DNA of 57,979 nucleotides, taken from positions 1 through 57,979 of the forward strand of contig CASGCE010000001.1 of assembly GCA_949299935.1 (NCBI GenBank), written 5' to 3'. Position 1 is the first letter of the stretch; each line of letters begins with the position of its first letter. This document shows, in pieces, positions 1-57,979 of the stretch. Source of the stretch: an uncultured bacterium (lineage in GTDB: Bacteria > Cyanobacteriota > Vampirovibrionia > Gastranaerophilales > Gastranaerophilaceae). A model generated the notes under the pieces. It had not been told where the DNA came from. It did no database searches and saw only the letters and a list, made by a program, of their open reading frames with translations. A program made the translations under genes and the position numbers.

Positions 1-62
1 GCAGATGTGCACATAATACCTGTAAGAACCATTGCTGATACTAATAACTTTTTACAACTCAT
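1..62 (-). CDS. Start of an exported protein, cut by the window edge
   Basis: Only the first 20 codons are in the window. The frame opens at an ATG read leftwards from 62, preceded by an AGGAG-type ribosome binding site about 5 bases upstream. The visible residues MSCKKLLVSAMVLTGIMCTS look like a signal peptide: a short lysine-containing start, a hydrophobic core, then small polar residues. The product is therefore probably exported. The cysteine at residue 18 lacks a good lipobox, so a lipoprotein is possible but not supported. Nothing can be said about function. It diverges from the recombinase gene at 144. Confidence 0.6.
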   Translation of the reverse strand, partial: MSCKKLLVSAMVLTGIMCTS

Positions 63-143
63 ATTATCTCCTGATTTTTTACTATTCTAAATATTATAAA
101 TATATTGTATAATATATATTATAAAAAAGCAATACGGTGAACG

Positions 144-1058
144 ATGGGTTTAAACGCAAATTCAAAGCAGGATCTGGAAGATTTCAAATCATATATTTTA
201 GTTGAAAAAAACTTTTCGGAACATACGGCAAAAGCCTACTGTTCGGACGTTTTAAGCTTTTTAGTGTGGATAAATGATACATCATGTGAAAATGTTAACT
301 TTTCCAAAGTCAGGGATTATCTTCATTTTATCCAAAAATTTAATTACAAAAAGACTACTATAGCCAGAAAAATCGCTTCTATAAGAACTTTTTACAAATT
401 TTTATACAGAGAAAGAAAGGTTAACTCTAATCCGGCATTAAATCTTAATTCTCCAAAACGACCAAAATCACTACCAAAATTTTTAACACCTGATGAAATT
501 GAAAAAATTCTTAACAATGTAAAAATTGACACACCTGCGGGATTTAGAAACAGAGCTATTCTGGAACTTTTGTGGGCAACGGGAATGCGGGTATCCGAAC
601 TCAGCGGATTAAATTTCGGGGATTTGAATTTAGAAAACAATGAAATCCGTGTTTTCGGAAAGGGTGCCAAAGAAAGGATAATTCTTGTAACTGACAGGGC
701 AAAAACTTACCTTGAAAGATATTTAACTTCAGCCCGTATGCTTATACCAAAAGGCTTTAGGGTGGAAGAGCCGACGGAAAGCTCGCCTGTTTTTATTAAT
801 AACACAGGCTACAGGCTGCAAACAAGAACTATCCGTAATGTTATAAATGAAACAGTTGACAAAATTGAACTCCCGAAAAAGGTTACGCCGCACGTATTCA
901 GACACAGTTTTGCAACTCATTTGATAGAAAACGGTGCGGATTTGCGTGTGGTGCAGGAACTTTTAGGACACGCCAGCATCTCAAATACGCAAATCTACAC
1001 ACATGTTTCCATGCAGCATATGAAAGAAGTCTATAACGAAGCCCACCCGAGAGCCTAA
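144..1058 (+). CDS. xerC: Tyrosine recombinase, XerC/XerD type
   Basis: A 304-residue site-specific tyrosine recombinase, close to the usual Xer length. Residues 10-95 form the SAM-like core-binding domain and residues 115-300 the catalytic domain. The catalytic set is visible: Arg in GMRVSEL, Lys in GKGAKER, HVFRH, the GH of LLGHAS and the final Tyr in QIYTH. Family knowledge says such proteins resolve chromosome dimers at dif, paired with a second Xer protein; a candidate partner lies at 35990-36847. No strong ribosome binding site precedes the ATG, so the exact start is uncertain. The gene converges on the prepilin-like gene, sharing four bases at the 3' ends. Confidence 0.9.
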   Translation: MGLNANSKQDLEDFKSYILVEKNFSEHTAKAYCSDVLSFLVWINDTSCENVNFSKVRDYLHFIQKFNYKKTTIARKIASIRTFYKFLYRERKVNSNPALNLNSPKRPKSLPKFLTPDEIEKILNNVKIDTPAGFRNRAILELLWATGMRVSELSGLNFGDLNLENNEIRVFGKGAKERIILVTDRAKTYLERYLTSARMLIPKGFRVEEPTESSPVFINNTGYRLQTRTIRNVINETVDKIELPKKVTPHVFRHSFATHLIENGADLRVVQELLGHASISNTQIYTHVSMQHMKEVYNEAHPRA

Positions 1059-2149
1059 AGCCACGGGTAATCCTCTTTGATTTCCCATCCGTCTAAAAAT
1101 ATTAAATAACCGCAAGCATACATATTATCTAATTCACAGTTTTTCAATGCTGACGCTCTGCTTGAAGCGTATTTGTAAAATTCAAATTGACGAGAATTTA
1201 AGTTGAACCGCATTACAAAAATATCCTTGCCAAGCGTATTGGGACCTTGAAATCCGTTTATATCAACATAAAAATTAGGATTCAAAAATTTATCCACACA
1301 TGTTCCGTCTGCGACACTTGTACCCTCCGCACAGCCTGAAGTTCCTATAACTATACTAACCAAAACATTGCTTGACAAAAGAAAAAAATACTTTCGTGTG
1401 CCGGCACCCGCGGTATAATCTCCGGTCGTCGGGTTTTTAGAACCATCATACTTAATAGCTTGTCTTTTTGTATAACCAAAATCCTTTGATACTTTTAAAT
1501 ACGGTATTAAATACTTTTTAACAAAAAGTTCTAACGCCTCTTTTGAAGAAAAATCACTATCCGCTGTCGGAGTTCCGTAAATTCCGGACACTTCCCAGGT
1601 GGTTGTATCCCCGTGTTCTGCCTGCGCCATTGTGAGAGCCTGCGACAACACCGAATACGTTTGTTTTAATTTTGATACCGTCTGTTTTTTCTGATAATTC
1701 GCTATAAGCGTCGGAATTGTCATAGCTGCCACAATGCCGATTATGGCAAGGGTTATCAAGACTTCTGCTAAGGTAAAGGCGGCTTTCTTTTTAAAGTCGT
1801 TAAGACGATAAGACGTTAGGACATTAAGTTCTTTACTGTGAGTTTTGCTAACATTTGTGTCATCCTGAACTCGTTTCAGGATTTCTGATTTATAATTCAT
1901 CATATCAGAATTATAATTTGTTTCGGGGGCTGTGTCAATTCTTTTTATATCTTGTAGGTCGGGTTTACTAACCCGACTGCTAACTTTTTTGTCGGCATAG
2001 TAATGCCGACCTAGATTTCTAATCCGACTGTTACCTCTTAGTGCCTTAGTGCCATAGTATCTTAGTAACGTTACTAAACCAATACCGCCAAAACCCTTGT
2101 CCTGTCTACTTAGGAGAGTCGCCCCCCCCCCGTTATTAAAACTAGTCAT
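1055..2149 (-). CDS. Prepilin-like protein, copy 1 (poly-G state ON, 10 G)
   Basis: The full frame of 364 residues runs from a Shine-Dalgarno-equipped ATG at 2149 through a ten-G tract into a type IV prepilin-like protein. The prepilin motif is AAFTLAEVLITLAIIG, with mature Phe at residue 125, Glu at +5 and Ala in place of the usual Gly at -1. The C-terminal half carries the motif DINGFQGPNTLGKD, which the copies at 20826 and 27203 share. A second start at 1903 sits 6 bases after a consensus promoter (P2) and gives 282 residues. Even then the leader is 42 residues, much longer than usual, because repeat-like DNA interrupts it. The exported product probably acts at the cell surface; its exact role is unknown. 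Confidence 0.8.
   Translation of the reverse strand: MTSFNNGGGATLLSRQDKGFGGIGLVTLLRYYGTKALRGNSRIRNLGRHYYADKKVSSRVSKPDLQDIKRIDTAPETNYNSDMMNYKSEILKRVQDDTNVSKTHSKELNVLTSYRLNDFKKKAAFTLAEVLITLAIIGIVAAMTIPTLIANYQKKQTVSKLKQTYSVLSQALTMAQAEHGDTTTWEVSGIYGTPTADSDFSSKEALELFVKKYLIPYLKVSKDFGYTKRQAIKYDGSKNPTTGDYTAGAGTRKYFFLLSSNVLVSIVIGTSGCAEGTSVADGTCVDKFLNPNFYVDINGFQGPNTLGKDIFVMRFNLNSRQFEFYKYASSRASALKNCELDNMYACGYLIFLDGWEIKEDYPWL
1862..1882. repeat. REP-like palindrome inside prepilin copy 1
   Basis: A perfect inverted repeat has 8-bp arms, ATCCTGAA and TTCAGGAT, and a 5-base loop. It lies within the coding sequence and encodes ILKRVQDD between the conserved NY and FTLAEV segments. Copies 2 and 3 of the prepilin lack this stretch, so it looks like a short palindromic repeat inserted in frame. 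Confidence 0.6.
1890..1938 (-). promoter_or_regulatory. P2 promoter and start-codon palindrome, prepilin copy 1
   Basis: Read on the minus strand, TTGACA (1938-1933), a 17-bp spacer and TATAAT (1915-1910) make a perfect sigma70 consensus. The ATG follows 6 bases later at 1903, so the transcript would be leaderless. The -10 box lies in one arm of a perfect 9-bp inverted repeat (1890-1898 and 1908-1916, TTATAATTC and GAATTATAA) whose 9-base loop contains the start codon. Copies 2 and 3 have the same geometry. Confidence 0.8.
1958..2077. repeat. Cluster of short palindromes inserted in cassette 1
   Basis: Two perfect hairpins lie side by side: 1958-1977 with arms GTCGGGTT and AACCCGAC, and 1991-2010 with arms GTCGGCAT and ATGCCGAC, each with a 4-base loop. 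An imperfect relative at about 2012-2030 and a 16-bp perfect palindrome at 2062-2077 follow. In cassettes 2 and 3 the poly-G block and the P2 -35 box are only about 14 bases apart. This cluster fills that position in copy 1 and leaves the reading frame open. It resembles REP/MITE-type insertions. Confidence 0.65.
2106..2131 (-). repeat. Poly-G (10 G) tract and two-frame stop block, cassette 1
   Basis: On the minus strand ten G residues (2131-2122) are followed by CGACTCTCCTAAGTAG (2121-2106). With ten G the upstream ATG frame continues as GGGATLLS into the prepilin. Nine G would give GGGRLS and stop at TAA; eight G would stop at TAG. Cassettes 2 and 3 carry nine G and an almost identical 16-base block. 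Confidence 0.85.
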
Positions 2150-2158
2150 ATCAACACT

Positions 2159-2204
2159 CTCCTTGTTTTGGGTTTATTATATCAAAATTCTCAAATTTTG
2201 GCAA
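2159..2204 (-). promoter_or_regulatory. P1 promoter and ribosome binding site, cassette 1
   Basis: On the minus strand TTGCCA (2204-2199), a 17-bp spacer and TATAAT (2181-2176) lie just past the end of emrB. AAGGAG (2164-2159) follows, 9 bases before the ATG at 2149. This promoter would transcribe the poly-G reading frame. Confidence 0.7.
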
Positions 2205-2210
2205 TAAATA

Positions 2211-3782
2211 TCATTTATTATTTCGATCGTATAAAGATTTATTTGATTTAATAAACAACAACAGAGGAATAATTATAAAGCATAACAGCCCGAAAATTCT
2301 GAAAGAATCAATAAATGCCCAAAGTGTTGACTGCTGAATCAATTGTTTATACAAAGTTGTCTGTGCCATATAATTTGCAACGGAAAGCTCCGTATATTGA
2401 GATAAAGCTGCAGCGGTACTTTGGAGTCTTTCCATATAAACACCGTTTAATTCGGATAATTTCCCGACCATCATATACTGATGCATTTGCGCAAATCTTG
2501 AAAGCATTGTCGCAACCAGCGATGTACCGATTGCACCGCCGATTGTTTTTAACAAATTTTGAATACCGGATGCATTTGTCATCTGATCATTTCTCAATGT
2601 ATCAACAGACAGGTTTATAATCGGAATCATTGCCAACCCCATACCCATACCCATTAAAAAGTTAGGTATCATAATATTTATGCTTGCAATCTGTAAATTC
2701 AAAAATCCCAAAACAAGACCGCCGGTACCAATCAAAGATAACCCGATTACAACCATCAACCGGTTGCTGATTTTGTTGGAAATATTTGCGACAATTACCA
2801 TGGATAGTAAACTTCCCAAACCCCTCGGCATCATGGAATATCCGCTTAAAAATGCAGTATAACCCATCATACTTTGCAAAAATTGAGGCAAAATCGCAAT
2901 AGACGCATACAAAACCGCTTGAATTACAACCTGCATTGCAGTTCCTGCAAGAAAATTCATATCCTTAAACACACTCAAATCAATAAGTGTATCTTTGCGG
3001 TAAATTTGAGATATAAAAAACGAAATTCCCGCAACGCATGAAACCGTAAACATCCAGCACACCCACGTTGCATTAAACCAGTCCGCATTATTACCTTTGT
3101 CCAAAACTATCTGCAAACAAGTAATCCAAACAACCAGAAGAAAAAAACCGAGAGCATCAATTTTTACACCTTTTTGACGCTTGGCATACGGAGGGTCGAC
3201 AAGAATTTTTTTACACATTAATGCTGCAATACAACCAAAAGGTACGTTTATAAAATAAATCCAAGGCCATGTCCAATTATCTGTAATCCAACCGCCAAGA
3301 ACAGGTCCTATAATAGGTGCAATTATTATACCCATGCCGAAAAAAGCCATTGCTTTAGGACGTTCTTTTTTCGGAAAACTTTCCAGTATTATTGCCTGTG
3401 AAATAGGAACTATTCCTCCACCTCCAAAACCTTGCAATATTCTTGCTAAAACCATTTCCAATAAGGAATTTGACAACCCGCATAATAAAGATGCAATAGT
3501 AAATAACAAAATACTTATAATAAAAAAGTTTTTACGCCCAAAAACCTTACTAAACCAATCAACAGCCGGAATTACAATACCGCTTGCAATCAAATAACTC
3601 GTTAAAATCCATATAGATTCATCACGTGTAACCGAAAAACTTCCGGCCATATGTGGCAAAGCAACATTAGCAATTGTTCCGTCAAGAACAAATATAAATA
3701 CTGCAAGTAAAACAGCAGATGCTGTTAACCACGGGTTTTTCGGGTAATATTGATTTTCTTCTTCTGTTATTTCTTCAGCCAT
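2211..3782 (-). CDS. emrB: Multidrug efflux permease, EmrB/QacA DHA2 family
   Basis: A 523-residue inner-membrane transporter of the major facilitator superfamily; DHA2 members usually have 14 membrane helices and exchange drugs for protons. Family signatures include LDGTIANVALPHMAGSF in the first helix, the loop DWFSKVFGRKNFF and a motif C-like stretch, GPVLGGWITDNWTWPW. It is the last gene of the minus-strand set marR-emrA-emrB, 18 bases after emrA. With the membrane fusion protein and the divergent TolC-like protein it would form a tripartite pump across both membranes. The substrate cannot be read from sequence. Confidence 0.92.
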   Translation of the reverse strand: MAEEITEEENQYYPKNPWLTASAVLLAVFIFVLDGTIANVALPHMAGSFSVTRDESIWILTSYLIASGIVIPAVDWFSKVFGRKNFFIISILLFTIASLLCGLSNSLLEMVLARILQGFGGGGIVPISQAIILESFPKKERPKAMAFFGMGIIIAPIIGPVLGGWITDNWTWPWIYFINVPFGCIAALMCKKILVDPPYAKRQKGVKIDALGFFLLVVWITCLQIVLDKGNNADWFNATWVCWMFTVSCVAGISFFISQIYRKDTLIDLSVFKDMNFLAGTAMQVVIQAVLYASIAILPQFLQSMMGYTAFLSGYSMMPRGLGSLLSMVIVANISNKISNRLMVVIGLSLIGTGGLVLGFLNLQIASINIMIPNFLMGMGMGLAMIPIINLSVDTLRNDQMTNASGIQNLLKTIGGAIGTSLVATMLSRFAQMHQYMMVGKLSELNGVYMERLQSTAAALSQYTELSVANYMAQTTLYKQLIQQSTLWAFIDSFRIFGLLCFIIIPLLLFIKSNKSLYDRNNK

Positions 3783-3800
3783 AGTATTCCTAATATTTTT

Positions 3801-4805
3801 TTATCTTACTCTTACTTTCGGCACAACTGACATACCAGGTACTACGTTATATTCCTCAGGGTCAATTTCTTCAGTAAAAATAATTTTAACAGGAATTCTT
3901 TGGACAATTTTAACAAATGAACCTACCGCATTTTCAGGCGGAAATAAACTGGCTTTTGCACCTGAACTTCTTTGGATACTGTCAACTTTTCCCTTAAATA
4001 TTTTATTCGGATACGTATCTACTTTGATATCAACTGATTGCCCGGGTTTCATGTGACGAAGCTGATTTTCTTTAAAGTTTGCTACCACCCATACATTATC
4101 AGGTACTATTGTAAATAAAGGTGTTCCAATTTGAACATACATCCCCTTTTCTACTCTTCTTGAAGCAACTGTTCCTGACTGGGGTGCATATATGTTTGTG
4201 TAGGAAAGATTAACTTCAGCCTGATCTTTTTGAGCTTTTAATACTTTTAAATCAGCATCGGCAACTTTGCTGTTATTATCTGAAAATAACGATTGCTCTG
4301 CCGTTACTAATTGAGCTTTTGAACTGTCATATTTAGCTTGTGCCGCATCAAGTGTCTGTTTGGATACCGCACCTGCTTCATACAAATTTTTATATCTGTC
4401 TAAATCCTTTTTCGCAACCTCGATATTTGTATTTGCAGCATTTAAATTAGCTTTCGCGTTTTGCTGGTTTAATAAGGCCCTTTCATATTGCGCCTCCATT
4501 TGTTCAACTCTAATCTTATAATCTGTATCATCAATTCTTGCTACCAGATCCCCTTCATTTACCCTTTGGTTATCTTTTATCAATACTTCCACTATTTGCC
4601 CGCTAACTTTCGGTGCTACGGACACTGTTGTTGTCTCGACGTATGCGTCATCTGTTGATTGGAATTTTATTGCATCAATAATAAAATAAGCAATAAGCAT
4701 TATAACTACAATACCTAACCAAATCAGTACGGGTTTTTTTAACAATTTGTTTTCTTTTTTGTCTTCACTATTTAAATTTTCTTCTTTTATTTCGTTTTCT
4801 TCCAT
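3801..4805 (-). CDS. emrA: Membrane fusion protein, EmrA/HlyD family
   Basis: A 334-residue periplasmic adaptor. One membrane helix at about residues 25-45 (PVLIWLGIVVIMLIAYFIID) is followed by a biotinyl-lipoyl-like half domain (SVAPKVSGQIVEVLIKDNQ), a long coiled coil at about residues 85-190, the second lipoyl half (APQSGTVASRRVEKG) and a beta-barrel domain. Length and order match EmrA. It sits between marR (9 bases upstream) and emrB, and should bridge the permease to an outer-membrane channel such as the product of the gene at 5400. Confidence 0.92.
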   Translation of the reverse strand: MEENEIKEENLNSEDKKENKLLKKPVLIWLGIVVIMLIAYFIIDAIKFQSTDDAYVETTTVSVAPKVSGQIVEVLIKDNQRVNEGDLVARIDDTDYKIRVEQMEAQYERALLNQQNAKANLNAANTNIEVAKKDLDRYKNLYEAGAVSKQTLDAAQAKYDSSKAQLVTAEQSLFSDNNSKVADADLKVLKAQKDQAEVNLSYTNIYAPQSGTVASRRVEKGMYVQIGTPLFTIVPDNVWVVANFKENQLRHMKPGQSVDIKVDTYPNKIFKGKVDSIQRSSGAKASLFPPENAVGSFVKIVQRIPVKIIFTEEIDPEEYNVVPGMSVVPKVRVR

Positions 4806-4814
4806 GTTTAACCT

Positions 4815-5282
4815 CTATATCTTTAGTTCTAATAATCTCTCCAATGACGTTCTGAATTTTTTTAAACCGACTTGTAAATTTTCAACATCTTCTTCGGAAA
4901 AAAGATCTTCTCTATTTTCAAATAAAGATTTTTCAAATCTTACATTTATCTGATTTAATTTTTTATAACCGGCTTCTGTGATAGCCATTTTTCTTACTAA
5001 ACGATTATTCTTTGTAGCAACAAATCTTGTAATCAGACCTTTGGCTTCCAAGGAATTTAAAATTCTGCCGGTGTTTGCTCTATCCTTAAATATTAACTTT
5101 GCTAAATCTCTTTGACATATTCCGCTATGACATGATATTACATCTAACGCAGAATATTCTTCAGGCACAACATCAAAATTAAGTTTGTTGAACAATTGTG
5201 CTGCAACTAGTTTAATAACTTTTGCCGTTTGTTCTATGTCGTAATGAATACTTTCTGTGTAATGTTTTATGACTTTTTTCAT
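4815..5282 (-). CDS. MarR family transcriptional regulator
   Basis: A 155-residue winged-helix protein. The centre (ALDVISCHSGICQRDLAKL) is the helix-turn-helix, followed by the wing region TRFVATKNNRLVRKMAITE. MarR proteins typically repress a linked efflux operon and release DNA when they bind small aromatic ligands. This one heads the efflux set and is divergent from the TolC-like gene, so it probably controls both directions from the shared intergenic region. Confidence 0.9.
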   Translation of the reverse strand: MKKVIKHYTESIHYDIEQTAKVIKLVAAQLFNKLNFDVVPEEYSALDVISCHSGICQRDLAKLIFKDRANTGRILNSLEAKGLITRFVATKNNRLVRKMAITEAGYKKLNQINVRFEKSLFENREDLFSEEDVENLQVGLKKFRTSLERLLELKI

Positions 5283-5399
5283 ATTTCCTTTATTATTTTA
5301 ACATTGTGTTGCAAAAAAAATATGTTGCATTTACAACAATATTATGCTAACATATGATTATTAAAAATGCAAGCATTAATTCTAAATGAGGTAAAAAGA
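5283..5399. promoter_or_regulatory. Divergent promoter region with probable MarR operator
   Basis: The region holds two copies of GTTGCA (5308-5313 and 5324-5329) and an inverted repeat, TGTTG at 5323-5327 with CAACA at 5334-5338. The second GTTGCA overlaps a rightward promoter, TTGCAT (5325-5330), 17 bp, TAACAT (5348-5353). A regulator bound here would block the TolC-like gene and probably its own transcription. The operator assignment is inference. Confidence 0.5.
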
Positions 5400-6797
5400 T
5401 TGAAAAAAGAAATAACAATAACACTTATAGCGGGAATATTACTTACAAACACGACTCCAATATACGCTGTTGATGATATAACAAAATCTACAGCCACACC
5501 AAAACAATTTAAAAGTATGGTTAAAAAAGATAAAAAAGTTAACAATGATTATAAATTTGCATACGTAAATCTGGAATGGTGGGAAAATTTTAATGATAAA
5601 AATTTAAACGAATATATCATTAAAGCAATAGAAAATAATTATGATTTAAAAATGGCGACAATAGCTGTTGAGGAATATTATCAACAAACACGTGCACAAT
5701 TTGCAAATGAGTTACCTACAATTACGGCAGGATTTTCACCGAATTTACTAAAGATGCCTGGTGCAACAAACACAACAGGTGCCTATGCAGTTCCTGCAAT
5801 AGCACAGTATGAAATAGATTTATTCTTAAAAAACAGAGATAAAACAAAATCCGTAAAAAAACTCTGGGAAGGTTCAAAACTTGATGAAAGAAGTGCATAT
5901 ATTTCTGTTGTATCTGCCGTAGGAACAACATATTTAAATATAGTAATGTTTGATAAAATTATTGAGTTACAAGAAGAAATTGTAAAGGATCGTAAAGAAA
6001 TTTACGACTTAATGTTACTAAGTCATGGTGAAGGTCTTGTGTCAACAGCTGATACGGTGAGAGCAAATAAAGCTTACGTAAACGGAAAATCTGATTTGAT
6101 TGAGCTTCAAAAACAGCGTGAACAAATGCTTCATCAATTATGTGTATTAATAGGCGATAGTCCTGAAAATGCAAATAGTTTAACAAGAACTTCACTTGAT
6201 GAACTTGATTTCAAAGGAAATATCCCCTCTCAAATCGCTTCTGAGGTAATAATTCAAAGACCGGACTACCTAAAAGCAGAAAAAATGGTAGAAAAAGCAG
6301 GGATAGATGTAAGGGTGGCTAAAAAAGAATTTTTACCTTCCTTAAATATAACAGGGTTGGCATTATTTAATGCAAATGATATAGGCAGTGTTTTTAGCAC
6401 GAAAGGTATGCTTGCTTTACTCGGAGGCTCAATAATGTATCCGTTTTTTACAGGCGGATCAAGATTTGCCAATTTAAAAATAAGGAAAGCCGAATATGAA
6501 AGAATTTTGCAAAATTACTATAAAACTAACCTTACTGCAATACAAGAAGTGAATGACTCTTTGGTAAGTATAAAAATGGATACAGAAAAAATGGCAGAAA
6601 CAGAAAAACAAGCTAAACTTGAAAAAGCAGATTTTGGATACAACACACACAAATATAATCAGGGAACTATTTCTAAACTGGATTTAATACAATACAGGGA
6701 AAATTTATTATCAATAGATAAATTGGTAGCTCAAAATAAAGTCAATTGTTACGTAGATTATATAGGACTTTATAAAGCTGTAGGAAGTAAACTCTAA
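5400..6797 (+). CDS. TolC-like outer membrane efflux protein
   Basis: Starting at the TTG at 5400 gives 465 residues. That start has a GAGG ribosome binding site 8 bases upstream and places a clean signal peptide first (MKKEITITLIAGILLTNTTP, cleaved near YA-VDD). An in-frame ATG at 5367 has no such site. The body matches the outer membrane factor family: paired helical repeats with long coiled coils, the typical segment IIQRPDYLKAEKMVEKAGID and a PFFTGGSR segment before the second repeat. It should supply the outer-membrane exit duct for the EmrAB-like pump encoded divergently. Confidence 0.88.
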   Translation: MKKEITITLIAGILLTNTTPIYAVDDITKSTATPKQFKSMVKKDKKVNNDYKFAYVNLEWWENFNDKNLNEYIIKAIENNYDLKMATIAVEEYYQQTRAQFANELPTITAGFSPNLLKMPGATNTTGAYAVPAIAQYEIDLFLKNRDKTKSVKKLWEGSKLDERSAYISVVSAVGTTYLNIVMFDKIIELQEEIVKDRKEIYDLMLLSHGEGLVSTADTVRANKAYVNGKSDLIELQKQREQMLHQLCVLIGDSPENANSLTRTSLDELDFKGNIPSQIASEVIIQRPDYLKAEKMVEKAGIDVRVAKKEFLPSLNITGLALFNANDIGSVFSTKGMLALLGGSIMYPFFTGGSRFANLKIRKAEYERILQNYYKTNLTAIQEVNDSLVSIKMDTEKMAETEKQAKLEKADFGYNTHKYNQGTISKLDLIQYRENLLSIDKLVAQNKVNCYVDYIGLYKAVGSKL

Positions 6798-6839
6798 AAT
6801 TATCTAAATCATCACCTCTTTACTTTAAAAGTGAAACCT

Positions 6840-6864
6840 GCCGGTTGAAAACCGGCTTTTTTTT
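6840..6864 (+). terminator. Rho-independent terminator after the efflux protein
   Basis: The stem GCCGGTT/AACCGGC has a 3-base loop and is followed directly by eight T residues. Confidence 0.9.
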
Positions 6865-7162
6865 ATGCCGGAATTTTTTGAAGTAATTTTATGTTCAATT
6901 TTTCATTAGAGTCTTTAAATAGAATTTTATTGATATTTCCCAATTCTAAACGTCTTAAAGGTTTACTGCAAAATAAAACCTTTTTATTTCCAAAAGTGTT
7001 AAGAATTATGTAATTTTGAATAGAAAAATCATATTGAATAGTAAGTAAAACTTCATAGTCTAAATATAATTGGAAATTGCAACCGGCATTAGTACCAATA
7101 GTGATAACATTTTTACCTGAAAAAATTTGTTGGTTACTATTTGAAGAAATTATTATATCCAT
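6863..7162 (-). CDS. Small FHA-like protein of unknown function
   Basis: A 99-residue protein made mostly of predicted beta strands. The stretch VITIGTNAGCNFQLYLDYEV resembles the start of a forkhead-associated domain (IGR-x-xx-CDI-x-L), but the key Arg and Ser are not conserved, so phosphopeptide binding is uncertain. The ATG lies 7 bases after TATAAT, with no ribosome binding site, so translation is probably leaderless. A 17-bp element shared with two histidine kinase genes and a LuxR-type gene lies 21 bp upstream of that -10 box, which suggests a role in the same signalling network. Confidence 0.55.
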   Translation of the reverse strand: MDIIISSNSNQQIFSGKNVITIGTNAGCNFQLYLDYEVLLTIQYDFSIQNYIILNTFGNKKVLFCSKPLRRLELGNINKILFKDSNEKLNIKLLQKIPA

Positions 7163-7169
7163 AATTCAA

Positions 7170-7213
7170 ATTATAAAAACAGCTAAATAGTATAAACAAT
7201 ATCCAATTGGGTA
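7170..7213 (-). promoter_or_regulatory. Shared 17-bp element, site A, with -10 box
   Basis: Minus strand: TACCCAATTGGATATTG (7213-7197), then 21 bp, then TATAAT (7175-7170), 7 bases before the ATG. No recognisable -35 box is present, so the 17-bp element probably binds an activator. Sites B, C and D match in sequence and spacing. Confidence 0.65.
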
Positions 7214-7296
7214 TAAAATCCTCTTTTTGAATGGTTGATTTTTGAAAAAATATCATTAATATGGTTGTGAGGTAGTATAAATATGAGGGTCTTATT

Positions 7297-7854
7297 ATGT
7301 CAAATTATACCGGAAATTCATTATTAACGGGTATTTATGCAGGGTTAACAAATACCTATTCATATCTTGCACAACTTTCACCGGATGGTGTCACACTGGA
7401 CAGTATTTCAAGTGCAAGAACTGATTCTAAAAATTATTTAAATCTTAACCAAAGCTTTGCATCATATTTGCAAACCAACTTTAATGCCATAGACCAAGAC
7501 GGTGACGGTGTTATAGGTTCTGATGAAATAACCAATTACACAAATACCTTAACAACTCAAGGTTTGACTCGCACACAGTTGACACAACTTGCAGCATCAG
7601 GTGCTTCAGGGTTGTCATCCGATACAATTAACAATATTTTGGAACATTTTGATGAAATGGATACAAATCATGACGGTAAAGTAACAAGTGCTGAAATTGC
7701 AGCATATAGTTACAGCGCATCTAAACAAGAAAAAATTGATGAATTTAATTATCAAAAAGCAACAAACATGTCAACTTTTTACGCTGATGAATCTTCTTCA
7801 ACACCTGATTCATACAGTATGTTAAGTTACAGATACAAAAATTATAATTCTTAG
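7297..7854 (+). CDS. Small protein with two EF-hand motifs
   Basis: A 185-residue protein with two calcium-binding EF-hand loops, DQDGDGVIGSDE at about residues 67-78 and DTNHDGKVTSAE at about residues 125-136. Both have the D-x-D/N-x-D-G pattern and a Glu at position 12. No signal peptide or membrane segment is evident. A GAGGGT ribosome binding site lies 7 bases before the ATG. It may be a calcium sensor or buffer. The Ser/Thr/Tyr-rich ends have no recognised domain. It is followed by a strong terminator and appears to stand alone. Confidence 0.85.
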   Translation: MSNYTGNSLLTGIYAGLTNTYSYLAQLSPDGVTLDSISSARTDSKNYLNLNQSFASYLQTNFNAIDQDGDGVIGSDEITNYTNTLTTQGLTRTQLTQLAASGASGLSSDTINNILEHFDEMDTNHDGKVTSAEIAAYSYSASKQEKIDEFNYQKATNMSTFYADESSSTPDSYSMLSYRYKNYNS

Positions 7855-7911
7855 TAACAAAGTATAAACCATCCTTGTATCCTTTAGGTTTATACATTAG
7901 TAGAAAAGGGA

Positions 7912-7946
7912 AATCGGTCAAATTTTACATTGACCGATTTTTATTA
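7912..7946 (+). terminator. Terminator after the EF-hand gene
   Basis: A 10-bp perfect stem, AATCGGTCAA/TTGACCGATT, with an 8-base loop is followed by a T-rich run. Confidence 0.85.
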
Positions 7947-7954
7947 TTGAAAAG

Positions 7955-7971
7955 GACCGATTAATTCGGTC
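7955..7971 (-). terminator. Terminator for the OmpH-like gene
   Basis: A 6-bp stem (GACCGA/TCGGTC) with a short AT loop is followed, on the minus strand, by C and four T. It lies 13 bases past the OmpH-like stop codon. Confidence 0.6.
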
Positions 7972-7983
7972 TTTATATTTTCA

Positions 7984-8445
7984 TTACTTAACAGATTTTG
8001 CAACTTCGGCTGTTATATCATCTCCGCCGTATAAAACAATATTTTTGGGTAGAACAAGGTTATAATTCATTCCTTTGGCTTTTTCAACAATTATTGATTT
8101 GATATTACTGTCAATTTGCATTAATTTTGTATTATACTCATCGTCTAAAGCAACTTTTTGATTATTAATTTCATTTCTATATTTCTCTTCAAGTTGCGTA
8201 ATTTTTACAGGATCTGTTTCTTTTGCAATTTCTTCTCTTGCTTTGTTTACCGTTTCTTTCATTGTATCAAGTTTTTTTTGTTGATCTGCTTTTAATGCTG
8301 TTACCTGTGAAGATTTGGAAATTAAAGACTGGACATCTACTACGGCAACTCTATAACCCGTATCTGATATAGCTTTGCTGTTAATAGAGTAACCCGCAAC
8401 AAATGCTATTAAACAAATTGCAATAAACCATAAATGTTTTTTCAT
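7984..8445 (-). CDS. OmpH/Skp family periplasmic chaperone
   Basis: A 153-residue exported protein. The signal sequence is MKKHLWFIAICLIAFVAGYS. It is followed by YRVAVVDVQSLISKSSQV, the typical Skp start, a long charged coiled coil (about residues 50-115) and the closing segment NYNLVLPKNIVLYGGDDIT. In other bacteria Skp trimers hold unfolded outer-membrane proteins in the periplasm. An AAAGG ribosome binding site precedes the ATG. It is divergent from pgk. Confidence 0.9.
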   Translation of the reverse strand: MKKHLWFIAICLIAFVAGYSINSKAISDTGYRVAVVDVQSLISKSSQVTALKADQQKKLDTMKETVNKAREEIAKETDPVKITQLEEKYRNEINNQKVALDDEYNTKLMQIDSNIKSIIVEKAKGMNYNLVLPKNIVLYGGDDITAEVAKSVK

Positions 8446-8524
8446 AATATAAATCCTTTCTTTAGTACATGTTATTTGCGTTTTTTAAAATTTTAAAATC
8501 CGACAGTCGGGCAGAAATTACATT

Positions 8525-8553
8525 TTGCGAAAAATTTATGTTTTATGTAAAAT
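8525..8553 (+). promoter_or_regulatory. Promoter of pgk
   Basis: TTGCGA, a 17-bp spacer and TAAAAT are followed by a conventional leader with AAGGAG just before the ATG at 8581. Confidence 0.7.
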
Positions 8554-8580
8554 AATCTTATAAAAGAAGGAGAATTTTAT

Positions 8581-9783
8581 ATGAAAAAATCAATTAAAGA
8601 TTTAGGTGACATCAAGGGAAAAAGAGCTCTTGTAAGAGTTGATATTAACGTACCTTTAGATGCAGACAAAAATGTTACTGATGATACCAGAATTCAAGCA
8701 ATTTTGCCTACAGTAAACTATTTAAAAGATAAAGGTGCAAAAATTATTCTTATGGCACATTTAGGCAGGCCAAAAGGTGAAGTAAACCCTGAATTTTCAC
8801 TGGCACCTGTTGCAAAATACTTATCTAAAGTTTTGGGCGAAGATGTTTTGTTTGTTTCAACACCTGTTGGCGAAGGTGCTGAAAAAGACTTGGCAAATTT
8901 AAAAGACGGTCAAGTTGCTCTATTAGAAAATATTCGTTATTACAAGGCTGAAGAAGCAAAAGATGATGATATGACTTTTGCAAATGAGCTTGCAAAACTT
9001 GGTGATTTTTATGTTAATGATGCTTTTGGTGCGGCACACAGAAATCATACATCAACTGCCAAAGTAGCAAAAGTTGTAAAACCTGCAGTATCAGGTCTTT
9101 TAATGGAAAAAGAATTAAGATGCTTGTCACAAGCCCTTGATAACCCGACAAGACCTTTCACTGCTGTTGTTGGCGGAGCTAAAGTTTCTTCAAAAATCGG
9201 TGTTTTAGAAAACTTAATCGACAAAGTTGATAACCTAATTATCGGGGGCGGTATGGCTTATACATTTGTAAAAGCTAATGGCGGTAAAATCGGTAATTCT
9301 ATTTGTGAAGATGATCAATTGGAAGTTGCAAAGGCTATAGAAAAGAAAGCTGCTGACAAAGGTATAAAACTTGTTATGGCTACTGATGTTTTAGTTACTG
9401 ATGATTTTTCAGGCAACGGCACAAACAAAGTTGTTGATATCAGGAATATTCCTGACGGATTTGAAGGCGTTGATGCAGGCCCTCAATCTCAAAAAGCATT
9501 TGCCGATGTTATTAAAAATTCAAAAACTATTTTGATGAACGGTCCTGTAGGTGCTTTTGAAAATCCGGCATTTGCTGAAGGCACAAAAGCTGTACTAAAA
9601 GCTATTGTTGAAGCAACTAAAAACGGTGCTATTTCTGTTATCGGCGGTGGTGATTCTGTTTCTGCAGCTAAAAAATTCTGCAACGCTGAAGATTTTACAC
9701 ATGTTTCAACAGGCGGCGGAGCTTCTTTGGAATTTATCGAAGGAAAAGTTCTTCCGGGTGTTGCTGCTTTAGACGATAAGTAA
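8581..9783 (+). CDS. pgk: Phosphoglycerate kinase
   Basis: A 400-residue cytoplasmic glycolytic enzyme that transfers phosphate from 1,3-bisphosphoglycerate to ADP. Signatures: RVDINVPLD at the start, the substrate arginine region AHLGRPKGE, NDAFGAAHRNHTS, the hinge and nucleotide residues GGAKVSSKI, NGPVGAFE, and the closing GGGDSVSAAKKF with STGGGASLEF. Length and all motifs are normal. The gene has its own promoter and terminator and is monocistronic. Confidence 0.98.
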   Translation: MKKSIKDLGDIKGKRALVRVDINVPLDADKNVTDDTRIQAILPTVNYLKDKGAKIILMAHLGRPKGEVNPEFSLAPVAKYLSKVLGEDVLFVSTPVGEGAEKDLANLKDGQVALLENIRYYKAEEAKDDDMTFANELAKLGDFYVNDAFGAAHRNHTSTAKVAKVVKPAVSGLLMEKELRCLSQALDNPTRPFTAVVGGAKVSSKIGVLENLIDKVDNLIIGGGMAYTFVKANGGKIGNSICEDDQLEVAKAIEKKAADKGIKLVMATDVLVTDDFSGNGTNKVVDIRNIPDGFEGVDAGPQSQKAFADVIKNSKTILMNGPVGAFENPAFAEGTKAVLKAIVEATKNGAISVIGGGDSVSAAKKFCNAEDFTHVSTGGGASLEFIEGKVLPGVAALDDK

Positions 9784-9802
9784 TAATTTAATTAATCATT
9801 AC

Positions 9803-9837
9803 AAAAAAAGACGGTCATTAAATAACCGTCTTTTTTT
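9803..9837. terminator. Bidirectional terminator after pgk
   Basis: A long stem, AAAAAAAGACGGT (9803-9815) with ACCGTCTTTTTTT (9825-9837), has a 9-base loop. The runs of A and T on either side would allow termination on both strands. Confidence 0.92.
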
Positions 9838-9888
9838 GTATTTCTTAACAACATTTTTAATAAATAATATTTATGCTAATATGTAAAT

Positions 9889-12240
9889 ATGCTTAAAGAG
9901 TGGAGGTTAAAGGAAGATAAAAGCGGTGAAAAGTCTTTAATAAAAAGACTCTTGTTTTCACGCGGAATAAAAACCCCAGAGGAAATAAATTCTTTTCTTA
10001 ATCCGCTTGAAACTGAATTGACTGCTCCCTTTGTCTTTAAAGACATGAATAAAGCAGTCGAAAGATTATCCAAAGCGATTGATAATCAAGAAAAAATAAT
10101 AATATACGGTGATTTTGATGCAGATGGTGTTACATCAACATCGCTTTTGTATAAAACCTTTAAATTTCTCGGAGCAGATGTAAATTATTTTATTCCGGAT
10201 AGGGATAAAGAAGGACATGGGTTTGATACAAAAGCTCTTGTAAAACTTATGACAACTGCAAAACCAAAGGTTATAATTTCCGTTGATTGCGGAACAAGTG
10301 ATGTTGATGCTGTAAATTTTATAAACAGCTTCAAAATAGATGTAATTATAACAGACCACCACGAGGCACCTGAAAACCTTCCCAATGCCTTTGCAATAAT
10401 TAATCCAAAAGCACAAAATGCTCTTAATGAAAATCTTTCGGCAAAAGAAATTGAAAGTCTAACCTCTCTTGCAGGTGTTGGTGTTGCTTTTAAGGTAGCA
10501 CAAGGGTTATTGCAACATTATAATAAAATTGAATATATCTATGAAATTATACCTTTTGTTGCTGTCGGAACAATCTCCGATATCGTTCCTTTGATAGGCG
10601 AAAACAGATATTTTGTAACTAAAGGGCTGCAATTAATTTCACAAGGAAAGCATTACGGGTTAAAAAGACTTCTAGAAAGTGCCGGATATGTTTTAGAAAA
10701 GGGAATAACTTCCGAAAATATAGCTTTTGGTGTTTCTCCCAGAATTAATGCCTCCGGACGTCTTGATACTGTTGAAGATGCTGTAAAAATTCTAATTTCC
10801 GAAAATAAACAGGAAATTGAAACTTCTATAATTTCTCTGAATAATTTCAACAAAATTCGTCAGGAACTTTGTCAAAATATGTTCCTTGAAGCAGAAGAAA
10901 TGTTGAAAAACGAAGGAAATAAAAATCCTGCTATTATTCTTTTTAAACCCGATTGGCACATTGGTATAATTGGTATTGTCGCTTCAAAATTAGCAGAAAA
11001 ATATTATAAGCCGACTTTTTTGATGACATATTCCGAAGAAACAAAACAATTCAGGTGTTCTGCAAGAGGCATTGAAGGACTTTCTTTGTACGATATAATC
11101 AGTGCTAATTCGGAACTTTTAGATGGTTTTGGCGGACATAAACTTGCTGCCGGTCTTTATTTTTCGAAAGAAAAGACTTCTTTTGATACTGTAAAGACAG
11201 CTTTGAATAAAACTATTAAAGAAATATTACAGGGAAAAGAGTTAAAACCTTTTATTGATGTTGATTTGGAAATCTCACCAGATGATATAACTGTTGATTT
11301 TGTTGAAGAAATTTCAAAACTTGAACCTTTCGGCGCATCTAATCCGAGTCCCGTTTTTGTTTTAAAAAATTTAAAAATTAAAGAAAAAAAATTAATGGGT
11401 GAAAATAAAGATCACTTAAGACTTACCGTTCAATCCGGATCTTACGAATTTAATTGTATTCGCTGGCAACTGGGTGATATATCTCTTGTCCCCAAAGATA
11501 CTATTGATGTTGCTTTCCATCCTCAGATTAACGAATACAACGGAAATATCAGTGTTCAATTAATTGTAGATGATATCCATTCTGAGTATTTAAAAGAAGA
11601 AGAACCTGAAGCAAACGGTATAAAAATTTATGATCATCGCAAAAAAACAAATATTTTACCGATGGTTAATGATTATATTAAAAATTCTAAGCAAAATATT
11701 ATGATTTTTGCAGAAAGTAAAGCCGTTAAAGATTTATTACTTCCTTTTTCGGATTTAATGAACAGAACTTTTACTCGGGAAAATGTACCGCCTTGTGATA
11801 CTCTAATGTTTTTTGATTATCCTCCAGATAAAGAAACTTTTAATTACATCATTGAAGAATCTCGTCCTTCCTCAATACATTTTATGAATTATAAGATAAA
11901 ATATTTTGATGATAAAGAATTTTTAACTACTTTTGTTAAAATGCTTAGATACGCTGAACACAATAGTGACGGTATAGTTAATCTTATTCGTTGTTCCAGT
12001 GCCTTGGGAAAATCCTTAGAAACTGTTTTAACTTTATTGGATTTATTTGAAGAGGTTGATTTTATAAAAGTTATGGAGAAAAATAACAGTTTTTATAAAA
12101 TAAAGCTTAATGAAATAAAAAATTTGTCACCAGTTTTGCATAACATAAAATATCAAGAAGTTAAAAAACTTCTTGAAGAATGCGAAAATTTTCAAAAAAC
12201 TCTTTTGGAAAATGATTTAACCTCTTTAGAACTTGTGTAA
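9889..12240 (+). CDS. recJ: Single-strand DNA exonuclease RecJ
   Basis: A 783-residue DHH/DHHA1 nuclease that digests single-stranded DNA 5'-3' in recombination and mismatch repair. Catalytic motifs are present: GDFDADGVTS (motif I), SVDCGTSD, TDHHEAPE (motif III), and GFGGHKLAAGLYF in the DHHA1 domain. An OB-fold region follows at about residues 460-560, then about 200 further residues without a clear domain, which makes it longer than the E. coli enzyme. No ribosome binding site exists. TGC-TAATAT (9877-9882) lies 6 bases before the ATG, so translation is probably leaderless. Confidence 0.95.
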   Translation: MLKEWRLKEDKSGEKSLIKRLLFSRGIKTPEEINSFLNPLETELTAPFVFKDMNKAVERLSKAIDNQEKIIIYGDFDADGVTSTSLLYKTFKFLGADVNYFIPDRDKEGHGFDTKALVKLMTTAKPKVIISVDCGTSDVDAVNFINSFKIDVIITDHHEAPENLPNAFAIINPKAQNALNENLSAKEIESLTSLAGVGVAFKVAQGLLQHYNKIEYIYEIIPFVAVGTISDIVPLIGENRYFVTKGLQLISQGKHYGLKRLLESAGYVLEKGITSENIAFGVSPRINASGRLDTVEDAVKILISENKQEIETSIISLNNFNKIRQELCQNMFLEAEEMLKNEGNKNPAIILFKPDWHIGIIGIVASKLAEKYYKPTFLMTYSEETKQFRCSARGIEGLSLYDIISANSELLDGFGGHKLAAGLYFSKEKTSFDTVKTALNKTIKEILQGKELKPFIDVDLEISPDDITVDFVEEISKLEPFGASNPSPVFVLKNLKIKEKKLMGENKDHLRLTVQSGSYEFNCIRWQLGDISLVPKDTIDVAFHPQINEYNGNISVQLIVDDIHSEYLKEEEPEANGIKIYDHRKKTNILPMVNDYIKNSKQNIMIFAESKAVKDLLLPFSDLMNRTFTRENVPPCDTLMFFDYPPDKETFNYIIEESRPSSIHFMNYKIKYFDDKEFLTTFVKMLRYAEHNSDGIVNLIRCSSALGKSLETVLTLLDLFEEVDFIKVMEKNNSFYKIKLNEIKNLSPVLHNIKYQEVKKLLEECENFQKTLLENDLTSLELV

Positions 12241-12314
12241 ATGTTTTATATTGTGTTATACTAAAAGTGAACAAATTGTAAGTTGATTTCGTTTTACCCT
12301 ATAAGGAGAAAATA

Positions 12315-12791
12315 ATGCAAAAACTATTATCTGTAATCTTTTTATCTTTTTTATTTATGTGTTCAGGAATTTCAGCATTCGCTGACGATGCGGCAGATGC
12401 TAAAGAATTTTTCAATAAGTATGTGAATGCTGCAAATACTTATAGTCAAACAATTCCTGATTTTTATTCACCTAATGCAAAAATTATAAGACAAGTTGTC
12501 AAACCTGACGGTACTTTAGTAAATGTAAACACTGACACCGCAACTTATATGAAACAATTAAAACTCGGTCAGGCAACTGCTAAAATGAGAAAATATAAAA
12601 ATACTTATAGAAATATAACCGTAACAAAAGTTTCAAACGGTTATAAAGTAAGTGCAGAAAGACAACCAACAGGCGAAACTTATTGGCTTAAAACCTACCA
12701 AATTATTCAAAAACAACCTGATGGTCAATTAAAAGTTGTAGAAGAATTAATGCAAACAAAGGAACAAATTTTCTTAAAATATGCTAAATAA
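12315..12791 (+). CDS. Exported small protein, NTF2-like fold suspected
   Basis: A 158-residue protein with a clear signal peptide (MQKLLSVIFLSFLFMCSGIS, cleaved near AFA-DDA). The mature part (DAKEFFNKYVNAANTYSQ, IPDFYSPNAKIIRQV, ETYWLKTYQIIQKQPDG) looks like an NTF2/SnoaL-type alpha-beta fold, a weak call from pattern alone. AAGGAG precedes the ATG. It overlaps the start of aroC by 11 bases, so the two are transcribed together, though no functional link is obvious. Confidence 0.75.
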   Translation: MQKLLSVIFLSFLFMCSGISAFADDAADAKEFFNKYVNAANTYSQTIPDFYSPNAKIIRQVVKPDGTLVNVNTDTATYMKQLKLGQATAKMRKYKNTYRNITVTKVSNGYKVSAERQPTGETYWLKTYQIIQKQPDGQLKVVEELMQTKEQIFLKYAK

Positions 12792-13794
12792 ATTCAGATT
12801 TTTAACAGCCGGAGAAAGTCATGGAAAATGCTTAACGGCTATCATAGACGGTGTTCCGTCAAATTTATTTATTGATGTTGATTTTATCAATAATGAATTG
12901 ATACGTCGTCAAATGGGTTACGGGAGAAGCTCCAGAATGCAGTTGGAAAAAGATACTGTTGAAATCACAGCCGGCATTCACAACGGTAAAACTACCGGCG
13001 CACCTGTTTGTATTGTCATTTATAATAAAGACTGCGAAGAAAAGGACTCTTTTTCAAAATATCGTCCGGGTCATGCAGATTTTGCAGGTAGTGTAAAATA
13101 TAATTTATCTGACCTAAGAGATGTTTTAGAACGTTCAAGTGCCAGAAAAACAGCTATTGAGGTTGCTGTTGGTGCTATTGCTAAAATTATTTTAAAAGAA
13201 TTTGACATATATTGTTCCTCTAAAATATTACAAATAGGAAATTCTTTGGATAATTTTGAAAAAGAAATAGACGAAGCAAAAGCAAATGGTGATTCTTTAG
13301 GCGGGAAATTTGAAGTTGTGTATAGAAATTTACCAATAGGTCTTGGATCATATATTCAGTGGGACAAAACACTGGATGGTAAAATTGCTAAAGCTGTTAT
13401 GAGTATTGGTGGCATAAAAGCTGTTGAGATTGGTGAATCTCCTCTGGGTAAAAAAGGTTCTGAATATCATGATGAGTTATTTTTGAATAATGAAAAAATT
13501 TGCCGTAAAACAAACAATGCAGGAGGTATCGAAGGCGGCATCTCAAACGGAGAAGATTTAGTTGTAAAAGCTATAATGAAACCTATTCCTACTATGGTAA
13601 AATCTTTAAATACTGTCGATAAAAATTCCATGACTGAATGTAAAGCACATTTTGAAAGATCTGATACTTGTGCTGTGGAATCTTGTTCTGTTGTCGCAGA
13701 ATCAAAAATTGCATGTGTTTTGGTTGATGAGTTATTATCAAAATTTGGCGGTGATTCAATAGAAGAAATCAAAAAACACTATAAAGATTCATAA
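12781..13794 (+). CDS. aroC: Chorismate synthase
   Basis: A 337-residue enzyme of the shikimate pathway that converts EPSP to chorismate with reduced FMN. Signatures: GESHGKCLTAIIDGVP, RRQMGYGRSSRM, RPGHADFAGSVKY, ERSSARKTAIEVAVGA, NAGGIEGGISNGED and RSDTCAVESCSVVAES. It is slightly shorter than the usual 350-390 residues, with the core complete. aroB and aroK lie about 5 kb downstream on the other strand, so the pathway genes are close but not in one operon. Its last 16 bases overlap the convergent endonuclease IV-like gene. Confidence 0.97.
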   Translation: MLNKFRFLTAGESHGKCLTAIIDGVPSNLFIDVDFINNELIRRQMGYGRSSRMQLEKDTVEITAGIHNGKTTGAPVCIVIYNKDCEEKDSFSKYRPGHADFAGSVKYNLSDLRDVLERSSARKTAIEVAVGAIAKIILKEFDIYCSSKILQIGNSLDNFEKEIDEAKANGDSLGGKFEVVYRNLPIGLGSYIQWDKTLDGKIAKAVMSIGGIKAVEIGESPLGKKGSEYHDELFLNNEKICRKTNNAGGIEGGISNGEDLVVKAIMKPIPTMVKSLNTVDKNSMTECKAHFERSDTCAVESCSVVAESKIACVLVDELLSKFGGDSIEEIKKHYKDS

Positions 13795-14627
13795 TATTCT
13801 TTTAATTTTTGTGCATCTTCTTCTATATTTGGACTTTCACAAACTAATGCTCCTTTCACCCCAAAATCTTTCAACGCTTTTAACAACTCTTTATAATTCA
13901 TATCGGATTCTTCTAAAATAAGATGTTGTCTTTCGCCTTTTGCGGTATATTCAATTCCTGCAAGGTGTGCATGAAAATTTTCTAACGCTAAAGTCCCAAG
14001 CTCTTTGCCTATTCTATCTAAAATATGCGCAAATTCATCATATGTGTTATATTTTCCATTTGTTCTTGCATGTATATGTGAAAAATCAATACAGGGAAGT
14101 ACCATTTCAAACTCTTTTGATAACTTAATTATTTCTTCAAAATCCCCCCATTGTGTTGCTTTTCCTGTTGTTTCCGGACGTACCCACATCTTTATGTTAT
14201 TTGATTTTAAAGTTTCAATAATGATTTCGGTTTGTTTTTTTACTTTTTCAAAAACAGTTTCTTTTTCTTGTCCCATATAATAGGCCGCATGGTATGTTAT
14301 ACTGTATGCTCCGACATCTTGGGCTGCTTGTGCTGTTTCTACAATTCTTTTTACACTGGCTTCAACTTTTTCTTCTTCTTTTGAATTTAAATTTATGTAA
14401 TACGGCCCATGCGCGGTCAGCACTATTTCTTTTTCTTTGGATATTTTCTTCACTAAATTTCTGGTTGCATCTGACATTTTGACCCCATGAACAAATTCTA
14501 TTTCCATTCCGTCCAGATTTAAATTATTTAAAATATCAAATGCCTCCGGATAACTGCCTTTTCCTGTTAATATAGGCATTCCTGCTGTTAGAAAATTTAA
14601 TTTATCCATCTTATAAAAGTTTTGCAC
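13779..14627 (-). CDS. Endonuclease IV-like TIM-barrel protein
   Basis: A 282-residue protein of the AP endonuclease family 2 / xylose isomerase-like TIM-barrel group. Metal-ligand motifs typical of Nfo are visible: LTAHGPYYINL, ITYHAAYYMG, CIDFSHIHAR, ENFHAHLAGIEY and CESPNIEEDA. These support an AP endonuclease that cuts DNA at abasic sites, closest in style to archaeal-type Nfo proteins. The GTG at 14627 lies inside the end of the upstream crcB remnant. An in-frame ATG at 14609 (MDKLNFLTAG) is the alternative start and leaves only one base after the crcB stop. Confidence 0.85.
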   Translation of the reverse strand: MQNFYKMDKLNFLTAGMPILTGKGSYPEAFDILNNLNLDGMEIEFVHGVKMSDATRNLVKKISKEKEIVLTAHGPYYINLNSKEEEKVEASVKRIVETAQAAQDVGAYSITYHAAYYMGQEKETVFEKVKKQTEIIIETLKSNNIKMWVRPETTGKATQWGDFEEIIKLSKEFEMVLPCIDFSHIHARTNGKYNTYDEFAHILDRIGKELGTLALENFHAHLAGIEYTAKGERQHLILEESDMNYKELLKALKDFGVKGALVCESPNIEEDAQKLKEYYESL

Positions 14628-14984
14628 AATATGCCCCCACTCCTACTGCTATTATTCCTAATAATAAGCTTAACAATACATATATCCCTGCTTGATAAAA
14701 ATTTGAATTTCCCAACATCTCAAATATTTCTAATGAAAATGTGGAAAATGTGGTAAATCCTCCACAAAAACCAACTGTTATTGCTAATTTTATTTCTGTT
14801 CTTATTTCCGGTTTATTGATAAATAAAATATATAAAAACCCAGTATAAAAGATCCTATAATATTTACTATAAATGTTGATGCCGGTATATTCATACGAAA
14901 ATTCTCAGAACAATACATTCCTGTCAAATATCTTAAAACAGCACCTATTCCTCCTCCCAAAAAAATTGCTATTATATTTATCAT
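14611..14984 (-). pseudogene. crcB: crcB (fluoride exporter) broken by a frameshift
   Basis: The first frame starts at 14984 (MINIIAIFLGGGIGAVLRYL) and stops after 60 residues at 14802. The missing half continues in another frame with the classic CrcB sequence GFCGGFTTFSTFSLE and a final membrane helix, ending at 14611. The shift maps to a short TATATA run at about 14828-14834; removing one TA restores a single frame through FINKPEIRTEIKLA. CrcB/Fluc is a small dimeric fluoride channel with four membrane helices. It could be a real loss, a reversible dinucleotide slip or an assembly error. Confidence 0.8.
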
Positions 14985-14986
14985 CC

Positions 14987-15385
14987 TTACACTCTCACTT
15001 TTAACATAGATTCCAATATTTCAGCACCACTTTCTACAAGCTTTGAGCAATGTTCTTTTTTATTTTCCAAAGATACATTTTTGGACAAAATTCGACAACA
15101 CGTATACTTATTTCTTTTTTTGAATTCTTCAACAAATTCTTTTGCTTTTTCTCGCGCTATATTTTCGTTTCCTTTAACATTTTCTCGACCAAAATTATAA
15201 CCTAACACTATTTGTGCTCCGGCAATAACTCCACATAAACATCCTGTTAACATTCCTCCGCAAAATGTTGTTGCACATGGCATCAAATCTTTGGGACACA
15301 TTCCTTCATCTATTGCTGTTTTTACTATACTTTCTGAGCAGGAATATCCTTTGTTTATATAATAATCTTTTGCTTTTTCTCTCAT
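14987..15385 (-). CDS. C-GCAxxG-C-C family redox-type protein
   Basis: A 132-residue cysteine-rich protein. The pattern CSES (residue 15), CATTFCGGMLTGCLCGVIAG (around 42-61), then YTCCRIL and EHC matches the C_GCAxxG_C_C family, annotated as putative redox-active proteins. A nearby membrane helix or metal site is possible. It lies two bases upstream of the crcB remnant on the same strand, so both were probably one transcript. Its true substrate is unknown. Confidence 0.85.
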   Translation of the reverse strand: MREKAKDYYINKGYSCSESIVKTAIDEGMCPKDLMPCATTFCGGMLTGCLCGVIAGAQIVLGYNFGRENVKGNENIAREKAKEFVEEFKKRNKYTCCRILSKNVSLENKKEHCSKLVESGAEILESMLKVRV

Positions 15386-15445
15386 ATTTTCATTCTATTT
15401 TAAAATCCCTTTTTTTTCAATATTCATTATTTTTTTATAAAAAAA

Positions 15446-15461
15446 GAGCCTTTTCCGGCTC
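15446..15461 (-). terminator. Terminator of dnaN
   Basis: On the minus strand a GAGCC/GGCTC stem with a 6-base loop is followed by six T. A-rich sequence on the other side may allow weak bidirectional use. Confidence 0.8.
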
Positions 15462-15498
15462 CTTTTATTTGTATATAAAACATTTTGCTTTTGCTTAT

Positions 15499-16620
15499 TT
15501 ATCTTATCTGCACCGGCATTATCAAACAAACAAAATCTTCTTCATTGCTTGGTCTTAATACTGTTGCAGATAAACTTGTATTTAACCCTATTTTTACATC
15601 TTCACTGTCTATATTTTTTAATGCCTCCAACACATATTTGTAATTGAATGCAATTATTAACGGTTCTGATGTATACTGAACATCAACAACTTCTTCTGAT
15701 TTTCCTGAATCTGGTGTATCAGCGTTTAGCGTCAGTTCATTGTCTGAAAAATTCATTTTTACTATACTTGTTTTTTCGTTAACCATTATGGCTACTCGTT
15801 CCATTGCTGATATTAATTGGGTTACATTAACTTTTGCTTCTTTTGGACTTTCTGACGGTATTAACTGGTTGTATTTAGGAAATTGTCCGTCTAATAGTCT
15901 TGATATTGTCATTGTCCTTCCTGATTTTATTATTATTTTTGTTCTTTCTGTATAAATTCTTACAGTATCCTCCTCTATATATGCACTCATTTTTATAAAT
16001 TCATTTAGTGCTTTTGCGGGTATTATCAACTGTTTTGTTTTATTATCTTTATTGTCTATATGTTCTCTTACTCGGGCAAGTCTATTTCCGTCGGTTGATG
16101 CTATTTCCAACCTTTGTCCTGATATATCACAAACTACTCCTGATAATAAATTGCTTGTTTCATATCCTGCTGCCGCAAATCCTGCTTGTCTTACCGCTTT
16201 GGTAAACGGTTTTAACTCTATCTCAAAACTCTCATCATCATTCAACTCGACTTTGTAAACATCTATTGGAAATTCATTCGCGGAGATTCCTATTATATCA
16301 AATTTTGTGTTTTGACATTTTATGTTCACTATTGTTTCACCTTCTGGCATTTCAAACGTTATTAATTTATTGCCTAATTTTGAAACTATTTCATTTAATG
16401 TTTTTGATGGTAGTGTTATTTTTCCGGCTTCTTCTACTTGTGCATCTACTAGTGCTGTTACTGTTAAATCTAAATCCGTCGCTACCAGTCTTATTGTTCC
16501 TTTATCTATTGTTTCTATCAATATATTTAAAAATACAGGTTGTAATGCTTTCATGCTCGTAGCACGTTCTACTATCTTTATTCCGTTAAATAAATCCTCT
16601 TTCTTAACTACAAACTTCAT
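15499..16620 (-). CDS. dnaN: DNA polymerase III sliding clamp, beta subunit
   Basis: A 373-residue clamp subunit of normal length, made of three repeated domains. Typical stretches are MKFVVKKEDLFNGIKIVERA, LPSKTLNEIVSKLG, NLLSGVVCDISGQRLEIAST, TDGNRLA and the closing VLRPSNEEDFVCLIMPVQIR. The dimeric ring tethers replicative polymerase to DNA. dnaA is not beside it, unlike in many bacteria. The upstream region is unusually AT-rich (see 16621-17039). GGAG precedes the ATG. Confidence 0.98.
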   Translation of the reverse strand: MKFVVKKEDLFNGIKIVERATSMKALQPVFLNILIETIDKGTIRLVATDLDLTVTALVDAQVEEAGKITLPSKTLNEIVSKLGNKLITFEMPEGETIVNIKCQNTKFDIIGISANEFPIDVYKVELNDDESFEIELKPFTKAVRQAGFAAAGYETSNLLSGVVCDISGQRLEIASTDGNRLARVREHIDNKDNKTKQLIIPAKALNEFIKMSAYIEEDTVRIYTERTKIIIKSGRTMTISRLLDGQFPKYNQLIPSESPKEAKVNVTQLISAMERVAIMVNEKTSIVKMNFSDNELTLNADTPDSGKSEEVVDVQYTSEPLIIAFNYKYVLEALKNIDSEDVKIGLNTSLSATVLRPSNEEDFVCLIMPVQIR

Positions 16621-17039
16621 TTATTACTCCTTCTTTTTTATCTCCCTTCTTTAAATTCTATAATAAAAAACTGGTAAAAGAAAGCAATGTAAAGAAGTTT
16701 AAAAAACTATAGTTCTGTTTTTGTTCGGTTCTTTATTATTTAATAATTAATTAAAAATATATAAATATATTTATAAATAATAGTAATAATAATCAAAGAA
16801 AATTTGTAGAAAAAAGGTGAAAATGTATATATAAATAAGAAAATAATGTAAAAAAAATGTAGAAAAAAAATAAAAAAAAGTAAACAAAAAAAAGAATACA
16901 AAAAATAAAATAAAAAAATGTAGAAAACAAATTTGTTTTCTACCAAAATTGACAAAATTTTGAACAAAAATACAATAATCGAAGTATTTTTTTAAGAAAA
17001 AACAAAAAAATACCGATGAAAATAAAAAAGGAGGCATTT
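16621..17039. other. AT-rich intergenic region upstream of dnaN
   Basis: This gap of about 420 bases is almost entirely A and T, with long A runs, a TAATAGTAATAATAAT stretch near 16777 and three copies of TGTAGAAAA, the last forming half of a perfect palindrome. No TTATCCACA-type DnaA box was found by eye. A rightward promoter, TTGACA (16949-16954), 16 bp, TACAAT (16971-16976), drives the gene at 17040. ORFs drawn across the A runs are low-complexity artefacts. It could be an unwinding region or simply relaxed sequence. Confidence 0.6.
16920..16943. repeat. Perfect 24-bp palindrome
   Basis: Arms GTAGAAAACAAA and TTTGTTTTCTAC meet with no loop. Two further TGTAGAAAA half-sites lie upstream in the same gap. 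The palindrome lies 5 bases before the -35 box of the promoter for 17040, so a dimeric DNA-binding protein is a plausible ligand. Confidence 0.75.
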
Positions 17040-17405
17040 ATGTTTAATTCAGTAAATAATCCCTTTAACAAGAAAATAGAATCCTCTACATCATCAGACA
17101 GTAATAAGCATCAGCAACCAAGGGAGCAAAAAAAAGAGGAAAAAAAATATCTTGAACAAGAAGAACAAGATGAAGTAAAAATAGGAGGTTTACCCTTGCT
17201 TACGGAAGAAGAAGTTTTGTCAATGACAAAAGCATACATAAATAATTTAAAAAATGAACATACAGATAATCCAAAAATAATCAATAAATTAGAAAAGTAT
17301 TTAGAAAATTTCGACACAAAAAAATTTATGAAAAAAAATCCAAATATGACAAGTCCTGATTTTTATATGGTTATGTACAATGAAACAGAAGGATTAGTTA
17401 AGTAA
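17040..17405 (+). CDS. Hypothetical charged protein
   Basis: A 121-residue protein, started at the ATG that follows a strong AGGAGG site by 5 bases; the ATG at 17016 has none. The first 55 residues are polar and probably disordered (Ser, Gln, Lys, Glu rich). The rest is helical (TEEEVLSMTKAYINNLKNE, IINKLEKYLENFDTKKFMKK). No known domain is recognised. It is two bases upstream of the membrane protein at 17408 and shares its promoter. Confidence 0.7.
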   Translation: MFNSVNNPFNKKIESSTSSDSNKHQQPREQKKEEKKYLEQEEQDEVKIGGLPLLTEEEVLSMTKAYINNLKNEHTDNPKIINKLEKYLENFDTKKFMKKNPNMTSPDFYMVMYNETEGLVK

Positions 17406-17407
17406 AA

Positions 17408-17749
17408 ATGATTAAATATATAACGCCAATAGCACTTTTAACAATATCAAATGTTTTTATGACATTTGCCTGGTATGGTCATTTAAGATATAGAAATACC
17501 GCATTAATTTACGTAATATTAATAAGTTGGGGAATAGCCTTTTTTGAGTACTGTTTTCAAGTACCCGCAAACAGAATAGGTTATGATGTATATACAGCAG
17601 CTCAGCTTAAAACAATACAGGAAGTAATAACATTAATAGTTTTTAGCGGATTTTCGATATTATATTTAAAAGAACAATTTAGATGGAATTATTTAATAGG
17701 ATTTTTATTTATAATTCTTGCAGTATTTTTTATTTTCAAGAAATGGTAA
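17408..17749 (+). CDS. DMT-type small membrane protein, DUF486 family
   Basis: A 113-residue inner-membrane protein with four predicted helices: residues 4-23, 31-48, 65-83 and 91-110. The pattern FAWYGHL, SWGIAFFEYCFQVPANRIGY and TAAQLKTIQEVITL is that of the DUF486 family, related to drug/metabolite transporters. No transported substrate is known. It lies directly behind the gene at 17040, and its end overlaps the convergent aroB by 14 bases. Confidence 0.88.
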   Translation: MIKYITPIALLTISNVFMTFAWYGHLRYRNTALIYVILISWGIAFFEYCFQVPANRIGYDVYTAAQLKTIQEVITLIVFSGFSILYLKEQFRWNYLIGFLFIILAVFFIFKKW

Positions 17750-18803
17750 GTAACTCATTAAATTCGAACTCATTCACTTTAGCATAACCCACAGGTAATA
17801 TAAATCGTATGAACTCCGATGAAGATTTTTTATCAGTTTTCATCACAGAAATTACTTTTTTTAAGTCAAAGTCAGGAATTTTTTTAAAATTAAATTTTTT
17901 AATGATATCATGCATAAAAAACAAATAATTTTTGTCGATAAGATTATTTTTAAAAGCTAAATCAAAGGCAAAAATAATTCCGGCAACAACACATTCACCG
18001 TGTGTAAATTTTTTATATTTTGTAATTTTTTCAATAGCATGACCGTAAGTATGACCAAGATTAAGAATTTTTCTTAAATTACTTTCAGTTTCGTCTTTTT
18101 CCACAACAGAAATTTTTAATAAAAGGCAATAGTTTACCAACAATTTGAGAATTTTTGTATCACAAGCCAATATATTTTGGTAATTTTCCTCCAAAAAATT
18201 AATCAAATTAATATCTTCGGAAAAATCGCAACTTTTTTCAATAAAAGCATATTTTACGACTTCACCAAGACCGGTTTTAAAAATTCTTTCATTAAGGGTT
18301 TGCAAAAAGTTTGTATTTATAAAAACAGCTTTAGGTTGATAAAAAGAACCAATAAGATTTTTACCAAAAGTCGAATTAACAGCAGTTTTTCCTCCGACGG
18401 AACTATCAACACAAGCGAGTAATGTTGTAGGGACTTGAATCAAATTAATACCTCGCATATAAGAAGCTGCAACAAAACCGGCAATATCCCCGACACCACC
18501 ACCACCAATAGCTATTATAGCATCATCTCGTGTTAAGTGTTTCTTAAGGCAAAAAGAAAGAATTTTTTCATAATTTTTTAAATTTTTTTGTGATTCGCCG
18601 TCTTTCAATATGAATTTAGCCTTTTTTTCAAAGCCAAGAATTTTTCCATAAAGCTTTTCAACTTTTTCAGAGATAACAACAACAAAATTTTTGTCATTAA
18701 GGAGGTTAAGAATTTCAGATTTTAAGTTTCCAATATCATTATCATTGATAATGATAGGATAAGATTTAAATTTTTCTTTAATATTAACTGTCAAATTAAT
18801 CAT
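17736..18803 (-). CDS. aroB: 3-dehydroquinate synthase
   Basis: A 355-residue NAD- and metal-dependent enzyme for the second step of the shikimate pathway, converting DAHP to 3-dehydroquinate. Signatures: GGGGVGDIAGFVAASYMRG (NAD loop), QVPTTLLACVDSSVGGKTAVN, GLGEVVKYAFI and the metal-ligand region NLGHTYGHAIEK. The start overlaps the stop of aroK by four bases (ATGA type), giving translational coupling. Confidence 0.97.
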   Translation of the reverse strand: MINLTVNIKEKFKSYPIIINDNDIGNLKSEILNLLNDKNFVVVISEKVEKLYGKILGFEKKAKFILKDGESQKNLKNYEKILSFCLKKHLTRDDAIIAIGGGGVGDIAGFVAASYMRGINLIQVPTTLLACVDSSVGGKTAVNSTFGKNLIGSFYQPKAVFINTNFLQTLNERIFKTGLGEVVKYAFIEKSCDFSEDINLINFLEENYQNILACDTKILKLLVNYCLLLKISVVEKDETESNLRKILNLGHTYGHAIEKITKYKKFTHGECVVAGIIFAFDLAFKNNLIDKNYLFFMHDIIKKFNFKKIPDFDLKKVISVMKTDKKSSSEFIRFILPVGYAKVNEFEFNELLTIS

Positions 18804-19303
18804 TTTATAATCCTTATAATTTTATCCACGATATCTTCAAGATTTTTATCGCAAGTATCTACGGTAAAATGAGCCTTTTCATAATTTTGAATTCTTTTTT
18901 TTAAAATAAAAGAAATAGAATCAACAGAAAAATTTTTGTGCAAAAGCGGTCTGTGAATTTCTGATTTAATGCGTTGGAAAATGCATTCGGGAGAGGCTTT
19001 CAAATAAATAACAATTCCGTAATGTTTTAAAATTTTTCTGGTTTCTTCATCCTCAAAAGCACCACCGCCAAGAGCCATAACGATATTTTTACGATTGACG
19101 TATTCAAATATTTTTAATTTTTCAATTTTACGAAAATATTTTTCACCATATTCATTAAAGATATTTGTTACACTCATATTTTCAGATTTTTCAAGTTCAA
19201 CATCAATATCTATAAATTCATAACCGATTTTTTTACTCAAAAGCTCTCCCACAGAACTTTTGCCGCATCCCATCATTCCCGCTAAAATAATCAAACTCTT
19301 CAT
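18800..19303 (-). CDS. aroK: Shikimate kinase
   Basis: A 167-residue P-loop kinase that phosphorylates shikimate with ATP. The Walker A motif is GMMGCGKSS, followed by FIDIDVELE (shikimate and Mg contacts), ALGGGAFED and the lid segment SEIHRPLL. Length is typical. It is translationally coupled to aroB. The promoter has an extended -10, TGT-TAAAAT, exactly 6 bases before the ATG and no ribosome binding site, so the mRNA is probably leaderless. The promoter is divergent from that of der, and the two start codons are only about 40 bases apart. Confidence 0.96.
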   Translation of the reverse strand: MKSLIILAGMMGCGKSSVGELLSKKIGYEFIDIDVELEKSENMSVTNIFNEYGEKYFRKIEKLKIFEYVNRKNIVMALGGGAFEDEETRKILKHYGIVIYLKASPECIFQRIKSEIHRPLLHKNFSVDSISFILKKRIQNYEKAHFTVDTCDKNLEDIVDKIIRIIK

Positions 19304-19344
19304 GTAGTAATTTTAACATAAAATATTCATGATATACTAACGTT

Positions 19345-20676
19345 ATGAAAAGAAAACCGATAGTTGCAATAGTAGGCAGACCAAATGTAGGTAAATCAAC
19401 ATTTGTGAATCGTCTTGTCGGTTCAAGAAATTCCATAGTAGATGATTTGCCAGGGGTTACACGTGACAGAATTTACTTTGATGTTGAGTGGCAAAATAAA
19501 GTTTTCACTTGTATAGATACTGGAGGAATAGTTCCCGGCGATGAAGATGAAATAATGCTTTCAATATTTGATCAGGCAAAAGTTGCTTGTGCAGAGGCTG
19601 ATAAAATAATATTCCTTGTTGACGGAAAATCAGGAATAAATCCGATAGATTACGATATTGCAAATATTTTAAGGCAATCAAACAAACCCATATTTTTAGC
19701 GGTTAATAAATTAGATAACCCAAACTCTCAATATATGACAAGCGATTTTTATGCACTTGCTCTGGGAGAACCGATAGGCATATCGGCGTTACATGGCTCA
19801 GGTGGTGTTGGCGATTTATTGGATTTGGTAACAAAGGACTTTGAAGTTTTTGAAGATACAAAAGAATATAACACTATCAAAATAGCGATCGTAGGTCGTC
19901 CAAACGCAGGCAAATCATCTATTGTTAATTCCTTATTAAATGAAGATAGAGTAATTGTTTCAAATATATCAGGCACAACAAGAGACAGCATAGATTCAAA
20001 AATAAACTATAAAGATAGAGAATTTGTGATAGTTGACACTGCAGGTATTCGTAAAAAATCAAAAGTAGATTGGGGTGTTGAAAAATTTGCAGTAGATAGG
20101 GCAATTCGTTCAATAAGAGATTGTGATATAGCAGTTCTTGTAATAGATGCAACTGAGGGAATTTCAGATCAAGATAAAAAAATTTCTTCAATAATAACAC
20201 AAGCGGGTAAAGGTCTTATAGTTGCTATTAACAAATGGGATTTAATAGAAAACAAAAAATCGAATACAATAAACCAATTTGATAAGAAACTTACAAATGA
20301 TATACCGTTTTTAGATTTTGCACCAAAAATTTATATAAGTGCCGTTACAAAACAAAGGTTAAATCAAATTTTTGAAAAAGCTGTTGAAGTTTATGAACAA
20401 TGCACAAAGAGAGTTTCTACAGGACTATTAAACAAAATAATAAACGAAGCATATACACTTAATCCACCGCAAAGCTTAAAAAATAAACGCCTGAAAATTC
20501 TTTACTCAACACAAATTAATATACAGCCACCAACATTTGTAATCTTTACAAACAATACAGATTTACTAAAGGATCATTACAAACGTTATTTAGAAAACAA
20601 ACTAAGGGAGGCTTTTGGTTTTTTCGGGACGCCGATAAAAATTTCCGCCAGAGAAAAAAAAGAGAAAAAATATTAA
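19345..20676 (+). CDS. der: Ribosome assembly GTPase Der (EngA)
   Basis: A 443-residue protein with two tandem GTPase domains, the hallmark of Der, and a C-terminal KH-like domain. The P-loops are GRPNVGKST and GRPNAGKSS; the G3 sites are DTGG and DTAG, and the G4 sites NKLD and NKWD. Der is needed for 50S ribosome maturation. TGA-TATACT lies 6 bases before the ATG without a Shine-Dalgarno site, so translation is probably leaderless. The prepilin cassette 2 promoter begins 8 bases after its stop codon. Confidence 0.97.
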   Translation: MKRKPIVAIVGRPNVGKSTFVNRLVGSRNSIVDDLPGVTRDRIYFDVEWQNKVFTCIDTGGIVPGDEDEIMLSIFDQAKVACAEADKIIFLVDGKSGINPIDYDIANILRQSNKPIFLAVNKLDNPNSQYMTSDFYALALGEPIGISALHGSGGVGDLLDLVTKDFEVFEDTKEYNTIKIAIVGRPNAGKSSIVNSLLNEDRVIVSNISGTTRDSIDSKINYKDREFVIVDTAGIRKKSKVDWGVEKFAVDRAIRSIRDCDIAVLVIDATEGISDQDKKISSIITQAGKGLIVAINKWDLIENKKSNTINQFDKKLTNDIPFLDFAPKIYISAVTKQRLNQIFEKAVEVYEQCTKRVSTGLLNKIINEAYTLNPPQSLKNKRLKILYSTQINIQPPTFVIFTNNTDLLKDHYKRYLENKLREAFGFFGTPIKISAREKKEKKY

Positions 20677-20683
20677 AAATTTC

Positions 20684-20727
20684 TTGCCCAAAAGTGAATA
20701 AATTGTTAAAATAGTTCTAAAAAGGAG
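20684..20727 (+). promoter_or_regulatory. P1 promoter and ribosome binding site, cassette 2
   Basis: TTGCCC (20684-20689), 17 bp, TAAAAT (20707-20712), then AAGGAG (20722-20727) 6 bases before the leader ATG at 20734. The arrangement matches cassettes 1 and 3. Confidence 0.7.
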
Positions 20728-20733
20728 AAAAAA

Positions 20734-20772
20734 ATGGAAAGAGAAAAAAGCGGGGGGGGGCGACTCCTCTAA
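20734..20772 (+). CDS. Short leader ORF ending at the poly-G block, cassette 2 (OFF state)
   Basis: A 12-residue ORF, MEREKSGGGRLL, has a good ribosome binding site and ends at the TAA of the conserved 16-base block. It is too short for normal gene calling. With one more G the same ATG reads GGGATPLS and continues in frame into the prepilin at 20826, making a 40-residue stretch before the prepilin cleavage site. Whether the short peptide itself does anything is unknown. Confidence 0.6.
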   Translation: MEREKSGGGRLL

Positions 20773-20776
20773 GTAG
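20752..20776 (+). repeat. Poly-G (9 G) tract and two-frame stop block, cassette 2
   Basis: Nine G (20752-20760) followed by CGACTCCTCTAAGTAG (20761-20776). The block puts TAA in the nine-G frame and TAG in the eight-G frame, leaving only the ten-G frame open. Confidence 0.85.
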
Positions 20777-20790
20777 AAATAGCAAGGGTT

Positions 20791-20839
20791 TTGACCTAAT
20801 CGACACAATGTGCTATAATTCTGGTATGAAGAATTATAG
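20791..20839 (+). promoter_or_regulatory. P2 promoter and start-codon palindrome, prepilin copy 2
   Basis: TTGACC (20791-20796), 17 bp, TATAAT (20814-20819) with an extended TGC, then 6 bases to the ATG at 20826. A perfect inverted repeat, CTATAATTC (20813-20821) and GAATTATAG (20831-20839), holds the -10 box in one arm and the ATG in the 9-base loop. Confidence 0.85.
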
Positions 20840-21539
20840 TTCAAGAAAGGGTTTTACCTTAGCGGAGGTACTAATAACGATAGGAATAATCGGTATAGTA
20901 GCGGCTATTACGATACCAACAATTATCGCAAATTATAAGCAAAAAACATTAGATAACCAGTTTAAAAAGAGTTACGCATTAATAAATCAAGCATTATTAA
21001 ATGCACAGAGTCAATTTGGATACATACCAAAGTGTTATTATCCGTCTGGCACAATAAGTACCGTAATGACAGAAGATTGTACCGAATTATCAAATATATT
21101 TTTAGCATCATTAAAAATAACAAAGATTTGTAAAGATAAAGCCTATGAAAACGGATGTATTCCGGAATATAAAGGTTTTGATGATATCATAAAAGATGTG
21201 CACAAAGATGATGCAGATTACGATGAAGACTATTGGCAAGATTATGCAACGAGAAATTGTGGAGGATTCAATACCTCCAAGATTTTAAATGAAAAAACGG
21301 TATATGTTTTATCAGATGGTACAATATTGTTTTTTCATAGTAATGCATTTGGTTATAATATTATAGTAGCTATAGATATAAATGGAAAAAATGGTCCAAA
21401 CAAATGGGGATATGATTTATTCGGATTTGATTTAAGATACAATGGTCGTGTTTTAAGATATGAGGGTAACGACGGTTGCGCATTACCTGAGCAAGGTGGC
21501 TATAGTGCAAAAGAAATGATAAATAGATTATTCCGCTAA
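20826..21539 (+). CDS. Prepilin-like protein, copy 2
   Basis: A 237-residue protein with the N-terminus MKNYSSRKGFTLAEVLITIG. Cleavage would fall after RKG, leaving Phe at +1 and Glu at +5, followed by a hydrophobic helix (VLITIGIIGIVAAITIPTII) as in type IV pilins and type II secretion pseudopilins. The C-terminal domain has six or more Cys and the family motif AIDINGKNGPNKWGYD. The start at 20826 is preferred over 20808 because it lies 6 bases after a near-consensus -10 box. Its promoter cassette may toggle an extended form. It meets the convergent gene at 21536 with a four-base overlap. Confidence 0.88.
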   Translation: MKNYSSRKGFTLAEVLITIGIIGIVAAITIPTIIANYKQKTLDNQFKKSYALINQALLNAQSQFGYIPKCYYPSGTISTVMTEDCTELSNIFLASLKITKICKDKAYENGCIPEYKGFDDIIKDVHKDDADYDEDYWQDYATRNCGGFNTSKILNEKTVYVLSDGTILFFHSNAFGYNIIVAIDINGKNGPNKWGYDLFGFDLRYNGRVLRYEGNDGCALPEQGGYSAKEMINRLFR

Positions 21540-21928
21540 GGTTTAGGCTTTTTGAAGAAATTAACTATATGATTAAAACCTGTTTTACAAGCTTTGAACA
21601 ATTTTTGGGGCAGAGATTTAATCTTAGTAAAAGAAATCTTACCAATTAAATTTTTGACAGATTTGAATTTAGACAAACCGAAAATCAAACCGGTGGCGGC
21701 TAAAATACCAAACGCCCATTTTTTCCAGGAAGGATTATTTACCCCCATATCGCTTGATTTGAATTCATCTTTTTGAGGTTGAGAATTTATTTGAGGCAAT
21801 GTATCAGGAAGTGTTTCCAAAGCCGGATTTCCGTAGTATCTTGGTTGCACTCCTTTTATATAAGCCGGTGCATCAAATCCTATTACACCTGCTGATGCTA
21901 ATGCGTCTAAATCATTTATCCAAGTCAT
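21536..21928 (-). CDS. Hypothetical protein with one membrane segment
   Basis: A 130-residue protein of unknown function. The first half is Pro/Asn/Gln rich (MTWINDLDALASAGVIGFDA, YYGNPALETLPDTLPQIN). One hydrophobic segment, KKWAFGILAATGLIFGL at about residues 69-85, is followed by a strongly basic tail ending in NFFKKPKP. A GGAG-type ribosome binding site lies upstream of the ATG. The gene converges on the prepilin-like gene. It may be an anchored protein with the basic tail in the cytoplasm, but that is only inferred from the charge pattern. Confidence 0.65.
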   Translation of the reverse strand: MTWINDLDALASAGVIGFDAPAYIKGVQPRYYGNPALETLPDTLPQINSQPQKDEFKSSDMGVNNPSWKKWAFGILAATGLIFGLSKFKSVKNLIGKISFTKIKSLPQKLFKACKTGFNHIVNFFKKPKP

Positions 21929-22034
21929 ACCTACTCCTTTACATGTTTATAAAGTCAAAATGATGTAAAAAATTGCCTAATACAAAGAAATTGTAACTTT
22001 TTTGTGATATAATTTTTGCCAAAGAGGGAAGGAA

Positions 22035-23591
22035 ATGGATAAATTTTATTTAACAACGGCAATTGACTACGTAAATGGTGCTCCGCATATAGGACATGCT
22101 TACGAGAAGATTTTAACCGATATTATAGCAAGACACTTTTCACAAAGAACAGAAGTTTTTTTCTTAACAGGAACAGATGAACATGGTATAAAAATTCAGA
22201 AAACATCTAAAGAACAAGGTATGACCCCAAAAGAGCTTTGTGATATGAATGCGGAAAAGTTTAAACAGGCTTGGAAGGCATTGGATATTGATTATACAAA
22301 ATTTATAAGAACAACTGACGATTATCATGAAAAAGTTGTTCAAAAAATATTCAAAAAACTTGTTGAAAAAGGTGATATTTATAAGCATTCGTACGAAGGT
22401 TTATATTGTTCAGGATGTGAATGTTTTTTGAACGAAAAAGATTTAACAGAAGACGGACTTTGTCCTGATCATTTAAAAAAACCTGAATTAGTAAAAGAAG
22501 AAAACTATTTCTTTAAACTTACCAAATATAAAGATGCTATCATAAAGCATATAAAAGATAATCCAGATTTTATAATCCCGTCATTTAGGGCCAATGAAGT
22601 TTTAAACCAATTGGAAGATATTCAAGATATATCGGTTTCCAGATCTAAAACGAATGTCCAATGGGGTATTGATGTTTTAGACGACCCTAATCAAGTTATA
22701 TATGTTTGGATTGATGCTCTTTCAAACTATATAACCGCAATCGGATATGATACGGAAAACTCGTCAGATTTGTATAAAAAACTATGGCCTGCAGATGTGC
22801 ATGTAATCGGAAAAGATATATTGAAATTCCATAGTATCTATTGGCCTGCATTTTTACTGGCTTTAGATATACCATTACCTAAACATATTTTCGCCCATGG
22901 CTGGATAACGATTGATGAATCCAAAATGTCAAAATCTTTAGGTAATGTTATATCACCGACAGCAGTTTTGGAGAATTTTGAATTGGAATATCCCGATGCA
23001 TTAAGATATTATATGGCAACCTCTGCTCCTTGCGGAAAAGATGGGAACTATTCGGATGCTGATTTTAAAGAAAAAGTTAACGCACACCTTGCAAATAGCA
23101 TGGGTAACCTTTTAAACAGAACGCTATCAATGTTGGTTAAGTATTTTGATGGTGAAGTTAAACTTGAATTTAAAGTGCAATCAGACCTGTTTAAAAAAGC
23201 GCTGGGAACTGTTAAGATTGTGGAAAATCACTTTAACCACTTTGAAATAGCAGAAGCTGCTCAAGAAATAATCGGACTTGTGGATATGACAAACAAATAT
23301 GTCACAGACAATGCTCCTTGGACTTTAGCAAAAGAAGAAAAATGGACAGAATGCGGCATAGTTCTTACAACTGTTTTAGAAATTATGTGCATTATAACGG
23401 CACTTATTTATCCTTATTGTCCTAACATTTCTCGCGAGATGGCAAAACAATTGTCGTTTGATTTGAATACAAAATTGGATGATTTAACTTGCGACAATAT
23501 AAAAGTTGGCAAATTAATTTCAAAAGAAGAAATAAAACCTGTATTTTTGAGGATTGATAGTGAACTTGCTGACAAATCCATGAAAAAATAA
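22035..23591 (+). CDS. metG: Methionyl-tRNA synthetase
   Basis: A 518-residue class I aminoacyl-tRNA synthetase that charges tRNA-Met. The HIGH motif is PHIGHAYEK and the KMSKS motif is ESKMSKSLG. A zinc-knuckle-like segment, CSGCECFLNEKDLTEDGLCP, sits in the connective peptide. The C-terminal dimerisation domain of longer enzymes is absent, as in many bacteria. TATAAT, then an AGGGAAGGA site, precede the ATG, a conventional start. Confidence 0.97.
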   Translation: MDKFYLTTAIDYVNGAPHIGHAYEKILTDIIARHFSQRTEVFFLTGTDEHGIKIQKTSKEQGMTPKELCDMNAEKFKQAWKALDIDYTKFIRTTDDYHEKVVQKIFKKLVEKGDIYKHSYEGLYCSGCECFLNEKDLTEDGLCPDHLKKPELVKEENYFFKLTKYKDAIIKHIKDNPDFIIPSFRANEVLNQLEDIQDISVSRSKTNVQWGIDVLDDPNQVIYVWIDALSNYITAIGYDTENSSDLYKKLWPADVHVIGKDILKFHSIYWPAFLLALDIPLPKHIFAHGWITIDESKMSKSLGNVISPTAVLENFELEYPDALRYYMATSAPCGKDGNYSDADFKEKVNAHLANSMGNLLNRTLSMLVKYFDGEVKLEFKVQSDLFKKALGTVKIVENHFNHFEIAEAAQEIIGLVDMTNKYVTDNAPWTLAKEEKWTECGIVLTTVLEIMCIITALIYPYCPNISREMAKQLSFDLNTKLDDLTCDNIKVGKLISKEEIKPVFLRIDSELADKSMKK

Positions 23592-23752
23592 ATTTTTTGT
23601 AATAAAAGTTATAAAAAGATTTTAACCTCAAATTTTTATTTCAACCCCAAGAAATAAAAATATTATTAATGATGAAAAAGAAAGTCTCGTCGTAAGACAA
23701 GACTTATAAATATACATTTACCCCAACTTTTTTATAACATAAACAAGCATGA

Positions 23753-23781
23753 TTGTCAAGTAATATGCGTTGGTATAAAAT
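23753..23781 (+). promoter_or_regulatory. Promoter of the U32 peptidase gene
   Basis: TTGTCA, 17 bp, TAAAAT, then only 6 bases to the ATG at 23788. No ribosome binding site is present, so the transcript is probably leaderless. An imperfect hairpin lies upstream at about 23681-23705. Confidence 0.65.
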
Positions 23782-23787
23782 AAAATT

Positions 23788-25545
23788 ATGAAAAAGGTAG
23801 AACTGTTAGCACCGGCAAAAGATAAAGAGATTGCATTTGCGGCTATCAATTACGGTTGTGATGCTCTATATATCGGGGCACAATATTTCGGCGCAAGACA
23901 AAATGCCGGAAACTTAATGGAAGATATAAAAGAAGTTGTTCAATATGCACATAGATTTAACGTAAAAATTTATGTCACATTAAATACGATATTGGATGAT
24001 AATGAAATAATTCAAGCAAAAAAATTGATACAAAATCTTTATGAAATTGGAGTTGATGCAATAATAATTCAGGATATGGGTATACTTGAATTAGCTGTAA
24101 ACAAAGCAATTCCACCGATACCAATACATATAAGTACTCAATGTGATAACAGAACTTTAAATAAAGTCAAATTTTTCGATAATATCGGGGTTAAGAGAGT
24201 AATTTTAGCAAGAGAACTGTCAATAGAACAGATAAAAAATATTTGTGATAACACAAAAACAGAAACAGAAACTTTTATACACGGGGCATTATGTGTGTCG
24301 TACAGCGGTCAGTGTTACATGAGTTGTTTAAATGGCGGACGTTCAGCAAACAGAGGTGAATGTGCTCAAAGTTGCCGTAAAAAATATTCTTTAATTGATG
24401 AAAATGGAAAAATATTGGCAAAAGATTTGTATCTTCTGAGTTTAAAGGATTTTAATGCATCTAAACACTTAGAAAAATTGGTTAATGCTGGCGTTAAATC
24501 TTTTAAAATAGAAGGAAGATTAAAGGATATCAATTATGTAAAAAATGTTGTGGCGTATTATAGAACAAAACTTGATAAAATTTCGCAAAGAACATCTTCC
24601 GGGAAAATTTTTTTAGACTTCAAACCTGATTTAAACAAAAGTTTTAATAGAGGTTTTACTGATTATTTTCTGGAGCAAAGGAAAGAATGTTACAACTTTT
24701 TAACTTCAAAATCTTTGGGTGAAAAACTTGGTAAAATAAAAAATATCGGAAAAGATTATTTTGAACTGGATACTGATATAAACCCGCAAGACGGTCTTTG
24801 TTACTTTATTGATGATGAACTCACAGGTTGTTTGGTGAATAGAGTGGACGGATTTAAAATTTACCCGAATAAAATGGATAAATTAAAAAAAGGAATGATT
24901 GTTTATAGAAATTTTGATGCCAAATTTGAAAAAAAACTTTCAAATTCCAAAACAAGAAGAAAAATAGCTGCAAGATTTATATATAATGAAGGAATTCTTC
25001 ACGCTATAGATGAAGATAAAAATGAAGTGGAGATACAAGTAATTGCAACAGAAAAAGCTAAAAATCAGGAAAAAATGTCGGAAAATTTCAAAACACAATT
25101 AAAAAAATCCGGTGAAAGCGATTTTTATGTCACTGATGTAAAAATAAATGATGATATATTACCGTTTTTAACTGTCGCAGAACTAAATAATCTTCGTCGT
25201 GAAATTCTAAACAAATTAATGGAAGAACGTCTGAAAAATTATGAAAGAGATGTTCAATTACCAGTACATTACGCAAAATTTCCGGCAAAAAATTTAGACT
25301 ACAAAGCTAATATTCATAACCATTTGGCAAAAAGTTTTTATGAAAAATGTTATTGCGAAAACTGTGAAATGTCTTACGAAAGCACAAAACCTAAAAATAT
25401 TGAAATAATGAGAACAAAGCACTGTCTGAAATTTGCATTTAATATGTGTAATTCACCCCAAAAATTATTTTTAATAGATGAAAAAAATAAAAAATATTCT
25501 CTGAAATTTGATTGTCAAAATTGTGAAATGATTATTTTGAATTAA
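23788..25545 (+). CDS. Peptidase U32 family protein
   Basis: A 585-residue protein. The N-terminal TIM-barrel domain has the U32 signature: MKKVELLAPAKDKEIAF, YIGAQYFGARQNAGN, and the cysteine set CVSYSGQCYMSCLNGGRSAN then CAQSCR. The C-terminal half (DUF3656-like region and an extra Cys-rich end with YCENCEMSY) resembles RlhA/YdcP-type members. RlhA adds a hydroxyl to 23S rRNA; other U32 proteins act in tRNA hydroxylation or ubiquinone synthesis. Which substrate applies here cannot be decided from sequence. The Cys set may bind an iron-sulfur cluster. Confidence 0.88.
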   Translation: MKKVELLAPAKDKEIAFAAINYGCDALYIGAQYFGARQNAGNLMEDIKEVVQYAHRFNVKIYVTLNTILDDNEIIQAKKLIQNLYEIGVDAIIIQDMGILELAVNKAIPPIPIHISTQCDNRTLNKVKFFDNIGVKRVILARELSIEQIKNICDNTKTETETFIHGALCVSYSGQCYMSCLNGGRSANRGECAQSCRKKYSLIDENGKILAKDLYLLSLKDFNASKHLEKLVNAGVKSFKIEGRLKDINYVKNVVAYYRTKLDKISQRTSSGKIFLDFKPDLNKSFNRGFTDYFLEQRKECYNFLTSKSLGEKLGKIKNIGKDYFELDTDINPQDGLCYFIDDELTGCLVNRVDGFKIYPNKMDKLKKGMIVYRNFDAKFEKKLSNSKTRRKIAARFIYNEGILHAIDEDKNEVEIQVIATEKAKNQEKMSENFKTQLKKSGESDFYVTDVKINDDILPFLTVAELNNLRREILNKLMEERLKNYERDVQLPVHYAKFPAKNLDYKANIHNHLAKSFYEKCYCENCEMSYESTKPKNIEIMRTKHCLKFAFNMCNSPQKLFLIDEKNKKYSLKFDCQNCEMIILN

Positions 25546-25548
25546 ATC

Positions 25549-25613
25549 TTGACATGATTTCAAAAAACCTTAAATATAAGTCATACGAAAGTATGAGTTA
25601 AAAAAAACTCATA
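25549..25613 (+). promoter_or_regulatory. Promoter and structured 5' leader of the TPR gene
   Basis: TTGACA (25549-25554) is followed about 16-17 bp later by an AT-rich -10 (AAATAT-like). Two hairpins then share bases: CATAC/GTATG with a GAAA loop (25582-25595), and TATGAGTT/AACTCATA (25592-25613). They cannot form fully together. The start codon at 25651 has a GAGG site. Confidence 0.4.
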
Positions 25614-25650
25614 TCATGTATGATAGGTATGTAAAACCAGAGGTATGTAA

Positions 25651-27045
25651 ATGGGGTTGAATTTAAACAGCGTATATCAACGTCCATATTTTATACAAGA
25701 CAGGCGCAATCAGGTCAGAAAAAAACAAGACGAAGAGCGCTCAACTTCTAATGCTCAAAGAGAAGAACAGACAAATCAAAATGCCAGAAGCAGAGGACTT
25801 CAATACGTTGAGCATAACAATTACGCTGCATATCAACCGGTTCATACCGAACACCCCGTTCAATACCCTAACGAAGTTGCAACAGCTCTTGCACAGCGTA
25901 ATCCCAATATAAACATTGCCCAAATTCTTAAAGATTTTAAAAATACGGCAATAGCAATAGGAACGCCCGATGATTTGAAAGAAGAAGTCAGCGGATATCT
26001 TGCGCTGATAGAAAAACAGGTTACAAAAGAAGCCCCGAACAGCAAACTTATTAAATCAAATCTGAAAAATGCAGCTTCAATTTTAGATAATTATATTTCC
26101 AAAACGCTGGATAAAGATTCAAAGGTTGTTGAAAATTGGGTTGATGCATTATTCTTACAACAAATTGATTTTAAATATAATGAAAATGATGTAAACACTG
26201 ATTTTTTAGTAAAATTTCCGGAAGATACTCAAACCAGGTCAGAACAAGCCGAAGAAGTTCAGCAAGAACAGACGAATGTATTCATACCGCAAGATAGTGA
26301 ACTAAAAAGATTATTTATAAAAGCAAAAAAAATGACATATGCAAACAAACCCAAAGAAGCAATTGAGGCATTTCAAACTGCTTTAAACAGAGCAAACGAG
26401 CTTGATGATAAAGAAACTCAGTCAAAAATATTTTTAGAAGTCGGTAAAATTTATGATGACCATGATTATCTTGCGCAGGCCTTGAAAAGTTACAATCAGT
26501 CAGTTCAAAGAACAAAAGACTGCAACGTAAAAACCCGCGCGCATTATTCTATGGCTGAGATTTATAATGATGTAAATCAGATTGAGCCTGCAATAGATCA
26601 TTATTTCAGTACGGCATCTTATGCCGGCGAAGCCGAAAATCTTTCCGCGCAATCAAAATCCATGACAAAAATCGGAAATATTTATTCTGATATGTATGAA
26701 CAGACTGCTTTTGATTATTATGAAATAGCCGATACAATTGCGGATGAAACTGATAATGCAAAAGTGAAAGGTTATGTTTCATCAAGCATCGGCGATGCTT
26801 ATGACAAATTCGGCGATTCACCAGAAGCTTTGAAAGCATATTCAAAAGCCGTCAAAAATTATCTTGATGCGGATTCTCCTGAGAAAGCCGCTCAGAATTA
26901 TTTGAATGCCGCAGAAATTATGCTTGAGTACAAAAATGAGAATAAAGCTAAGAGTCTGCTTGAAAAAGCTCAAAAATTGGCGCGTCAGACAAATAATTTG
27001 AATTTAATGACAGAAATAAGTAATAATCTGGTAAGTATTTCTTAA
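25651..27045 (+). CDS. TPR-repeat protein
   Basis: A 464-residue soluble protein. The first 75 residues are polar and rich in Gln/Arg (QDRRNQVRKKQDEERSTSN), followed by a helical region to about residue 185. From about residue 215 onwards it is made of tetratricopeptide repeats, for example KAKKMTYANKPKEAIEAFQT, FLEVGKIYDDHDYLAQALKS and AAQNYLNAAEIMLEYKNENK. TPR domains form protein-binding superhelices. No enzymatic domain or export signal is seen. Prepilin cassette 3 begins four bases after its stop codon. Confidence 0.88.
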   Translation: MGLNLNSVYQRPYFIQDRRNQVRKKQDEERSTSNAQREEQTNQNARSRGLQYVEHNNYAAYQPVHTEHPVQYPNEVATALAQRNPNINIAQILKDFKNTAIAIGTPDDLKEEVSGYLALIEKQVTKEAPNSKLIKSNLKNAASILDNYISKTLDKDSKVVENWVDALFLQQIDFKYNENDVNTDFLVKFPEDTQTRSEQAEEVQQEQTNVFIPQDSELKRLFIKAKKMTYANKPKEAIEAFQTALNRANELDDKETQSKIFLEVGKIYDDHDYLAQALKSYNQSVQRTKDCNVKTRAHYSMAEIYNDVNQIEPAIDHYFSTASYAGEAENLSAQSKSMTKIGNIYSDMYEQTAFDYYEIADTIADETDNAKVKGYVSSSIGDAYDKFGDSPEALKAYSKAVKNYLDADSPEKAAQNYLNAAEIMLEYKNENKAKSLLEKAQKLARQTNNLNLMTEISNNLVSIS

Positions 27046-27048
27046 TTA

Positions 27049-27094
27049 TTGTCTAAAATAAAAAATTTTGTTAAAATAAAACCAAAACAAGGAG
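27049..27094 (+). promoter_or_regulatory. P1 promoter and ribosome binding site, cassette 3
   Basis: TTGTCT (27049-27054), 17 bp, TAAAAT (27072-27077), then AAGGAG (27089-27094) 7 bases before the leader ATG at 27102. Same order and spacing as cassettes 1 and 2. Confidence 0.7.
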
Positions 27095-27101
27095 AAATAA
27101 G

Positions 27102-27149
27102 ATGCGTTATAAAGAGTTTAAAAATTTCGGGGGGGGGCGACTCCTCTAA
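27102..27149 (+). CDS. Short leader ORF ending at the poly-G block, cassette 3 (OFF state)
   Basis: A 15-residue ORF, MRYKEFKNFGGGRLL, with a strong ribosome binding site. It stops at the TAA of the conserved block. One additional G would continue it as GGGATPLSSNNKNLD and onwards in frame through YNSNMENY into the prepilin, giving 43 residues before the cleavage site. The first eight codons are unrelated to those of the other two leaders; only the GGGRLL end is conserved. Confidence 0.6.
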   Translation: MRYKEFKNFGGGRLL

Positions 27150-27153
27150 GTAG
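27129..27153 (+). repeat. Poly-G (9 G) tract and two-frame stop block, cassette 3
   Basis: Nine G (27129-27137) followed by CGACTCCTCTAAGTAG (27138-27153), identical over 16 bases to cassette 2. Confidence 0.85.
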
Positions 27154-27167
27154 TAATAACAAGAATC

Positions 27168-27216
27168 TTGACACCTTATCAAACAGAAACTATAATTCAA
27201 ATATGGAGAATTATAG
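27168..27216 (+). promoter_or_regulatory. P2 promoter and start-codon palindrome, prepilin copy 3
   Basis: Perfect consensus TTGACA (27168-27173), 17 bp, TATAAT (27191-27196), then 6 bases to the ATG at 27203. A perfect inverted repeat, CTATAATTC (27190-27198) and GAATTATAG (27208-27216), has the ATG in the 9-base loop. Confidence 0.88.
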
Positions 27217-27940
27217 ATTAAGAAAAGGTTTTACATTAGCGGAAGTACTAATAACGTTGGGAATTATTGGCATAGTAGCAGCAATGACAATTCCGACACT
27301 AATTTCAAAATATCAAAAGAAAATTCTACATACTCAATTTTTAAAAGCATATAGTGATCTACAAAATGTTGCAAAACGTTTTCAAGCGGATGAAGGTATT
27401 ACTGTATATGAATACAGTCAAAAAGAGAGTAGTACACTTTCTACTAATACTCTCAAAAGGTTAATGGAGTATTTTATAGGAGTTGAGAAAGGATCTATTA
27501 CAATTACCAATTATACAAATACAATTGAGAATGCTCTTGGATTTATTCCCAAAAATTTGAAGGGTGAGGATATTTCAGTTTCTCCTTGTGATCGTTCAAT
27601 AGTGACAGAGGAAATTGGCGGAAGGTTTTTTTCAATGGATGATCCTGTGAGTGTTTACAATAATCCTCCTAATGGACCCAAAATTTGTGTTGATATAAAT
27701 GGTAAAAAAGGACCAAACATTTATGGCTATGATTGGTTTGTATTTACATTTACAAAAGATGGTGGTGTTAAGCCTTTTATTGGGCGAGTGCTTCAAAATC
27801 TTGGACTTGATATGGAAGATCCAGCAGACGCATGCAATTATGATTATGAAAGTGTAACATATACTTGTGCTTATTTTGCAGCTACAAATACAAGTCCGGA
27901 AGATCCATCAAAGGACTATTGGAATGATTTTCTAAAATAA
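27203..27940 (+). CDS. Prepilin-like protein, copy 3
   Basis: A 245-residue protein starting MENYRLRKGFTLAEVLITLG. Prepilin peptidase would cut after RKG, leaving Phe +1 and Glu +5, and the hydrophobic helix runs to about residue 33. The C-terminal domain carries CVDINGKKGPNIYGYDWF, the same motif as in copies 1 and 2. That motif could form a turn or metal site; this is a guess from the D-x-N-G spacing. Middle regions of the three copies differ strongly, as expected for surface-exposed, diversifying proteins. It would be exported and assembled or anchored by type IV pilus or type II secretion machinery, which is not encoded in this window. Confidence 0.88.
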   Translation: MENYRLRKGFTLAEVLITLGIIGIVAAMTIPTLISKYQKKILHTQFLKAYSDLQNVAKRFQADEGITVYEYSQKESSTLSTNTLKRLMEYFIGVEKGSITITNYTNTIENALGFIPKNLKGEDISVSPCDRSIVTEEIGGRFFSMDDPVSVYNNPPNGPKICVDINGKKGPNIYGYDWFVFTFTKDGGVKPFIGRVLQNLGLDMEDPADACNYDYESVTYTCAYFAATNTSPEDPSKDYWNDFLK

Positions 27941-27968
27941 TATTTATTAGTAAAAAGTTGAATATCAA

Positions 27969-29393
27969 TTACTTGATAACTTCAATAAATTCATAATCTG
28001 TCAAATAAGGCATGTGGCTTTCTGTTATTAATTCACCTGGAAGTAGTACAGCAATTCCGGGCGGGCACTCTGCAATTATTTCTGCTGAAATTCTGCCTAT
28101 TGCCTGTGATTTGGGTATAGTTTCTTTTTTAGAATAATATGCATCACGCAAATTCATTTTTATGACAGGTGTCAGCATCGGCATGTGTTTTTTATTTTCC
28201 AAATAACAAATGTCAGAATAGTTTGTATTGTCAATTTTTTTCAAACATTCAACCAAATATTGAATATCGGAACGTTTGTTGCCTATATTGGATAGTAACA
28301 ATAGCCCTGCATCTGACGCACTTTCTACTTCAATATTAAAATCAATTTCTAATATTGATTCAAGACGTTTTCCTGATAAACCGTCGGCTTTAATAAACAC
28401 CTTTGTAACGTCTGTTTTGTATCCAAAATCAGGTTTTAATTGATGTATGTGTTCTAATTTATCAATTTCCTGGCGTAAATATTTGGCATTAGAAATTGCT
28501 CTTTGGATTTGTTTTCTGCCTCTAGGGCTGTCGAGATTTGCACGTGCTGCATCAAGACTTGCCAAAAGCATCAAAGAAGGACTTGTTGTATGTAACAATT
28601 TTAATGCTTTTTCAACAGCGTAAACATCAATCAAGGAATTTTCTGCAATATGGAGCATAGAGCTTTGGCTCATGCTTCCGCCTGTTTTGTGTAACGAATG
28701 GACCACGGCATCTGCTCCTAATTTTAATGCAGATGTTGGTAAATGGTCATTAAAATTCCACAAACAAGCATGCGCTTCATCAACAATTAGAGGCACATTA
28801 TATTTTTTGCATATAGCAGAAATTGATTTTATATCAGAAACTACACCTTCATAAGTAGGGTTAGTTATCCAAACCATAGACACATCATCATGGGTTTTAA
28901 GCAGCTCTTTAACGTGTTCAGGGTTTACATTACCCCAAATTCCCCAGTCGTCAAATCTTTCAGGAACAAGCCAAAGAGGTTCTGCTCCTGAAATTATCAT
29001 TCCTGTTAAAATAGAGCGGTGACAATTTCTGTTTGTTATAATTTTTTGACCTTTTTTTGTCAACCCCATTGCAAGGGCAAGGTTTCCTGCAGTAGAACCA
29101 TTTAATAAAAAGAATGTTTTTTTAGCCCCAAAAGCCTTTGCTGCAAGTTCTTGGGCTTCTTTTATAGGTCCCGTTGCCGGATGAAGTGTACCAAGATTAT
29201 CAAATTCATCTGTTGTATCAATCGATAATGCTTTTTTACCAACAAGTTGTCTAAACTCAGGTAAAGCTCCGTTCCCTCTTGTGTGTCCGGGAATATGGAA
29301 CTGATAAGACGGGTTCTCATATGCCTTTTTTAATGCTTCAACAATCGGGGCATGGGTTTTTGTATATTTATCATTTTTTGTTACATATGTCAT
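27969..29393 (-). CDS. Orn/Lys/Arg decarboxylase family enzyme
   Basis: A 474-residue PLP-dependent enzyme of the aspartate aminotransferase fold. Diagnostic segments are FHIPGHTRGNGALPEF, TDEFDNLGTLHPATGPI, FFLLNGSTAGNLA, VDEAHACLW and the PLP lysine in HSLHKTGGSMSQSSM. It is the short type found in Gram-positives and cyanobacteria, where characterised members are arginine (SpeA) or lysine decarboxylases. The likely product is agmatine or a related polyamine precursor, but substrate choice is not visible in the sequence. Confidence 0.92.
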   Translation of the reverse strand: MTYVTKNDKYTKTHAPIVEALKKAYENPSYQFHIPGHTRGNGALPEFRQLVGKKALSIDTTDEFDNLGTLHPATGPIKEAQELAAKAFGAKKTFFLLNGSTAGNLALAMGLTKKGQKIITNRNCHRSILTGMIISGAEPLWLVPERFDDWGIWGNVNPEHVKELLKTHDDVSMVWITNPTYEGVVSDIKSISAICKKYNVPLIVDEAHACLWNFNDHLPTSALKLGADAVVHSLHKTGGSMSQSSMLHIAENSLIDVYAVEKALKLLHTTSPSLMLLASLDAARANLDSPRGRKQIQRAISNAKYLRQEIDKLEHIHQLKPDFGYKTDVTKVFIKADGLSGKRLESILEIDFNIEVESASDAGLLLLSNIGNKRSDIQYLVECLKKIDNTNYSDICYLENKKHMPMLTPVIKMNLRDAYYSKKETIPKSQAIGRISAEIIAECPPGIAVLLPGELITESHMPYLTDYEFIEVIK

Positions 29394-29457
29394 AATAATG
29401 AATAATATACAATAAAAATATCATGAATTGCAACAACTTTGTGATATATTAATATTT

Positions 29458-30729
29458 GTGAATACCCTTTTAAGATTTTTTATACTTGGATTATTGCTGT
29501 TTCACGCTGCGGTTTCCGTTGCTGTTGAGAATATTTCTGTTCAAAAAAATATTCATGAAGGTGAAATTATACTGCCTGAAAATACCAAATTACCTAAAAG
29601 AGATCTTAACAATGATGGGGTTATTGATAATAAGGATTTACTTATAGATACGGCTGAAGAAAACTTTTTTATGTTTAATCATCTTGGTGATCCTATTAAT
29701 AGAGAAGAAGGTTCTTTATTTTATAAAATTAATAAGGCCTTAAAAGCCGAGGTCAAAAGAACAGATTATAGTAATCATCTTTTTAAAGATGTATTAACTG
29801 CTGATTTTGACAAAGGTCCAATAGACAGAATCCAATTTTATGGAAAGTATAGAGGAAATTTATCTTTTAATTTTATGCAAAATGATTACAACAGTGAATA
29901 TGACATTACTTCAATAGATGTAGGTATGATGGGTCAACTAAATCCTGAGTATAAAACAGATTTCAAATTACAGTTCAAATTAACTCCTACAAATGAATTA
30001 ACTTTTTTTCAAAATCTCATAAGTGATGCATACATAGTAAACTTTGCAATTCCTAACCATCAAATAATGGTAGGCAATTCAAGAAATCAAGTCGGATATG
30101 AAGGGGGAATGAGCACAAGTTACGTACCTTTTGTATTGAGATCACAAATTTCAAGAACTTTTGGTAATACCAGAGCTTTTGGTGTGAGAGTTATAGGGAA
30201 TTATCCTTTAATTGACTACAGTTTAGCAGCAAATAGTTCTGACAGATTTTTTAAGGAATTTTTTCCGGGCTCAGAATTTACCGGCTGGGTAAATTTGAAA
30301 CCTTTGGGTAAAACAAATGGCAGATATGGAAAGCTTGTAATCGGCGGAGGTTTAAATACCGGAAAAAAACATGAAAATTATACTGTAAGCGGAGCTTATA
30401 TAGGTTGGAATTACAAAGATTTTATGGCAAATTTTGAATATGCAATTGCCGACGGCTACAATGCAAGAGTCTTAAGTACCAATAAATCCCAAGGTTTTTA
30501 TACAACCATAGGTTATAAATTAACACCCAAAATCCAGTTAGTAGCACGCTATGATCATTTCGACCCAAATCGCGAGATAAACGGTGATATAAGACGTGAA
30601 TATTCTGCAGGTATAAATTATTTTATCATTGGTCAAGGTATGAGAATTTTATTAAATTATGTTTACTGTGATAACGAAAATTTAGAAGACAGCCACAGGT
30701 TGATTTTAGGAACGCAAATACTTTTGTAA
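29458..30729 (+). CDS. Outer-membrane porin-like beta-barrel with a dockerin-like loop
   Basis: Starting at the GTG at 29458 gives 423 residues and a clean signal peptide (MNTLLRFFILGLLLFHAAVS, cleaved near VA-VEN). TGA-TATATT lies 7 bases before the GTG, so translation is probably leaderless; the ATG at 29428 would precede the promoter. The mature start has a calcium-loop sequence, DLNNDGVIDNKDLLID, as in a dockerin or EF-hand. The rest consists of alternating amphipathic strands (IQFYGKYRGNLSFNFM, GFYTTIGYKLTPKIQLVARY, YSAGINYFIIG) ending in a hydrophobic residue. This resembles phosphate-selective OprO/P-type porins. Confidence 0.75.
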   Translation: MNTLLRFFILGLLLFHAAVSVAVENISVQKNIHEGEIILPENTKLPKRDLNNDGVIDNKDLLIDTAEENFFMFNHLGDPINREEGSLFYKINKALKAEVKRTDYSNHLFKDVLTADFDKGPIDRIQFYGKYRGNLSFNFMQNDYNSEYDITSIDVGMMGQLNPEYKTDFKLQFKLTPTNELTFFQNLISDAYIVNFAIPNHQIMVGNSRNQVGYEGGMSTSYVPFVLRSQISRTFGNTRAFGVRVIGNYPLIDYSLAANSSDRFFKEFFPGSEFTGWVNLKPLGKTNGRYGKLVIGGGLNTGKKHENYTVSGAYIGWNYKDFMANFEYAIADGYNARVLSTNKSQGFYTTIGYKLTPKIQLVARYDHFDPNREINGDIRREYSAGINYFIIGQGMRILLNYVYCDNENLEDSHRLILGTQILL

Positions 30730-30775
30730 AAAGCACAACGTTATGTAACTGATTAGATATAAAAATTTTAAAAAA

Positions 30776-30961
30776 TTATTTTACGTCATCTTTTATTACA
30801 ATAAGGTTATTCATAATTTTCATAGCGCAAGTCGGCAAAACAACATGCTCCAAACCATCAGCAATACTTAAAATTTTACCTGCACCGAGCACAACATCCT
30901 CACCTTTATACTGAAACTTATAATCAGTTTTTCTGTCAGAGCGAATTGTAATCTTGTCCAT
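30776..30961 (-). CDS. Small hypothetical protein
   Basis: A 61-residue protein, MDKITIRSDRKTDYKFQYKG onwards, with an AAGGGA ribosome binding site 6 bases upstream. It is predicted to be mainly beta strand and has no signal peptide or known motif. It lies 15 bases downstream of the nucleotidyltransferase-like gene on the same strand, so it is probably the last gene of the hisS transcript. Function unknown. Confidence 0.65.
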   Translation of the reverse strand: MDKITIRSDRKTDYKFQYKGEDVVLGAGKILSIADGLEHVVLPTCAMKIMNNLIVIKDDVK

Positions 30962-30976
30962 TGTTTTTTCCCTTCA

Positions 30977-31309
30977 CTAATTTTTCATTATACCAAGAGT
31001 ATCAAAAAATATACCCTCTTCCATTACCTCATTATATAAATCTTTATCTTTTTTAAAATCCTCTATTGTATATGGATAAAGGTCTATACAAACATTCATT
31101 TCAGTTTCTATTTTGCCGATAATAGGCCAAATTTCTTCGCGTTTTTTCTTATTTTCATTATCAAAAATAGCTACTAGTTCTATATCTTCACCTTCATGAT
31201 TTTTGCCGTCTAAAAATTGACCAAAAAGGTAAACTCCTTTAAAATCATCAAATTTTTTTCTAAAAGAGGAAGTTAATACTTTTATGACATCATGTACCGG
31301 ACTTGTCAT
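30977..31309 (-). CDS. Nucleotidyltransferase-like protein, degenerate
   Basis: A 110-residue protein that resembles minimal nucleotidyltransferases (MNT/KNTase type). The expected GSxxxG motif appears as FGQFLDG and the D-x-D pair as EDIELVAIF, so the Ser and second Asp are replaced and activity is doubtful. Its ATG overlaps the stop of hisS by four bases (it lies downstream on the minus strand), giving translational coupling. A link to tRNA-His or histidine metabolism is possible but unsupported beyond position. Confidence 0.6.
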   Translation of the reverse strand: MTSPVHDVIKVLTSSFRKKFDDFKGVYLFGQFLDGKNHEGEDIELVAIFDNENKKKREEIWPIIGKIETEMNVCIDLYPYTIEDFKKDKDLYNEVMEEGIFFDTLGIMKN

Positions 31310-32541
31310 AACATACTCCTTAATTCCTGAATTGAAACGGTTTTTTGCTCTCCTGTTGCCAAGTTTTTTACGGAAACATTTCCAGCGTTAATTTCATCTT
31401 CGCCAAGAATTATTGCATAATTTGCAACCTTAGAAGCCTTTTCAAGTTGTTTTGTAAATTTTTTATTACTTAAATCAAATTCTATATTGTATCCGTTGTC
31501 CCTAAGTTCTTCAGCCAATTCAAAAGCATTAACAGGTGAGTTTGAAACAATATATCCGTCAAGTTTTTTAGGTTCAGGTAAAGGTAACAAAGAATTTAAT
31601 CGTTCCATACCCATAGCCCAACCTACAGCAGGCGTATCTTCACCGCCAAGATTTTTGACAAGACTGTCATATCGACCGCCGCCGCATACAGCATTTTGTG
31701 AGCCAAGATTGTTTGATTTTATTTCAAAAACGGTTCTGTTATAGTAATCGAGTCCTCTTACCAGAAGTTTATTTACTGTATATTTTATGCCTAATTTATC
31801 AAGATATGATTTCAATTTAACAAAATGTTCAGCGCATTCTTCGCAAATAAAATCTGACTGAATTACTTTTTGAATTTCCGGTTTTTCAAATATTGTTTTG
31901 CAGCTTTCAACTTTGCAATCCAAAAGTCTTAGCGGATTTTTTTCATAACGATTTTGACAATCTTCACAAAGATTGTTAAACTCCCATTTCAAAACAGTTT
32001 TTAACTTATTTTTAAATTCTTCACGGCATTTGGGACATCCTAAAGAATTAATTTCCACTTCCAAATTATTTAATCCGAGAGATTTTAAATAATTTACCGC
32101 CATAAAAATAACTTCGGCATCTGCTGTGGGTTCTTTTATTCCGAACATTTCAATACCAACTTGATGAAATTGTCTTTGTCTACCCTTTTGAGGTCTTTCA
32201 TATCTGAACATAGGACCTTTGTACCACAGTTTTACAGGCGAAGATAATCTTGCCATACCGTTTTCTATGTAAGAACGTACGACGCCGGCAGTATTTTCCG
32301 GACGTAAAGTAAGTGATTTGTCACTTTTTTCAAAGGTATACATTTCTTTATTTACAATATCGGTGGTATCACCAACTCCGCGGGCGAAAAGTTCCGTTGA
32401 TTCAAAAATTGGAGTTCTGATTTCTTTATAACCATATCTGGTAAAAATTTTTAAGGCATTTTCCTCTAAAATATGCCACTTATCAATTTCTTGAGGTAAA
32501 ATGTCATGTGTACCTTTAATTACATTTATAATTTTTGTCAT
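31306..32541 (-). CDS. hisS: Histidyl-tRNA synthetase
   Basis: A 411-residue class II aminoacyl-tRNA synthetase. Signatures include GTHDILPQE, the motif 2 region MFRYERPQKGRQRQFHQVG, the histidine motifs LVRGLDYYNRTVFE and GGGRYD, and a C-terminal anticodon-binding domain (LAEELRDNGYNIEFDL). A Cys-rich insert (CPKCREEF, CEDCQNRY) suggests a bound zinc. The promoter is a perfect consensus 6 bases before the ATG with no ribosome binding site. Confidence 0.97.
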   Translation of the reverse strand: MTKIINVIKGTHDILPQEIDKWHILEENALKIFTRYGYKEIRTPIFESTELFARGVGDTTDIVNKEMYTFEKSDKSLTLRPENTAGVVRSYIENGMARLSSPVKLWYKGPMFRYERPQKGRQRQFHQVGIEMFGIKEPTADAEVIFMAVNYLKSLGLNNLEVEINSLGCPKCREEFKNKLKTVLKWEFNNLCEDCQNRYEKNPLRLLDCKVESCKTIFEKPEIQKVIQSDFICEECAEHFVKLKSYLDKLGIKYTVNKLLVRGLDYYNRTVFEIKSNNLGSQNAVCGGGRYDSLVKNLGGEDTPAVGWAMGMERLNSLLPLPEPKKLDGYIVSNSPVNAFELAEELRDNGYNIEFDLSNKKFTKQLEKASKVANYAIILGEDEINAGNVSVKNLATGEQKTVSIQELRSML

Positions 32542-32547
32542 ATGTTG

Positions 32548-32576
32548 ATTATAGTAACTTAAGTTTTAATTGTCAA
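32548..32576 (-). promoter_or_regulatory. Leaderless promoter of hisS
   Basis: On the minus strand TTGACA (32576-32571), 17 bp and TATAAT (32553-32548) form a full consensus. The ATG follows 6 bases later at 32541. This is the clearest leaderless housekeeping start in the window. Confidence 0.8.
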
Positions 32577-32705
32577 TCATTTTTACTGCAGCAGGCTTTT
32601 AGCGGTTTATTAATATATATTTAACAAAATCGTAATGTTTACTTTTCAAAAACAAAATTCAGGAGTATAATTAAAACGTAAATTATTGCGGGGAAATAGG
32701 GGATT

Positions 32706-33323
32706 ATGCAAGGATACAGTTTTGAATTAATAACGGGTCCTATGAGTTGCGGTAAAACTGAAGAACTTTTACGCAGAGTAAGACGTTGCATTATTGCAAA
32801 GAAAAAAGTTAAAGTTATTTCACCTGATGTTGACACAAGAGCAAAAGGTGATTACATTGAATCAAGAAACGGTTTGTGGCTTGATGCGATTAAAGTTAAA
32901 CATTCAATACAAATCTTGAGTGTTGTAAAACCCGAAGATGAAATTGTTGCAATTGATGAATTACAATTTTTTGATAATAATATCGTAAAAGTTATTTCAA
33001 AACTTATGGAAGATGGTAAAAGGGTAATTGGGACAGGATTGGAATTGGATTTTAAGGCAGAGCCTTTCGGTTCAATGCCCGAATTAATGTGTATTGCTAC
33101 TTCAGTAGATAAATTGCATGCAGTATGTATGAAATGTGGCTGTGATTATGCAACAAGAACACAAAGACTTATTGATGGCAAACCGGCTGATAAAAATTCA
33201 CCGCTTATTATGATAGGTGGGGATGAAACTTATGAGGCCAGATGTATTAAATGTTACGAGTTGCCTGATAAACGCCCGAGAGAAAAGCGGGGCTTGAAAC
33301 TTTTGCAATTTGAACATAAGTAA
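32706..33323 (+). CDS. tdk: Thymidine kinase
   Basis: A 205-residue type II thymidine kinase, which phosphorylates thymidine in nucleotide salvage. The P-loop is GPMSCGKTEEL, the Walker B-like segment VAIDELQFFD, and the structural zinc ligands appear as CMKCGCDY and ARCIKCYE. The nucleoside-binding lasso region follows at TRTQRLIDGKPA. Length is normal. Promoter-like TATAAT at about 32657 and a weak GGGGAAATAGGG site precede the ATG. Confidence 0.96.
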   Translation: MQGYSFELITGPMSCGKTEELLRRVRRCIIAKKKVKVISPDVDTRAKGDYIESRNGLWLDAIKVKHSIQILSVVKPEDEIVAIDELQFFDNNIVKVISKLMEDGKRVIGTGLELDFKAEPFGSMPELMCIATSVDKLHAVCMKCGCDYATRTQRLIDGKPADKNSPLIMIGGDETYEARCIKCYELPDKRPREKRGLKLLQFEHK

Positions 33324-33348
33324 AATGTGGGATACTTCCACATTTTTT
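33323..33348 (+). terminator. Terminator of tdk
   Basis: The stem AAATGTGG/CCACATTT has a 7-base loop and ends in a run of T directly after the tdk stop codon. Confidence 0.85.
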
Positions 33349-33447
33349 ATGTATATGGTATTATGTTATAAGACTTTTAATTTTTATGGAACTAAATTTA
33401 AAAAAAAACATCTATAAAAACGTAAGAGTTAGGTGGAGGAATATTTA

Positions 33448-34668
33448 GTGAGAAATATTATGAGGAAAAGTTTTATATTTTTGTGGACATTTCTGATTTT
33501 ATTTGGATGTGTTGTCAAAAATTACAGTATGGCATATACGCCGGTTGAGCTTTATGATAATGTTTGGAGAATCGTAAATGCTAAATTTGTTGATCAGACA
33601 AATAATGATCAAGATTGGTCAAAATGGCGACACAAATACGATAATGTTATTAAAACTAACGAGGATGCTTATGTAGCAATCAACACGATGATTGCGAGTT
33701 TAAATGACCCGTATACAAAATTTCTTGATCCCAAAGAATTTGCGGAAGAAACAAGCTCAATTAAAGGTTCACTAAAAGGTATCGGTATCCAAATCGGTGT
33801 AAAAGATGGCAAATTAATGGTTATAGCACCAATAGAAGATACTCCGGCAGAAAAAGCGGGTTTGCTTGCAGATGATGAAATTCTTGAAATTAACGGTAAA
33901 AGTACAAAGGGTATTACTGTTGACAAAGCCGCCGACCAAATACGCGGCAAGGAAGGAACTACGGTAACTTTGCTTATAAAACGTAAAGACACTGAACCTA
34001 AGTTATATACAATAACCCGTGCTGAAATTGAAATCAAATCAATTTCTCAGAAACTTCCTGAAAATATTAATTTACCTCAGGATATAGGCTATATTAGGTT
34101 AAGCTCCTTTATCAGTCGTAATGCTACTAAAGAATTTGGTGATATTTTAGTTAATTCACCGGATAAGAAAGGTTTTATCATAGATCTTCGTTCAAACCCC
34201 GGTGGACTTTTAAGCAATGCAATTAATATATCGGATATGTTTCTTGACGGCGGAGTTATTGTAAGCACTGTTGACAGAGATGGCTATAAAGAAACCCAGC
34301 GTGCAACAAAAGGTGTTATAACTGACAAGCCTCTGATAGTGTTAATTAACAAAGGTTCTGCATCTGCCAGTGAAATTTTTTCAGGCGCAATTAAGGATAA
34401 TCAAAGGGGTTTAATAATCGGAGAACAATCTTTTGGTAAAGGTCTTGTTCAGGAAATTAACAAGTTACCCTATGAATCGGGTTTAAATATTACAATACAA
34501 AAATACCTTACTCCAAACGGAACTGATATTAACAAAAAAGGTATAACACCGGATTTGGTTGTTGAATTGACTGAGGAAAATGTAAAAAATAAAGATGATG
34601 TACAACTTAAAAAAGCTATTGAAATTATGAAAAATATGACGCGAGGCAATGCTGTGGCAAATCAATAG
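33448..34668 (+). CDS. ctpA: C-terminal processing protease, S41 family
   Basis: A 406-residue periplasmic serine protease. The GTG at 33448 is chosen because a GGTGGAGGA site lies just upstream and because it starts a signal sequence (MRNIMRKSFIFLWTFLILFG) that may end at a lipobox-like LFGC. A PDZ domain (about residues 90-175, GIGIQIGVKDGKLMVIAP) precedes the S41 core with the catalytic Ser in NKGSASASEIFSGA and Lys in SFGKGLVQE. CtpA-type proteases trim C-termini of envelope proteins. A terminator follows at once. Confidence 0.94.
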   Translation: MRNIMRKSFIFLWTFLILFGCVVKNYSMAYTPVELYDNVWRIVNAKFVDQTNNDQDWSKWRHKYDNVIKTNEDAYVAINTMIASLNDPYTKFLDPKEFAEETSSIKGSLKGIGIQIGVKDGKLMVIAPIEDTPAEKAGLLADDEILEINGKSTKGITVDKAADQIRGKEGTTVTLLIKRKDTEPKLYTITRAEIEIKSISQKLPENINLPQDIGYIRLSSFISRNATKEFGDILVNSPDKKGFIIDLRSNPGGLLSNAINISDMFLDGGVIVSTVDRDGYKETQRATKGVITDKPLIVLINKGSASASEIFSGAIKDNQRGLIIGEQSFGKGLVQEINKLPYESGLNITIQKYLTPNGTDINKKGITPDLVVELTEENVKNKDDVQLKKAIEIMKNMTRGNAVANQ

Positions 34669-34676
34669 AATACTTA

Positions 34677-34703
34677 AATCCCTTCGGCTTTGAAGGGATT
34701 TTT
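34677..34703 (+). terminator. Terminator of ctpA
   Basis: The 9-bp stem AATCCCTTC/GAAGGGATT has a 6-base loop and is followed by a T run. Confidence 0.9.
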
Positions 34704-35503
34704 TAATGGATATTATAATTTATATTTTTATTTAAGATTTTATCCTTAAGTTTTTTAAATCCCGTACCGTAGAAATATTTTAATTGTTCGGGAAAACTAT
34801 CTTCTATATCCAATAAATACATGTCATGTACTATAAATTCCTTCAATAAAAAAACAATATGAGGATTTTTTGTCCAAACAGTTTTTGATTCAACTTTACC
34901 AAAAAGACCTTCAGTATTATCAACTGTTAAAAATATCATACGCCCGCCGAGTGACAATTCAAGTTCCCTGCCATTCTTATGTTTTAATACTGTCCCGAAA
35001 TTACATTGAAAATTATCATATCCGACAATTTTTATATCAAGACCCCTATTATATCCATCTAACAGATACTGTTCTATATATTTGAAATCTTGTGACCATA
35101 TTTCCATATAAATTTCTGTTTTTGCAGATTTGATTAGTTCCGTAATTTTTTCTCTTATTTCAGATAAACCGGAAATCGAATATATAGGCTCATTATAGTC
35201 ATTTTTTAAATCCGGAAGTTTTTTTTCTAAAAAATCCAAATTTGACTCAAATTTTCTTCTAAACCGTTTAGTTAATTCTTTTGGTTTAACAGGAATAAAA
35301 GTTTGAGGTTTTTCACCTGTTGAGGAAACTATTTTTGATACTTCAAGTGATTTTAATGTATCATAAGCCCTTGATTGAGGAATATCCGCTAATTTCGCAA
35401 TTTCATATCCTGTTGCCGGGTATTTTTTTAAAAGAGCTACATAAACTTTTGCTTCGTAACTGTTTAAACCAAGTTCTTTTAAACTCTCAATGATATCGTT
35501 CAT
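34703..35503 (-). CDS. TrmB-family transcriptional regulator
   Basis: A 266-residue protein. Residues 1-75 form a winged helix (LKELGLNSYEAKVYVALLKK, PQSRAYDTLKSLE) and residues 110-260 a phospholipase D-like sensor domain (EIYMEIWSQDFKYIEQYLL), as in TrmB sugar-responsive regulators. TrmB proteins bind sugars and control transport or metabolism; the ligand here is unknown. TGT-TATAAT lies 6 bases before the ATG, so translation is probably leaderless. No obvious target gene is adjacent; a sugar porter lies at 50433. Confidence 0.88.
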   Translation of the reverse strand: MNDIIESLKELGLNSYEAKVYVALLKKYPATGYEIAKLADIPQSRAYDTLKSLEVSKIVSSTGEKPQTFIPVKPKELTKRFRRKFESNLDFLEKKLPDLKNDYNEPIYSISGLSEIREKITELIKSAKTEIYMEIWSQDFKYIEQYLLDGYNRGLDIKIVGYDNFQCNFGTVLKHKNGRELELSLGGRMIFLTVDNTEGLFGKVESKTVWTKNPHIVFLLKEFIVHDMYLLDIEDSFPEQLKYFYGTGFKKLKDKILNKNINYNIH

Positions 35504-35556
35504 ACCATAATTATAACATATTTTTTTTAAATGAAAAAGCTATGTAATTATCTATT

Positions 35557-35940
35557 TTACCAAACAATTTTTTCTATCAGTTCGATTTCGTATCCGTCCG
35601 GATCTTTAATAAAGGCTATTTTTGTTCCTTTTCCGTCTAAATTAAAAGGTTCATACAAATATTTATAGCCTAAATTGTGAAGTTTTTCTGTAAATTTGTC
35701 CAATGATTCTACAGAAAATGCAAAATGTCCAAATCCGTTACCTATATTATATCCGTTTTCAAAAATTTCGTCATTATAAGTTAATTCCAGTTGTGTTGTA
35801 TTTTCTTCGTCATTTAAAAAATATAATTCACAATCTTCAAGACGTTTTTGTTTGACTAATTTCATATTTAAAAGCTCTGTATAAAATTTCAAACTCGCAT
35901 TAATCTCTTTTACTCTTATCATTGTGTGTAATAGTTTCAT
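35557..35940 (-). CDS. gloA: Lactoylglutathione lyase-like (glyoxalase I) protein
   Basis: A 127-residue VOC-fold metalloenzyme, started at the ATG at 35940 that has AAGGAG upstream. The metal ligands are visible: His in LLHTMIRV, Glu in QLELTYN, His in FGHFAFSV and Glu in YEIELIE. Glyoxalase I detoxifies methylglyoxal as a glutathione adduct; in bacteria without glutathione a different thiol may be used. It is downstream of xerD with about 50 bases between. Confidence 0.92.
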   Translation of the reverse strand: MKLLHTMIRVKEINASLKFYTELLNMKLVKQKRLEDCELYFLNDEENTTQLELTYNDEIFENGYNIGNGFGHFAFSVESLDKFTEKLHNLGYKYLYEPFNLDGKGTKIAFIKDPDGYEIELIEKIVW

Positions 35941-35989
35941 AAAATCTCCTTTTAAAAAAGATTGTAACATAACGTGTTATATGGTGCAA

Positions 35990-36847
35990 TTAACCTTTGT
36001 TTATTGAGAAATAAACTTCTTTTAAACGTTTTTTGCTGATATGAGTATAAAGTTGTGTTGTAGAAACATCACTATGCCCAAGAAGCTCCTGCACTACTCT
36101 TAAATCGGCTCCGTTTTCCAGCAAATGTGTTGCAAAACTGTGGCGTAAAGTATGCGGAGATATTGTCTTGTGAATTTTTTTACCCTGTGCATGAATAAAA
36201 CTATAAATATCCTGACGTGTCATTTCACGACCATTTTTATTGATTAGAAGTTTTTTTGTACTTAATTGAAATTTCTGTATAGTAAAAGTTCTCTCTTGCA
36301 GGTAATTTTTTAAGGCATCTACTGCCTTCTTGCCCATTGGTACAATTCTTTCTTTTGATCCTTTTCCATAGCATTTAACATATTTGGCATTTAAATCGTA
36401 ATCATTAATTTTTAGATTAACAAGTTCGGAAACTCGAAGTCCGCATCCGTATAAAAGTTCAATTATAACAGTTTCAAGTTTACTAAGATTTTGATTTAGA
36501 ATAAGTTCAATTTCTTGAACGGTTACTACTTTTGGAAGTTTTTTAGGAATTTTAGGTTGTTCAATTGTTATGATGGGGTTTGTTTTACAGTAACCACTTG
36601 CACACAACCATTTGTAAAACCCCCTTAGAGAAGCAATTTTTCTCATTACACTGGTTACGGAATATTGCCTTTCATGAAGATTTCTTACATAAGTTGTTAT
36701 TTGATTTCGCTCGATATTGCAAAGCTCACATTGAAAATTAAATATGAAATCTGTCAAATCACGTCTGTATGCTTGTGTGGTATTTTCGGATAATCCCTTT
36801 TCTATTTCAAGATATTCTAAATATTCTGATAAAATTTGCATGTTCAT
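35990..36847 (-). CDS. xerD: Tyrosine recombinase, XerD type
   Basis: A 285-residue recombinase with the N-terminal SAM-like domain (MQILSEYLEYLEIEKGLSEN) and catalytic residues Arg in CGLRVSELVN, Lys in GKGSKER, HTLRH, LLGHSD and the final Tyr in QLYTH. It is the natural partner of the Xer protein at 144-1058 for resolving chromosome dimers at dif. TATAAT lies 7 bases before the first ATG and no ribosome binding site is present. Which of the two is functionally XerC or XerD is not certain. Confidence 0.92.
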   Translation of the reverse strand: MNMQILSEYLEYLEIEKGLSENTTQAYRRDLTDFIFNFQCELCNIERNQITTYVRNLHERQYSVTSVMRKIASLRGFYKWLCASGYCKTNPIITIEQPKIPKKLPKVVTVQEIELILNQNLSKLETVIIELLYGCGLRVSELVNLKINDYDLNAKYVKCYGKGSKERIVPMGKKAVDALKNYLQERTFTIQKFQLSTKKLLINKNGREMTRQDIYSFIHAQGKKIHKTISPHTLRHSFATHLLENGADLRVVQELLGHSDVSTTQLYTHISKKRLKEVYFSINKG

Positions 36848-36895
36848 AATTCAAATTATAAAGCTTTTTTCAATACTTTTAATGCTTTAAATGAA

Positions 36896-37606
36896 TTATT
36901 TTCTTGGCAAAGAAAAGGTGAATCTTGTGAATTTTCCGTATTCACATTCAACAAAAATTTCACCGCCGTGTTCTGTAATTATTTCCTTGACTATGTATAA
37001 TCCTAAGCCTGAAGCTAAAGATTTGTTGTCATTGTTTATGGAAACAAATTTATCAAAAATTTCATTGGGATTTTCGAGTTTAAAATTACAACCTGCATTT
37101 TCTATTGACATACAAATATTATCGTTTTTTTCAAAAAGTTTAATTATTATTTTAGAATTTGCGGGTGAATATTTTATGGAATTACTTAATAGATTATTTA
37201 TAGCTCGGGTTATTTCCAGTATATCTATTTGTATGTTTGCGTTTTTCAAAGAATTTATAACTTTTATGGTTTGTTTTTTATCTGACAAAAGGAATTTACA
37301 CTCATTTATTGCAGAATTCAAAAATACGGCAAAATCAACGGGAACTTTATGAATATAATAAACTTTATTTTCCAATTTGTACCTGTCCAGAACATTTTCA
37401 ATTAAGTTTTGCATATACTTTAGACCAAACATTAAACCGCTAAGGATTTCTGTTTGATAGTTATTTAAAGGTGATAATTTGGCATCCTGTAATAATTTTA
37501 GCGCCATTATGCCTGAAAAAACAGGATTTTTTAAATCATGTGAGACCATTGCGAGCAAAGATTCTTTATCTTGCGTTTTTGTTTTTTGTTCTTTTATGTT
37601 ATTCAT
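36896..37606 (-). CDS. Soluble histidine kinase, sensor domain absent
   Basis: A 236-residue two-component kinase consisting only of HisKA and HATPase domains. The phospho-accepting His lies in MVSHDLKNPV (about residue 23), the N-box is NNLLSNSIKYSP and the G-box GLGLYIVKEII. There is no membrane helix, PAS or GAF domain, so input must come from a partner. No response regulator is adjacent. The promoter carries the shared 17-bp element (site B). A second kinase of the same layout is at 47932. Confidence 0.9.
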   Translation of the reverse strand: MNNIKEQKTKTQDKESLLAMVSHDLKNPVFSGIMALKLLQDAKLSPLNNYQTEILSGLMFGLKYMQNLIENVLDRYKLENKVYYIHKVPVDFAVFLNSAINECKFLLSDKKQTIKVINSLKNANIQIDILEITRAINNLLSNSIKYSPANSKIIIKLFEKNDNICMSIENAGCNFKLENPNEIFDKFVSINNDNKSLASGLGLYIVKEIITEHGGEIFVECEYGKFTRFTFSLPRK

Positions 37607-37636
37607 CGAAATTTAGTTGGTAAGTAACATAATTAA

Positions 37637-37680
37637 ATATTACCGATTTTTTCAAAATTAGGATATTAGCCATATGGATA
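37637..37680 (-). promoter_or_regulatory. Shared 17-bp element, site B, with -10 box
   Basis: Minus strand: TATCCATATGGCTAATA (37680-37664), exactly 21 bp, then TAATAT (37642-37637), about 30 bases before the kinase ATG. No -35 box is recognisable. The element also lies about 40 bp upstream of dnaG on the other strand. Confidence 0.65.
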
Positions 37681-37719
37681 GAATTTTGCTTAAAAAAATA
37701 TTAATGATAAAATGTAAAT

Positions 37720-39597
37720 ATGGCAGATACTCTGGAAGAATTAATATCTCAAATAAAAGACAGATTGGATATAGTTGATGTTGTTTCTGAACAAGTAGTT
37801 CTCAAAAAATCCGGTAGTAATTACTGGGGTTTATGTCCATTCCATAAAGAAAAGACTCCGTCATTTTCGGTTAATCCGCAATTGGGTATATATAAATGTT
37901 TTGGATGCGGCGCAGGTGGAGATGCATTGTCTTTTATTATGAAAACAAAAAATATTGAATTTATGTCATTAATAAAAGATTTGGCGGAACAATATGGTCT
38001 TGAACTTCCGAAAAATTTAAGACATGGTGAAGCTTCAAAAGATGTTAAGCAGCAAATGGTTAATGCGTGTACTCGTGCGGTTGAATTTTATTCGGATTGT
38101 TTACTGAAAAATTCTGATGATAACAGTGAAAATGTTCTAAAATATCTCGCAAAACGTGGTATATCAAAAGATATTATAAAAAAATTCCACCTCGGGCTTG
38201 CCCCGAAAAGGTACACAGTTTTGTACGAGGAACTAAAAAAGGATTTTTCAGATGAAATTTTGGAAAAAACAAATCTTATAATTCCGGGCAAAGAAAGTCG
38301 TTTTATAGACAGGTTTCGGAACAGAATTATAATTCCTATTCAAAATGAATTCGGTGATTTTGTTGCATTTGGTGCCCGTGCAATTGAAGAAGGGCAGTCC
38401 CCTAAGTATCTGAATTCATCTGATTCGTTAATATATAACAAAAGTAAGCTTCTGTATGGTTTATATACTGCAAAAGAAGCCATAAAAGAACAGGATAGTG
38501 TTGTATTAATGGAAGGATATTTTGACGTAATATCTGCTCAAGCGCATGGGATTGAAAATTGTGTTGCAGCTTGCGGTACATCATTGACTCAAGAACATGT
38601 TAAATTACTTTCACGTTATACAAAATCCAGAAAAATCTACCTTTCTTTTGATACGGATTCAGCCGGACAAAAAGCAACTGACAGAGGTGCCGAAATTATC
38701 AAAGAGGTGTTTGAGGGGGTCGGAAATATAAAGCTTTTTGATGAAAGTTATATGTCAACATCCGACGATAAGTATTCTTGTGAAATTCGTGTTATATCAC
38801 CCCCCGAAGGCAAAGATCCTGATGAATTTATACGTTCTGCGGGCGCAGAAAGCTACAAACAATATATGAAACATGCACCGCTTCTAATCGATTTTCAGAT
38901 TAATCATATATTAAAGGATAAAGAAAAATATAAAACTCCTATTGAAAAAGCACGCTTTGTTAGGACTATTATTCCTGTCCTTAAAGAAATAGGCAACAAA
39001 ATTGTTCGTGCCGAATATACTGAAATGGTGGCTCAAACGCTCGGTTTAGACGGAAAAATTTTGGCACGCGAAGTTAATTCTTTTTCAACTTCTAAAACTT
39101 CTCCGGAAATTTTTGTTAAAAATGTAACAAAAAATGTTTCAATTTTAGAAAAAGCGCAAAAAAATTTATTGAGTGTTTTTTTAGTACCCGAAAGTTCGCT
39201 AAGCTTTAGCGAAATTAAGGCCATTATTGCAGATACGGTGTTTGAAAATGAAACGTTAATAATTGTAAAATCTACAATTGACAAATTAACATGTACCGTA
39301 AATAATGTAAAGGAATTAATTGAACATTTATACACAGAATTTATTCAAAATCCTGATTTGCAGGCAATTGTAACGGAATTGATAAATATTTCCGAAAGCT
39401 ACAAAAATTTGTCCCAAAAAGACTTTGAAAATATAATTAGAGAAAATATTAATAAAATAAATCAATGTCAACGGGAAAAAGAAAAAGAACATATGCGTAA
39501 TTTATATAAAAATGTAAATAACGATGATACAGAAGCCCTAAAAATTCAAATGCAATTAAGAGATAAAATTAACAATCGGAGAAAAATTAATGAGTAA
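37720..39597 (+). CDS. dnaG: DNA primase
   Basis: A 625-residue primase that makes RNA primers for replication. The zinc-binding domain is at [11 protein letters not shown] and [12 protein letters not shown] (residues about 38-70), the RNA polymerase domain follows, and the TOPRIM core is [16 protein letters not shown] with [11 protein letters not shown]. The C-terminal helicase-binding domain is present. TGA-TAAAAT lies 6 bases before the ATG with no ribosome binding site. Its end overlaps rpoD by 8 bases, a remnant of the rpsU-dnaG-rpoD operon without rpsU. Confidence 0.97.
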
Positions 39598-40690
39598 AAA
39601 AAGACAACACAATACCTCAGTTATAAGTGTTATGGAAGATGAAACCCTGGATTTACAAGATTTAGACGAGGATACTGTTTTGGATTCCGAAAATGATAGT
39701 GTTAACTACATGAATATGGATATTAGTACCGACAATATTGAAGATATCGTAACCTCAAAGATTGGTAATAAAATTAACATGGACGATATCTATATGATGT
39801 CTGATTCTGAAGAAGAAGAAGATATTGATTTTGAATTACCAAAAGGCATTGCGGTAGATGACCCTGTAAGATTGTACTTAAGAGAAATCGGAAGAATTAA
39901 ACTGCTATCTGCGAAAGAAGAAATAGAATTAGCAAGAAAAATTCTTCAAGGTGGTACTCCGGGAGCTATAGCCAAAAGAAAACTTGTTCAGGCAAATTTA
40001 CGTTTGGTAGTCAGTATTGCCAAAAAATATGTAGGTCGTGGAATGTTATTTTTAGACCTGATTCAAGAGGGTAACTTAGGTTTAATTCGTGCGGCAGAAA
40101 AATTTGACCATGAACGTGGATTTAAATTTTCAACTTATGCAACCTGGTGGATAAGGCAGGCAATTACACGTGCTATTGCAGATCAGGCAAGAACAATTCG
40201 TATTCCTGTTCATATGGTTGAAACGATTAATAAATTGAAAAAGGTTACACGCCGCTTAGCTCAGGAACTATCAAGAAAACCGACTGAAGACGAACTTGCA
40301 ATTGAAATGAATGTTTCTATTCCTAAATTACGTGAAATTATTAAAATTGCCCAGGAGCCTCTATCACTTGAAACTCCTATAGGTAAGGAAGAAGATTCTC
40401 GTTTGGGTGATTTCATTGAAGATAAAGAAGCGGATGCCCCGATTAAAACAGTTGCTTCCGAGCTTTTGAGGGAAGATTTAGCAGAAGTTTTGTGCACACT
40501 TTCACCCAGAGAGCGTGATGTCTTAAGGCTGCGTTTCGGTATGGATGACGGACGACAAAGAACCCTCGAAGAAGTCGGACAGTTGTTCGGCGTAACACGT
40601 GAACGCATTAGACAGATTGAGGCTAAAGCTTTGAGAAAACTTCGTCACCCCAATAGATCTAAACGCTTAAGAGAATATGTCGAATCATAA
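39590..40690 (+). CDS. rpoD: Primary sigma factor, RpoD type
   Basis: A 366-residue sigma70. Regions 1.2 to 4.2 are complete: [67 protein letters not shown] (region 2), [11 protein letters not shown] (region 3) and [20 protein letters not shown] (region 4.2 helix-turn-helix). The first 80 residues are acidic and do not clearly match region 1.1. It would recognise the TTGACA/TATAAT promoters seen in this window. An overlapping AAATTAATGAG start suggests translational coupling to dnaG. Confidence 0.96.
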
Positions 40691-40694
40691 TAAT

Positions 40695-40718
40695 AAAGGC
40701 TGAATATTTTCAGCCTTT
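40695..40718 (+). terminator. Terminator of rpoD
   Basis: The 10-bp stem AAAGGCTGAA/TTCAGCCTTT has a 4-base loop, followed by AAATTTTT. Confidence 0.8.
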
Positions 40719-40765
40719 AAATTTTTATGTGAGTAATATGTGAGTAAATGTATTGCTTTACAAGT

Positions 40766-41155
40766 CTATATCCCAAATTCTTTATTGAGTGCTTGAATAA
40801 ATGGTGATGATGCCATTTTGTTTTCCATGTCAATTATTGCAAATTCGTTATCCAATCCTACAATCCCTTCTGTAGTAGCTGCTGAAATTGCTGTGTCTTT
40901 TAAATTTAAACCATTTAAGGTATCACCCCAAAAATTTTTGTCTATTTTTGTACCTGCTGATTTCGTAAAATTAATACCGTAAGCACTTGCTGCACTTGTT
41001 AACAAATCTTCGCCTAAATCTTTGATAAATTTATTATCGGCGATTTGTTTTTGTTCCAATACCTTTTCTTCCTTCTGTACATCTTTTGAATTGGGTAATT
41101 CTTTGCCAATTCTAAAATTGTTAACATTTCCTTTTCCGTTGAATTCAATTGCCAT
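40766..41155 (-). CDS. Hypothetical protein, MAIEFNG family
   Basis: A 129-residue protein of unknown function starting MAIEFNGKGNVNNFRIG. The first seven residues are almost identical to those of the neighbour at 41331 (MGIEFNG), and both have a TGTGAGTAAA stretch just before an AAGGAG ribosome binding site. The middle is charged; the C-terminal half is helical (DLLTSAASAYGINFTKSAG, FIQALNKEFGI). There is no hydrophobic signal peptide. The shared start could be a targeting or assembly tag, which is speculative. Confidence 0.7.
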   Translation of the reverse strand: MAIEFNGKGNVNNFRIGKELPNSKDVQKEEKVLEQKQIADNKFIKDLGEDLLTSAASAYGINFTKSAGTKIDKNFWGDTLNGLNLKDTAISAATTEGIVGLDNEFAIIDMENKMASSPFIQALNKEFGI

Positions 41156-41274
41156 AATTTGACTCCTTATATTTACTCACAGCATGTATATCGGTATATT
41201 TTTAATTTTCTTTAATTAATTATTATAAATTCCGCTATTTGTTTTACAAAAGTTTACATCAAAATTGCTGTTTA

Positions 41275-41299
41275 AAAAGACCGACTTTGTCGGTCTTTT
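41275..41299. terminator. Terminator of the MGIEFNG gene
   Basis: The 11-bp stem AAAAGACCGAC/GTCGGTCTTTT has a 3-base loop. The flanking A and T runs make it active in principle on both strands; on the minus strand it lies about 30 bases past the stop at 41331. Confidence 0.88.
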
Positions 41300-41330
41300 A
41301 ATTTTGTTAGTAAATATAATTTGCAAATCT

Positions 41331-41726
41331 TTATGCTATACCCAAAATATCCTTCAAAGTGGAAAATTCCGTTGAATTAAAAAGATCTTCCGTATGAGTT
41401 GTTGTCGTCAATTTATCAAGTGATTTTATAGCATCGTTTACTTGATTAGTTATACTTGTGTATTGAGCAGCTGTCGGCATCTTAGGATTTTTTATGCCTG
41501 CTAATTCAAACATATCTTGCAATTGAACACTGTCTTTTTCAGATATTTTTGCTGTTTCCACAAATCTCGGCTGAACTTGTTCAAGCAATTTATCGCCAAA
41601 TTCTCCAAGATGTCTATTATCTGTGATATTTACTTCAACTTTACTCTTGTCTGATACTGTTTGTGGTTTTATTCCACTATTTACAAAAATATTGTTGTTA
41701 ACATTCCCGTTAAATTCGATTCCCAT
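41331..41726 (-). CDS. Hypothetical protein, MGIEFNG family
   Basis: A 131-residue protein started at the ATG at 41726, which has AAGGAG upstream; an earlier in-frame ATG at 41750 does not. It begins MGIEFNGNVNNNIFVNSG, matching the start of the protein at 40766. Helical segments follow (HLGEFGDKLLEQVQPRFVE, YTSITNQVNDAIKSLDKL) and the end is FSTLKDILGIA. The pair probably arose by duplication; only the first dozen residues remain clearly alike. Confidence 0.7.
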   Translation of the reverse strand: MGIEFNGNVNNNIFVNSGIKPQTVSDKSKVEVNITDNRHLGEFGDKLLEQVQPRFVETAKISEKDSVQLQDMFELAGIKNPKMPTAAQYTSITNQVNDAIKSLDKLTTTTHTEDLFNSTEFSTLKDILGIA

Positions 41727-41928
41727 AATTGGTTTCTCCTTTTTACTCACATTCTCTTAATAATATTTTTTCCTATTTCCAGATTTTTATCTATACTTTT
41801 AAAAAGTATTTCTATATTTAAAAATTGCGTATTCTTTATATATTATTTACATATCTTTACAATTATTTACATTATAAAAAATAAAAAAATCAAGTATATA
41901 TGGGGTTTCTGAAATTTTAAGCTATATA

Positions 41929-41974
41929 TAGCCATATGGGTAATAGATTATTGGGGAATATTTGTTAGTATAAA
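41929..41974 (+). promoter_or_regulatory. Shared 17-bp element, site C, with -10 box
   Basis: TAGCCATATGGGTAATA (41929-41945) followed 20 bp later by TAGTAT (41966-41971) or 23 bp later by TATAAA (41969-41974). This lies upstream of the LuxR-type gene at 42010. The flank CTATATA before it resembles the flank of site D. Confidence 0.65.
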
Positions 41975-42009
41975 AATATGAAGATATATTATTAAGAAAA
42001 GGAGAAGTT

Positions 42010-42255
42010 ATGACAGAAGATAACACAGTATTAACTGACAGAGAACTGGAAGTTTTATATTATATAACAAAAAGCTTAACAAACAAGGAAATAGCTTCAA
42101 TTCTTGGTATAACACATCACACAGTAAAAGCACACATTGGTGCAATATTAAGAAAACGTGGTTGCAAAAATAGGACGGAAGTTGCTCTGCTTGCATTGCA
42201 GCATAACTTATTTAAGAATTTATTTAATCATCGTCCAGACTTAGAACAGCCATAA
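42010..42255 (+). CDS. Small LuxR/GerE-type DNA-binding regulator
   Basis: An 81-residue protein that is essentially one LuxR-type helix-turn-helix: [40 protein letters not shown]. It has no receiver or ligand domain, like the small orphan GerE regulators. AAGGAG precedes the ATG. The promoter carries the shared 17-bp element also found at two soluble histidine kinases. The last 32 bases overlap the convergent lepA. Confidence 0.92.
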
Positions 42256-44026
42256 AAGCTTCTTGAGGGACTTCTACACGACCCACGGATTTCATTCGTT
42301 TTTTACCTTTTTTCTGTTTTTCCAAAAGCTTACGTTTGCGGGAAATATCTCCTCCATAGCATTTATCAAGAACATTTTTGCGCATTGCTTTAATATTGGT
42401 GCGAGCAATAACTCGGCCGCCTATTGCTGCTTGAACAGGAACTTCAAACAATTGACGCGGAATTATTTCTTTCAATTTAGCTGTTAATTTTTGACCTATA
42501 TAAAAAGCATTATCTTCATGGCATATTACAGAAAGAGCATCAACAACTTCTCCTGCAAGCATTATATCAAGTTTTACAAGTTTGGAGCGTTTATAATCTT
42601 TGAATTCATAGTCCATGCTTGCATAGCCTTTAGATCTTGATTTAAGCTGGTCATGAAAATCAGTAATTACCTCACTTAAAGGAATTTCATATTCCAAACT
42701 TGCCCTAACTTTATCAAGATAAGCCATATTTATAAAAATTCCTCTTTTAGACTGTGCCAAGTCCATTAAAGTTCCGACGTAATCGTTAGGTGTTATTATT
42801 TGAACTTTGACATAAGGTTCTTCAATATAATCTCTGTGTTGTGGTGCGGGTAGATTTGCCGGGTTGTCTATTTCAACCATTTCACCGTTAGTTTTATAAA
42901 CATGATAAACAACGGAAGGAGCTGTGGTTACAAGTGAAAGGTTATACTCTCTTTCTAATCTTTCTTGTGCTATTTCCATATGAAGCATTCCCAAAAATCC
43001 GCATCTGAAACCAAAACCCAGTGCGCTTGAAGTTTCGGGTTCGAACGTTATGCTACTGTCGTTAAGTTTTAGTTTTTCCAAAGCTTCTTTTAGATTATGA
43101 TAATCATCATTATCGACAGGATACATACCTGAAAATACCATTGGTAAAGCTTCTTTATATCCGGGTAAAGGTTCCTTGGCAGGTCTTTCAACACTCGTAA
43201 TCGTATCTCCGACAAATCTCGCAAGTTCTTTTATTGAGCCGGCAAAATATCCTACATCTCCGCATTCAAGTTTATCAACCTGAACTTTGTTCGGGGTCAG
43301 ATAACCGAGTTCAACAATTTCATATTCCTTGCCTGAGGCCATAAATTTGACTTTTTCGCCTAATTTCATTTTTCCGTCAATAATTTTGAAAAAGCAAAGC
43401 GTTCCGAGATACTGGTCATAAGCACTGTCAAACACTAAAGCTCTCAATGGTTTGTCTGAAGTATCCGCTGGCGGAGGTATAAAATCAACAACTGCTTCCA
43501 AAACTTCTTCAATTCCAATTCCTGCCTTTGCACTTACCGGAATCGCTATTGAAGCATCAATCCCCAATATTTCTTCGATTTCCTTTTTCACACGTTCAAC
43601 ATTAGCTGATGGCAGGTCGATTTTGTTAATTATAGGGATAATTTCCAGATTTTGTTCGATTGCAAGATAAACATTTGCAAGAGTTTGTGCTTCAACCCCT
43701 TGTGTTGCATCAACAATTAATAAGGCACCTTCGCATGCTGCAAGTGAACGTGAAACTTCATAAGAAAAGTCTACATGTCCCGGGGTATCAATTAAGTTCA
43801 ATATATATTCTTTACCGTTTTTTGATTTATAATTCATTCTTGCGGCATTTAATTTGATTGTGATTCCGCGTTCACGCTCAATATCCATGGAATCTAACAG
43901 TTGATTTTGCATATCACGCTCCGCAACTGTACCGGTGTATTCAAGCAAACGGTCTGCAAGTGTGGATTTCCCATGATCTATATGCGCAATAATACAAAAA
44001 TTTCTTACATTTTCTCTATATCTCAT
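42224..44026 (-). CDS. lepA: Translation elongation factor 4 (LepA)
   Basis: A 600-residue translational GTPase. G1 is [11 protein letters not shown]2 region [12 protein letters not shown]3 [12 protein letters not shown] and G4 [11 protein letters not shown]-like domains and the LepA-specific C-terminal domain ([39 protein letters not shown]) follow. LepA back-translocates stalled ribosomes or aids initiation complex assembly. TATAAT lies 7 bases before the ATG without a ribosome binding site. Confidence 0.97.
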
Positions 44027-44066
44027 ATTTTTAATTATAAAAGAAAAACAGAGAACTTCAATATTG

Positions 44067-44264
44067 TTAGTCTATTTGTAAGCTGAGTTCATCAACGTAC
44101 TCATATATTTGTTCACTTTTTTTAATAATGACGTCGATAAGTGTAAGTGCATAATATGGTACTTCATTTTTTTGTGTACAATTTTCCAATACGTCTGCTA
44201 TACAGTTTTGTAACTCGACTACTTCACTTAATTTTAACAGCCATTCTTCTATTTCATTCTTCAT
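44067..44264 (-). CDS. Tiny helical protein of unknown function
   Basis: A 65-residue acidic, all-helical protein, [20 protein letters not shown] onward, with GAGG 8 bases before the ATG. It is divergent from the AbrB-like gene at 44422. It resembles the protein at 46494 in size, helical content and a shared NEVP segment after a Cys-containing stretch. Both neighbours are small DNA-binding regulators. No function is known. Confidence 0.6.
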
Positions 44265-44334
44265 AATAATTCCTCTTTTTTATATTAACTTGTTTTTTAT
44301 TTTTTGTCAAGAGGGTTAAATAATCTAATTTTAG

Positions 44335-44415
44335 TATTATATTGTATGGTTAAATGTAAGATTAGAAATAATTATAAATCTATAATATTATATTGTCAAG
44401 TTATATGTAAGATTA
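44335..44415. promoter_or_regulatory. Direct repeat upstream of the AbrB-like gene
   Basis: Two 30-base copies, 44335-44364 and 44386-44415, match at 26 of 30 positions; both begin TATTATATTGT and end ATGTAAGATTA. The second ends 6 bases before the ATG at 44422. They probably bind the AbrB-like protein itself or another regulator controlling the divergent pair. Confidence 0.55.
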
Positions 44416-44421
44416 ATTGTC

Positions 44422-44589
44422 ATGGATAGAAAATTAATAAGAAACGGTAATGGTTGGGCTTTAACCTTAAATAAAACAATTTTAAACTTATTGAAAATTA
44501 CACCTGATGTGGATATGGTTGAATATACTATAGAGGGTGATAAACTTATTATTACCAAAAGCCCCAATAAAAGAGCGGATAAAAAATAA
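44422..44589 (+). CDS. AbrB/MazE-type DNA-binding protein
   Basis: A 55-residue protein, MDRKLIRNGNGWALTLNKTI then LKITPDVDMVEYTIEGDKLI, with the swapped-hairpin AbrB/SpoVT signature (R-x-G-N-x-x-x-L-x-L, D-x-V-E, D-x-L-I-I). Such proteins are often antitoxins or transition-state regulators. No toxin-like gene follows; bioD-like begins 63 bases later. Direct repeats in its upstream region suggest self-regulation. Confidence 0.8.
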   Translation: MDRKLIRNGNGWALTLNKTILNLLKITPDVDMVEYTIEGDKLIITKSPNKRADKK

Positions 44590-44652
44590 ATTTACTCATA
44601 ACATTTGTTAAAACAGGCATTGTAATAACTTATTTTATGCTAGTATAAAACT

Positions 44653-45372
44653 ATGTTAGAGTTATTTGTATCCGGAGCGGAAAAAAACAGCGGCAAAACA
44701 TTTGTAACAGCCGGACTTGCTGCCACTATGCAGAGTCTTGGATATTCTACATGTGTGTATAAACCTGTTCAAACAGGCGCAATCGAAAAAAGTGGATTTA
44801 TTCAGGCACCGGATTTGGCTTTTGTTAAATTTATCGATCCTTATATAAAAACTTATTTTTCATATCTTTTAAAAAGTGATGCCATACCTTTGATTGCGGC
44901 TGAACTTGAGTATACATGTATCAATAAAGATATAATTTATCAAGACTATACAAGTATAAAACGTGAATTTGAATGTACCTTAACTGATGGGACTTTAGGT
45001 CTTGCAACTCCGTTAGCAGATAATTTTTTAGAACAGGATATGGTGAAAATGCTTCAAGTTCCTGTTTTGTTGGTTGTATCTCCTTCTGAAAATTCAGTGA
45101 ACAGCACGCTTACCAATATTAATCAGGCTGTGGTTTCCGGAGTGCAAATACGCGGTGTGATTATCAATGATTGCCCTGAAGTTATTCATGATCTGAATAT
45201 CAAATCGATGCCTAAATTGATTGAAAAATACACTGATACGAAAATTTTGGGTGTTATGCCCCATATAGAAAATTTGAAAAATATTAACCCTAATGATTTG
45301 ATATCAAATGTTTTGACAGGAATTGATATCGAAAGTGTTTTTGATGTCAAAATTGCTAAACTTGAGTTATAA
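44653..45372 (+). CDS. bioD: Dethiobiotin synthetase-like protein
   Basis: A 239-residue P-loop protein of the BioD family, which closes the ureido ring in biotin synthesis using ATP and CO2. The P-loop is SGAEKNSGKTFVTAGL and the KPVQTG segment matches the family. The usual EGAGG motif is replaced by TDGTLGLATPL at about residues 112-122, so activity is uncertain. No other biotin genes are nearby. TGC-TAGTAT lies 6 bases before the ATG, indicating a leaderless start. It converges on the gene at 45367. Confidence 0.78.
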   Translation: MLELFVSGAEKNSGKTFVTAGLAATMQSLGYSTCVYKPVQTGAIEKSGFIQAPDLAFVKFIDPYIKTYFSYLLKSDAIPLIAAELEYTCINKDIIYQDYTSIKREFECTLTDGTLGLATPLADNFLEQDMVKMLQVPVLLVVSPSENSVNSTLTNINQAVVSGVQIRGVIINDCPEVIHDLNIKSMPKLIEKYTDTKILGVMPHIENLKNINPNDLISNVLTGIDIESVFDVKIAKLEL

Positions 45373-45876
45373 AATTTCATCTGTAAAATCAACAGCAGGA
45401 CTATGTTCTTTTATAATTTTGTCTATTTCATCTCTTGCTTCAAGTTTTGAGGTTAGCTCTTTTTTTTCAAGATTGTATTTTTTACAAAGTTTTTCGTAAT
45501 AATAAAGCTGTTTTTTGGTAGGAGTTTCTTTTGACATTTTAACTTCTTTTAAAAATTCGCGCTTCTTTTTCTCAAACGCTTTTTGGGCTTGGATTATGGG
45601 CTCTTGCGATTTTTTATAATCGTAATATTTTTTGCATTCTTTTAAATATTTTTCGGTATCTTTAAGAAACTGTTCATCATCAAGTAAATTTTCCAAAAAT
45701 CCAAACCTTGAGTTATTTATTTCAAGATAATATTTCTCATCTTCAATAAATTTTTCCATGATTTCATCAGTGGAAAGTTCAGGCAATTTTTTTACTAACG
45801 CACGCAAAAAATTACACAAAGCGGACTTTTGTGTTTTTGATAAATCAAGATAAATCTGCTTTTTTATCTCGTACAT
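45367..45876 (-). CDS. Hypothetical coiled-coil protein
   Basis: A 169-residue soluble, charged and largely helical protein. Helical blocks include YLKECKKYYDYKKSQEPIIQ and AFEKKKREFLKEVKMSK. A segment TPTKKQLYYYEKLCKKYNLE resembles the short PTxKQL helix pair seen in some DNA-related proteins, a weak hint. GAGGT precedes the ATG. It overlaps bioD-like by six bases at the 3' end. Confidence 0.7.
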   Translation of the reverse strand: MYEIKKQIYLDLSKTQKSALCNFLRALVKKLPELSTDEIMEKFIEDEKYYLEINNSRFGFLENLLDDEQFLKDTEKYLKECKKYYDYKKSQEPIIQAQKAFEKKKREFLKEVKMSKETPTKKQLYYYEKLCKKYNLEKKELTSKLEARDEIDKIIKEHSPAVDFTDEIL

Positions 45877-45976
45877 ACTACCTCAAAAAAGTATAACGAA
45901 GTATAACTTTCAGAATTTCGCAAACCGGCGGATCATTTCGCCCCCGTGCGGTCCTCATAAAACCGTGCGCATATCC

Positions 45977-46159
45977 CTAACGCGTAAACAAATCTTTGAC
46001 CGAAAATTTGTGTGTTAATTCGGACTTGCCAAATTTCAACAACTTTCTAACAATAGGATTTGTCTGGCGAGACAAACGAGTTTGTTCAGAAACTTCAATT
46101 CCTCTCATCTCTTGAGAATTCTCAATTACTCTTAAGTTTTGATCGTTTCTCTCATCCAT
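45977..46159 (-). CDS. Possible small protein
   Basis: A 60-residue frame, MDERNDQNLRVIENSQEMRG onward, basic towards the C-terminus. Its main support is TATAAT exactly 6 bases before the ATG, the same layout as other leaderless genes here, and GAGG slightly upstream. Immediately past its stop lies a short GC-rich patch (about 45915-45985) unlike the surroundings. It may be a real gene or part of a decayed element. Confidence 0.35.
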   Translation of the reverse strand: MDERNDQNLRVIENSQEMRGIEVSEQTRLSRQTNPIVRKLLKFGKSELTHKFSVKDLFTR

Positions 46160-46264
46160 AACGTAATTATACCTCGTTATATTTTATTAAAGAAATTTGT
46201 TAAGATAAAATTGCGTCTAAAGTATATAAACTTTATATATTGTTACAATTTTATTTATCAGCTA

Positions 46265-46282
46265 TTTTGCATACAAGCAAAA
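46265..46282. promoter_or_regulatory. Operator-like inverted repeat before the first XRE gene
   Basis: TTTTGC and GCAAAA arms separated by 6 bases, the same arms and spacing as the perfect palindrome at 46775-46794 before the second XRE gene. Confidence 0.5.
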
Positions 46283-46314
46283 AAATTCTCAATAAACATC
46301 TTAAAATATTTTAT

Positions 46315-46551
46315 ATGAAGGACAATAGCATAGAATTTCTCATAGAGCTTGGTAACAGAATAAAAACATTAAGACAATCAAGGAAATTAACACTTGAAGC
46401 TTTTTGTTATGTTAATGGTTTGGAGCCTTCTACAGTTATGAGAATTGAAAAAGCACTAACTACGGCGAAGGTTACAACTTTGCTGAAAATTGCTCAGGGT
46501 TTTGATATGTCATTACCGGAGCTTTTGAATATACCGCTTTCTTCACAGTGA
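46315..46551 (+). CDS. XRE-type helix-turn-helix regulator
   Basis: A 78-residue Cro/CI-like DNA-binding protein, started at 46315 (MKDNSIEFLIELGNRIKTLR). The helix-turn-helix is LTLEAFCYVNGLEPSTVMRI, followed by the dimer-side helices (TLLKIAQGFDMSLPELL). An earlier ATG at 46240 would lie upstream of a TAAAAT box 7 bases before 46315. Its 3' end overlaps the convergent gene at 46494 by 58 bases. It is probably one of a pair with the gene at 46826. Confidence 0.85.
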   Translation: MKDNSIEFLIELGNRIKTLRQSRKLTLEAFCYVNGLEPSTVMRIEKALTTAKVTTLLKIAQGFDMSLPELLNIPLSSQ

Positions 46552-46745
46552 TTTATATAATCTGAAGTCTTTTCTTTTAATTTTTCAATGTATTCTAGCA
46601 ATATATATAAAGAATTTTTAATATCATCCCATTCGGGAACTTCATTTTCATTGCCTGATGCACAATATAGTATGTTACAATAACTTTCAACTTCTACAAT
46701 GCTTTCGTAAATTTCTTTGATTTTGTCTTCATTTGTTTCTAGCAT
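46494..46745 (-). CDS. Small helical protein of unknown function
   Basis: An 83-residue acidic helical protein (MLETNEDKIKEIYESIVEVE, NENEVPEWDDIKNSLYILLE) with GGAGGT 5 bases before the ATG. It lies between two XRE-type regulators, divergent from the second. Similar in composition and in the NEVP segment to the protein at 44067, which is divergent from an AbrB-like regulator. Function unknown; a regulator-associated role is inference. Confidence 0.65.
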   Translation of the reverse strand: MLETNEDKIKEIYESIVEVESYCNILYCASGNENEVPEWDDIKNSLYILLEYIEKLKEKTSDYINHCEESGIFKSSGNDISKP

Positions 46746-46774
46746 AATTACCTCCAGTGTTTAAAAATCTTAAC

Positions 46775-46832
46775 TTTTTGCATATATGCAAAAAACACTG
46801 CAATGATAACATTAAAATTGCATGTATGCAAT
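46775..46832. promoter_or_regulatory. Two operator-like palindromes before the second XRE gene
   Basis: The first is a perfect 20-bp palindrome with a TTTTTGCATATATGCAAAAA sequence (46775-46794). The second (46817-46832) has 7-bp arms ATTGCAT and ATGCAAT around GT, and covers the -10 region and the ATG at 46826. Both fit autorepression by an XRE dimer and could also control the divergent gene at 46745. Confidence 0.65.
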
Positions 46833-47077
46833 ATAATAAATCTAAATCTTTACAATTTTTGGGTAAAGCCATAAAATCACTAAGAAATAAACGTAAATGG
46901 AAAAAACAAACATTGGCTTTTTATGTTGGTCTCTCGCCTTCAACAATAAGTCGTATAGAAAGAGGTGAATGTGAACCAAGATATAATACGTTGAAAAATA
47001 TAGCATCTGCTTTTGATTTAAAACTTGCAGAATTTATTAGTTATGTTGAAGATATAGAGAAAAATTTAATAAAATAA
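46826..47077 (+). CDS. XRE-type helix-turn-helix regulator
   Basis: An 83-residue Cro/CI-like protein, started at 46826 (MQYNKSKSLQFLGKAIKSLR), 7 bases after TAAAAT. The helix-turn-helix is KKQTLAFYVGLSPSTISRIE followed by RGECEPRYNTLKNIASAFDL. The start codon lies inside the second of two TGCAT-type palindromes, so the protein probably blocks its own transcription. It is 24 bases upstream of prmC. Confidence 0.87.
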   Translation: MQYNKSKSLQFLGKAIKSLRNKRKWKKQTLAFYVGLSPSTISRIERGECEPRYNTLKNIASAFDLKLAEFISYVEDIEKNLIK

Positions 47078-47101
47078 TTTATTTTATGTTATAAAATTGT
47101 T

Positions 47102-47935
47102 ATGGTAATTCAAGATATTGTAAAAATTTTAACTGACAGTGGAATAGAACCAAATGAGGCTAATATTGAAGTAAAAATGTTAATAGAGCATTTTGCCGGG
47201 TTCGGTGTCAAAGATATTATAATGGGCAAAAAACTTGATGCAGAAAAACTCAAAATTGTTGAAGAAAAAGCAAGGTTAAGAGCCAGAACTCATCAGCCTA
47301 TCCAGCATATAATAGGATTTGCTGATTTTATGGGTGAAAAATTTATTGTGAATGATAATGTTCTTATTCCGCGTGATGAAACTGAGATACTTGTGCGTAA
47401 GTCAGTGGAAATTATCAAAAAAAATAATTTTAAAACGGCATTGGATGTGGGAACAGGTTCAGGCTGTATTGCATGTATGGTTGCAAAGCTTTCTGAATGT
47501 CAAATTATAGGACTTGATATTTCAAAAGAAGCCTTAAATACAGCATTAGATAACGCATCAAGGTTAAATTTATTTAACAAGGCTATTTTTAGGAAATCGG
47601 ATATTTTTTCGAATGTAAAACCGGGTGAGAAATTTGATATTATTATATCTAATCCGCCGTATATTCCCCTGTCTGAAAAGGTTGATATTCAAGAAGAAGT
47701 TAAATTTGACCCTGAGCTTGCATTATTTACATCTGATGAAAAAGGTTTGGAATTTTATCAAAAAATTACAGAACAGGCTCCTGAAATATTAAACAAAGGT
47801 GGGTATCTTGTTTTTGAACTTGGAATAAATCAGGCTGAAGATGTCCGAAAAATATTGGAAGTTAACGGTTTTTCAGAAATTGAGATCATAAAAGATCTCG
47901 CAAATATTGACAGAGTTATTTGCGGAAAAATTTAG
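47102..47935 (+). CDS. prmC: Release factor glutamine methyltransferase
   Basis: A 277-residue SAM-dependent enzyme that methylates the glutamine of the GGQ motif in peptide release factors. Signatures: QPIQHIIGFADFMGEKFIV in the N-terminal domain, LIPRDETEILV, ALDVGTGSGCIACMVA (SAM-binding motif I) and the active-site IIISNPPYIPL. Length is normal. TGT-TATAAA lies 6 bases before the ATG. It overlaps the convergent kinase gene by four bases. Confidence 0.95.
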   Translation: MVIQDIVKILTDSGIEPNEANIEVKMLIEHFAGFGVKDIIMGKKLDAEKLKIVEEKARLRARTHQPIQHIIGFADFMGEKFIVNDNVLIPRDETEILVRKSVEIIKKNNFKTALDVGTGSGCIACMVAKLSECQIIGLDISKEALNTALDNASRLNLFNKAIFRKSDIFSNVKPGEKFDIIISNPPYIPLSEKVDIQEEVKFDPELALFTSDEKGLEFYQKITEQAPEILNKGGYLVFELGINQAEDVRKILEVNGFSEIEIIKDLANIDRVICGKI

Positions 47936-48711
47936 ACACAATTTTCGTAATAGAATTCATCGGGTGCAGTTATTGGGATTTGAAATCCAAGTATATTTTT
48001 TTGCGTTATTGAACTTTCTGCAATAATTTTTCCGTGATGTTTTTCTATGATTTTATTTACTAAATATAAGCTTATTCCTGTGCCTATTTTGTCATATTTT
48101 TGGTTGTGGTATGTGTGAATTTGAAATATTTTTCTCATTTTTTCAGGGTTAATATATCCGCTTTGACTTTCAAATTTTACTAATATGTTGGTATTGTCTT
48201 GTTCAAGATAAATTTTTATTATTGAATTTTTAAAGGCTGTGTTAATTGAATTAAATAAAAGTGTTTGTATTACTTTTTTCAAACGAATTACATCACCTGA
48301 AATTATAGGATTTTTGATTTTAGGAATAATTGCTATTTTTATATTATTTTCTTTTAAAAATAAACGTGTTTTATTAACAATATTTTCGATTATTTTCATT
48401 ACGTTAAAATGTGAATAATTGAGTTCAATATCTTCAACGTCAAATTTATATGTGGAAATTAGCGTCGCAACCATGGTGTACATGTAATTGCAGGACTCAA
48501 GCGTAAGCTTAATCATTTCATTCTGTTCATTACTTAAATTACCAAATTTTCCCTCTGTTAACATGTCCAGTACCCTTATTTGTGCTAATATAGGTGTTTT
48601 TAAATCATGTGTTAAAATCTCTACAAAATTTTTCTTCAAATCTGTTAAGTCAGTATTATTTATTATTCGGGTGCACAAATTTCCACAAATACTTTGTGTA
48701 TCTTTAAACAT
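47932..48711 (-). CDS. Soluble histidine kinase, second copy
   Basis: A 259-residue kinase made of HisKA and HATPase domains only. The phosphoacceptor His is in ILTHDLKTPILAQ (about residue 34), the N-box region is VIQTLLFNSINTAFK and the G-box GTGISLYLVNKII. No sensor domain, membrane helix or adjacent response regulator. The N-box is weaker than in the kinase at 36896. An AAGGCGGA site precedes the ATG. The promoter has the shared 17-bp element (site D). Confidence 0.87.
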   Translation of the reverse strand: MFKDTQSICGNLCTRIINNTDLTDLKKNFVEILTHDLKTPILAQIRVLDMLTEGKFGNLSNEQNEMIKLTLESCNYMYTMVATLISTYKFDVEDIELNYSHFNVMKIIENIVNKTRLFLKENNIKIAIIPKIKNPIISGDVIRLKKVIQTLLFNSINTAFKNSIIKIYLEQDNTNILVKFESQSGYINPEKMRKIFQIHTYHNQKYDKIGTGISLYLVNKIIEKHHGKIIAESSITQKNILGFQIPITAPDEFYYENCV

Positions 48712-48737
48712 AAATCCGCCTTTCTGAAAGTATAATT

Positions 48738-48781
48738 ATTTTATCCAACAACATGGTAAAACTGTATTACCCGGTTGGCTA
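48738..48781 (-). promoter_or_regulatory. Shared 17-bp element, site D, with -10 box
   Basis: Minus strand: TAGCCAACCGGGTAATA (48781-48765), exactly 21 bp, then TAAAAT (48743-48738), about 25 bases before the kinase ATG. No recognisable -35 box. Confidence 0.65.
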
Positions 48782-48832
48782 TAAATAGTTTGACTAGTAA
48801 AATTTTCCACTTGGATATGTTATTATAATCTT

Positions 48833-49363
48833 ATGAAAATTTTTTATGTTGACACTGACAAATATTTGATTGATGATGACTTTCTAAAATCCTTTGGTGA
48901 CAGGAAATTTTTGTCTGAAGAAAAAGAAAGACAACATTGTTTTGGCAGATTGTTGGTTAAAACTACGGCAAAAGATTTTTACAAACTTGAAAATAGCGAC
49001 GTGGAAATAGTTAACAAAAAACCGCGTTTTATAAATAGTAAGCTCCATTTCAGCATTTCTCATTCGGAAAACATAATTCTTGCTGCGTTTGATGAAAATC
49101 CTGTCGGCGCTGATATTGAATTTATGAAAGAAAGAAATTTCAAAGAGTTTTTTGCAAGATATAATTACAAAGGCGAAAATATAACAAAAGAATTATTTTA
49201 TAAATTTTGGACTGAATACGAAGCGGGTATAAAACTTCAAGGTTCACCCAAAATCAAGGTCACATTTCCGTTTAAAGATAATTTTATGATAACGGTCGTC
49301 GGAAATTTTGACAAAAATTACCAAATGTTTGAACTAAATAATAGCGGATTTAACTGTGTCTAA
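48833..49363 (+). CDS. 4'-phosphopantetheinyl transferase
   Basis: A 176-residue Sfp-type enzyme that loads the phosphopantetheine arm from CoA onto carrier proteins. Motifs: LHFSISHSENIILAA, VGADIEFMKERN (Mg and CoA site) and FWTEYEAGIKLQG (catalytic WxxxEAxxK). It is shorter than Sfp, closer to the compact members. TGT-TATTAT lies 6 bases before the ATG. It may serve the acyl carrier protein or a nonribosomal system elsewhere. It converges on the radical SAM gene with a 14-base overlap. Confidence 0.9.
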   Translation: MKIFYVDTDKYLIDDDFLKSFGDRKFLSEEKERQHCFGRLLVKTTAKDFYKLENSDVEIVNKKPRFINSKLHFSISHSENIILAAFDENPVGADIEFMKERNFKEFFARYNYKGENITKELFYKFWTEYEAGIKLQGSPKIKVTFPFKDNFMITVVGNFDKNYQMFELNNSGFNCV

Positions 49364-50153
49364 AATCTATTTTATACTTGAGTTTGTTCTTTCTGCAGTA
49401 TTGCATTATATTGTGTTTTAAGAAAAACCAATATTCCCTGTTTTTCTCCACATAAATTTCTTTGTAGTTCTCGTAATATTCAGTGTAATTTCTTTGTATA
49501 AAATCTAAAATTGTTTTTTTGTATGGTTGTCTTAAATTTAAGTTTTCAAACCAGTATTCATTAATATAATCTTTTGAGGTTTCTATAATTTCTTCAAAGT
49601 CAGTTATGTAAGGAAATATTGGTGATACGGAAAGAATTGTATATATTCCTTCATCATGTAGTTTTTGTAATGCTGCCAATCTGCCTTGTATTGAAGTTGT
49701 GTTTTCACAACCTTTAACAAAATTTTCATCTAATGTATTAATTGAAATTACAACATTTGCTTTCATGTCTTTTATAATATCAATATCTCTTAAAACAAGG
49801 TCGGATCTCGTACATATAGTTAAATTACATCCGATTTCATGTAATTTTTCAAGTATGAAACGGGTATTTTTATATTCCTTTTCAACCGGATTATAAGGAT
49901 CTGTTACTGTACTCATTAAAATGTTACGGTCTTTAACGGTTCTTTTTGTTCTAACTACACCATCCCAACGTTTTACATCAATAAATTCACCCCATAGTTC
50001 TCCGGTATGGTTTGTAAACTGTTGCATGAAACAGGCATGACAGTATAAACATCCGCTGGCACATCCCGTGTAAGGATTTATTACGTAACTGTATCCTTTG
50101 AATGATGTTTTTGAAAAAATATTACCTACAGATATTTCTTTAATGTTTAACAT
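49350..50153 (-). CDS. Radical SAM protein, SPL/Rv2578c-like
   Basis: A 267-residue radical SAM enzyme. The cluster motif is GCASGCLYCHACF (C-x3-C-x2-C) in the context YVINPYTGCASGC typical of the Rv2578c / spore photoproduct lyase-related group often annotated DNA repair photolyase. Further family stretches are ILMSTVTDPYNPVEKEYKNT and LTICTRSDLVLRDIDIIKDM. The substrate is unproven. TATAAT lies 6 bases before the ATG with no ribosome binding site. Confidence 0.9.
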   Translation of the reverse strand: MLNIKEISVGNIFSKTSFKGYSYVINPYTGCASGCLYCHACFMQQFTNHTGELWGEFIDVKRWDGVVRTKRTVKDRNILMSTVTDPYNPVEKEYKNTRFILEKLHEIGCNLTICTRSDLVLRDIDIIKDMKANVVISINTLDENFVKGCENTTSIQGRLAALQKLHDEGIYTILSVSPIFPYITDFEEIIETSKDYINEYWFENLNLRQPYKKTILDFIQRNYTEYYENYKEIYVEKNREYWFFLKHNIMQYCRKNKLKYKIDFRHS

Positions 50154-50432
50154 AATTGTATTATAGTTTTTTCTTTTTATTTTGTCTATTACTAAGCACT
50201 TAAGATTTATTTAAACACAAATAGCATTAAAATGAAACTATAGTTAATAAAAATTAATTTATAAGTTAATTTTTAAATCAAAAAAAATTATTTTTTATCT
50301 TGATTTTAAAGATATCAAATCATGTTTTAGAATTTAAACATTATATTTTGAATGATATAGTTTAAAAATAGTATTGAAGAATGAGGGGAAAAAGCTATAA
50401 TTATAATAAATATATATTAGGAGATTGATAAA

Positions 50433-51794
50433 ATGAAATATTTATGGTTGTATGTTGTTGCCGTTGTGGCATCTTTGGGCGGGTTGTTGTCAGGTTTTGA
50501 TACAGGCGTAATATCGGGTGCGCTTTTATATATAAATGAAACCTGGGATTTAACAGATTATATACAAGGATTTTTGGTGAGTTCTGTTTTAATCGGTGCA
50601 GTGATTGGTGCCGCAACAAATGGGATTTTAGCTGACATTTTCGGGCGTAAAAAAATTATTATAGCAACAGCTGTAATTTTTATAGTGGGTTCAATTCTTT
50701 GTGGTTTAGCACCAAATATTTACGTTCTAATTTTGTCAAGAATACTTGTAGGTTTAGCTGTTGGTATTGTTAATTTTGTTGTGCCGTTATATTTATCCGA
50801 AGTTTCGCCCAAACAACTAAGAGGGACATTAGTATCGCTTTATCAGTGGGCAATTACTGCCGGGATTTTATTTTCTTACGTAATCAATGCTGCATTTGCA
50901 CAGACGGTATACAGTTGGCGGTGGATGCTTTTTGCGGGGGTCTTTCCCGGGTTAATTCTTCTTGTTGGCATGATGTTTTTAAGTGATACTCCAAGATGGC
51001 TTGTAAGTAAAAACAGGGACGAAGAAGCAAAAAAAGTGTTCGGCAAAATAGAACCTGATATTGATGCTGATGAAGAAATAAGGCATATCAAAGAAACATT
51101 AAAGCCTGATTTAAACAGTTCAAATGAAAAATTCAGGTTTAAAAAATGGATGATAATGCCTTTTATTGTCGGTATAGGTATTATGTTTGCACAAATTTGT
51201 ACCGGTATAAATACAATCATTTATTATGCTCCTACAATATTCAAAATAGCAGGATTTGATTCAAATTTGAACGCTATTTATGCTACGACCGGCATTGGTA
51301 TAGTAAACTTTTTAATGACTATAATAGCGATATTCTTCACAGACAGACTCGGAAGAAAGCCTTTGCTTTATTTTGGATTAACCGGTGTAATGCTAAGTCT
51401 TTTGGCGCTTGGTTGTGCATTCCAATTTGAAGCAGCTTTGGGTGATAATTTAAAATGGGTTGCAGTCGGAAGTTTAGTTTCATATATAGTGTGTTTTGCT
51501 TTTAGTTTGGGACCTATCGGTTGGATTTTAGTATCAGAAGTTTTCCCGCTTAAAATTAGAGGTTTTGCGATGAGTATATGTACAGTTTCAAACTTTGCCT
51601 TCAACTTTTTTGTTGTAGGAAGTTTTCCTATTCTTATTAATAGGTTGGGCGGTGCAATAACTTTCTGGGGATTTGCTGCGGTATCATTCCTTTGCATACT
51701 TTTTGTATTCTTTTTTGTTCCTGAAACAAAGGGCATATCTTTGGAACAAATAGAATCAAATTGGCTTAAAGGTGTAAAACCAAGAGATTTTTAG
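50433..51794 (+). CDS. Sugar porter, MFS (XylE/GLUT type)
   Basis: A 453-residue inner-membrane transporter with 12 predicted helices. Sugar-porter signatures: GGLLSGFDTGVISGALLYI, ADIFGRKK, RILVGLAVGIVNFVVPLYLS, SDTPRWLVSKNRDEEAKK, QICTGINTIIYYAPTIF (QxxGxNxxxYY) and VPETKGISLEQIE. It probably imports a hexose or pentose with protons. AGGAG precedes the ATG. The 280 bases upstream are AT-rich with no clear second gene. Whether the TrmB-like regulator at 34703 controls it is unknown. Confidence 0.93.
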   Translation: MKYLWLYVVAVVASLGGLLSGFDTGVISGALLYINETWDLTDYIQGFLVSSVLIGAVIGAATNGILADIFGRKKIIIATAVIFIVGSILCGLAPNIYVLILSRILVGLAVGIVNFVVPLYLSEVSPKQLRGTLVSLYQWAITAGILFSYVINAAFAQTVYSWRWMLFAGVFPGLILLVGMMFLSDTPRWLVSKNRDEEAKKVFGKIEPDIDADEEIRHIKETLKPDLNSSNEKFRFKKWMIMPFIVGIGIMFAQICTGINTIIYYAPTIFKIAGFDSNLNAIYATTGIGIVNFLMTIIAIFFTDRLGRKPLLYFGLTGVMLSLLALGCAFQFEAALGDNLKWVAVGSLVSYIVCFAFSLGPIGWILVSEVFPLKIRGFAMSICTVSNFAFNFFVVGSFPILINRLGGAITFWGFAAVSFLCILFVFFFVPETKGISLEQIESNWLKGVKPRDF

Positions 51795-52676
51795 TTATTT
51801 ACTGTTAACGATAAATCTTTTAATTTTTTCTATAAGGGACATTTCACGATGTCCTTTTTTAACGGAAACTATTTTGAATGGTTCAGGTTGTGTGGATCTT
51901 TGATATTCTACATCAGCAGGTCCAAAAAGCATTACGTAAGAAATTTTATAGTTATCAGGTATTTCGAGTTGTTTACAAAGTTCAGGTATAATACGTAATA
52001 CACCGTATCCAAGACCACACCAGCATGTTCCGACTCCTAAGCTTTGTGCATATAATTCAAAATAACTTAAGGCAATGACGGGATCTATGTCTTTACATGG
52101 TGCGTCGATTGGTGTGGACACCACTAACATGTGCGGGGCACCACGAAATATTAAATCTTCACCCGTTAGTAAGGCTTTTTTATATCGTTCAAATTTTTTC
52201 AATGCCTCGCCAACTATGGGTTTTGATACAATTTCAATAAGTTTCTTATTTGTGTATTCTCTAAAATCATTCATTACATCTATATCATCTATAAATGAAA
52301 AGTGTAAGTTGTGATTATTTACACCTGTTGGAACCCAATTTAGCATATCTTTCAATTTTGTCATAATTTCAGGTGATAAATTTTCTTTTTTATAGTGTCT
52401 GTAACTTCTTCTATTTTTAATTAAATTTAAAATTTCATCAGGATTATATTGTTGTATAGGTTCTGAATTTTCTGGTGATTTGCCAAAAATAGACAAAGCT
52501 CCGACAGGACAAATTGCAAGACAGTGCTGGCATTTTATACACCTGTTCTCGCCGCCTTTTGCAACTTGTGGAATATTATTCTCATCAAATTCTAAAGCCT
52601 TTACCATGCAATCTTCTATACAATGTCCGCAATGGATACATTTTTCGCTGTCTATTTTAAAATTCATTTTTGTCAT
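51795..52676 (-). CDS. Ferredoxin-domain nitroreductase
   Basis: A 293-residue protein fusing two 4Fe-4S motifs (CIHCGHCIEDC, CIKCQHCLAIC) to a nitroreductase-fold domain (residues about 80-290; RRSYRHYKKENLSPEIM, GVNNHNLHFSFIDD, GVGTCWCGLGYGVLRIIPEL). FMN-dependent reduction with ferredoxin-type electron input is expected; the natural substrate is unknown. AGGAG lies 8 bases before the ATG. It faces the sugar porter, with stop codons one base apart. Confidence 0.9.
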   Translation of the reverse strand: MTKMNFKIDSEKCIHCGHCIEDCMVKALEFDENNIPQVAKGGENRCIKCQHCLAICPVGALSIFGKSPENSEPIQQYNPDEILNLIKNRRSYRHYKKENLSPEIMTKLKDMLNWVPTGVNNHNLHFSFIDDIDVMNDFREYTNKKLIEIVSKPIVGEALKKFERYKKALLTGEDLIFRGAPHMLVVSTPIDAPCKDIDPVIALSYFELYAQSLGVGTCWCGLGYGVLRIIPELCKQLEIPDNYKISYVMLFGPADVEYQRSTQPEPFKIVSVKKGHREMSLIEKIKRFIVNSK

Positions 52677-52976
52677 ATGTTAAACTCCTTTTTAGTAAAT
52701 TATAGAAGTTAATTACCTATAATGCAATATTTTTAAATTTATTAAAAACATAATTGCATATGAGTTTCCTGAAAAAAAAACTTCCAGTATAGGTTGTTAC
52801 TTTTGACAATAATCACAACACTTGGTAAAAAATCCCACTAATTTTAAACCTGTTTTTTTATTTAATTTCATAACCGTATTTTATTTATTTTTAAGATAAT
52901 ACTGTAAAGAAAATATTAAAACTAAACAATTATTTAGTGATATATGCTATTATGTATTTAAAAGGAGAATACAGAT
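52677..52976. other. 300-base intergenic region
   Basis: This AT-rich gap between the divergent nitroreductase and the gene at 52977 holds the nitroreductase ribosome binding site at its left end and, at its right, a TGC-TATTAT -10 candidate (about 52950) plus AAGGAG for 52977. A 24-residue frame on the minus strand is listed separately. Nothing else is recognisable. Confidence 0.5.
52797..52871 (-). CDS. Possible cysteine-rich micropeptide
   Basis: A 24-residue frame, MKLNKKTGLKLVGFFTKCCD then YCQK, with three cysteines near its end. TAAAAT lies exactly 6 bases before the ATG, the leaderless layout seen elsewhere in the window. Size alone makes chance likely, so the call is tentative. Confidence 0.25.
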   Translation of the reverse strand: MKLNKKTGLKLVGFFTKCCDYCQK

Positions 52977-53177
52977 ATGTATAGTGTTTACACTGAAAAA
53001 AATCATTCAAGTCTTACAAAGACGTTAATTGGTGAATTTAAAGATTATGATGAAGCAATGGATTGCGCAGAAAATGCAGTGGAGGGGAAATCGGAATTAA
53101 GATACATAGTTGAAGAAACTGACGGGCATTTTAACAGTTACGGCGAATTGGTAACAACAATTGTTGCTGAAAGTTAA
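52977..53177 (+). CDS. Small hypothetical protein
   Basis: A 66-residue protein, MYSVYTEKNHSSLTKTLIGE onward, with a strong AAGGAG site before the ATG. Acidic, mixed alpha-beta, no signal peptide or known domain. It is the first gene of a compact plus-strand set (52977, 53194, 53960, 54529), only 16 bases ahead of the next start. Confidence 0.75.
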   Translation: MYSVYTEKNHSSLTKTLIGEFKDYDEAMDCAENAVEGKSELRYIVEETDGHFNSYGELVTTIVAES

Positions 53178-53193
53178 GTTTTTAAGGGAAAGT

Positions 53194-53967
53194 ATGAAAA
53201 AGATTTTATTTTTGCTTATTCTATTAGTATTTTCTGCAGGATATGTCCATGCAATGGAGGATTCAGTTACAGAAGATTTTATACCCGAAGAAAACACAAT
53301 ACAAAAGGCCGTAATGAATGATGAAGATATTGTCAAAGAGAAGGCAATCATTCGTGAGCAAACAATTCAAGGTAAAATAAATGATGTTGCATTTAGAATT
53401 TTGAATGCTAATAAAATTGATAAAAGGATTATATTTGTTTACGATAAGACTGAGAAGAAATCACTACTTAAATCAGCAGATGATGTAGTAAAAAGACAGG
53501 TTATTTTATACGAAAATGACATAAAATTTATATCTAATGAAGACGAGCTTGCCGGTTATTTGTCACGAGGAATAATAATGGCTTTAAAATCATACGGTGG
53601 GATATGGAATGGGAGTTTAAATGCTATAGAAGTAAAATTAGCACCAAAAATCTATGAAATATATGCAGATAAAAGAGCTGTAGATTTAATGGTAAATGCG
53701 GGTTATCATCCTGTCGGGCTTATAACATATTTGAATAAAGCTTTCCCTCAAAAGAGATTTGATATGTTTTCGAATACAAATTTAACTTCTAAAAGGCTTG
53801 CAACAATCTATGAATATATATATACAAAATATCCGTATTATTTGCAAAATAATAAATATTTTGAAACAGACAGTTACCAGAATTTTCTTTTAAATTCACA
53901 AACAAACCGAAAACTTTTGGAGAATAAAATAAAAAACAAGTCCCAAGAGGAATTAAAATATGAATAA
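53194..53967 (+). CDS. Exported M48-like protein lacking the HExxH motif
   Basis: A 257-residue protein, started at 53194 where an AAGGGA site precedes MKKILFLLILLVFSAGYVHA, a signal peptide. The mature part follows the M48 peptidase layout: FISNEDELAGYL leads to where HExxH should be but reads SRGIIMAL, and YEIYADKRAVDLMVNAGYHP matches the third-ligand helix (ExxxD) of M48. The zinc-binding histidines are absent, so it is probably an inactive relative with a binding or chaperone role. It overlaps the next gene by 8 bases. Confidence 0.75.
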   Translation: MKKILFLLILLVFSAGYVHAMEDSVTEDFIPEENTIQKAVMNDEDIVKEKAIIREQTIQGKINDVAFRILNANKIDKRIIFVYDKTEKKSLLKSADDVVKRQVILYENDIKFISNEDELAGYLSRGIIMALKSYGGIWNGSLNAIEVKLAPKIYEIYADKRAVDLMVNAGYHPVGLITYLNKAFPQKRFDMFSNTNLTSKRLATIYEYIYTKYPYYLQNNKYFETDSYQNFLLNSQTNRKLLENKIKNKSQEELKYE

Positions 53968-54526
53968 AATTTTATTGCTAATATTTTATATTTTTATTGG
54001 AACATCAGTTTCTGCAGCATTGATTAATGATAATATTGTTGATTTAATTTTAAAAGATAAGACTATTGAAAGACCGGAAATACATGAAGTATATAATTAC
54101 CAGAATATGGAAAAACTTCCTATCAGATTAAGAATTATTAAAAGGATATCGTCTGAAAAAAATATATATGAAGGTCAACAAATTTTATTTAGAGTGCAGT
54201 CGAGTGTTTATTATAAAGGTAATCTGGTAGTAGAAAGAGGTACAATAGTCAATGCAAGAGTAGAAACTATTGTAAAAAGCGGGATGAATGGTATACCGGC
54301 AGGAATTGTTTTAGGTAGCTTTAAAATAGGCGATATTCCCAAAAGCAAATTAACGGATGTTTATGAACTACAAGGTCAAGATAGGAGTTTATGGGTATAT
54401 CCTTTAAAGTGGGCGTTAACAATACTTCCTCCATCCGGATCTTTAACTAATTTTATAAAAGGTGGGCATGCTAAATTAGAAGAATATAAAACAATCGAGA
54501 TTTATTATTACCCGAACTGGATATAA
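53960..54526 (+). CDS. Exported protein of unknown function
   Basis: A 188-residue protein with a signal peptide (MNKILLLIFYIFIGTSVSAA). The mature part is mainly beta strand (QQILFRVQSSVYYKGNLVVE, IPAGIVLGSFKIGDIPKSKL) and ends with aromatic residues (IEIYYYPNWI). Translationally coupled by overlap to the M48-like gene, so the two may form a periplasmic pair. No family is recognised with confidence. Confidence 0.7.
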   Translation: MNKILLLIFYIFIGTSVSAALINDNIVDLILKDKTIERPEIHEVYNYQNMEKLPIRLRIIKRISSEKNIYEGQQILFRVQSSVYYKGNLVVERGTIVNARVETIVKSGMNGIPAGIVLGSFKIGDIPKSKLTDVYELQGQDRSLWVYPLKWALTILPPSGSLTNFIKGGHAKLEEYKTIEIYYYPNWI

Positions 54527-54528
54527 TT

Positions 54529-54870
54529 ATGGAAGAAATATTACAAAGACTGGAAAAGTCCAATTTCAGACAAAAATTTAAATTAAAGGATAAAGACAAA
54601 TTTTACATTGAGCAAAAAGGTCTTAAAATTATAAGAGAACATGCAAAAGATTTTATTGCAAAACGGATTGCACCTGCTAAAATTTCAAATGACGGGAAAC
54701 AGACTCCAATGAGAGGTCATCCGGTGTTTATAGCACAACATGCTACAGCAACTTGTTGCAGAAAATGTATTAACAAGTGGCACAAATTTGAGTGTGGAAA
54801 GGAACTTACATTAAGAGAACAAGAATATCTGGTAAATCTTATAATGTTTTGGATAGAAAAACAACTTTGA
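54529..54870 (+). CDS. DUF4186 family protein
   Basis: A 113-residue cytoplasmic protein. The core MRGHPVFIAQHATATCCRKC followed by INKWHKFECGKELT matches the DUF4186 family, which has conserved His and Cys residues suggesting metal binding. The family has no known function. It starts two bases after the preceding gene and ends the small operon. Confidence 0.88.
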   Translation: MEEILQRLEKSNFRQKFKLKDKDKFYIEQKGLKIIREHAKDFIAKRIAPAKISNDGKQTPMRGHPVFIAQHATATCCRKCINKWHKFECGKELTLREQEYLVNLIMFWIEKQL

Positions 54871-54943
54871 ATGTAACATAATATCTATACAGTTTACAAA
54901 AAGTCTTTTTTTATAATAAAATGTAAATTAAAAGGTTTACATA

Positions 54944-55594
54944 ATGAAAAAAATAATTTCCGCAAAAGAGGCTGCAAATATGATAAAGGACGGTTCATCA
55001 ATCATGGTAGGTGGTTTTTTAAGCTGTGGGACACCGGACAAAATTATTGATGAGATTGTCAGACAAAATATTTCGAACCTAACGATGATATGTAATGATA
55101 CATCCACCTTGGGTAATGATCGTGGAAAGTTAATTGAAAACAAACAAATTAAAAAAGTAATAGCATCTCATATAGGAACAAATCCCGAAACCGGGAGACA
55201 AATGAATGCAGGAGAAATTGAGGTGGATTTAGTTCCAATGGGGACTTTAATAGAAAAGATAAGGGCAAAAGGAAGCGGATTGGGGGGCTTTTTAACTCCT
55301 ACTGGTGTTGGTACCGTTATAGAAGATGGTAAAGAAACAATGATAGTTGACGGTAAAAAATATATTTTTGAAAAACCTTTAGGTGCTGATTTTGCTTTAA
55401 TATACGGTACAAAAGTTGATAAATACGGAAATGTATGTTTTCATGGTACAACTAGAAACCATAACACGATAATGGCAACAGCAGCAGAAACTGTAATTGT
55501 TCAGGCAGAAAAGCTTGTAGATTGTTTAGATCCTGATGAAGTTGTGATACCAGGGCTTTTTATAGACTATATTGTAGTAGGCGGGGATAATTAG
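54944..55594 (+). CDS. atoD: 3-oxoacid CoA-transferase, subunit A
   Basis: A 216-residue alpha subunit of a family I CoA transferase. Signatures: ISAKEAANMIKDGSSIMVGG, FLSCGTPDKIIDEI, NDTSTLGNDRGKLIENKQIK and GLGGFLTPTGVGTVIEDGKE. With the beta subunit it moves CoA between acetoacetate (or butyrate) and acetate or succinate. The next gene starts at the adjoining base, so the two are coupled. AAGG precedes the ATG. Confidence 0.94.
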   Translation: MKKIISAKEAANMIKDGSSIMVGGFLSCGTPDKIIDEIVRQNISNLTMICNDTSTLGNDRGKLIENKQIKKVIASHIGTNPETGRQMNAGEIEVDLVPMGTLIEKIRAKGSGLGGFLTPTGVGTVIEDGKETMIVDGKKYIFEKPLGADFALIYGTKVDKYGNVCFHGTTRNHNTIMATAAETVIVQAEKLVDCLDPDEVVIPGLFIDYIVVGGDN

Positions 55595-56275
55595 ATGGCG
55601 GTAATAATGCAAGAATTATCAAAAGAAGATATTCGTAAAATAATAGCAAAAAGAGCTGCCTTGGAATTCAAAGACGGAGATGTAGTAACTTTAGGGATTG
55701 GTTTGCCAACTGCTGTTGCGGATTATGTGCCTGAGGGTATTAATGTAATTTTCCAATCAGAAAATGGACTTTTGGGTGTAGGCAAGAGTCAAAAGGGTGA
55801 TAAAATTGATAAAAATATTATAAATGCCGGAGGCGGTTTTGTAGAGGCTAAAACGGGTTCAAGTTTTTATGATTCGCAAATGGCATTTACGATGATGAGA
55901 GGCGGGCATATTGATGCAACGGTTTTGGGTGCATTACAAGTAGATGAAAAAGGAAATCTCGCAAGCTGGCTTATTCCAGGTAAATTTGTACCGGGTATGG
56001 GTGGATCTATGGACTTGGTTGTCGGGGCTAAAAAAGTTATTGTCGTTATGGAACATATATCTAAAGGTCAAATAAAAATTGTTAAAAAATGTAATCTTCC
56101 TTTGACTGCTTGTAGGGAAGTCAATTTAATAATAACAGAACGTTGTGTTTTTAAAGTAAACGATAATGGTCTTGTTATGACGGATATAAATCCCATGTTT
56201 ACAATTGATGATATTAAATGTTCTGTTGAAGCTGATTTTATAGTGAGTAGTAATTTAAGGGCCATGTCAATATAA
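55595..56275 (+). CDS. atoA: 3-oxoacid CoA-transferase, subunit B
   Basis: A 226-residue beta subunit. The catalytic Glu lies in QSENGLLGVG, which forms the enzyme-CoA thioester; other family stretches are GDVVTLGIGLPTAVADYVPE, GGHIDATVLGALQVDEKGNL and GMGGSMDLVVGAKKVIV. It follows the alpha subunit with no gap. The pair suggests use or release of short-chain acyl-CoA; other ketone or butyrate genes are not in the window. Confidence 0.94.
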   Translation: MAVIMQELSKEDIRKIIAKRAALEFKDGDVVTLGIGLPTAVADYVPEGINVIFQSENGLLGVGKSQKGDKIDKNIINAGGGFVEAKTGSSFYDSQMAFTMMRGGHIDATVLGALQVDEKGNLASWLIPGKFVPGMGGSMDLVVGAKKVIVVMEHISKGQIKIVKKCNLPLTACREVNLIITERCVFKVNDNGLVMTDINPMFTIDDIKCSVEADFIVSSNLRAMSI

Positions 56276-56319
56276 AATAGCTAAATCAAATACGTTCGTT
56301 ATAAAATTAATTATTACAA

Positions 56320-57480
56320 TCAAAGCTCTTTTTTATCTATTAGGTTGTAATCGCTAATTTGACTTTTGTTTTTCCATGTATTTTTGAAATATATATATAT
56401 TTCTGAAAATAATAAAACTATTACAAATAACCAAAAAATGTTGTCAAAATCCTTAGTTAAAAATTTATTGTTCATTTTCAACCAAGCGCCTATCCATCCT
56501 ATTATAACCCATGAAACAATATATAATGTTGGTAGTTCGGTACTTAAATGTTTTATTATTTTCCAAAATTTAAATTTAACAAAATAATTTGAGAATAAAT
56601 GTGACAAACTGATTGCTACAGCTATTATATTCATGTATACGGACAAAATTATAGGATTTTGCTGGTGGTAAACAAGCGGGTTCATTAATATCAACCACAT
56701 GTTTTTGCCTGCTGCGTCAAATGCTGACCAAGCTAAAAGTAAAAGCGGTAAAGATATAAATAACATGTATAAATAAAATTTATTTAGATTGATACATCTT
56801 TTTATTAGTTCTCCAAATAGCCAGCCTGATACAGGGTATATTATCCAGTTACAAAATGAAAAGCAGACATAACCGCTTGCTGTAAAATTTTTGATAGGTA
56901 TGAATAACCCTATAAAGGAAAAATAAAAATTGTTAGGTGAAAGATTAATGGAAATTTCATTTGTACAAAATGCACCTATTGTGGTAAATATAACAGCAGT
57001 AATAAATATTGCCAAATTTGACATTTTAAAATGTTTAACAAAAGCAAAAAATAAAAAAGATAATCCTGCAAATTGCAGAATATCACCACTTAATAACATA
57101 AGAAATTTATCATTCGACATTATTGTACTAAACATAGGATAGCTACCAAAAAGCATCCATGGAAGAATTTCTCGTAAAAAATTAAGCATATAACCCGAAA
57201 ATAGTAAAATAATCCCTCGTTTAAGATAGGATTTTGAGTCATTATTTCTGCTATATGCAATTCCAAGTCCCATGCTGAACATAAAAAACTGAGCGCCCAA
57301 CAATCTTACGAGGTTGTGAGCAATAAACGACGGAGTCAAAGAAGGGGTATTTGTGAATTTAATTATGTAAAAAATATGGCATAGTATCATCAAGATTATA
57401 CAAATAGTTTTACATAAATCAAATGCCGTTTGACGTTCATTATTAACAGTTTCAGTGCTAAAAAGATTTAATAAATTCAT
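56320..57480 (-). CDS. Membrane acyltransferase-like protein
   Basis: A 386-residue inner-membrane protein with about ten hydrophobic segments. The start (AFDLCKTICIILMILCHIFY) with a conserved His in the first helix, and the charged loop after GIAYSRNNDSKSYLKRG, resemble acyltransferase 3 and the DUF1624/heparan-glucosaminide acetyltransferase groups, which modify cell-surface sugars. Substrate unknown. No neighbouring polysaccharide genes are visible. Confidence 0.7.
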   Translation of the reverse strand: MNLLNLFSTETVNNERQTAFDLCKTICIILMILCHIFYIIKFTNTPSLTPSFIAHNLVRLLGAQFFMFSMGLGIAYSRNNDSKSYLKRGIILLFSGYMLNFLREILPWMLFGSYPMFSTIMSNDKFLMLLSGDILQFAGLSFLFFAFVKHFKMSNLAIFITAVIFTTIGAFCTNEISINLSPNNFYFSFIGLFIPIKNFTASGYVCFSFCNWIIYPVSGWLFGELIKRCINLNKFYLYMLFISLPLLLLAWSAFDAAGKNMWLILMNPLVYHQQNPIILSVYMNIIAVAISLSHLFSNYFVKFKFWKIIKHLSTELPTLYIVSWVIIGWIGAWLKMNNKFLTKDFDNIFWLFVIVLLFSEIYIYFKNTWKNKSQISDYNLIDKKEL

Positions 57481-57697
57481 ATACCTGCATTTTATAAAAA
57501 ATTACGATTTTTGTTCATCAAAATAATTCTTAAGAATTATACCCAATTATATACTAACATAAATTTTTCTTACAAAATAATTTACATTTAAAAATGTAAA
57601 TTTTATGAAGATAAAATTTAAATATTTACGAATAATTTTCGGATATTTTAAAGAATCAAATTATAGTCTACAGCAAATTTAATTTTTTTAAGTTTTT

Positions 57698-57979
57698 ATG
57701 AATTTTATGAAAATATCAACATACGTGACAAATAAATCTATAAACTTCACCTCAATCAATTTAGCCCAGCCAGAAAAAGAAAAATCTGACATGTTGATTT
57801 TCAAAATGAGTGAAGAAAAAGATAACGCCAGATTAAAATCAGAATTGCTGGATGTATTTGATAAACACATTAAACAAGAAGCGGAAATAAAATCAAGAGG
57901 TATTTATTACAAAAGTGATGTGCTTCAAAAAATGTATCTGAATTTTCTTGAAGCACTTGAAAATGTAAAAGATATAACA
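57698..57979 (+). CDS. Partial gene of unknown function, cut by the window end
   Basis: A frame of 94 codons runs open to the last base, starting MNFMKISTYVTNKSINFTSI (a second ATG at 57707 is an alternative). It is charged and helical after residue 20 (MLIFKMSEEKDNARLKSELL, YKSDVLQKMYLNFLEALENV). No ribosome binding site is obvious and no domain is recognised. The opposite-strand frame over the same DNA looks like a shadow. Confidence 0.55.
   Translation, partial: MNFMKISTYVTNKSINFTSINLAQPEKEKSDMLIFKMSEEKDNARLKSELLDVFDKHIKQEAEIKSRGIYYKSDVLQKMYLNFLEALENVKDIT

What the first reader, a model, noticed from the sequence alone, without database searches (positions are those of the whole stretch)
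20752..20776. The conserved block after the G tract is a stop signal in two of three frames
CGACTCCTCTAAGTAG gives TAA when the tract has nine G and TAG when it has eight, but reads GATPLS straight through with ten. The variant in copy 1 (CGACTCTCCTAAGTAG) keeps both stops. The overlapping TAA and TAG explain why the block is conserved and make the switch all-or-none: only one tract length in three is ON. This is seen directly in the sequence.
Basis: seen in the sequence. Interest (0 to 1): 0.85.

Follow-up and report, generated by a model that had tools for sequence, protein, structure and literature searches.

The report
Poly-G frame switches on pilin genes
In a group of uncultured gut bacteria, dozens of scattered pilus-protein genes each begin with a run of about nine Gs followed by a built-in stop signal, so that gaining or losing one G would turn that gene on or off; the principle is known from other bacteria, but this gene family and its scale appear undescribed.

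Summary
At 20752-20776, G9 plus CGACTCCTCTAAGTAG reads TAA with nine G, TAG with eight, and is open (GATPLS) with ten. It is one of about 40 such loci in this 1.68-Mb Candidatus Gastranaerophilales-type genome, and the kind recurs across the genus. Each locus is Shine-Dalgarno, ATG, 6-9 codons, G tract, block, leader, then a type IV prepilin domain. The prepilin motif's frame is open back to the tract in 187 of 206 loci; the other frames in 6 of 412. Best reading: slipped-strand phase variation of a dispersed prepilin family, mostly OFF in the assemblies.

The stop explanation is only partly right. The nine-G stop is kept in 136 of 149 distinct copies, switching between TAA and TAG while the ON-frame residue changes; the eight-G stop is kept at its place in 123. 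But other block positions are equally conserved, and positions 4-10 are all-pyrimidine in 145 of 149, able to pair with the G tract. "All-or-none" is unproven: this locus and 23 others in the genome keep an internal ATG behind a promoter-like site. No expression or read data exist, so recoding at the tract is not excluded.

The parts
20723..20727 (+). Shine-Dalgarno-like AGGAG
   Evidence: sequence; an SD upstream of the leader ATG recurs at nearly every copy
20734..20772 (+). leader start ORF in the assembled nine-G state: MEREKSGGGRLL then TAA
   Evidence: ATG-to-tract distance is a multiple of 3 in 169 of 186 G-tract pilin loci
20752..20760 (+). G9 homopolymeric tract, the switch; ten G opens the long frame
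20761..20776 (+). conserved block CGACTCCTCTAAGTAG
20764..20770 (+). pyrimidine heptamer CTCCTCT, can pair with G7 of the tract (20753-20759), loop GCGA
20770..20772 (+). TAA read with nine G
   Evidence: a stop is kept here in 136 of 149 distinct copies
20774..20776 (+). TAG read with eight G
   Evidence: a stop is kept here in 123 of 149
20791..20796 (+). -35-like TTGACC of the internal promoter-like site (17-nt spacer)
20814..20819 (+). -10-like TATAAT, 6 nt before an in-frame ATG (20826)
20826..21539 (+). prepilin-like protein from the internal ATG (MKNYSSRKGFTLAEV...); Pfam N_methyl, TIGR02532
27102..27149 (+). copy 3 leader start ORF, ATG to TAA; G9 at 27129-27137, block 27138-27153
27203..27940 (+). 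copy 3 prepilin-like protein behind an internal promoter-like site (27168-27206)
1055..2149 (-). copy 1: tract of ten G (2131-2122), block 2121-2106, open 364-aa frame into a prepilin-like protein (ON state)

Best explanation
A slipped-strand (simple-sequence) phase-variation switch at the start of a dispersed family of type IV prepilin-like genes. Translation starts at an SD-led ATG and crosses the G tract. With ten (or seven) G it continues through a leader into the prepilin domain. With nine or eight G it stops within 4-5 codons in the block, giving a 12-18-aa peptide. The block does at least two jobs: it holds the nine-G stop and, more weakly, the eight-G stop; and it is a pyrimidine arm that can pair with the G tract. 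Shown by sequence: architecture, frame logic, upkeep of the open frame and of the first stop. Inferred: that tract length changes in living cells, that the gene is expressed, and that the long leader is cut off by prepilin peptidase.
For: SD-ATG in phase with the tract and a long frame exactly one G away at about 40 loci in this genome. From tract to nearest prepilin motif, found without choosing a frame, the motif frame is open in 187 of 206 loci across 8 genomes and the other frames in 6 of 412, over many different gap lengths. ON states occur naturally: ten G in copy 1, seven G at L108, and 16 of 131 TPLS-module loci. Lengths of 7-12 G, and OFF in both directions, occur. Independent tract modules, including poly-C and other blocks, precede the same prepilin domain. 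Stop upkeep.
Against: Tract length is strikingly uniform (nine G in 114 of 131 TPLS loci) and equal in 37 of 39 close pairs, most of whose flanks have diverged. No reads, no second strain and no expression data were available. An internal promoter-like site with ATG could make the pilin in every state in 24 of 41 loci of this genome.
Confidence: 0.72

Rival explanations
1. Recoding: the nine-G template is the working form, and RNA-polymerase slippage or ribosomal frameshifting on the run makes a fixed minority of long product from every locus.
For: Uniform nine-G length, including 37 of 39 close pairs. All loci with a long frame in one species are one step off with a stop directly after the tract (G001, 14 of 14). 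Intact long frames in almost all 'OFF' genes.
Against: The shift needed differs in sign between modules (G000, G037 and poly-C need +1 nt; G001 and RLAQS need -1). Genetically in-frame loci exist. The hairpin contains the tract itself instead of lying behind it, unlike a usual frameshift stimulator (inference).
Confidence: 0.15
2. The block is kept mainly as a nucleic-acid pairing partner of the G tract (hairpin), not as a stop signal; the stops come along with it. (About the block only; compatible with the switch.)
For: Positions 4-10 pyrimidine in 145 of 149 copies with C/T interchange; ON-frame wobble sites of codons 2 and 3 never purine although Thr/Ser/Pro codons here are about half purine-ending; 86% of ON-synonymous recodings pair more weakly; the same hairpin in the minimum-energy structure of all six folds.
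Against: It does not explain the constant A at position 11 and the constant purine at 12, which stops do. Whole-region fold z-scores are modest (0.07 to -2.0). The arm is weak or absent in some other modules. Copies share descent.
Confidence: 0.3
3. The pilin is made from its own internal promoter and leaderless ATG (TTGACC-17-TATAAT-6-ATG at 20791-20828); the tract ORF is an upstream regulatory ORF or only alters an N-terminal extension.
For: 29 sites with at most one mismatch to TTGAC-N18-TATAATTC-NNN-TATGA in the genome; 24 of 41 loci keep such an internal ATG; the same kind of site behind poly-C modules; one tract-less pilin has it without an SD (L406).
Against: Site or ATG is missing in many copies (17 of 41 here, most in relatives) whose long frame stays open. 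An upstream regulatory ORF would not need an open frame through the leader, yet that frame is open in 187 of 206 loci.
Confidence: 0.25

Closest known systems
Neisseria opa genes (about 11 dispersed loci, CTCTT repeats in the leader-peptide coding region; PMC3745409)
   Same: dispersed surface-protein gene family, each member switched by a repeat in the leader coding region; frame restored or broken
   Different: pentamer repeat, Opa adhesins; here mononucleotide G or C, prepilins, about 40 or more loci, a dedicated stop block and pyrimidine arm; switching not yet shown
Poly-G contingency genes of Campylobacter and Neisseria (own knowledge; Neisseria and Campylobacter papers listed)
   Same: homopolymeric G tracts of about 8-12 near the 5' end of coding regions; frame ON/OFF
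   Different: there varied gene types; here one homologous module copied in front of one protein family, in a lineage without a report in the library searched
Programmed frameshifting / transcriptional realignment genes (dnaX, IS elements; PMC3711429)
   Same: conserved homopolymer with a stop just behind it in one frame and a continuing frame in another
   Different: shift direction differs between modules, genetically in-frame members exist, no common structure behind the tract

Membership tests
Slipped-strand (SSR) phase-variable genes | mononucleotide or short repeat inside or next to the 5' coding region | tested here: met
   G7-G12 and C7-C12 tracts shortly after an SD-led start
Slipped-strand (SSR) phase-variable genes | one unit change moves the gene between a full-length and a truncated frame | tested here: met
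Slipped-strand (SSR) phase-variable genes | both ON and OFF lengths seen at homologous loci | tested here: met
   TPLS module 16 ON, 115 OFF; across paralogues and species, not one locus in one population
Slipped-strand (SSR) phase-variable genes | length varies reversibly within a population at high rate | not testable with these tools
   no reads, one genome per species; 37 of 39 close pairs agree in length
Type IV prepilin-like proteins | N-terminal cleavage/methylation motif (PF07963, TIGR02532) | tested here: met
   all three window copies above the curated cut-offs; 73 places in the genome, 72 above the cut-off
Programmed frameshift genes | constant shift direction at a conserved slippery site with a stimulator | tested here: not met
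   direction differs between modules; no structure behind the tract common to the six folds, the shared hairpin contains the tract

The most novel reading that the evidence does not exclude
A genus-wide recoding system: fixed nine-G tracts, paired with a pyrimidine arm, make dozens of pilins at a low set rate by RNA-level slippage or frameshifting, with ten-G copies as constitutive forms.
Probability: 0.13. Interest if true: 0.8.

Novelty: new variant of a known kind. Interest (0 to 1): 0.6.

Why it matters
If true, these gut bacteria (uncultured, non-photosynthetic relatives of cyanobacteria) carry an unusually large set of frame-switch genes per megabase, devoted to one surface-fibre family, with a stop-and-pairing block as a repeated module. 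It would point to strong pressure from host immunity, phage or attachment in a poorly known gut lineage. Gene callers that start at the internal ATG, or miss copies without one, will mis-annotate these genes. It can be checked on existing metagenome reads.

Tried and rejected
Stop proximity as proof of selection: both OFF frames stop within four codons at about 9% of positions in these genes, so proximity alone proves little. 'OFF by selection' across modules: the modal length is OFF in five of five module types, chance (2/3)^5 = 0.13, not significant. Translational coupling from the nine-G stop to the internal ATG: 53 nt apart without an SD, unlikely. Phage or plasmid origin: no match in viral contigs or plasmids. 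Literature: no paper in the held library joins Gastranaerophilales with 'phase variation' or Melainabacteria with 'phase-variable'; the single Melainabacteria/homopolymeric hit is a phylogeny paper. Subscription journals and preprints are not covered.

Full report
What is there. The window lies in a 1.68-Mb, 37-contig genome, 97% complete. Public records holding the same block are titled Candidatus Gastranaerophilales MAGs or an uncultured bacterium, and several match its genus-mates by contig and position. From the ATG at 20734, nine G ends at TAA after MEREKSGGGRLL, eight G ends at TAG after MEREKSGGGDSSK, and ten G reads on through ATPLSRNSKGFDLIDTMCYNSGMKNYSSRKGFTLA.

Family. The genome has 55 tracts of seven or more G, 53 of them after a C, 34 block copies with up to two mismatches, and 73 prepilin-motif places. 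About 40 G-tract loci have an SD-led start in phase with the tract and a long prepilin frame one G away. About eight poly-C loci have the same plan with a different leader (M.K...KAVQIVAPPP). The block was found in 12 of 16 genomes of the genus and in none of 272 genomes of other genera in the family. G8-or-longer tracts are common in most genera of the family, and in another genus (G037) a different G module precedes the same prepilin motif. The tracts fetched from G090, G105 and G039 mostly did not show this arrangement, so not every tract in the family is of this kind.

Is the long frame real? I looked for the nearest prepilin motif in any frame behind each tract, without picking the frame. 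The motif's frame is open back to the tract in 187 of 206 loci, the other two frames in 6 of 412. G001 is the main exception (12 of 17 interrupted). Distances from tract to motif differ widely (from 7 to about 190 codons), so the frame has been kept through many insertions and deletions. This is the strongest evidence that the tract frame is translated into the pilin.

States. In the TPLS module (this block) 16 loci are ON, 114 need one G more and 1 needs one fewer. Other modules: G037 3 ON and 13 needing one more; poly-C VAPPP 4 ON, 18 needing one more, 2 one fewer; RLAQS 1 ON, 4 needing one fewer; G001 none ON, 14 needing one fewer, of which 5 carry the prepilin motif. Such uniformity could be the population consensus of a tract whose commonest length is nine, or a sign that nine is the working template. 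It is not resolved here: 37 of 39 close pairs share the same length.

Stops. Among 149 distinct block copies the nine-G frame stops at codon 4 in 136 (TAA 105, TAG 31). The eight-G frame stops at codon 5 in 123 and at codon 7 in 18 more. Position 11, an ON-frame wobble base, is A in every copy; position 12 is always a purine although it changes the ON residue (S, G, N, D, T, A). CTA, about 5% of Leu codons in these genes, is the ON codon in 128 copies. That is what upkeep of the first stop predicts; shared descent weakens the count. The second stop is less constrained, in keeping with the rarity of eight-G states.

A second constraint. Positions 4-10 are pyrimidine in 145 of 149 copies, with free C/T interchange, and the ON-frame wobble sites of codons 2 and 3 are never purine although about half of Thr, Ser and Pro codons in the same genes end in a purine. 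They pair with seven G of the tract in the minimum-energy structure of all six folds, and 86% of ON-synonymous recodings pair more weakly. What the hairpin does is unknown. So 'the stops explain why the block is conserved' is only part of the story.

Internal start. In 24 of 41 loci of this genome, this one and copy 3 included, the leader contains an in-frame ATG, usually 8 codons before the motif, with a -10-like site just upstream. TTGAC-N18-TATAATTC-NNN-TATGA occurs with at most one mismatch at 29 places. Most tract-less pilins instead have an ordinary SD and a short leader; one (L406) has the leaderless arrangement alone. If this promoter works, the pilin could be made in every tract state at these copies. 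Other copies, and most in relatives, lack it, so for them the tract would be decisive.

Slot next to der. The copy at 20752 lies behind der (EngA-type GTPase). G010 has a tract gene of the same kind there, with GGGGGGGGA in place of nine G and the same OFF frame; G011 and G015 have none. Loci thus come and go.

Verdict. Observation confirmed; the mechanism is most likely simple-sequence phase variation of a prepilin family (0.72), with switching itself not shown. The closest known system by design is the Neisseria opa family (PMC3745409).

Noticed in passing
L098, L101, L103, L106, L112, L114, L117: A second, poly-C leader module (M.K...KAVQIVAPPP) in front of prepilin domains, mostly nine C and one base short of the open frame.
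   Followed up: partly
L019, just upstream of 1492: A T9 run in the leader before the G tract puts that copy out of frame by itself; a related leader (L030) has GTTTCTCGT instead.
   Followed up: no
window 1900-2100 (-) and many leaders in G005, G011, G015: Leaders between block and prepilin motif contain what look like dispersed repeats (for example ICHPEAKPKDL, VILNLFQ in translation) kept in frame.
   Followed up: no
L388 end (G013, behind der): A C13 tract at the very end of the fetched stretch behind der, another candidate switch.
   Followed up: no
L326-L334 (G090), L355-L374 (G105, G039): G8-or-longer tracts in other genera that mostly do not precede a prepilin frame; two tracts in L333 (G090), G9 and G10, precede similar hydrophobic proteins and both are open.
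   Followed up: no

Follow-up and report, generated by a model that had tools for sequence, protein, structure and literature searches.

The systems closest to the locus described here are the controller (C) proteins of restriction–modification (R-M) systems, e.g., C.Esp1396I, C.BclI and C.Csp231I, which are, like the candidate regulators considered below, small, single-domain proteins of the HTH_3 type. In the excerpts of the C.Esp1396I report (PMC4041747), two dimers of the protein occupy quasi-symmetric operators—each centred on a central TATA—and a further site at a transcription start represses a promoter; those sites lie within 35 bp, whereas the prepilin units reported here are 12-mers placed 21 bp apart. 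According to the excerpted account of C.Csp231I (PMC4321490), this protein has two sites of 15 bp separated by a gap of 18 bp, and the C-box reads GACT/AGTC; the prepilin units, in contrast, have the form GAA..TTC, i.e., GAATTATA/TATAATTC. Moreover, R-M genes are adjacent in R-M systems, whereas none was seen in the short flanks read beside the XRE genes of this study. Since the C-box sequence, as given in those excerpts, is absent, the candidate regulator would work like a controller protein without being one. A second relative is the cytolysin repressor CylR2, a 66-residue regulator related by protein sequence to one set of proteins found here (group-1 XRE), for which CylR2 (1utx) was the nearest match among PDB sequences (E-value of 5.4e-7) and C.BclI the third (1.7e-5); we do not extend this likeness to the operator DNA. 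Finally, phase-variable surface genes, including those of Neisseria and of Bifidobacterium pili, carry a homopolymer tract in frame upstream of a pilin-type gene, as do the cassettes described below, and tract lengths differ between prepilin copies as they do in phase-variable genes—with the tract belonging to the start of a longer frame, P1, and the palindrome to an inner promoter, P2.

Our literature search retrieved no published account of the control of pilin-type genes in these gut relatives of cyanobacteria, nothing linking Gastranaerophilales to phase variation and nothing joining the XRE family, prepilin, operator and repressor. The hosts are uncultured and harbour very many pilin-type genes, and a shared operator together with candidate repressors would make the control of these genes directly testable in a heterologous host. 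A promoter conserved, along with its putative operators, within a reading frame also constitutes an unusual case.

The stretch of DNA analysed (termed the window) comprises 57,979 nucleotides and holds three exact matches to TATAATTC-N9-GAATTATA, at 1891-1915, 20814-20838 and 27191-27215; no match occurred in 100 dinucleotide-preserving shuffles of the window. Including the outer pair, which is C-G in copies 2 and 3 but T-A in copy 1, extends the arms to 9 bp and the repeats to 1890-1916, 20813-20839 and 27190-27216, exactly where the initial annotation had placed three perfect inverted repeats, each with arms of 9 bp and a loop of 9 nt. Its description of their anatomy also holds for all three copies: the -10 box lies inside the left arm, the prepilin ATG lies in the loop, and the -35/-10 spacer of this TTGACM/TATAAT-type promoter is 17 bp throughout. 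The features of the three copies are as follows.

1055-2149, minus strand: prepilin gene 1, long form, 364 aa (Pfam N_methyl, residues 120-144)
2122-2131, minus strand: G10 tract, with the P1 frame reading through into the prepilin (ORF 1055-2149)
1933-1938, minus strand: P2 -35 box TTGACA, copy 1
1908-1919, minus strand: putative operator unit O1 over the P2 -10 box (1910-1915), copy 1, T/A class
1887-1898, minus strand: putative operator unit O2, copy 1; ATG at 1903-1901
20752-20760, plus strand: G9 tract in the P1 frame (ATG 20734), with a stop codon 9 nt after the tract
20791-20796, plus strand: P2 -35 box TTGACC, copy 2; third codon positions are constrained in this box
20808-21539, plus strand: prepilin gene 2 (Pfam N_methyl)
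20810-20821, plus strand: putative operator unit O1 over the P2 -10 box (TATAAT, 20814-20819), copy 2
20813-20839, plus strand: 9-bp inverted repeat, copy 2; the loop ATG at 20826 is the predicted P2 +1
20831-20842, plus strand: putative operator unit O2, GAATTATAGTTC, copy 2; centre 21 bp from that of O1
27129-27137, plus strand: G9 tract in the P1 frame (ATG 27102)
27168-27173, plus strand: P2 -35 box TTGACA, copy 3
27187-27198, plus strand: putative operator unit O1 over the P2 -10 box (27191-27196), copy 3
27208-27219, plus strand: putative operator unit O2, copy 3; ATG at 27203
27203-27940, plus strand: prepilin gene 3 (Pfam N_methyl)

Alignment of 119 non-redundant copies yielded the consensus AAACTATAATTC-N9-GAATTATAGTTY, and the symmetry of the consensus exceeds 9 bp (approximately AACTATAATTC-N9-GAATTATAGTT), with its centre at the A of the ATG, i.e., the predicted +1. 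This A lies 7 nt past the -10 box and at the symmetry centre, a spacing that suggests a leaderless P2 mRNA. The name given to the element in the initial annotation, a start-codon palindrome, is thus misleading: the ATG does sit in the loop, but the centre of symmetry is the P2 start site; the short transcript probably has no leader, and this start site therefore coincides with the ATG. Each arm together with its flank forms a 12-bp quasi-palindrome close to GAATTATAATTC and centred on TATA, and the centres of these two units, O1 and O2, are 21 bp apart on either side of the predicted +1. Allowing up to three mismatches, O1 was present in 115 and O2 in 104 of the 119 copies (both in 102), and the position of O2 was unique—these 104 copies have it at offset 17, and a test of 15 alternative offsets gave no copy. 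We favour, with a probability of roughly 0.6, the reading that the palindrome is a twin operator, embedded in the strong inner promoter P2 of a genus-wide prepilin family, for a repressor of the XRE type.

To place the window copies in context, we also examined their genome of origin (G000; 1.68 Mb in 37 contigs) and its relatives. Among 67 FTLAEV-like starts in G000, the palindrome occurs at 26 sites, all at the starts of FTLAEV prepilin genes and all (26/26) with the ATG in the loop—a recurrence that the initial annotation had singled out as worth looking for. The sequence GAAYTATARTTC was found 14 times in this genome, 12 times at palindrome prepilins and twice within unrelated coding sequence, and 11 ordinary G000 prepilins had no unit within 200 bp upstream (L038, named as a twelfth, was left out). 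In a family-wide sample, five of six same-genus genomes and none of 140 others contained the palindrome; in a relaxed form, about 120 copies exist across the genus. One of the listings used for the genus required TATAAT and gives a lower bound on the matches; the G155 rows were therefore taken from the set of -10 variants instead. We collected 166 prepilin starts from ten genomes, 127 of them with TATAAT in range, usually 17 bp past the -35 box; three G000 copies with a distant FTLAEV brought the number of TATAAT-bearing starts to 130, and the removal of four with fewer than 4/7 right-arm bases, together with the merging of identical 70-base windows, gave the 119 copies analysed above. Family members with the promoter but lacking the right arm, which the initial annotation named as the cases that would count against it, are few. 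In 124 of the 130 starts, the right arm (AATTATA, at least 5/7 bases) follows TATAAT by exactly 12 nt, although the match in one of these, L040, is coincidental and belongs to an ordinary Shine-Dalgarno region; two of the six starts without the arm, L263 and L280, showed no G/C tract in the upstream sequence inspected.

Because the palindrome region lies inside a longer reading frame—one that begins at an upstream Shine-Dalgarno/ATG, crosses a G- or C-tract and, if the register allows, continues into the prepilin—codon usage could be used to distinguish between constraint on the protein and constraint on the DNA. Third positions in the 119 non-redundant copies were compared with the bodies of the same genes (9715 codons) and were biased to the consensus in the -35 box, the -10 box and both arms. 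The corresponding z values, which overstate independence because the copies are related, were 22 for the final C of TTGAC and 13.9, 13.4 and 8.4 for positions -1, 17 and 26, respectively; the spacer third positions -16, -13, -10 and -7 stayed at background (z of 1.7, -1.5, -0.7 and -0.8), and this contrast between arms and spacer is unaffected by relatedness. Lys at +15 was encoded by AAG 48 times versus AAA once (background AAG fraction of 0.30), and Asn at -3 by AAC 60 times versus AAT eight times (background AAC fraction of 0.28). Third positions in the arms are therefore constrained far beyond codon usage while those of the spacer are not, i.e., the constraint acts on nucleotides. These counts bear directly on the view that the right arm merely encodes a conserved Asn-Tyr-Ser/Lys leader, its likeness to a -10 box being a chance product of AT-rich DNA. 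The frame through the palindrome is indeed open to the prepilin in translated tract-bearing cassettes, where it encodes YNS..NY, but the third-position bias of the arms makes this view very improbable, and the corresponding region in genome G038 has no open frame yet carries a TATAAG-type right unit at the same distance. A constraint acting on the protein only was rejected on the third-position counts.

The initial annotation had also considered an RNA hairpin that hides the start codon in the longer P1 transcript. In this account, the arms would pair and hide or insulate the internal AUG, and translation from it would be confined to the short P2 transcript, in which the left arm is missing. 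Several observations are in keeping with such a structure. Folding of the three window copies gave -12.9, -7.3 and -5.9 kcal/mol (z of -3.4, -3.7 and -2.6), and the outer pair (-1,25) covaries, being C-G in 73 and T-A in 21 of the 119 copies—a paired fraction of 0.79 against a mean of 0.57 in within-genome shuffles, none of 1000 of which was as well paired. Pair (-2,26) was associated as well (2/1000 shuffles), and no association was detected for the other variable arm pairs in this test of 119 copies. Joint switches between C-G and T-A fell on 12 edges of a rough tree of 115 copies, a count that is weak because the tree was built on short, recombining sequence, and gene conversion of the block would also explain them. 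The covariation of the outer pair is predicted by a hairpin, but so it is by two operator classes or by block conversion.

Other findings run against the hairpin. The right arm is equally conserved with and without a start codon in the loop: it was perfect (7/7) in 67 of 92 copies with a loop ATG versus 20 of the 27 (among 119) that have no ATG at this position, and in seven loci (L301, L302, L309, L311, L312, L317 and L321) the right arm is kept and precedes a separate Shine-Dalgarno sequence and ATG. On this ground, we rejected a start-codon function of the palindrome. In addition, four of five -10 variants are uncompensated (G134:C7, G149:C50, G150:C77 and G153:C31), both sides having changed in the fifth only (G068:C36), a pattern that fits two independent binding units better than a stem; the units also recur as odd-numbered arrays in non-coding DNA. 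Finally, eight P1-only G000 cassettes (L028, L046, L049, L051, L055, L057, L059 and L066) have no P2 -10 box, neither arm and no ATG, and the joint loss of the P2 -10 box, the ATG and the right arm in these eight indicates that the arms go with the promoter. The hairpin, weakened as a sole account by the uncompensated -10 changes, is retained as an unlikely rival, less likely than the twin operator.

Two further explanations were considered. In one of them, the element is a symmetric, bidirectional promoter, with the right arm serving as the -10 box of antisense transcripts that run towards the G-tract and P1; on the opposite strand, the right arm is indeed TATAATTC, and the symmetry would place both starts at one base pair. 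The forward -35 box, however, scores 5 or 6 of 6 in 115 of 127 copies, whereas the reverse match to TTGACA at 16-18 bp reaches at most 3/6 in 124 of 127, and the symmetry extends beyond the hexamer; such a promoter is accordingly highly unlikely, and we discarded it for want of a reverse -35 box. The other explanation regards the block as a landmark of recombination or gene conversion, marking the exchange of 3' parts between prepilin cassettes. The many near-identical cassettes and the whole-block switches are consistent with this idea, but the block is kept in divergent species with different flanks and the same units occur in XRE leaders, so we consider it very improbable.

The twin-operator reading draws additional support from the surroundings of candidate regulator genes. 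In genome G038, the prepilins of four loci examined are divergent to small HTH_3 genes. Eight further genomes carry relatives of one of these genes (the group-1 regulator) at 80-94% identity, and a ninth carries a fragment. From 43 XRE loci, three without a local tblastn match and one fragment (L360) were set aside, leaving nine intact group-1 orthologs and 30 other XRE genes to be counted. The 160 bp upstream of the nine orthologs contained 22 units with at most two mismatches, against a shuffle expectation of 0.79 (maximum of 5, n = 300); being orthologs, these nine genes are not nine independent events, and the orthologs were counted after the unit had already been noticed in a single intergenic region. 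The group-1 arrays proceed mostly in steps of 20-21 bp, with sites near 57, 78 and 98; in several species they occupy the non-coding DNA that separates a small HTH_3/XRE gene from a divergent prepilin gene. In L351-L353, the array begins over the -10 box of a TTGACA promoter directed at the prepilin, and in genome G116 (L357) the group-1 gene is divergent to a prepilin that carries the exact palindrome. A short, near-symmetric unit is thus repeated at regulator gene and target, within the XRE-prepilin intergenic sequence in the case of group 1.

The control set of 30 other XRE genes gave 23 matches (shuffle mean of 1.8), mostly from a group 2 that was set apart as a second operator-bearing group only after this result had been seen. 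This group, represented in G000 by L361 (C8:58697-58891), adjoins an open frame resembling thrS (judged by eye from the start of the translation), and its own leader carries pairs of units such as GATTTATAATTG and GATTTATAAATC at a distance of 21 bp; these units match the T/A class of palindromes better than the commoner C/G class. PF01381 scored above cut-off in the XRE neighbours of the four G038 prepilins, in G116 L357 and in G000 L361. Group 1 has no close ortholog in G000 (best identity of 37%) and no high-identity match in G149, G151 or G068 (best of approximately 35-37%), all three of which contain the palindrome; these are draft metagenome assemblies, from which genes may be missing. 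Group 2 is present in all four genomes (L361-L364). At least 18 divergent HTH_3-prepilin pairs exist in the genus (coordinates compared by eye), plus others seen in sequence only, and such pairing is hence common. Ordinary prepilins, too, are often divergent to a small HTH_3-like gene of their own (L040 and L067 in G000, and loci in G038, G068, G096, G148, G150 and G154), with other operator-like repeats over the promoter.

Taken with the nucleotide-level constraint on the arms, the recurrence of the units in non-coding arrays beside HTH_3/XRE genes and their placement over the -10 box and the transcription start support the operator half of the initial proposal. The presence of one unit both beside small repressor-like genes and on prepilin promoters suggests that the palindrome is probably a shared switch site, through which dozens of pilin-type genes would be shut off jointly. 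From sequence comparison we infer the following scheme for the twin operator. O1 covers the -10 box and O2 spans about +6 to +17; their distance of 21 bp, or two helical turns, puts both on one face of the DNA, and a small, single-domain HTH_3 (XRE, Cro/CI-type) repressor could bind there as two dimers; members of either XRE group are candidates for this role. Once bound, the repressor would block RNA polymerase at P2, and many prepilin genes would thereby lose their short and probably leaderless transcripts jointly. With its G- or C-tract, the upstream P1 start may then provide each gene with a route of its own to the same mature pilin. An elaboration of this scheme, which we advance tentatively as possible rather than probable, is a two-layer choice of pilin: a single XRE repressor, or a few, would jointly silence P2 in dozens of cassettes, from twin operators written in the coding sequence of the longer P1 frame, and slippage at the tract would let single cassettes escape one by one; the C/G and T/A operator classes might answer to different XRE paralogs.

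With respect to the tracts themselves, the frame continues into the prepilin in copy 1 of the window (G10) but not in copies 2 and 3 (G9). A heuristic script located a G- or C-tract in frame upstream of P2 at loci L016-L080 and L231-L349. By the same script, 99 of 158 tracts were G9, mostly followed by a stop codon 9 nt on, and read-through into the prepilin was seen in 12 of 24 G10 copies and in a few G6-G8 copies. Six loci (L019, L030, L042, L060, L064 and L078) represent a second cassette type, with a C-tract block in the upstream frame that is mostly AGTCGCCCCCCCCC, the reverse complement of GGGGGGGGGCGACT of the main type. Three others (L031, L062 and L068) have a G-tract without P2 and, right after the tract, another short inverted repeat, which is CCAATGTAGTCGTTGG in L031 and CCAACGTAGCCGTTGG in L062 and L068. 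Finally, the window ORF at 1055-2149 (minus strand), L035 and L341-L345 contain in-frame, repeat-like insertions (approximately CCTGAAACGAGTTCAGGATGACA) between the leader and FTLAEV.
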